NCBI GenBank assembly: GCA_001929475.1
Contig: LXFE01000460.1
Span: forward strand, 1 to 21,292
Origin: Neolecta irregularis DAH-3
Taxonomy: Eukaryota > Ascomycota > Neolectomycetes > Neolectales > Neolectaceae
DNA: 21,292 nucleotides
Direction of reading: 5' to 3'
Part shown: positions 1 to 21,292 of the stretch, one piece after another
How the letters are laid out: every line of letters starts with the position of its first letter
Position numbering within the stretch: the first letter of the stretch is position 1
Notes under the pieces: generated by a model
Seen by the model: the letters and a program-made list of their open reading frames with translations, nothing else
Database searches by the model: none
What the model was told of the DNA's origin: nothing
Position numbers and translations under genes: made by a program

Positions 1-40
1 GGCGGGACGGGAGAGGCGGGACGGGCGAGGCAGGAGGGAC
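1..40. repeat. GC-rich low-complexity repeat, cut by the window edge
   Basis: A G-rich stretch made of degenerate GGCGGGACGGG-type units. It probably continues to the left of the window. No coding potential is visible. Confidence 0.6.
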
Positions 41-170
41 GGTTCCAGAACTGACTGTAAATTCCAAAAAGGTGGGATTTTCACTGTTAGTTCCGGAACT
101 TTTACTGTAAATTCCCAAAAAGGTGGGGTTTTCACTGAAAGTTCCCTTGGTTGTGACTTTTACTGTAGGG
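41..170. repeat. Tandem repeat, about 50 bp period, 2.5 copies
   Basis: ACTGTAAATTCC followed by an A run, GGTGGG and TTTTCACTG occurs at about 54-87 and again at about 104-137. A partial third copy (ACTTTTACTGTA) lies at 156-167. Spacing is about 50 bp, then 58 bp. Function unknown. The units are too diverged to be a recent array. Confidence 0.7.
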
Positions 171-311
171 TAGCAGTCGCACTTGCAGCAGGCGACAGAC
201 AATAAAATACGCAGTATCGACAAAGTGCCCAACTAGCATATCAGGCACAAAGACAAAAAATGGATCGTAGTGAACCTGTGTGATCCCTATCCACGCACTA
301 TCTATCCTCTA

Positions 312-779
312 CTATACATTTGCCGGGGGAGCCTGCATTGGAAAAGTAGTCGCTTGTGCGGTACTGGCGCTACTGGAGTTTGCCGCTGCGCAGGGCGAGG
401 TTGACGACGTCCTGCAGCTGGGATACGAGGTCTTACCGTCTTCGAGATCCATCTCGCGGCCGATCGACAACTCCAGATTGGCGGTCAAGGTGCACAGCTC
501 GCATTCCAGCACGGCAGTGACTGAGGCGGCAGGCGGGCTGAATGGCGGGTGCGCGGACGGCCAGCAGAACAGGCCGGCGATGGCGGACGCAGGCTTTCCG
601 GGCTCGGCGGCGGAGTCTGAGTCCAGGCCTGGCGGCGGGATGGCGATGCACGCGGGCTTTGCTTTGCTGGGCCACGGTGTCATTGCTTCGGACTCGGCGG
701 CGGCGGCGCAAAAGTCTCCCATGAGCATGGAGTGTCGCGCAGTCCCGGCTGGCGGCGGCTGTTTGTGCGGTGGCGGCAA
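312..779 (-). pseudogene. Possible coding relic in a GC-rich segment
   Basis: A GC-rich segment with open frames on both strands. The most protein-like reading is on the minus strand: a Pro/Ala-rich part followed by a hydrophilic part containing ECELCTLTANLELSIGRE. After it, around 420-430, the likely frame shifts by one base into a short stretch resembling LQDVVNLALRSGKLQ and then a stop. The first part is repeated, diverged, at 1337-1505. No family is recognised and no complete gene can be built. It could equally be non-coding GC-rich DNA, because open frames are frequent by chance at this composition. Confidence 0.25.
519..680. repeat. Diverged GC-rich repeat, copy A
   Basis: About 160 bp that aligns with 1337-1505 in the same orientation. 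Shared landmarks are GGCGGCAGGC, ACGGCCAGCAGAA, GGCGATGGCGGACGC, AGGCCTGGCGG and GATTTGCTTTG or GCTTTGCTTTG. Several indels separate the copies. Confidence 0.7.
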
Positions 780-801
780 TCCAAATCGCCCTCAAATCTA
801 A

Positions 802-1336
802 AGATTAGTTGACGAATATTCCTGCATCACCTTACATCTGCCTCTGGCTTTGTCTAGATCACGTTGCTTTGCTCCTTGGACCGACGATCAAACCTCGCTT
901 TTTATAGTATTCCAGGAGCGGATGTTGTTAGCATCGTGTTTTTTTGCAAATGCCACTGATAAACATTCTGTCTGTGAGCAAGGAGCCCTCATAGCAGGCA
1001 TACAGGATCATCATCCAGTTTCATGAGTGCTTCTCCAGAAACATCGTCATAGCTTGTAAATTTGGACGTCATGCTAATATAGGTGTATTATATGACCTAC
1101 CACTGCTTGGATGAACCAGTCGTCCCTGCGTTCGTCAACTTGATTCTTTCCTGAGATTGTCCAAAATGTGTTGAGTCGATAGAGGCCTTATTGACCTTCA
1201 AAGGAGTATGTTCGAAATTAGAATCTTTTGGCAGTTGGTATTATGACTTATATGCGCTAGGATCGTCATGGGATATGTCGAGGGCAGACGAGGTCGAAAT
1301 CGAAAGAGGGGAAGAACAAATGTCATCATTTGGTGA
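802..1336. other. Intergenic, no gene seen
   Basis: Composition drops to ordinary AT content. All frames are broken by stops and I see no RNA gene, repeat or splice-consistent coding segment. Confidence 0.5.
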
Positions 1337-1505
1337 CTGACTGCGGCGGCAGGCAGGCTGAGCGGCCGGTACCAGGACGGCCAGCAGAATGGGGCGGCGA
1401 TGGCGGACGCGGACTTGCCGAGCTCGGTGGCGAAGTTTGCGGCGAGGCCTGGCGGTAGGTTGGCGATGCTCGCGAGATTTGCTTTGTCTCAGCAGCTGTG
1501 TTAAT
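1337..1505. repeat. Diverged GC-rich repeat, copy B
   Basis: Second copy of the 519-680 element. In the minus-strand frame shared by both copies the translations agree at many positions (for example PPGL, GK-ASAIA and FCWPS), but the flanks do not match. The block is a bounded repeat, not part of one longer gene. Confidence 0.7.
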
Positions 1506-1589
1506 GCAAAACACTCCGAGTGCCCCATCTCAGACCATAGATGCAATAACGGCGGATATACAGCACCAGAGTAGCGGTCACGGTGCGAA

Positions 1590-1800
1590 GGTAAGGCGGC
1601 GAGAGGAGGCAGAGAGTGGGCAAGGAGGTGAGAGGGAGTGAGTGGCCAAGGCGGCGAGAGAGAGCGAGAGGGCAAGGACGCAAGAGAGCGTGAGAGAGCG
1701 AGAGGGCAAGGAGGCGAGAGAGAGCGAGAGTGCAAGGAGGCGAGAGGGAGTGCGAGCGGGCAAGGCGGCGAGAGGGGGATGCAGTAGGTGGCAGGGGAGA
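1590..1800. repeat. Purine-rich minisatellite
   Basis: Almost pure purine on the plus strand. It is built from irregular units of about 25-30 bp such as GGCAAGGAGGCGAGAGAGAG. The open frames across it (Arg/Glu/Lys-rich on plus, Leu/Pro/Ser-rich on minus) follow from the repeat and are not evidence of a gene. Confidence 0.8.
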
Positions 1801-1826
1801 GGGAGGGGGAATTGTAGGCTCTCTTC

Positions 1827-1944
1827 CATTGAAAATTCTGTCTCACGCCGAGGGTTTAACATTGGCGAAGCCAAAACGATTCCAAGGAAAACAATTAAAG
1901 ATATTGACAACTATTTAAAGGATGTAGACGACGACTAAATTGCA
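1827..1944 (+). repeat. Dispersed 118-bp repeat with a conserved peptide, copy A
   Basis: Matches 3246-3360 from CATTGAAAATTCTG to AATTGCA, with weaker similarity extending upstream to about 1805. In the plus frame it encodes IENSV-SRRG-FNIGEAKTIPRKTIK followed by an acidic DVDDD end and a stop. Copy B keeps this frame and stops at the equivalent place. It may be the last exon of a multicopy gene or a piece of a mobile element. The upstream sequence differs between copies, so neither is an intact gene. Confidence 0.75.
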
Positions 1945-2115
1945 CCTGCCTCACGCGTGAGGCACGCAGGGTGTAACTAGATGTTGTAGGCGTTTAAAGC
2001 ATTATAGATTATTGATTATTGATTGATGAGCGCGGTTGTATGGGCTTTCAATCTTTTGGGTCGTCAAGACTTAGAAACGGAAATAGATTAATACAGTCGG
2101 CTACCTAACAGAGAT
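1945..2115. other. Non-coding spacer
   Basis: AT-rich with short ATTGATT repeats at about 2006-2026. No feature supported. Confidence 0.4.
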
Positions 2116-2158
2116 GATACCAGCCCTTGATTATAGCTGCCAGCGGTGGGCTGGTATC
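2116..2158. repeat. Hairpin: perfect 11-bp inverted repeat
   Basis: GATACCAGCCC at 2116-2126 pairs exactly with GGGCTGGTATC at 2148-2158 across a 21-base loop. It is not followed by a T run and lies in non-coding DNA. It could be the end of a decayed foldback element or chance. No partner copy was seen. Confidence 0.6.
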
Positions 2159-2669
2159 TGACGGAAATAGTAGAAAGAGAAAAGGAGAAATAAACGGAAT
2201 TAGAAAGAGACAAAGAAATAAACCTGGGAGCGGCAGAAAGCTGCACAGCAGTTTACCAGCCTCCCCAGAAACAGAGATAGATAGTTTAATTGAAATACAA
2301 CAGGGAAATACCCGCCATCATCATCCTGGATCCGGTCAAGGAGTGAAAGGGACGGGTGAGTGGTTTGGGGACTTAGAGATTACATTTCATGTGGCGGTCA
2401 ATATCTCGTCAGCAGTGCCACACATCCTTCGTGTGTGGCATTAATTTTGAGTAATGATACGAATATCAGTTTGCGTCTTACTGAATTCTTTTATGTGAGG
2501 ACGCTAAAACATCAGATGGCTTTTAAATCCCAACTAACCCTAAGCCTGTAGTACCCTCCTGACGTTCTGAAAATCGTTCCCTCATAATTCGTTGTTATTA
2601 CAAGTTTGACAACCGATCCAGGATTAAATAGGTAGCACCACTCCGTATACTCGTCGCCTTCCTCTTCCT
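2159..2669. other. Intergenic, A-rich then ordinary
   Basis: Starts with an A/G-rich stretch (2160-2225) that gives a Lys/Arg-rich open frame of low complexity. The rest is interrupted in all frames. No gene supported. Confidence 0.4.
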
Positions 2670-2885
2670 TTAGCGGAAGGAAAGAACCACATGAAGGGTC
2701 GTTGTAGCAGTGTTCAGCACAGATACTAGCATAATATCTATGATAATATGATAAGGGTGCAAGAGTTGGCGATCTATAATTCTGCTGGACATGAATTCCT
2801 TATCAAATTTGTCAAGAAATTTGCCACCATATGTTGCAAAGGAAACCTTTCCACACAAGGCGATGAACAAAAGTATCGACAACAT
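2670..2885 (-). CDS. Possible small secreted protein or 5' fragment of one
   Basis: A 71-aa minus-strand frame that opens with a good signal-peptide-like N-terminus, MLSILLFIALCGKVSFA, followed by a hydrophilic stretch (YGGKFLDKFDKEFMSSR). The C-terminal part is hydrophobic and irregular and may be read-through into an intron or decayed sequence. An AT-rich AATATTATTTAA lies upstream on the minus strand. I recognise no family. It may be a genuine small secreted protein, the first exon of a broken gene, or chance. Confidence 0.3.
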   Translation of the reverse strand: MLSILLFIALCGKVSFATYGGKFLDKFDKEFMSSRIIDRQLLHPYHIIIDIMLVSVLNTATTTLHVVLSFR

Positions 2886-2947
2886 GGTTCGCGATAAATT
2901 GAAAAAGATTTAGGGCGGGCACCTCGCGGTTAAATAATATTTTACAA

Positions 2948-3020
2948 TACGGAAAGAGCAAATGGTTGACTCTTCTTCAAACCAAATGCTTCTGAATGCG
3001 GGCATTACAGTTGGAATATT
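2948..3020 (+). repeat. 73-bp direct repeat, copy A
   Basis: Near-identical to 3073-3145 (three mismatches in 73 by eye), at a period of 125 bp. In one plus frame it reads MVDSSSNQMLLNAGITVGIF. This resembles a protein N-terminus leading into a hydrophobic segment, but it runs into unrelated sequence and then a stop. Confidence 0.8.
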
Positions 3021-3072
3021 CTATTTGAGGCTGAATCTTAATATGATATGTCCTGGTCCGGAAAGTGAAGGC

Positions 3073-3145
3073 TACGAAAAGAGCAAATGGCTGACTCTTC
3101 TTCAAACCAAATGCTTCTGAATGCGGGCATTGCAGTTGGAATATT
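3073..3145 (+). repeat. 73-bp direct repeat, copy B
   Basis: Second copy. It reads MADSSSNQMLLNAGIAVGIF and then stops shortly after. The high identity between copies indicates a recent local duplication. It lies about 100 bp upstream of the conserved-peptide repeat at 3246-3360, so the two may be first-exon and last-exon remnants of one former gene. That link is inference. Confidence 0.8.
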
Positions 3146-3245
3146 TATATTTTGCCATTGAAATAGTTGAGAGAAGCCTTTGGAGTACCCTCCGGACCCT
3201 GAGTCATTGGGGTCGCTTAATTATCTGGGGGCGCAGGCATTCTTT

Positions 3246-3360
3246 CATTGAAAATTCTGTCACACACGGAGGATTTAACATTGGCGAAGCCAAAACCATT
3301 CCAAGGAAAACAATAAAAGGTGTTGACAACTGTTTACAGGATGTAGACGATTGAATTGCA
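3246..3360 (+). repeat. Dispersed repeat with a conserved peptide, copy B
   Basis: Counterpart of 1827-1944, three bases shorter near the 3' end. It encodes FIENSVTHGGFNIGEAKTIP and onward to an acidic end, with a stop at 3352-3354. Differences from copy A are a mix of silent and replacement changes. Confidence 0.75.
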
Positions 3361-3368
3361 AGAATAGT

Positions 3369-3847
3369 GAAAAGGTGCTAACTTTCACCTGATCCGCCCG
3401 CCCTTCTCTCCCGCTTCGCCCTCCTCGCCCGCCTCGCCTACACCCGCTATCGCATCCCATGAGTCCAGGTCCATCAAGGTCCGCAGCCTCAACATCGTCC
3501 AGGCCCACCCCACCCCACCCTGCGTTAAAGCAACCGCCACGACCCGCTCCCCCAGACCAGAGTCTGGCTTGTCCAGAAGTCTCGCATCCTTCCGCAGGTC
3601 CGCCAGGATCGCTGAAATAGCTGGCGATCTCAATGTAAAAGAAATGCGGAGGCTTATCGAACGCGCTGATCGCCGCGCCCAGCGTGGTCTGTCCCACGTT
3701 TTCAGTGCAGGCAGACTCCTCCCCAACAAGCGCGGTCCCTCCAAGTCAGTGCTTAGATTACGCTGTATGTATATCAAAAATATGAAAATACGAAAATCAT
3801 CTATATGCAAGTATAGTTTTCCAACCGGAAACCCGAGGAAAAGATGA
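3369..3847 (+). CDS. Uncertain GC-rich ORF
   Basis: An open frame without stops from about 3369 to 3847, GC-rich until about 3750. It starts Pro/Ser-rich and then contains a charged, helix-prone segment (SLASFRRSARIAEIAGDLNV and KEMRRLIERADRRAQRGL). The first in-frame ATG lies late, inside the helical segment, so a complete gene would need an upstream exon I cannot find. A competing minus-strand frame of similar length exists at 3385-3861. The segment is tail to tail with the microtubule polymerase gene at 3932. No family recognised; probably a gene remnant. Confidence 0.3.
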
Positions 3848-3931
3848 GGGGCAACATACACATTGCCACTGCCGAATCACCGAATCACCAAGATAGAGAA
3901 AGAAAAGAGAGAAAGAGAGGGTGTGCGTGTG

Positions 3932-6900
3932 TCAACGTCCAGGGACACCATTACTATCCTGACGCTTCATCTGCTCAATCCGGGCCTTCAATTGAGCGGT
4001 AACTTCAGCAGCCCGTTTCCAACTCTGTATACTTGACTCACCAGATTGATTACGTAAAGTGGGAGATGCTGATGAGACTGGAGAAGTGTATTTGCCAGGA
4101 ACAGGGGAGAACCGTGAATTCTCCTTTTCTTCGCCGTTTACATCAAATGGGAGACTAGGAGAGGTGCAGGAAGCCCGATCTCGTGTAGAAATTCCATTTG
4201 AAGAGGATATCGAGCTTCGAGGAACTTTGGCTCGCTGGAATATACGTCAGTTTGGAGTTTAATGGTAATTGGGGGTATTTACTTCCTCTTGCAACTCGCG
4301 AACTAGTTTTGAATTTGCTTCTGCTTCGCAAAGTAATCGGATATTCTGCTCTTCTAATGTCTTCCATCTAGATTCCATGAAATTTACGGTTTGTTTCAAA
4401 TTTTGTCCTTGGCGCAGGGAATTCAATTCAAGTTCGGTTGCCGTTCGACGGTCCTCGAGTAATTGGATCAACGACTCTTTTTCAAAAAGAAGACGTTCAG
4501 CCTTTTCCGCGCGGTCTTTCCATAAACCAGAGTCTAGCGTCTCTGATGGAGCTTGAGAAGATCGTCGAGCTTTTGCTGCTTCGAGAGATTTTTCAAGACT
4601 GGTGATTTTGGTTTGAAATCTCTCGATATCATTTTTAGCGCGGGAGACATAGTTTTCATTCATCTTGAGGTTGAGCATGTCGTTTGTATGTTGCTCGATT
4701 AACTCTGCGTTCTAGACAATCAATTATGGTGTTTTAGAGGGACAAACCTTTAGTTGTAATGAAGTAATTTCTTGAATTTGGTTGCCTTGCTTCTTTTGAC
4801 TCTCAACCCAAGCTGCTTTTTCCAAACGAAGTTGTTCTAATTCGGCTTTTTCAGCAACAGAATTACTAGGTGTATCCTGCACCGGTGTGGGCGCTTTAGA
4901 TGCCATGCCCAAAGGCTGGAAAATCAGCATAATTGACACCATAAATGAATACCCTCGAAGCTAATCCTCTGCCCACAAGATTGGTTTTGGGTGTTGGGGG
5001 TCGCGAACACTCGGAACCATCATTGCTAAAAGCTGCCTTGGCCGGACTTGATACGCTTCCTGGTCGAGCAATACGTGAGACAGGAACCCCTTTACTCGCA
5101 CTTGGTTTTGCAAGGGCGGATTTTGTCTTTGAAGCAGAATCGCTTGATGCAGCAATAGACATTTTTGAAGAAGGTCGAGTTGATTCTGAATCATCGGCTG
5201 TAGAGGGCGCCTTTTTCACCGGGGCTTTCTAAAGAGTCAATAAAGACTGATCAACTAAAGATGACCTACCAATCCTTTTGCTGGTAGTTTTTTTATACCG
5301 GGTTTTGGGGGAGGAGCGGCTTTTACTGGAGCTAGCTTTTCAGGTTTAGCTTTAACCTGTGCTTGCCCAAAGCATTCCTTGATCTTTGCTTTTCGCATCT
5401 CCTCGACATTTTCGAGGTATGGTCCCATTGCACGTTCACCAAGAATTTTCATCAACGTGCCTAGACAATCTGCAGCGGCGGCACGAACCGGTTCAGCTGT
5501 ATCGCCGAGTAATATAACGCCATGATCTGCAATAGTCTTTTGGTCTGCTTTTGAAGGACATATTGTTGTCGTTCGAAGACACCTGACGAGAAATTTGAGA
5601 GATTCTTGCTTCACTTGAGGATTTTTATGTTTAAGGCCTTCGTTGATTTCTTCCATGACGTCAGTTAACGAAGACTAGAATATTTCAGCAAGAGCAGAGA
5701 TTATAAAAAAGTACACTTGAAAAGACAGCGTCCATAGCACTTGCAAGGGCATCAACTACCGTCTGCTTCCGTTCCTTTAGTTTTTCAATCATCGGGCTCA
5801 GGACCTGGTGTTGAGAGGGTGAGGGATGGGGTATTCATACCGTTCCTTTGTATCGTGCAAAGTTTGCTCGTAACCCGGTTGCGAGGACTTGTATGCACTG
5901 CGCGGCAACAGTGACAACTGCGATATTCGCATCTTTCATGCATTTAGCGAGTATGCGAGAGATATCTGAATAATCTGCGTCCTGGATACGGGGTACATTT
6001 GCAACCGCGTATAAAGCATCCAGGGCATCCTTGCGCTCTTTCCATTTTGGGCTGGCTAGGTTGTCTGCGAGATCTTTGGGGACTTTTGAGAGGACGTCTA
6101 TGGGTTCTGAGAGATCAAAGACGTCTATTTGGTCTGATTCTTCGTCGGCGTCGTCTAGATGTGAGTTTGTGCAGTAGCCAGCAAGACCTTGACTGGCGGC
6201 GTCTGTTTGTTTCTGACTGCGCAGGAACCTTGACTGGGCGGGTTTTCCGGGCTCGAGGGATTCAAAAGCGGCGTCGAGTTCTTTTATTTGGAGAGGTTTT
6301 AATTCGGACAGGGAGGGGCGAAGGGCGTCGCCTAGCCACCTGTATAGTTCCATGGTCAAGGCCTGGCCTTCTGCACGAACATTTTTATCCGAGTGAGCGA
6401 ATATTTTTGGGAGATGTTTGAGGATGAGTTTTGGGTTTACTGTTTTGGCACCAAACAAGCGGTATATTTCCCTGAGAGCCAAGGCTGAGGCGGCGACTGT
6501 CTTTGGCTGTTTTGCGGCGAGGCCGGGGATGAGGTCTTCGACGACGGGGTCGGGGATGTCGAGTTCGACGTACATGAGGAGGACGTCGATAGTCTTCTGC
6601 CGTGTGCCAGCGCGGGTGGCGCCCAGACACTTGTCGACGATAGAGGGCACGACTGCGGCACGGGTGCTTGTGGATTGAGCGGGCGGGGGCGGGAGGAGGG
6701 ATACCGTGAGCAGGAGAGCGGGCCGGCGAACTCGAGAAAGACGAGCAGGGCGGCGAGGCCGGCCTCCTGGGCGACGACATTCGAGTCTGTGACGATCTTC
6801 TTCCACAGCACGGGGTCGAGCCAGGGCCGGAAGCAGGGATCGGCCTCGTCGGTGGAGATGGCAAAGGCCTTTGCGGCCTCGTCGTAGGCGGCGAGGCGGA

Positions 6901-7008
6901 CCTTCCAGACCTGCGGGCGGCGGTCAGCAGGGGCAGGGCGGGGGCCGGCACTTTGTGGAGGGCGCGGTCGGTGATTGGCAGGGCAGAGTAGTCCTCGGGG
7001 TCGGCCAT
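3932..7008 (-). CDS. STU2: XMAP215/Stu2/Alp14-family microtubule polymerase (two TOG domains)
   Basis: Predicted 919-aa protein from nine exons: 7008-6952, 6910-6705, 6666-5841, 5804-5715, 5674-5270, 5228-4953, 4915-4748, 4711-4283 and 4234-3932. All introns are GT-AG, 36-48 nt, and every junction stays in frame. Members of this family bind tubulin through TOG domains and speed plus-end growth at microtubule tips, spindle poles and kinetochores. TOG1 covers about residues 1-240; HKVWKVRLAAY across the first junction is the typical first helix, and it ends with EPGKP and SRFLRSQK. TOG2 covers about 280-505 (WKERKDALDALY, later HKNPQVKQESLKFLVRCLR). A Ser/Lys/Pro-rich basic linker (about 505-635), a coiled coil (about 640-815) and a Ser-rich tail ending in a basic helix follow. 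Two TOG domains plus a coiled coil fit the dimeric fungal form. It is divergent from LIS1. Confidence 0.93.
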
Positions 7009-7014
7009 GGGCGG

Positions 7015-7072
7015 GGGCGGCAAGGGCGGGAGCGGCAGCGGGAGCGGCAGCGGCAGCGGGAGCGGGAGGCGT
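7015..7072. repeat. (GGSAGC)n hexanucleotide repeat
   Basis: Alternating GGGAGC and GGCAGC units immediately upstream of the STU2 start codon, hence probably in its 5' leader. On the STU2 sense strand it reads GCTCCC/GCTGCC. Confidence 0.8.
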
Positions 7073-7186
7073 TGGGGGTGCTGGATATACAAACACGCGA
7101 AAACGTGACGCGCTTGGCGGGAGTGCCTGGAGTGCGGCACCGGAGCTCGTTTCTTGCTGGTGCTCGTCCGTGCTGGGTCTGTTCTG

Positions 7187-7262
7187 GTGCTCTGTCGCAG
7201 TGCTCTGTTCTTCGGTGCTCTGTTCTGCGGTGCTCTGTCGCAGTGCTCTGTTCTGCGGTGCT
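7187..7262. repeat. 15-bp tandem repeat in the LIS1/PAC1 upstream region
   Basis: About five units of GTGCTCTGTTCTGCG, two of them shortened to GTGCTCTGTCGCA, ending about 100 bp upstream of the LIS1 start codon. Confidence 0.8.
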
Positions 7263-7363
7263 CCCGTCTCTGCTCTCTCGCCCTGATCGCCGCTCCTCCT
7301 ACTGGCACTATCCCTCCTGCTCTGTCCCGCTCCTCCCTCCTGTACTACACCGCCCCCCGCCCA

Positions 7364-8950
7364 ATGGCCTCGCTGCTGCTCTCAGACCGCCAGCGCGACG
7401 ACCTGTACACCCCCCCGCCCGCCGCCGCCCTGACTCCAGACACAAGGCCATCCTCGCCTACCTCGCCGCCGCAAACCTCCAGTCCGCCCACAGCGCCCTC
7501 CTCGCAGACCTCAGCCTCGACCAGCCTGCAGACTCAGACCGCCGCTACCACGGCCTCCTCGAGAAAAAATGGACAAGCGTCATCCGCCTCCAGAAGAAGG
7601 TCCCTCCCCCCCAAAATACTCTCCCGCTCACACCCCCGCCAGATCATGGACCTCGAACAAAAGGTACACACCCTCACCACCGAGCTCGAGACCTCCCCCT
7701 CCACCCGCCAGGCCTCAAACGATCCCCTCTCCTGGCTCCCCCGCTCCCCCGCCCGCTACTCCTTCACCGGCCACCGCGCCCCAGTCACCGCTGTCGCCTT
7801 TCACCCCATCTTCACCACCCTCGCCAGTGCCTCAGAAGACTCCACCATAAAAGTCTGGGACTGGGAGACCGGCGACTTTGAGATGACTGTCAAGGGTCAT
7901 ACAAAAGCGGTGGGCAACATCGACTTCAATCCAAGTGGCTCGCTCCTCGGTTTGCTCCCCTCCTGCTCTCTCCCGCGTTGACTTGCTCTCTCAGTCTCTT
8001 GCTCATCAGACCTCACAATCAAAATATGGGACACAGGAAACGAATACAAAAACATCAAAACGCTGCACGGTCACGATCATTCCATCTCTTCTGTTAAATT
8101 CATCACTTCCGGAGAAACCATCGTCAGCGTCTCCAGAGATCGTACAATCAAAGTCTGGGAGGTTTCTACAGGGTTTGCTCATTCTCAATCCGCAACTCAT
8201 CCCAAGCTATTGCACCCGCACAATAAAAGGCCACACCGATTGGGTCCGTGACATTTCACCTAGCGACGATGGGAATTTCGTCTTGAGCGCCAGCAATGAT
8301 CAGGTAACACCCTGCCACCGAGTGTCCTCATTCAACTCTAGACCGCAAGAATATGGGAATTACAGACCGGAGAATGCAAAGTCGAGCTTCGTGGTCATGA
8401 ACATGTCGTTGAGTGTGCGGCCTTTGCCAATATTGCCGCTTATCCCTATCTTGCAGAAATATCTGGCGTCAAACTGGTATCTCGAAGTACTGATATTCTG
8501 TATATCTCAAGAAATAGGCTGGATTGAAAAACGGAACCGGTTCAGAGCTGCCTGCAGGTCAATTTATCGCTACAGGGTCACGCGATAAAACTATAAAGCT
8601 CTGGGATGCTCATGGGTCTTTGTTTAAAACCCTGGTACATGCATTTTCTCTCTTGCCTAACAAAACAGCATGGTCACGATAACTGGGTCAGAGCAGTCTT
8701 GTTCCACCCTGGCGGGAAATACCTCCTCTCTGCCTCTGATGACAAATCAATCAGATGTTGGGACTTGTCACAGCAAGGTCGTTGTATTCGCGTCATCGAA
8801 GACGCCCATGGCCATTTTGTGAGTTGTCTTCGCTGGGCTCCAGGCAGGAAACCAACAACAACAAACGGTGAGGAACCTTCAAAGGGGCAGGTTCGGTGCG
8901 CTGTTGCATCTGGCGGTGTGGATCTCGTCGTAAAGGTTTGGATGCCTTGA
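7364..8950 (+). CDS. PAC1: LIS1/PAC1/NudF dynein regulator (LisH plus seven WD40 repeats)
   Basis: Predicted 438-aa protein from eight exons: 7364-7404, 7440-7599, 7643-7949, 7995-8172, 8207-8303, 8342-8476, 8518-8634 and 8669-8950. Introns are GT-AG, 34-45 nt, all in frame. The family binds the dynein motor domain and, with NudE and NudC partners, supports nuclear migration and dynein loading at microtubule plus ends. A LisH motif lies at the N-terminus ([17 protein letters not shown] across the first junction). A short coiled coil follows ([19 protein letters not shown], residues about 53-72). Seven WD repeats start near residue 100, marked by [66 protein letters not shown] and [11 protein letters not shown]. 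Length is typical of the family. The start is the first ATG and matches the family N-terminus. GC content falls clearly from the first to the last exons. Confidence 0.95.
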
Positions 8951-9201
8951 AGCTAGGCAGGCGTTAGGCTGTAAAAAGGCTTTTTAGAGTAGCATTACCC
9001 GTTGGACATGTAGATACACTATCTTCTTATTTTAATTCTGTTGCATTGATCTTTGCGCATAGAATCGCTGGAAATGGCATTATTCCTCGCCAAATTGAAA
9101 ACTCCGCCCACCAGCTTATTCACCACCCACCATATCCTACATCCAAAGCATAACCTGCTTGTTTTTGATCTCTCACTTTTGGACCTCTAGCGATTCTGGA
9201 A
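8951..9201. promoter_or_regulatory. Spacer: LIS1 3' end and YTH-gene promoter
   Basis: 251 bp between two plus-strand genes. Nothing specific can be assigned. A short pyrimidine-rich stretch precedes the YTH start codon. Confidence 0.4.
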
Positions 9202-11973
9202 ATGGATGACGATGTAGATTATAGCGATTTCGAGGATCTCCATGCGGAAAATTCCCGCTCGCGCACATTTGAAGCAGACAAGCCGGAAAAATCGACTCGT
9301 CCACAGAGCTCACGTCATCCCCACGGGTATTGCAGAGAAGATCGCCGTAATGCTGATGGCGGACCATCGCTGAGTGACCGAATAGCTCCCCGCGGACACC
9401 TGGGCTCATACTCCGAAACAGACCACAAACGATCCGCCGGTAGGTACATGCTGGAAGTCGCCTCAAGGCTGAATGCATCTTATAGCCTATCAAGATACTA
9501 ATCGTGGGGAACGGTTTTCTGAACGACCTCGCGGTTTTGTTTGGGGCGACACTCAAAGAGGAAAATCATATTCTATGAGCCGAGGAGGATTCTCTTCGAC
9601 AGGCCCATCCCTTGAAGACCGGCTAAACCTCATGCCAAGTAATCGAGGTCGCGGTAGAGGCCGATATCGCGATATATCGTTTGACTATTCTGCTCGAAAT
9701 GAAGAACCAGATCTCGCTAGTCGTATTTCTCCCGCTGGTGGTTTTTCCAAAGGAAGAGGCGCGCATATGAAACATCCCGCTGATGAATTATCACTTCCTG
9801 GAGTATCTATCCATCCTTCTTCGCGCTTCGATGTCTATAAACCTAACTATAGCGGACCCATCCAATATCCTGTCCCGAACGCTGAAAAGATGTCAAATGC
9901 GCCAGAGGACCACGTCAAACGGCGACCTCCAACTCATCCACGCTCCTTTAATCCGGACAAACCAATACCAACCGGACCTCGGGCCGATGCATCAAGATTT
10001 ATATCCTTCAAGAATCACACTCAACCCGACGTTGTCTCAACATCACATGTCTCGCCTCCAGATATAGAACACACTGAACAAGTCCCTGGTAATGCCCATT
10101 CACCTCCTACTCTGGAAATATCTTCAGTACAACAAACGGTAGAGGTAGAAGGAACTGTTGCGACAAAAGACAATGCTCCGGGTACTGTGGATGAAGATCA
10201 TCCTATGCCGTTGGCTCAAGATCCCCCAGTGGAACAGGCTGTCAATAATCATGACGAACCCAGGGATCCCACTCCTCTTCCCCAACCAACACCTCGAGTT
10301 TACGATCGAGAGGTTCAAACGGGTCTAGATTGTCTGGTCAAATCGGAAGTTTCTTCACCAATTCTAAACGTAGAACGAACCCCGTTTGAAGAGTCTCCAT
10401 TCTTCTTTACATTTCATGATCAAGATAATTCTTCTGAGAAAGCATGTTTGGAAAATCGCTCGCGGCCGTCATTAAAGTGGCCTGCTTTTCATGATATTCC
10501 CGTTGACACGGAAATGGATAGTATCCCTCAACCTTTACCAACGCAGAACAAAGGGGAGGATCACCAGGTTGCATCTTTGAATGCTGTCGAGAATATTCCT
10601 TCAAATCCCACCCCTATTGATGCTACCAGGCTTTCAAAGAGCGCTGATGAGTCACGGGAACTCACTTTACAACCGGCTTCGCCTCTGCAAATTATCGAGC
10701 ACAAACAAGAAGAGGATAAATGCGAGGAACTTCCAGTGGTATCACCCCCTCAAAATGCACTAGCATGGCCGCCCAACCCTATGAATTCTCGCAGCAATGC
10801 CTCTCCAAGACCGTCTGCAGCCTCGTCGATACCAGACTTGGAAAATTCTAGACCTGCTTATGATCACTATGCACCTAATTCACAAACCATTCGAACAAGT
10901 CAATCCCCTCATTTTGAAGATGGCAGGAAAAGAAAGTATCAGCCAGATTATGAAGATATGAATCGATTCCCCCATACAGATAGACGTTTCTTCAAACATG
11001 CAAGTACATCTCCCTCCACTCTTACTAACGAATTATAGGAACATCAAAATAGGCCTATACACCGAGTCGTTTCTGATTTTTCAACAAGACCAATTCGAGA
11101 TTCTGGGAATCGTCCCCGCGCAAACTTCTTTGAAGACCGAAGACGTCCTGCTGAATTCAGTTATCAAGGTCGTGCACATGGGTATCATAACTTTGGACCG
11201 AAAAGGCCACGGTCCAGTTCTCCTCCTCGCCAATTTGGACCGCCGACAAAAGTTATGGGTCATTATGATAATGACAAGGTATACAATCGGGAAAGGGTAA
11301 TGGACTATGAGCCATTGATCCCACGAGACCGGTATGATGTTCAACTTCCAATGCATAAATCTTTCCGTTCCACGAGTCGCGAACTTGGTATGTTATCCTG
11401 TTTCTATAGATCTTTATGAGCTAGAAAGTCGTTATTTCGTTGTTCAGTCACCCAACGATGCAACCTTGAGTCTGGGATTTAAACAGGTAAAATTCCATTC
11501 ATTGGTATTTTGCTCAGTGCGAATAGTCTGTGTGGGCAACTGCTGAAAGCACTGCGTTACGATTGTCGAAAGCAATGGAGGTATACTACAAGATTATATA
11601 ATAAGTTGACACAATCGAGGTTTCTAGGGTCGTTTTGATATTCACCATTCAAAAATCGGATATATTCTATGGATATGCAGAGATGCTTTGCCTCCCGGGA
11701 AAGGCAGAGTCACCCGGCTATTATCGAGACGTCGATTGGTTGAAAACCGGTTCATTTGGCTTGCGCTGGATTGTTGCAAAGTGAGTATCCTTTCTGATTA
11801 TATTGACGCTGTGTAGTGCACAAGTACCAACCACTGAGCTACAACGATTCCGAGCCAACCAGAGTTTTCTCGACATCCGGGATGGTGCGGATATAGAACT
11901 CGAGTATAATATTGGGATAGAGGTTTGTCGGTCTATCTATGCTAAAAGCGACCGTGCCGCTCGAAGAAGATGA
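9202..11973 (+). CDS. YTH-domain RNA-binding protein (probable m6A reader)
   Basis: Predicted 841-aa protein from seven exons: 9202-9439, 9495-10999, 11039-11387, 11425-11486, 11527-11580, 11620-11780 and 11817-11973. Introns are 36-55 nt; the second uses GC-AG. Residues 1 to about 697 are low-complexity, with Arg/Gly-rich patches (SNRGRGRGRYRD) and Pro/Ser/Glu-rich stretches, likely disordered. The YTH domain occupies about 699-835: SRYFVVQSPND, SVWATAES, VVLIFTIQKSDIFYGYAEM, DVDWLKTGSFGLRWI and VPTTELQRFRANQSFLDI followed by DGADIELE. Trp721 and Trp776 fall at the positions of the first two aromatic-cage residues that hold N6-methyladenosine. The domain is C-terminal, as in fission-yeast Mmi1; the architecture also recalls animal YTHDC1, so a nuclear role in RNA processing or decay is plausible inference. 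Its stop lies 7 bp from the convergent MDP-1 stop. Confidence 0.9.
11000..11038 (+). other. GC-AG intron in the YTH gene (39 nt)
   Basis: The frame stays open from exon 2 to a stop at 11036-11038 and the same frame is again coding right after it. The only nearby GT (GTACAT, 11004) gives a frameshift and an immediate stop. Taking GCAAGT at 11000 as the donor removes 39 nt in phase and ends at TTATAG. The donor GCAAGT is the classic GC-AG type, and a TACTAAC branch site lies inside. Confidence 0.75.
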
Positions 11974-11980
11974 AATTGAT

Positions 11981-12738
<758 letters not shown>

Positions 12739-13035
12739 TGGTTAATTTATACCTAGCGTTCCACATATTTGGTGCGCCTGTTCACACTCATGACAAATAG
12801 AGCAAATTAGCTGGCCAATCTCATAAATAATGAGTTTATAGAAAAGAGATAGTCAAGTGATTAACATGTGGCGGATAAACCAGGTCATTAATGCCCTAGA
12901 GGCATAAAATTCTGGTTCGGTATGAGATTAGCTACTAGCTTCATGAAAACGTCAGTAGTATTATATAATAAGAAATATTCGTTAAAAGTAGTCTTCAGGT
13001 TGCCACATGTCTCGTATATTTGAATTTTGAGGTCG
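12739..13035. promoter_or_regulatory. Bidirectional promoter between MDP-1 and the stress-domain gene
   Basis: 297 bp between divergent start codons. It contains an AT-rich TTATATAATAAG at about 12960. An inverted pair, ACATGTGG (about 12864) and CCACATGT (about 13002), could be a protein-binding site. No coding sequence seen. Confidence 0.5.
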
Positions 13036-14708
13036 ATGACGGACACTGGTCCTGAATCTATTTTGAGGCAACCAACTCCTAAGTCTCGCTCACGCACAAC
13101 ACAAGTATCAGCCAAGATGGTTTTTGATGCGGCAAAACCACGCAAATCCCGTCAACAGGCAATGTCTATGGAGTCGGCTCTGGAGGAGGAGCGTCTTGAG
13201 ATTTTACGGATGTTGCAAGAGTCCAAAAATTTGTCTTCATCGCCGCTCCTTTCGACACGTCCTGTGATATCACCAACAGAGCAGCGGAAGCTTGAGTTTT
13301 CGCCTGGAGGTAGTGGTATGCCACGAAATGCTAGTTCTACGTTCCAAAATCACCGTATGGGCTCCGCCTCGCAGCTTACGCCTGCTGTTTCAAGCAGACG
13401 AGGTTCAAGTCCCGGACCCCAACGGGTATCTGTTGTGGAAGTTGTAAAATCTGATTTAATAGAGCGATATTGATGTTTCTGACATCATGGATCTCGATCG
13501 AGCATTCCAGGAACTCTCCAAACGCTCCCCTACCATTACATCATCTTCACGAAGGGCACCAGATGGCTCTCTACCGAAAGACGCTGATCCTGAAAGTGCT
13601 ATAGATGACTCGAGTACTAGCGGAGAAGAGTCTGATGACGAAGAGAAGGAAACAAAGACAACAGGTGCAATTCCTGCCTCTCCCAAAGGCCTTTGGCATC
13701 CACCTCCACAAAGAGCCATGTCACTTACAGCTGCCATTGAAGCAGAAAGTAACAAGCTCATTACATCTGTATCTCATGCCATTAGGACTTGAAGTTTTGA
13801 ATCAACTGGGTGTCAATTCAGCATCTAATTGGCAGCCCCAGACTGCTTCCGTTCCTCGAGTAACAATTTCTGACCACGCATTTCACAAAAGCAAACGAGC
13901 TATTAGGCCGAATACAGCTTTCGATAACAGTCGAAGTAATACGCCGTTCTCCTCGGATGCAGAAGCCGATCTTGACGATTTGAAAAAAGCGCAGCGTATG
14001 GAAATGGATGTCCGGCCCATGATTTCCAACCCCGAAACAAATCGCGTAGCTATTACAGTTAGTCGTGGAGATTTTCAAGCAGCATCAAACGTGGCGAAAC
14101 GTACCCGATCCTATGTTGTTTGCACAGACATGTCTTCTGAGGCTGTATATGCGATGGAATGGGCTATTGGAACCGTCATCAGAGATGGCGACATAATTTA
14201 TGCAGTCTGTGCTTTAGAAGAAACTGAAATCACTGTTTTCAACGCTGAAGAACAGAGGAAAGAGTTTGCAGAAGACATCCTGGCCTTGTGTCGGAAATTG
14301 CTAAAGAGGACTCGTCTTCAGGTCCAAGTAGTGATAGAAGTAATTCATCATAAAAGTCCAAAACATCTCTTGACAGAGATCGTATGTCATCTTCCAAGTT
14401 ACGAATGCTAAAGGATAGATTGACCACCGAGATCCTACGCTTGTAATCCTTGGAAGCCGAGGTCGAAGTCATCTTAAGGGGTATGAACATGTTGTAAATA
14501 CCGTACTTACGTTAGTGTTCTCTTGGGATCTTTTAGTAATTATCTTGTCCAAAAAGTAAACTTTCACTCATATTACTACTAACGACTTTAGAGCAGTGTT
14601 CCTGTTATGGTTGCTCGGAAAAAGCTTTGCAAGACCTCTAAAAAACGTGGACTTCCTACTCGACCACGACTAAAAAACAATCTTCTCGCAACCGCAAAAA
14701 TCGATTGA
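13036..14708 (+). CDS. Universal stress protein (UspA) domain protein with long N-terminal extension
   Basis: Predicted 496-aa protein from six exons: 13036-13425, 13463-13748, 13786-14381, 14419-14480, 14516-14555 and 14592-14708. Introns are GT-AG of 37, 37, 37, 35 and 36 nt, all in frame. The first ~330 residues are Ser/Pro-rich and probably disordered, with a short conserved helix MSMESALEEERLEILRMLQ typical of fungal members. The USP domain (about 332-475) starts TRSYVVCTDMSSEAVYAMEW, continues GDIIYAVCALEE, and carries the full nucleotide-binding motif G-x2-G-x9-G-S (in LGSRGRSHLKGVLLGS). A basic tail rich in Lys and Arg follows. Such proteins are thought to bind ATP and act in stress responses; the precise role of the fungal long form is not known to me. 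Confidence 0.9.
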
Positions 14709-14936
14709 AGACTTTTAAAGAAAAACCAAATTTTAACGTCAGTATTGTATTGGTAAGAGGCAATCATCTGCTTTAGGAGTTTTGGGCGTAGCATGTGTTT
14801 GTTCTTTCATCGTGGAGTGTTGCATACATAGCTCAATTAATAAGTGAGCGAAATCTTACAAAAGATCATCAAAAGCCAGAAACACCATATGCAAGTTTCA
14901 GTTCCAAATGCCCCATTTTATCTTTTTCGAAACCGT
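14709..14936. other. Convergent 3' spacer
   Basis: 228 bp between the ends of the stress-domain gene (plus) and the HECT ligase gene (minus). It must carry both 3' ends. No further feature seen. Confidence 0.5.
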
Positions 14937-17900
14937 TTACGACAGCCCAAAACCCTCACCATGTTGAATCGCCATCATGATCTTGCTGGGTATGTCAGAG
15001 GAGTAAACAATTTTTGGTGATTACTTTTTCAAATCTGATTTGGTTTTGTAACGGGGGATTTTTAATAAATTGATACACGTACTGGCTGAAGGAAGACGAC
15101 GAAGATCACTACCCCCAAACCTTATTGAAAACGGAGGATTGAGTTCTTTGAAGCCAAGAAGTGGAGGCCCTGGTAAGTCAATATCTGAGTAAAGAGACCT
15201 TATACTCTCGACACTTGTAACAAATTTCAAAAATTTTCGCAAGTCGGGTTGTTGTAATTCGGCAAGGATACTCCAAAACCAGGCTGGATGTTAATGATGA
15301 AGAAAATAGTTTATCTACCGATAAACTGATCAGTGTCTGCAAAATCGTAGTATTTCGTGTTATTTCTGAGATCGACTAAATCAATGGCCCCGGTTGCTCC
15401 ACCGACAAGAGTCTGCAGTTCTTGTTGATTGAACATGGCCAGCCAGGGTGTATCGATCAAATCACTCAATCCACGCACAAAAGCGGCACTTTGACGAGCA
15501 AGTTGCGTATTGAGGCGATAATTTGATACTAGATGAATGTATTGCAGCCGATTATTGTTGGTTACCGAGATATTTGATCCATTTGGAATTAACTCGATCG
15601 TACTAGATTTCCCGAATTCTAGAATAAGTCGATGGGATGTGAACGGTCAAAGCGTACCTTCATCATTGATTGTAAAGTTCAATGCAAAATCAGTCTCGAC
15701 GTCGCCAATGTACTGTTTCAATTGAATCTATCGTCTATCAGCAAGAGAATCCATATATTCACAACTTACTAATCCATGATATAAACGATCGTCCAAGCTT
15801 GAAAGATCATCCACTAGCATATGAGACAGTTGCAAAATTTGCGCATTACAATAACTAAGTTTTCCTAGCCATTTCAATAGAAAGAAGGGCGCAAAAGCAG
15901 CATCAACGAGAATCCCTTCGTAAATTGCTTTTCCGATTACTCTTCCTAGGAATTCATAGTAGGCGAGATTTTGCGGTTCGGAGGAAAGTGAAGAATGATT
16001 CGGGTATAACAAATTATCTTTTGTTTCAACGAAAAGTCCATAATCTGTATGAAACGCTTGCTTGCATACACTTTAATTGAGTTTGCTTAAAATTAGAGGG
16101 GATGTACGAAGTGATGAATTCTTTGGTTAGACCGCCGCCGTCGATTCCCATTTCCTTGATTCCATGTTCATCGATAAATTCTATGGAAAGTCTGCTTTTG
16201 AGACCTGAACCAATTGAATTAAGTTGATCAAAGGCATCTTCAAAGAGGTGGTTTCTGCGTACTGTAGCGCCTTGTCGTGCATCGAACTGAAAAGCAGTTA
16301 TATGTAAACGCTCTTTATCAAGAGATATAAACGTCTGCAGAACCTCAATTCGAGTATCAAAAGGCACGAGAAAAGGGATATTTCGCAAGATATTCAGGCG
16401 CGGAGTGATTATTTCAGTTTTATATTCTGTGGCCATCTCGTCTGTCTGTTCCAAAGCTGTTCGTCGATATTCAAGGATAACAGCATCTAGAAAACCTCGA
16501 AGATCATGACCAATTAACAACCAGTGATCTGGAGGAAGAAACCGACGACGTGAGCTAGTCTGGCTCAAAAAAGAAGGGCTCTGGGGAACATACTCTCTAG
16601 CATGAATCTGCTGAATCAAACGAGTGGTCAACATTCGCGCTTGTCCAAACGTGACAGCTGACCCTCCAAGAACCCGACCCTCTGTCGAATTTGCCTCAGT
16701 ATACCAAAAAATAAAAGATAGCGGCTTAAGGAAATCGGTAATCTCTTTGATTTCATCCAACGTCAACGGATTCCTACTCGAGTCGAAAAACTCATCGTCA
16801 ACCTAACAGTTCAATATCCCGTTACCAAAATCAATAGACCATCGTTATCAAAATGCGCGAATATATCTCCATTAAAAACATAATTTCGACCCATCCACCT
16901 CCTGTTGAAATTTTCAAATTGGTAGTAATGGAATGGTAAACTGTAGTTTGTTTCGCTACTTTCCAAAAACTTTTAATGATGTCACTGTCTGATGCCATTA
17001 TTGCGATTTGCATCAAAATGTGAGAACGTCGCGATGGTAATAATTGTAACAATGAAATTATAAATGTGGCGAGTTCGAGGGCTAGGGTTTGTGAAGCTTG
17101 GGTTAGAATGAATTCGAGGTTTTTTGTTGATAATAGATTTAGAAGCGTTTCATGCAATATAGTTCCTTGGTATGGATCATGTTCTTGTGTGTGTAGAGAT
17201 ATTTCGTCGTCTTCTTCTTCATGGGATACGGGCACCACTGATATTTTTAAAAAGAGAAGGGCAACGATGGTTAACCAATCTGTCTGTTGTTGTTAGAAAA
17301 AGAAAATACTAGATTGATAAATACGATTATGGACGAAGGTGACTGTGAATTCATAATGTTCTGGAGGGGGTACAACCTCATGAAGTTGACAAATACGTTG
17401 GACGCATCTTGGCATGATAACTCTCTATCTTGCAATCGTGATCGAAAGAGACTAATGTCTTTTAGCGGTAGTGCAATTCTGATTTGGTCGACAAGTGGAG
17501 TCCATAAATCAAGATTAATCGTCTCGGTGTTCAACCTAAAATAGATAAATAGCAAACAACTTGAACTGAGGTGTGGTCTCAATTGTAGAGGTTTTGTAAC
17601 TGCGAGTTGAAGAGAGTCAAATGTTTTCAAAAGTAATTTGTTATCGATCGAGGTGTTTAGAAAAGATTGGGTAAAGGCCTGCAACGATTCGTAGATATGA
17701 TGAAACCATGTATGTGGAATAAACCCAAAGACAGCAACGATTAGCCCCAATAATTGCTCATTTTCTGTATCGATGCGAAGAGTTTGGGCTGCAGATATTT
17801 TTTCAAACTGACGATTACGAATGACTTTTAGCACTATGGTGACAATTTTGTAGAAGGAAAACGTATTGACGCTGATCATGCGCAAAAGTTCATTTCTATC

Positions 17901-18227
17901 GATGGAGTTGATATATTGCAAAACTGCCAAAAGTTCTTCAAAGTCGAGTTTTGAGTCGAAGATCAAAGCGAACCGACGGAGGCGATAATCCCAATCATAG
18001 GTATTCCCTCGATTTCTCAGCCTGTCTCTAACGATTCTGGCCTCTGAGCGTCCTCTCCAAAAGGCCTGGATCGAACAAGCGGCTTTTTGTCGTTGGCGTT
18101 CCTGTTCCCTTGCTCTACGATCCGCCTGAGCTTTACTTAATGCAACATCTCGAGTTGCCGAACGAGCGTTGCTTCCACCGAGATTGATTGAACGGCGCTG
18201 TTTATGGGATCCATCAAATAGCTGCAT
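14937..18227 (-). CDS. HUL5: HECT E3 ubiquitin ligase, Hul5/UBE3C type
   Basis: Predicted 994-aa protein from nine exons: 18227-17325, 17283-16840, 16802-16108, 16070-15770, 15727-15658, 15618-15319, 15283-15206, 15169-15025 and 14985-14937. Introns are GT-AG, 35-42 nt, all in frame. Hul5/UBE3C elongates ubiquitin chains on proteasome-bound substrates. The N-terminus ([17 protein letters not shown]) and an IQ-like basic helix ([12 protein letters not shown]) match the family. [20 protein letters not shown] precedes the catalytic half. The HECT domain (about 630-994) shows [27 protein letters not shown] across a junction, [30 protein letters not shown], and the active-site Cys962 in SASTCINLL. 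The C-terminal end HGEGFGLS lies on its own 49-nt exon. Divergent from the small gene at 18420. Confidence 0.95.
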
Positions 18228-18419
18228 GGCATTCGACTGGCGGGTACATTATCTACTTCACCTCTTTTGATTTTCGGCCAACGTATGTAAATCAGGGAGG
18301 AAATGTGGATATATGAGTTTTATTTAGACACCTGGCCTGAGTATTATTAGAATATTACCATTACTGTTTGTATGAGTAGAGATTTGTGTTGCCCCGGATT
18401 GCAGTGCAGCCTATCATTG
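18228..18419. promoter_or_regulatory. Divergent promoter, HUL5 and the 100-aa orphan
   Basis: 192 bp between start codons if the orphan starts at 18420; 144 bp if it starts at the upstream in-frame ATG at 18372. No specific motif assigned. Confidence 0.4.
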
Positions 18420-18722
18420 ATGAACTCTCCCCCACCAACATCACCATCTACGCCTGCGCTGCATGCAGACGAAGAGGCGCTTGTTGCGGCTCTATCTCTT
18501 CTTCGGCGTCAACGTGGGAACTGTATCAGAGACATTGAGCGATTGTCGGGTCTAAAGGCTGAGGCTGTGGTCAATCCCGAGTGGGTGCTGAGTTGCATCA
18601 AAAGAGAACACAACATTGGGCGTGGGCAGCAAAAAATCTATAAATGTCCTTGGATTGATTTAGGCAAGTATCCTGTGGGTCCAGAAAAGGTGGTTCTATT
18701 GGGTACGTTGGTTAATAATTAG
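18420..18722 (+). CDS. Hypothetical 100-aa protein
   Basis: Single-exon frame. The start chosen begins MNSPPPTSPSTPALH; an in-frame ATG 16 codons upstream would add a Cys-rich stretch that looks less natural. After the Ser/Pro-rich lead comes a helical, well-structured part (EEALVAALSLLRRQRGNCIR, DIERLSGLKAEAVVNPEW) and a compact end with IYKCPWIDLGKYPVGPEKV. Composition and codon use are like the neighbours, so it is probably real. The helical part looks like a small nuclear or complex subunit, but I do not recognise the family. Confidence 0.6.
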   Translation: MNSPPPTSPSTPALHADEEALVAALSLLRRQRGNCIRDIERLSGLKAEAVVNPEWVLSCIKREHNIGRGQQKIYKCPWIDLGKYPVGPEKVVLLGTLVNN

Positions 18723-19270
18723 AAGACGGTGTAGGAGTCGGATGTAGTTGTTTAATATGAGGGTGTATAAACGTTGACATCTCAACTTCAATTGATACAA
18801 AGACCAATACTTGAGGCTACTCACATGATATCTGGGTGGTCTGTGAATCAATTAAATTTAAAAAGACAGGTATTGATATCATATGCCCAGTCCTCATCCC
18901 TCCTACTTGAATGATGTAATTCTGGATCTCACAGTGCTAGCCGGTGCTTCATTCTTTGCATACTATGCATTTGATTCACAAGCCAGAGTGCATAGATACT
19001 TTTTTCGCAGTGATGAATGATGGGAATGCGATGCCTGATATTCTTCTGAGGTCTCATATCTACTGAGGTTGAGACAAACAGGGCTTCACATGGGCAGGGC
19101 TGGATCCTCAGAAAAGCCAACGGGCGTTGGCGCATCCATCACACTGGAGAAAAGCAAGACAAAGGCCATCCTTGTGACATGATGACTCAGTGGCAGCTTC
19201 TGCCATATTCTGACTTCTCAGTGGGACTTCTCTTAAAGCATCAGCTTTGAGACACGCCAACATTTTAACC
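18723..19270. other. Intergenic, no gene seen
   Basis: About 550 bp without convincing coding sequence on either strand. It contains a short palindrome, GCCAACGGGCGTTGGC (19116-19131), which could be a factor-binding site upstream of the secreted-protein gene. Confidence 0.45.
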
Positions 19271-19280
19271 TCTATAAGTG
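19271..19280 (+). promoter_or_regulatory. TATA box of the secreted repeat-protein gene
   Basis: TCTATAAGTG lies about 42 bp upstream of the proposed start codon at 19316. This is a suitable distance for a short 5' leader and supports 19316 as the true 5' end. Confidence 0.6.
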
Positions 19281-19315
19281 GACAAGATCCGTTTATCTAG
19301 GAGACAGAGTACAAC

Positions 19316-21292
19316 ATGTTGTTTCTGAGGCATTTCCTTTTCTTTTGTGGATGCTACTTATGTTTGCAGGACTATATCCTTCGGCATCCTTGCTGTCATG
19401 CATGCTAGTGCAACACACCAAGATCTTGTGGCAAATACACAGGTTATCACACATGATCCCAATGATCTACCAGCATTCGACCCAGTAACCGAGCTGAAAA
19501 AACTATGGGATAATCCACCTGAAAATGGCATTCGTCGGTGTGATAAGAAACAGTACAAAGACATGAAACGGGAATATGGAGATCCATTTTATATTGTGGC
19601 AGTCATATTAGACGGATGCGAACCTGTAGGTAAAGGTGCGGCTGCTCTCAATTATGATAGTATAATGAGTTGTCGAGCTCAGTTGAGAAAGTCATCGAAG
19701 ATTTTGGTAACACTTTATGACTGTGGTCCTATTGATCTGGCAGTTTACTAAATCAGATCCAACCAAACCGTTTCAACAGACAGCGAAGCATGCTATTGAA
19801 ACAGTTCTGGAAACAATCGTCAATGATAAAAACTATTTGAAATACAAGAATGATCCACAGAAATGGGTATATGACATGCTTGTGCCTAAGCTTCGACCAC
19901 AGCTTTTCTCGCACTTGGGGTGATCTCTTCTCCTTATGGATGCTGCTTATGGTTATAGGAAGGTACACTCGGTCACTCCTGTCATAGGTGCTACTGCAAC
20001 ACACCGAAATCTTGTGGGAAATACACAGGCTGCCACACCGGATCCCAACGATCTACCAGTGTTCGACCCAGTAGCTGAGTTGAAAAAACTATGGGATAAT
20101 CCACCTGAAAAAGGCATTCGTCTTTGTCATCATCGTCAGTATGACCACATGAAATGGAAATATGGAGAACCATTTTATATTGTGGCAGTCATATTAGATG
20201 GATGCGAACCCTTTGGTAGATCTGTGGATAACCCCACGTATTACAGTATTTCTCATCTTCGATCTTGGTTGGCAAAGTCGTCAGAGATTTTGGTAACACT
20301 TTGTAACTGTGGCCCTATTGATCTGGCAGTTTACTAAATCAGATCCAACCAATCAATTTCAACAGAAAGCGAAGCATGCTATTGAAACAGTTCTGGAAAC
20401 AATCATCAATGATCAAAAATATTTGAAATACAAGAATGATCCACGGAAATGGGTACATGACATGCTTGTGCCTAAGCTTCGACCACAGCTTTTCTCGCGC
20501 CCGGGGTAATGCCTTCTAATTATGGATACTGCTAATGTTGTAGGAAGATACAGTCCGCCACTCCTGTTATTGGTGCTACTGCAACACACCCAATTCCTGT
20601 GGGAGATACACAGGTTACCACACAGGATCTCATTGTTCCACCAGTATCCAAAAATGTACCCGAGTTGGAACAACTATTGAAAGCTCTACAGGACTGCAAA
20701 ATTCCTGATAACAATATTGTACCAGTGTCCAACGGAGTATCCAAATTCGAAGAACTATTGGAAACTCTGCCCCCAGCAGGAATTGGTCTGTGTGAGCAGA
20801 CTGACTACCTTGATATAAAGGCCAATTATGGAGATCCTTTCCTGATTGTGGCAGTCATGTTAAAAGGATGTATACCAAATATTTATCGAGGTAAAGAAGG
20901 TGAAGACGCATATCGCAGGATCAAGAGACGTCGATCTTTGTTGAGAAAGTCGTCAGAGATTTTGGTAATGCTTTGTGACTGTGACCCTATTGATTTGACA
21001 GTTTAAAAAATCAGACCCAATCAATCCATTTCAACTGGAAGCAAAGCACAATATTGAGACAGTTCTGAAGATAATCAGCAATGATCCACAATATTTGATA
21101 TACAGGAATGACCCGGAGAAATGGGTATATCACTCCCTTGTGCCTATTCTTTATCCATTCAACGGCTCGAACAAAGAGAAGTATTGCCAATTCATTACTG
21201 GATGCTGCTTATTGTTGCAGGAATGTCAAGCGGAAATCCAGCAATAGCTCTGTTGGACCTCCAAAAAAGCAACAAAAAATAGATCATGTCAA
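19316..21292 (+). CDS. Secreted tandem-repeat protein, unknown family (3' end outside window)
   Basis: At least 569 codons from eight exons: 19316-19329, 19370-19706, 19744-19919, 19959-20292, 20330-20505, 20544-20964, 21002-21180 and 21221 to beyond 21292. All seven introns are 37-40 nt and alternate phase 2, 0, 2, 0, 2, 0, 2. The N-terminus MLFLRTISFGILAVMHASA is a clear signal peptide; its first intron is GC-AG. Three tandem modules follow (residues about 24-175, 176-345 and 346-545). The first half of each ends YGDPFYIVAVILDGCEP and KSSKIL; the second half starts FTKSDP, with AKHAIETVLETI and NDPQKWVYDMLVPKLRP. Two Cys per module (IRRC and LDGC types) are conserved and could pair. Module 3 is more diverged. 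The last visible exon is basic (KNVKRKSSN, PPKKQQK). No enzyme motif is visible. It could be an effector or surface protein. Confidence 0.75.
19330..19369 (+). other. GC-AG intron separating the signal-peptide exon (40 nt)
   Basis: The 3' half (GGATGCTACTTATGTTTGCAG) resembles the 3' ends of the three inter-module introns, so this is an acceptor of the same origin. No GT donor fits between the ATG at 19316 and this site. GCATTT at 19330 gives a 40-nt phase-2 intron and yields a complete signal peptide in frame. Confidence 0.6.
19370..19919 (+). repeat. Repeat module 1 (two exons and a 37-nt intron)
   Basis: First coding cassette of the secreted protein. Coding halves are 19370-19706 and 19744-19919. 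Closely similar to module 2 at DNA level, including inside the intron 19707-19743. Confidence 0.85.
19959..20505 (+). repeat. Repeat module 2
   Basis: Coding halves 19959-20292 and 20330-20505. The second half is exactly as long (176 nt) as in module 1. The intron 20293-20329 keeps the sequence and 37-nt length of module 1. Confidence 0.85.
20544..21180 (+). repeat. Repeat module 3, diverged and enlarged
   Basis: Coding halves 20544-20964 and 21002-21180; the intron 20965-21001 is again 37 nt. The first half is 421 nt against 334-337 in modules 1 and 2, because the PVS-V-ELEQLLKAL segment is present twice in related form. Confidence 0.8.

Follow-up and report, generated by a model that had tools for sequence, protein, structure and literature searches.

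The window (the whole 21,292-nt stretch of DNA that was analyzed) is one entire contig, C360, of an assembly of 8,961,725 bases (8.96 Mb) in 363 contigs. Its right end carries a gene of at least eight exons that encodes a protein made of three copies of a module, each built from an exon A and an exon B. When seven GT-AG introns were spliced out between the ATG at position 19316 and the end of the contig, 566 codons with 0 stops remained; read without splicing, the three frames contain 28, 33, and 22 stops. Both outcomes had been predicted by an initial annotation of this DNA.

All features of the gene lie on the plus strand. In the upstream region (19201..19315) begins a stretch, 19202-19420, which includes the first exon and its intron and is 89% identical to C111:14717-14933, on the contig of a paralog. 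Coding exon 1 (ATGTT, 5 nt; 19316..19320) ends in phase 2 and is followed by a 49-nt, phase-2 intron that interrupts the leader peptide (19321..19369). The remaining leader (MLTISFGILAVMHASA) and the A domain, with a conserved C-x25-C and the sequence YGDPFYIVAVILDGCEP, are encoded by exon A of module 1 (19370..19706), which is separated from exon B (19744..19919) by a 37-nt, phase-0 intron (19707..19743). An intermodule intron of 39 nt, phase 2 (19920..19958), the 3′ half of which is like that of intron 1 (repeat family D5), leads to module 2, composed of exon A (19959..20292), a 37-nt, phase-0 intron (20293..20329) and exon B (20330..20505). A second intermodule intron (38 nt, phase 2; 20506..20543) precedes module 3, in which exon A (20544..20964) is 28 and 29 codons longer than in modules 1 and 2, respectively, and is followed by a 37-nt, phase-0 intron (20965..21001) and exon B (21002..21180). 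The last intron (40 nt, phase 2; 21181..21220) is followed by a tail exon (21221..21292) containing a bipartite stretch resembling a nuclear localization signal (NLS), KRKSSNSSVGPPKKQQKID. The contig itself stops at position 21292, which leaves the gene truncated at its right end. Intron phases run 2, 0, 2, 0, 2, 0, 2, which confirmed the previously proposed arrangement of three A-B cassettes with 37-nt, phase-0 introns inside and 38-40-nt, phase-2 introns behind each.

In modules 1, 2, and 3, exon A measures 337, 334, and 421 nt and exon B 176, 176, and 179 nt, all differences being multiples of three, and modules 1 and 2 comprise ~170 residues each. Internal exons thus span 176-421 nt and introns 37-49 nt. 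The three introns behind exon B (39, 38, and 40 nt) differ by single bases, and the direct repeats underlying the modules were detectable independently of the gene model. The segment 21221-21292 does not form a fourth cassette; it is a tail exon, with a counterpart on contig C236 and an NLS-like part that also occurs on C111. An alternative A|B acceptor 13 nt downstream (TTTACTAAATCAG) looks like a better branch site and acceptor, but was rejected, as its use would bring exon B out of frame and into a stop (module 2, by eye).

A dynamic programming search that allowed GT..AG introns of 30-60 nt required a minimum of seven introns to open the gene from its ATG to the end. Out of 200 dinucleotide shuffles of the gene, 159 had no open chain and the other 41 needed 14-22 introns; the minus strand of the same stretch, for which only the first three bases served as starting points, had no open chain. 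The gene model is open, and far from what chance would produce. The same splicing procedure gave seven introns of 35, 43, 45, 34, 38, 41, and 34 nt in a PAC1/LIS1 gene of the window (7364..8950, plus strand), whose 438-aa product aligns collinearly with LIS1 structures in a single stretch covering residues 5-400. Introns as short as this (34-45 nt) are therefore ordinary in at least one neighbor. It is plausible that automated annotation would split the window gene into several short genes, as had been expected, and gene finders tuned to longer introns would probably miss the family described below.

Paralogs and database searches

Three genome searches with different module queries returned an identical set of nine A domains, of which C360 has three, C111 and C100 have one each, and two genes on C166, one on the minus and one on the plus strand, have two each. 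These counts are lower bounds; one query added two pieces of shrunken modules on C111. In total, the family comprises nine A-B modules spread over five gene models, plus the tail of a sixth gene on C236. The paralog models encode 483 (C111), 621 (C166 minus), 721 (C166 plus), and 309 residues (C100, tail uncertain). When C111, C166 minus, and C166 plus were shuffled 60 times each, 46, 46, and 53 shuffles had no open chain, and the remainder needed at least 10, 12, and 14 introns, whereas the genes themselves need 5, 3, and 3. The C111 gene was modeled with six introns, one more than the minimum of five, as one intron can also be read through. A 39-nt intron of C111 (L010:4852-4890), starting with GTGGTG, has no in-frame stop, and its retention would keep the frame open.

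All five models have a common layout, in which the first exon is short, the hydrophobic leader is interrupted by a phase-2 intron, and exons A and B are separated by a phase-0 intron that comes after a leucine; C111 is exceptional in having three reduced exons ahead of A. At pairwise identities of 24-72%, the A|B intron occupies one and the same alignment column in all nine modules. In the first module of C166 plus (C166:9281-9318, plus strand) this intron was read with a GC donor at the shared position; a GT-only chain with three introns was also found for this gene by dynamic programming. Eleven columns are invariant over the nine modules, including both cysteines of exon A, and a core, YG.PF.IVA.ILDGC.P, is recognizable in each. 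On C236:1-210 (L041), the contig starts inside the last intron of the sixth gene, in a stretch homologous to the last intron of the window gene; the tail (NTKRKSGDDSAEPPKKQRKTD) shares 80% identity with that of the window gene across 111 positions, and no module was seen on this contig. The window contig ends ~110 nt further along than the C236 start, at the matching place of its own gene. As assembly breaks fall in family genes, further copies may be missing. Taken as a whole, the anatomy of the window gene and of the family is well supported.

Searches of the databases revealed no relative. No Pfam family exceeded its curated cut-off (the best, PhyR_sigma2, had an E value of 0.0018 and lay under its own), the best profile match in PDB had an E value of 0.2, and in a set of proteins none of the 7993 best word-sharing candidates reached E<=0.01 and, in a second search, none of 1861 candidates reached E<=0.1. 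Pattern matches to viral contigs numbered 11, none of them a relative. The initial annotation had proposed that the conserved core belongs to no known family, which held for Pfam, PDB and the protein set; the exact core that it named, YGDPFYIVAVILDGCEP, occurs only in module 1, its equivalents being YGEPFYIVAVILDGCEP in module 2 and YGDPFLIVAVMLKGCIP in module 3. In a control search of the protein set with a 114-residue piece of the neighboring HECT ligase gene, 23 of 25 candidates were relatives, the top one with 54% identity over 89%. This control shows thin coverage of the relatives of this fungus, so absence from the protein set is weak evidence, and the family may occur in other fungi. 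An orphan family would be the best reading of these searches, in which fungal coverage was thin.

Leader, basic motif, and possible destination

The N-terminus contains a hydrophobic stretch in all five models (leaders MLTISFGILAVMHASA in the window, and MLIISVGILAVMHATA, MLTWLFCFVAFAVFHLAA, MLFSWSLWLVALPVFHLAA, and MFFAWTLWFSAFVVSQLIP), with a best 12-residue mean of 1.82-2.82, although stronger hydrophobic 12-residue windows also occur elsewhere, at 2.48 in the module 3 core of the window protein and 2.17 in the uncertain C100 tail. This is in line with the signal peptide that had been proposed, as a signal-like leader. Leaders and NLS-like motifs were judged by eye, with simple patterns and a hydropathy window. 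By the same inspection, four of the five leaders have A-x-A or A-A after the hydrophobic stretch, and in these four HQ or NQ follows shortly beyond.

An NLS-like basic motif follows the first or last module in six of six copies (PKKQQKID, PKKKRKID, AKRAKIN, HKVARID, PKKSARVD, and PKKQRKTD). It lies in the linker between modules in both C166 genes, and behind the last module in C360, C111, and C100. Per copy, 2-18 of 1000 shuffles contained such a motif, by a pattern that was written post hoc, after the copies had been seen. Its strength is uneven, with some copies weak, that of C100 among them. The strict K-[KR]-x-[KR] occurs in four of the six copies, and in the window gene only inside module 3. 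The bipartite rule was satisfied by two of six tails (the window and C236), but when the window protein was shuffled 1000 times, 449 of the shuffled sequences also contained a bipartite match. AlphaFold2, run on exon A alone (the three window rows), gave a mean pLDDT of 45.9 and a pTM of 0.31, and this low pLDDT makes a helical picture of the domain a weak one.

The explanation that we prefer, and that we consider equally apt to prove right or wrong, is that this is an orphan family of effector-like proteins, secreted and probably directed to a nucleus, in which module number changes by duplication of phase-2 cassettes. The N-terminal peptide would take the protein into the secretory pathway. 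The module may be a small, probably helical domain, in which the two invariant cysteines of exon A may pair, and would act as a repeated binding unit. Through the basic motif behind the module(s), the whole protein or a processed fragment would reach a nucleus, in the simplest case one belonging to a partner cell, in the manner of SP7-like effectors. From sequence we infer secretion, nuclear entry, and any host alike. A role at a host or environment interface, as suggested by the initial annotation, may apply; the NLS-like motif, which that annotation had not seen, argues for an intracellular, nuclear end point and not only for a role at the surface or in the environment. The earlier interpretation as a whole is thus partly supported.

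Much of the same anatomy would be expected of a protein of the cell wall, or of an internal protein anchored in a membrane. The first of these, a secreted or wall-bound adhesin or surface repeat protein with a basic motif that is incidental or serves for processing, is unlikely in our judgment. It would account for the signal-like leader, the repeated domains, and a possible disulfide, and change in copy number is typical of fungal surface repeats; the recurrence of the basic motif behind the module(s) in six of six copies stands against it, as does the fact that the three models whose ends are complete (C111, C166 minus, and C166 plus) lack, by eye, a hydrophobic anchor at the C-terminus, with the caveat that the uncertain C100 tail contains a hydrophobic stretch. 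In Kex2-processed repeat proteins, repeats are separated by dibasic KR sites, whereas the boundaries between modules 1 and 2 (FSHLGKVHS) and modules 2 and 3 (FSRPGKIQS) have no KR by eye; a KRK occurs at the border of module 3 and the tail. More improbable still is an internal protein, of the cell's own nucleus or its endomembranes, with the hydrophobic start serving as a membrane anchor and not as a cleaved signal. The NLS-like motif and the long, acidic-looking linkers of the C166 proteins would suit a nuclear regulator, but A-x-A or A-A followed by HQ or NQ in four of five leaders and the conserved cysteine pair in A count against it.

The preferred reading, of secreted effectors, has a possible parallel in the SP7-like effectors of arbuscular mycorrhizal fungi, which an excerpted description presents as a small, Glomeromycotina-specific family with a signal peptide, a variable number of repeats, an NLS in several members, a conserved intron before the first repeat, and strong sequence divergence, the SP7 repeats being hydrophilic, imperfect units that end in a conserved island (PMC11333574). 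By that description, to which our comparison with SP7 is confined, the two families would share a design of leader plus nuclear signal with variable repeats, along with small family size and strong divergence, and the phase-2 leader intron of all five models resembles the intron before the first SP7 repeat, a shared design that is not proof of descent. In contrast to SP7, the family described here has a two-exon module of ~170 residues with a hydrophobic core (YG.PF.IVA.ILDGC) and two invariant cysteines, introns flank every module of the window gene, and the NLS-like motif stands behind the module(s) instead of ahead of the repeats.

Two animal gene families offer further comparisons, again as described in excerpts. 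The micro-exon genes (MEGs) of Schistosoma encode secreted proteins with symmetrical exons and fast evolution (PMC4350168; PMC10526429), the exons being 3-81 bp and lying between long introns (PMC4350168). The window gene is like them in apparent secretion, a symmetrical unit, and fast change; its symmetrical unit is, however, an exon pair, and its internal exons and introns fall outside the MEG pattern. Bicycle genes of aphids are effector-like, with ~17 small exons, nearly all internal ones in phase 2, and a structure better conserved than sequence (PMC9168663). Phase-2 starts of internal exons, a structure that outlasts sequence and, here as a proposal, an effector-like character are common to both, but the six internal exons of the window gene (2-7) start alternately in phase 2 and phase 0 and are larger. 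We would place the design beside SP7-like effectors (by description), MEGs, and bicycle genes, the defining features of the latter two being absent. Among the matches listed in a thin look at the exon-duplication and repeat-effector literature, none of the excerpts described a fungal family with this layout.

Module gain, loss, and rate of change

The cassettes run from phase 2 to phase 2 and had been proposed to be expandable, a proposal borne out by three full modules in C360 and by C111, where three shrunken in-frame modules, each starting and ending in phase 2, are followed by one full module. The reduced modules of C111 start like A, and at least two of them end like B (by eye). The phase-2 introns preceding the later modules of C360 and C111 have a 3′ half like that of the leader intron (D5; others by eye), and in the later modules of C360, the leader together with its flank recurs in degenerate form at the start of exon A (KVHSVTPVIGATATH compared with TISFGILAVMHASATH). 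Because of these intron halves and degenerate leader copies, the duplicated unit most likely extends from the interior of the leader intron through A and B. In the C166 genes, two modules are joined via long linkers without an intermodule intron. In the C166 minus linker, a 49-residue unit (EFLQPEDLDGSTGTYPLHW...VDYIDLETD) occurs about three times between the two modules; VDYIDL in this protein and VIVVDD in C166 plus resemble what we take to be SUMO-interacting motifs.

The relationships among modules vary with the exon analyzed. A whole-module tree placed C360 modules 1 and 2 together with the C111 module and module 3 outside, with low inner support (0.60 and 0.73), whereas module 1 paired with C111 in an A-only tree (support 0.34) and C111 fell outside all three C360 modules in a B-only tree. 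Between modules 1 and 2, identity is 77% in exon A, 34/37 in the A|B intron, and 93% in exon B, the lower figure for exon A than for the adjoining intron being a sign of fast change. Among the three closest modules (A or A+B), dN/dS was 1.02-1.41, with 1.13, 1.24, and 1.41 for the A+B pairs; positive selection on these three whole-module pairs was not significant (Fisher p 0.68, 0.51, and 0.18), nor was exon B of module 1 compared with C111 (Fisher p 0.20). For modules 1 and 2, the initial 28 codons of A gave p 0.026, a value that is uncorrected and concerns a stretch that is leader in one and linker in the other. Module 3 compared with modules 1, 2, and C111 gave 0.86-0.93 (A+B). Windows inside A ranged from 0.21 to 5.37 without a consistent pattern, and the lowest, A[28:56] at 0.21 (modules 1 and 2), lies outside the YGDPF core. 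The core itself, A[56:84], gave 0.70, 1.29, and 1.14 in the three closest pairs and 0.41-0.60 with module 3. These sub-windows do not consistently indicate purifying selection on the core, and as the core window gives 0.41-1.29, conservation of the core rests on alignments and not on dN/dS.

A dN/dS of ~1 between close modules, core window included, together with the shrunken modules of C111, is what would be expected of a decaying array in unconstrained drift, an explanation that we find very improbable. Four models stay open for 566, 483, 621, and 721 codons without a stop, exon indels are multiples of three, and 11 columns are invariant over nine modules; moreover, when 91 random substitutions were placed in module 2, the module remained stop-free in just 45 of 2000 simulations, which makes drift alone unlikely. 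The slightest chance of all falls to three separate two-exon genes (A-intron-B-stop), for which it may be said that the B exons of modules 1 and 2 run into a stop immediately past the donor if the intron is kept, as is expected of ordinary donors since a phase-2 GTRA donor puts TAA or TGA in frame, and that an ATG inside the preceding intron is in frame with exon A of module 2 (frame 19924-20337), but against which count the scant 38-39 nt for a terminator and a promoter between modules, the lack of an ATG before IVAVM in exon A of module 3, a hydrophobic leader start in only module 1 of the three, and the equal chained layout of C111.

Returning to the effector reading, the phase-2 introns, which are short and alike, would recombine unequally and thereby add or remove whole cassettes in frame, and such change would allow the protein to alter fast while the core stays recognizable. 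We put forward tentatively, and as rather doubtful, the wider proposal that these are lineage-specific effectors, secreted and directed to a nucleus, that their domain is one not described before, that their valency is tuned by cassette duplication and shrinkage via phase-2 introns of less than 40 nt, and that splicing could set both valency and destination: if intermodule intron 1 or 2 were kept, the chain would end after one or two modules and the nuclear tail would be lost. If the reading is right, a very compact fungal genome would hold an orphan domain family of secreted repeat proteins that grow and shrink by intron-bounded cassettes, caught in one snapshot with three full modules in C360, a single full one alongside three reduced ones in the sister gene C111, and two with long linkers in C166. 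It would offer a clean case in which to ask whether tiny phase-2 introns favor modular effector evolution, and a candidate family of nuclear effectors probably outside Glomeromycotina.

Neighboring genes and other sequences

Besides PAC1/LIS1, the window contains a Stu2/Alp14-like gene, a HECT ubiquitin ligase, and an acid phosphatase domain. Pfam identified a family in one of seven neighboring ORFs; a piece of the acid phosphatase gene at 12274-12621 (minus strand) matched PF12689 with an E value of 4.3e-13. Pieces of ribosomal protein L3 had their best PDB match to 8esq_B (388 bits), the next entries scoring 374 and lower. We take 8esq to be from Schizosaccharomyces pombe, which would point to Ascomycota, perhaps close to Taphrinomycotina, and the L3 entries that follow are presumably from other fungi, none of them identified as Glomeromycotina. 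An assignment to the fungi is supported by L3 and by the Stu2/Alp14-like neighbor. GH28 had no match in the genome (the control matched in 4 of 14 named genomes); AA9 and MSG were likewise without a match, but since their controls matched in no genome either, these two negatives carry no weight. Rfam, at gathering scores, returned nothing for the window. GC-rich tandem repeats occur at 1-39, 1593-1776, 3394-3438, and 7026-7068 of the window, and translations resembling them were seen by eye close to the family members of C111, C100, and C166. Two ORFs, at 3371-3600 of the window and at C111:16915-17151, share an RSIKV-SL-IV-AHP pattern (by eye), perhaps a dispersed repeat or a second gene family.
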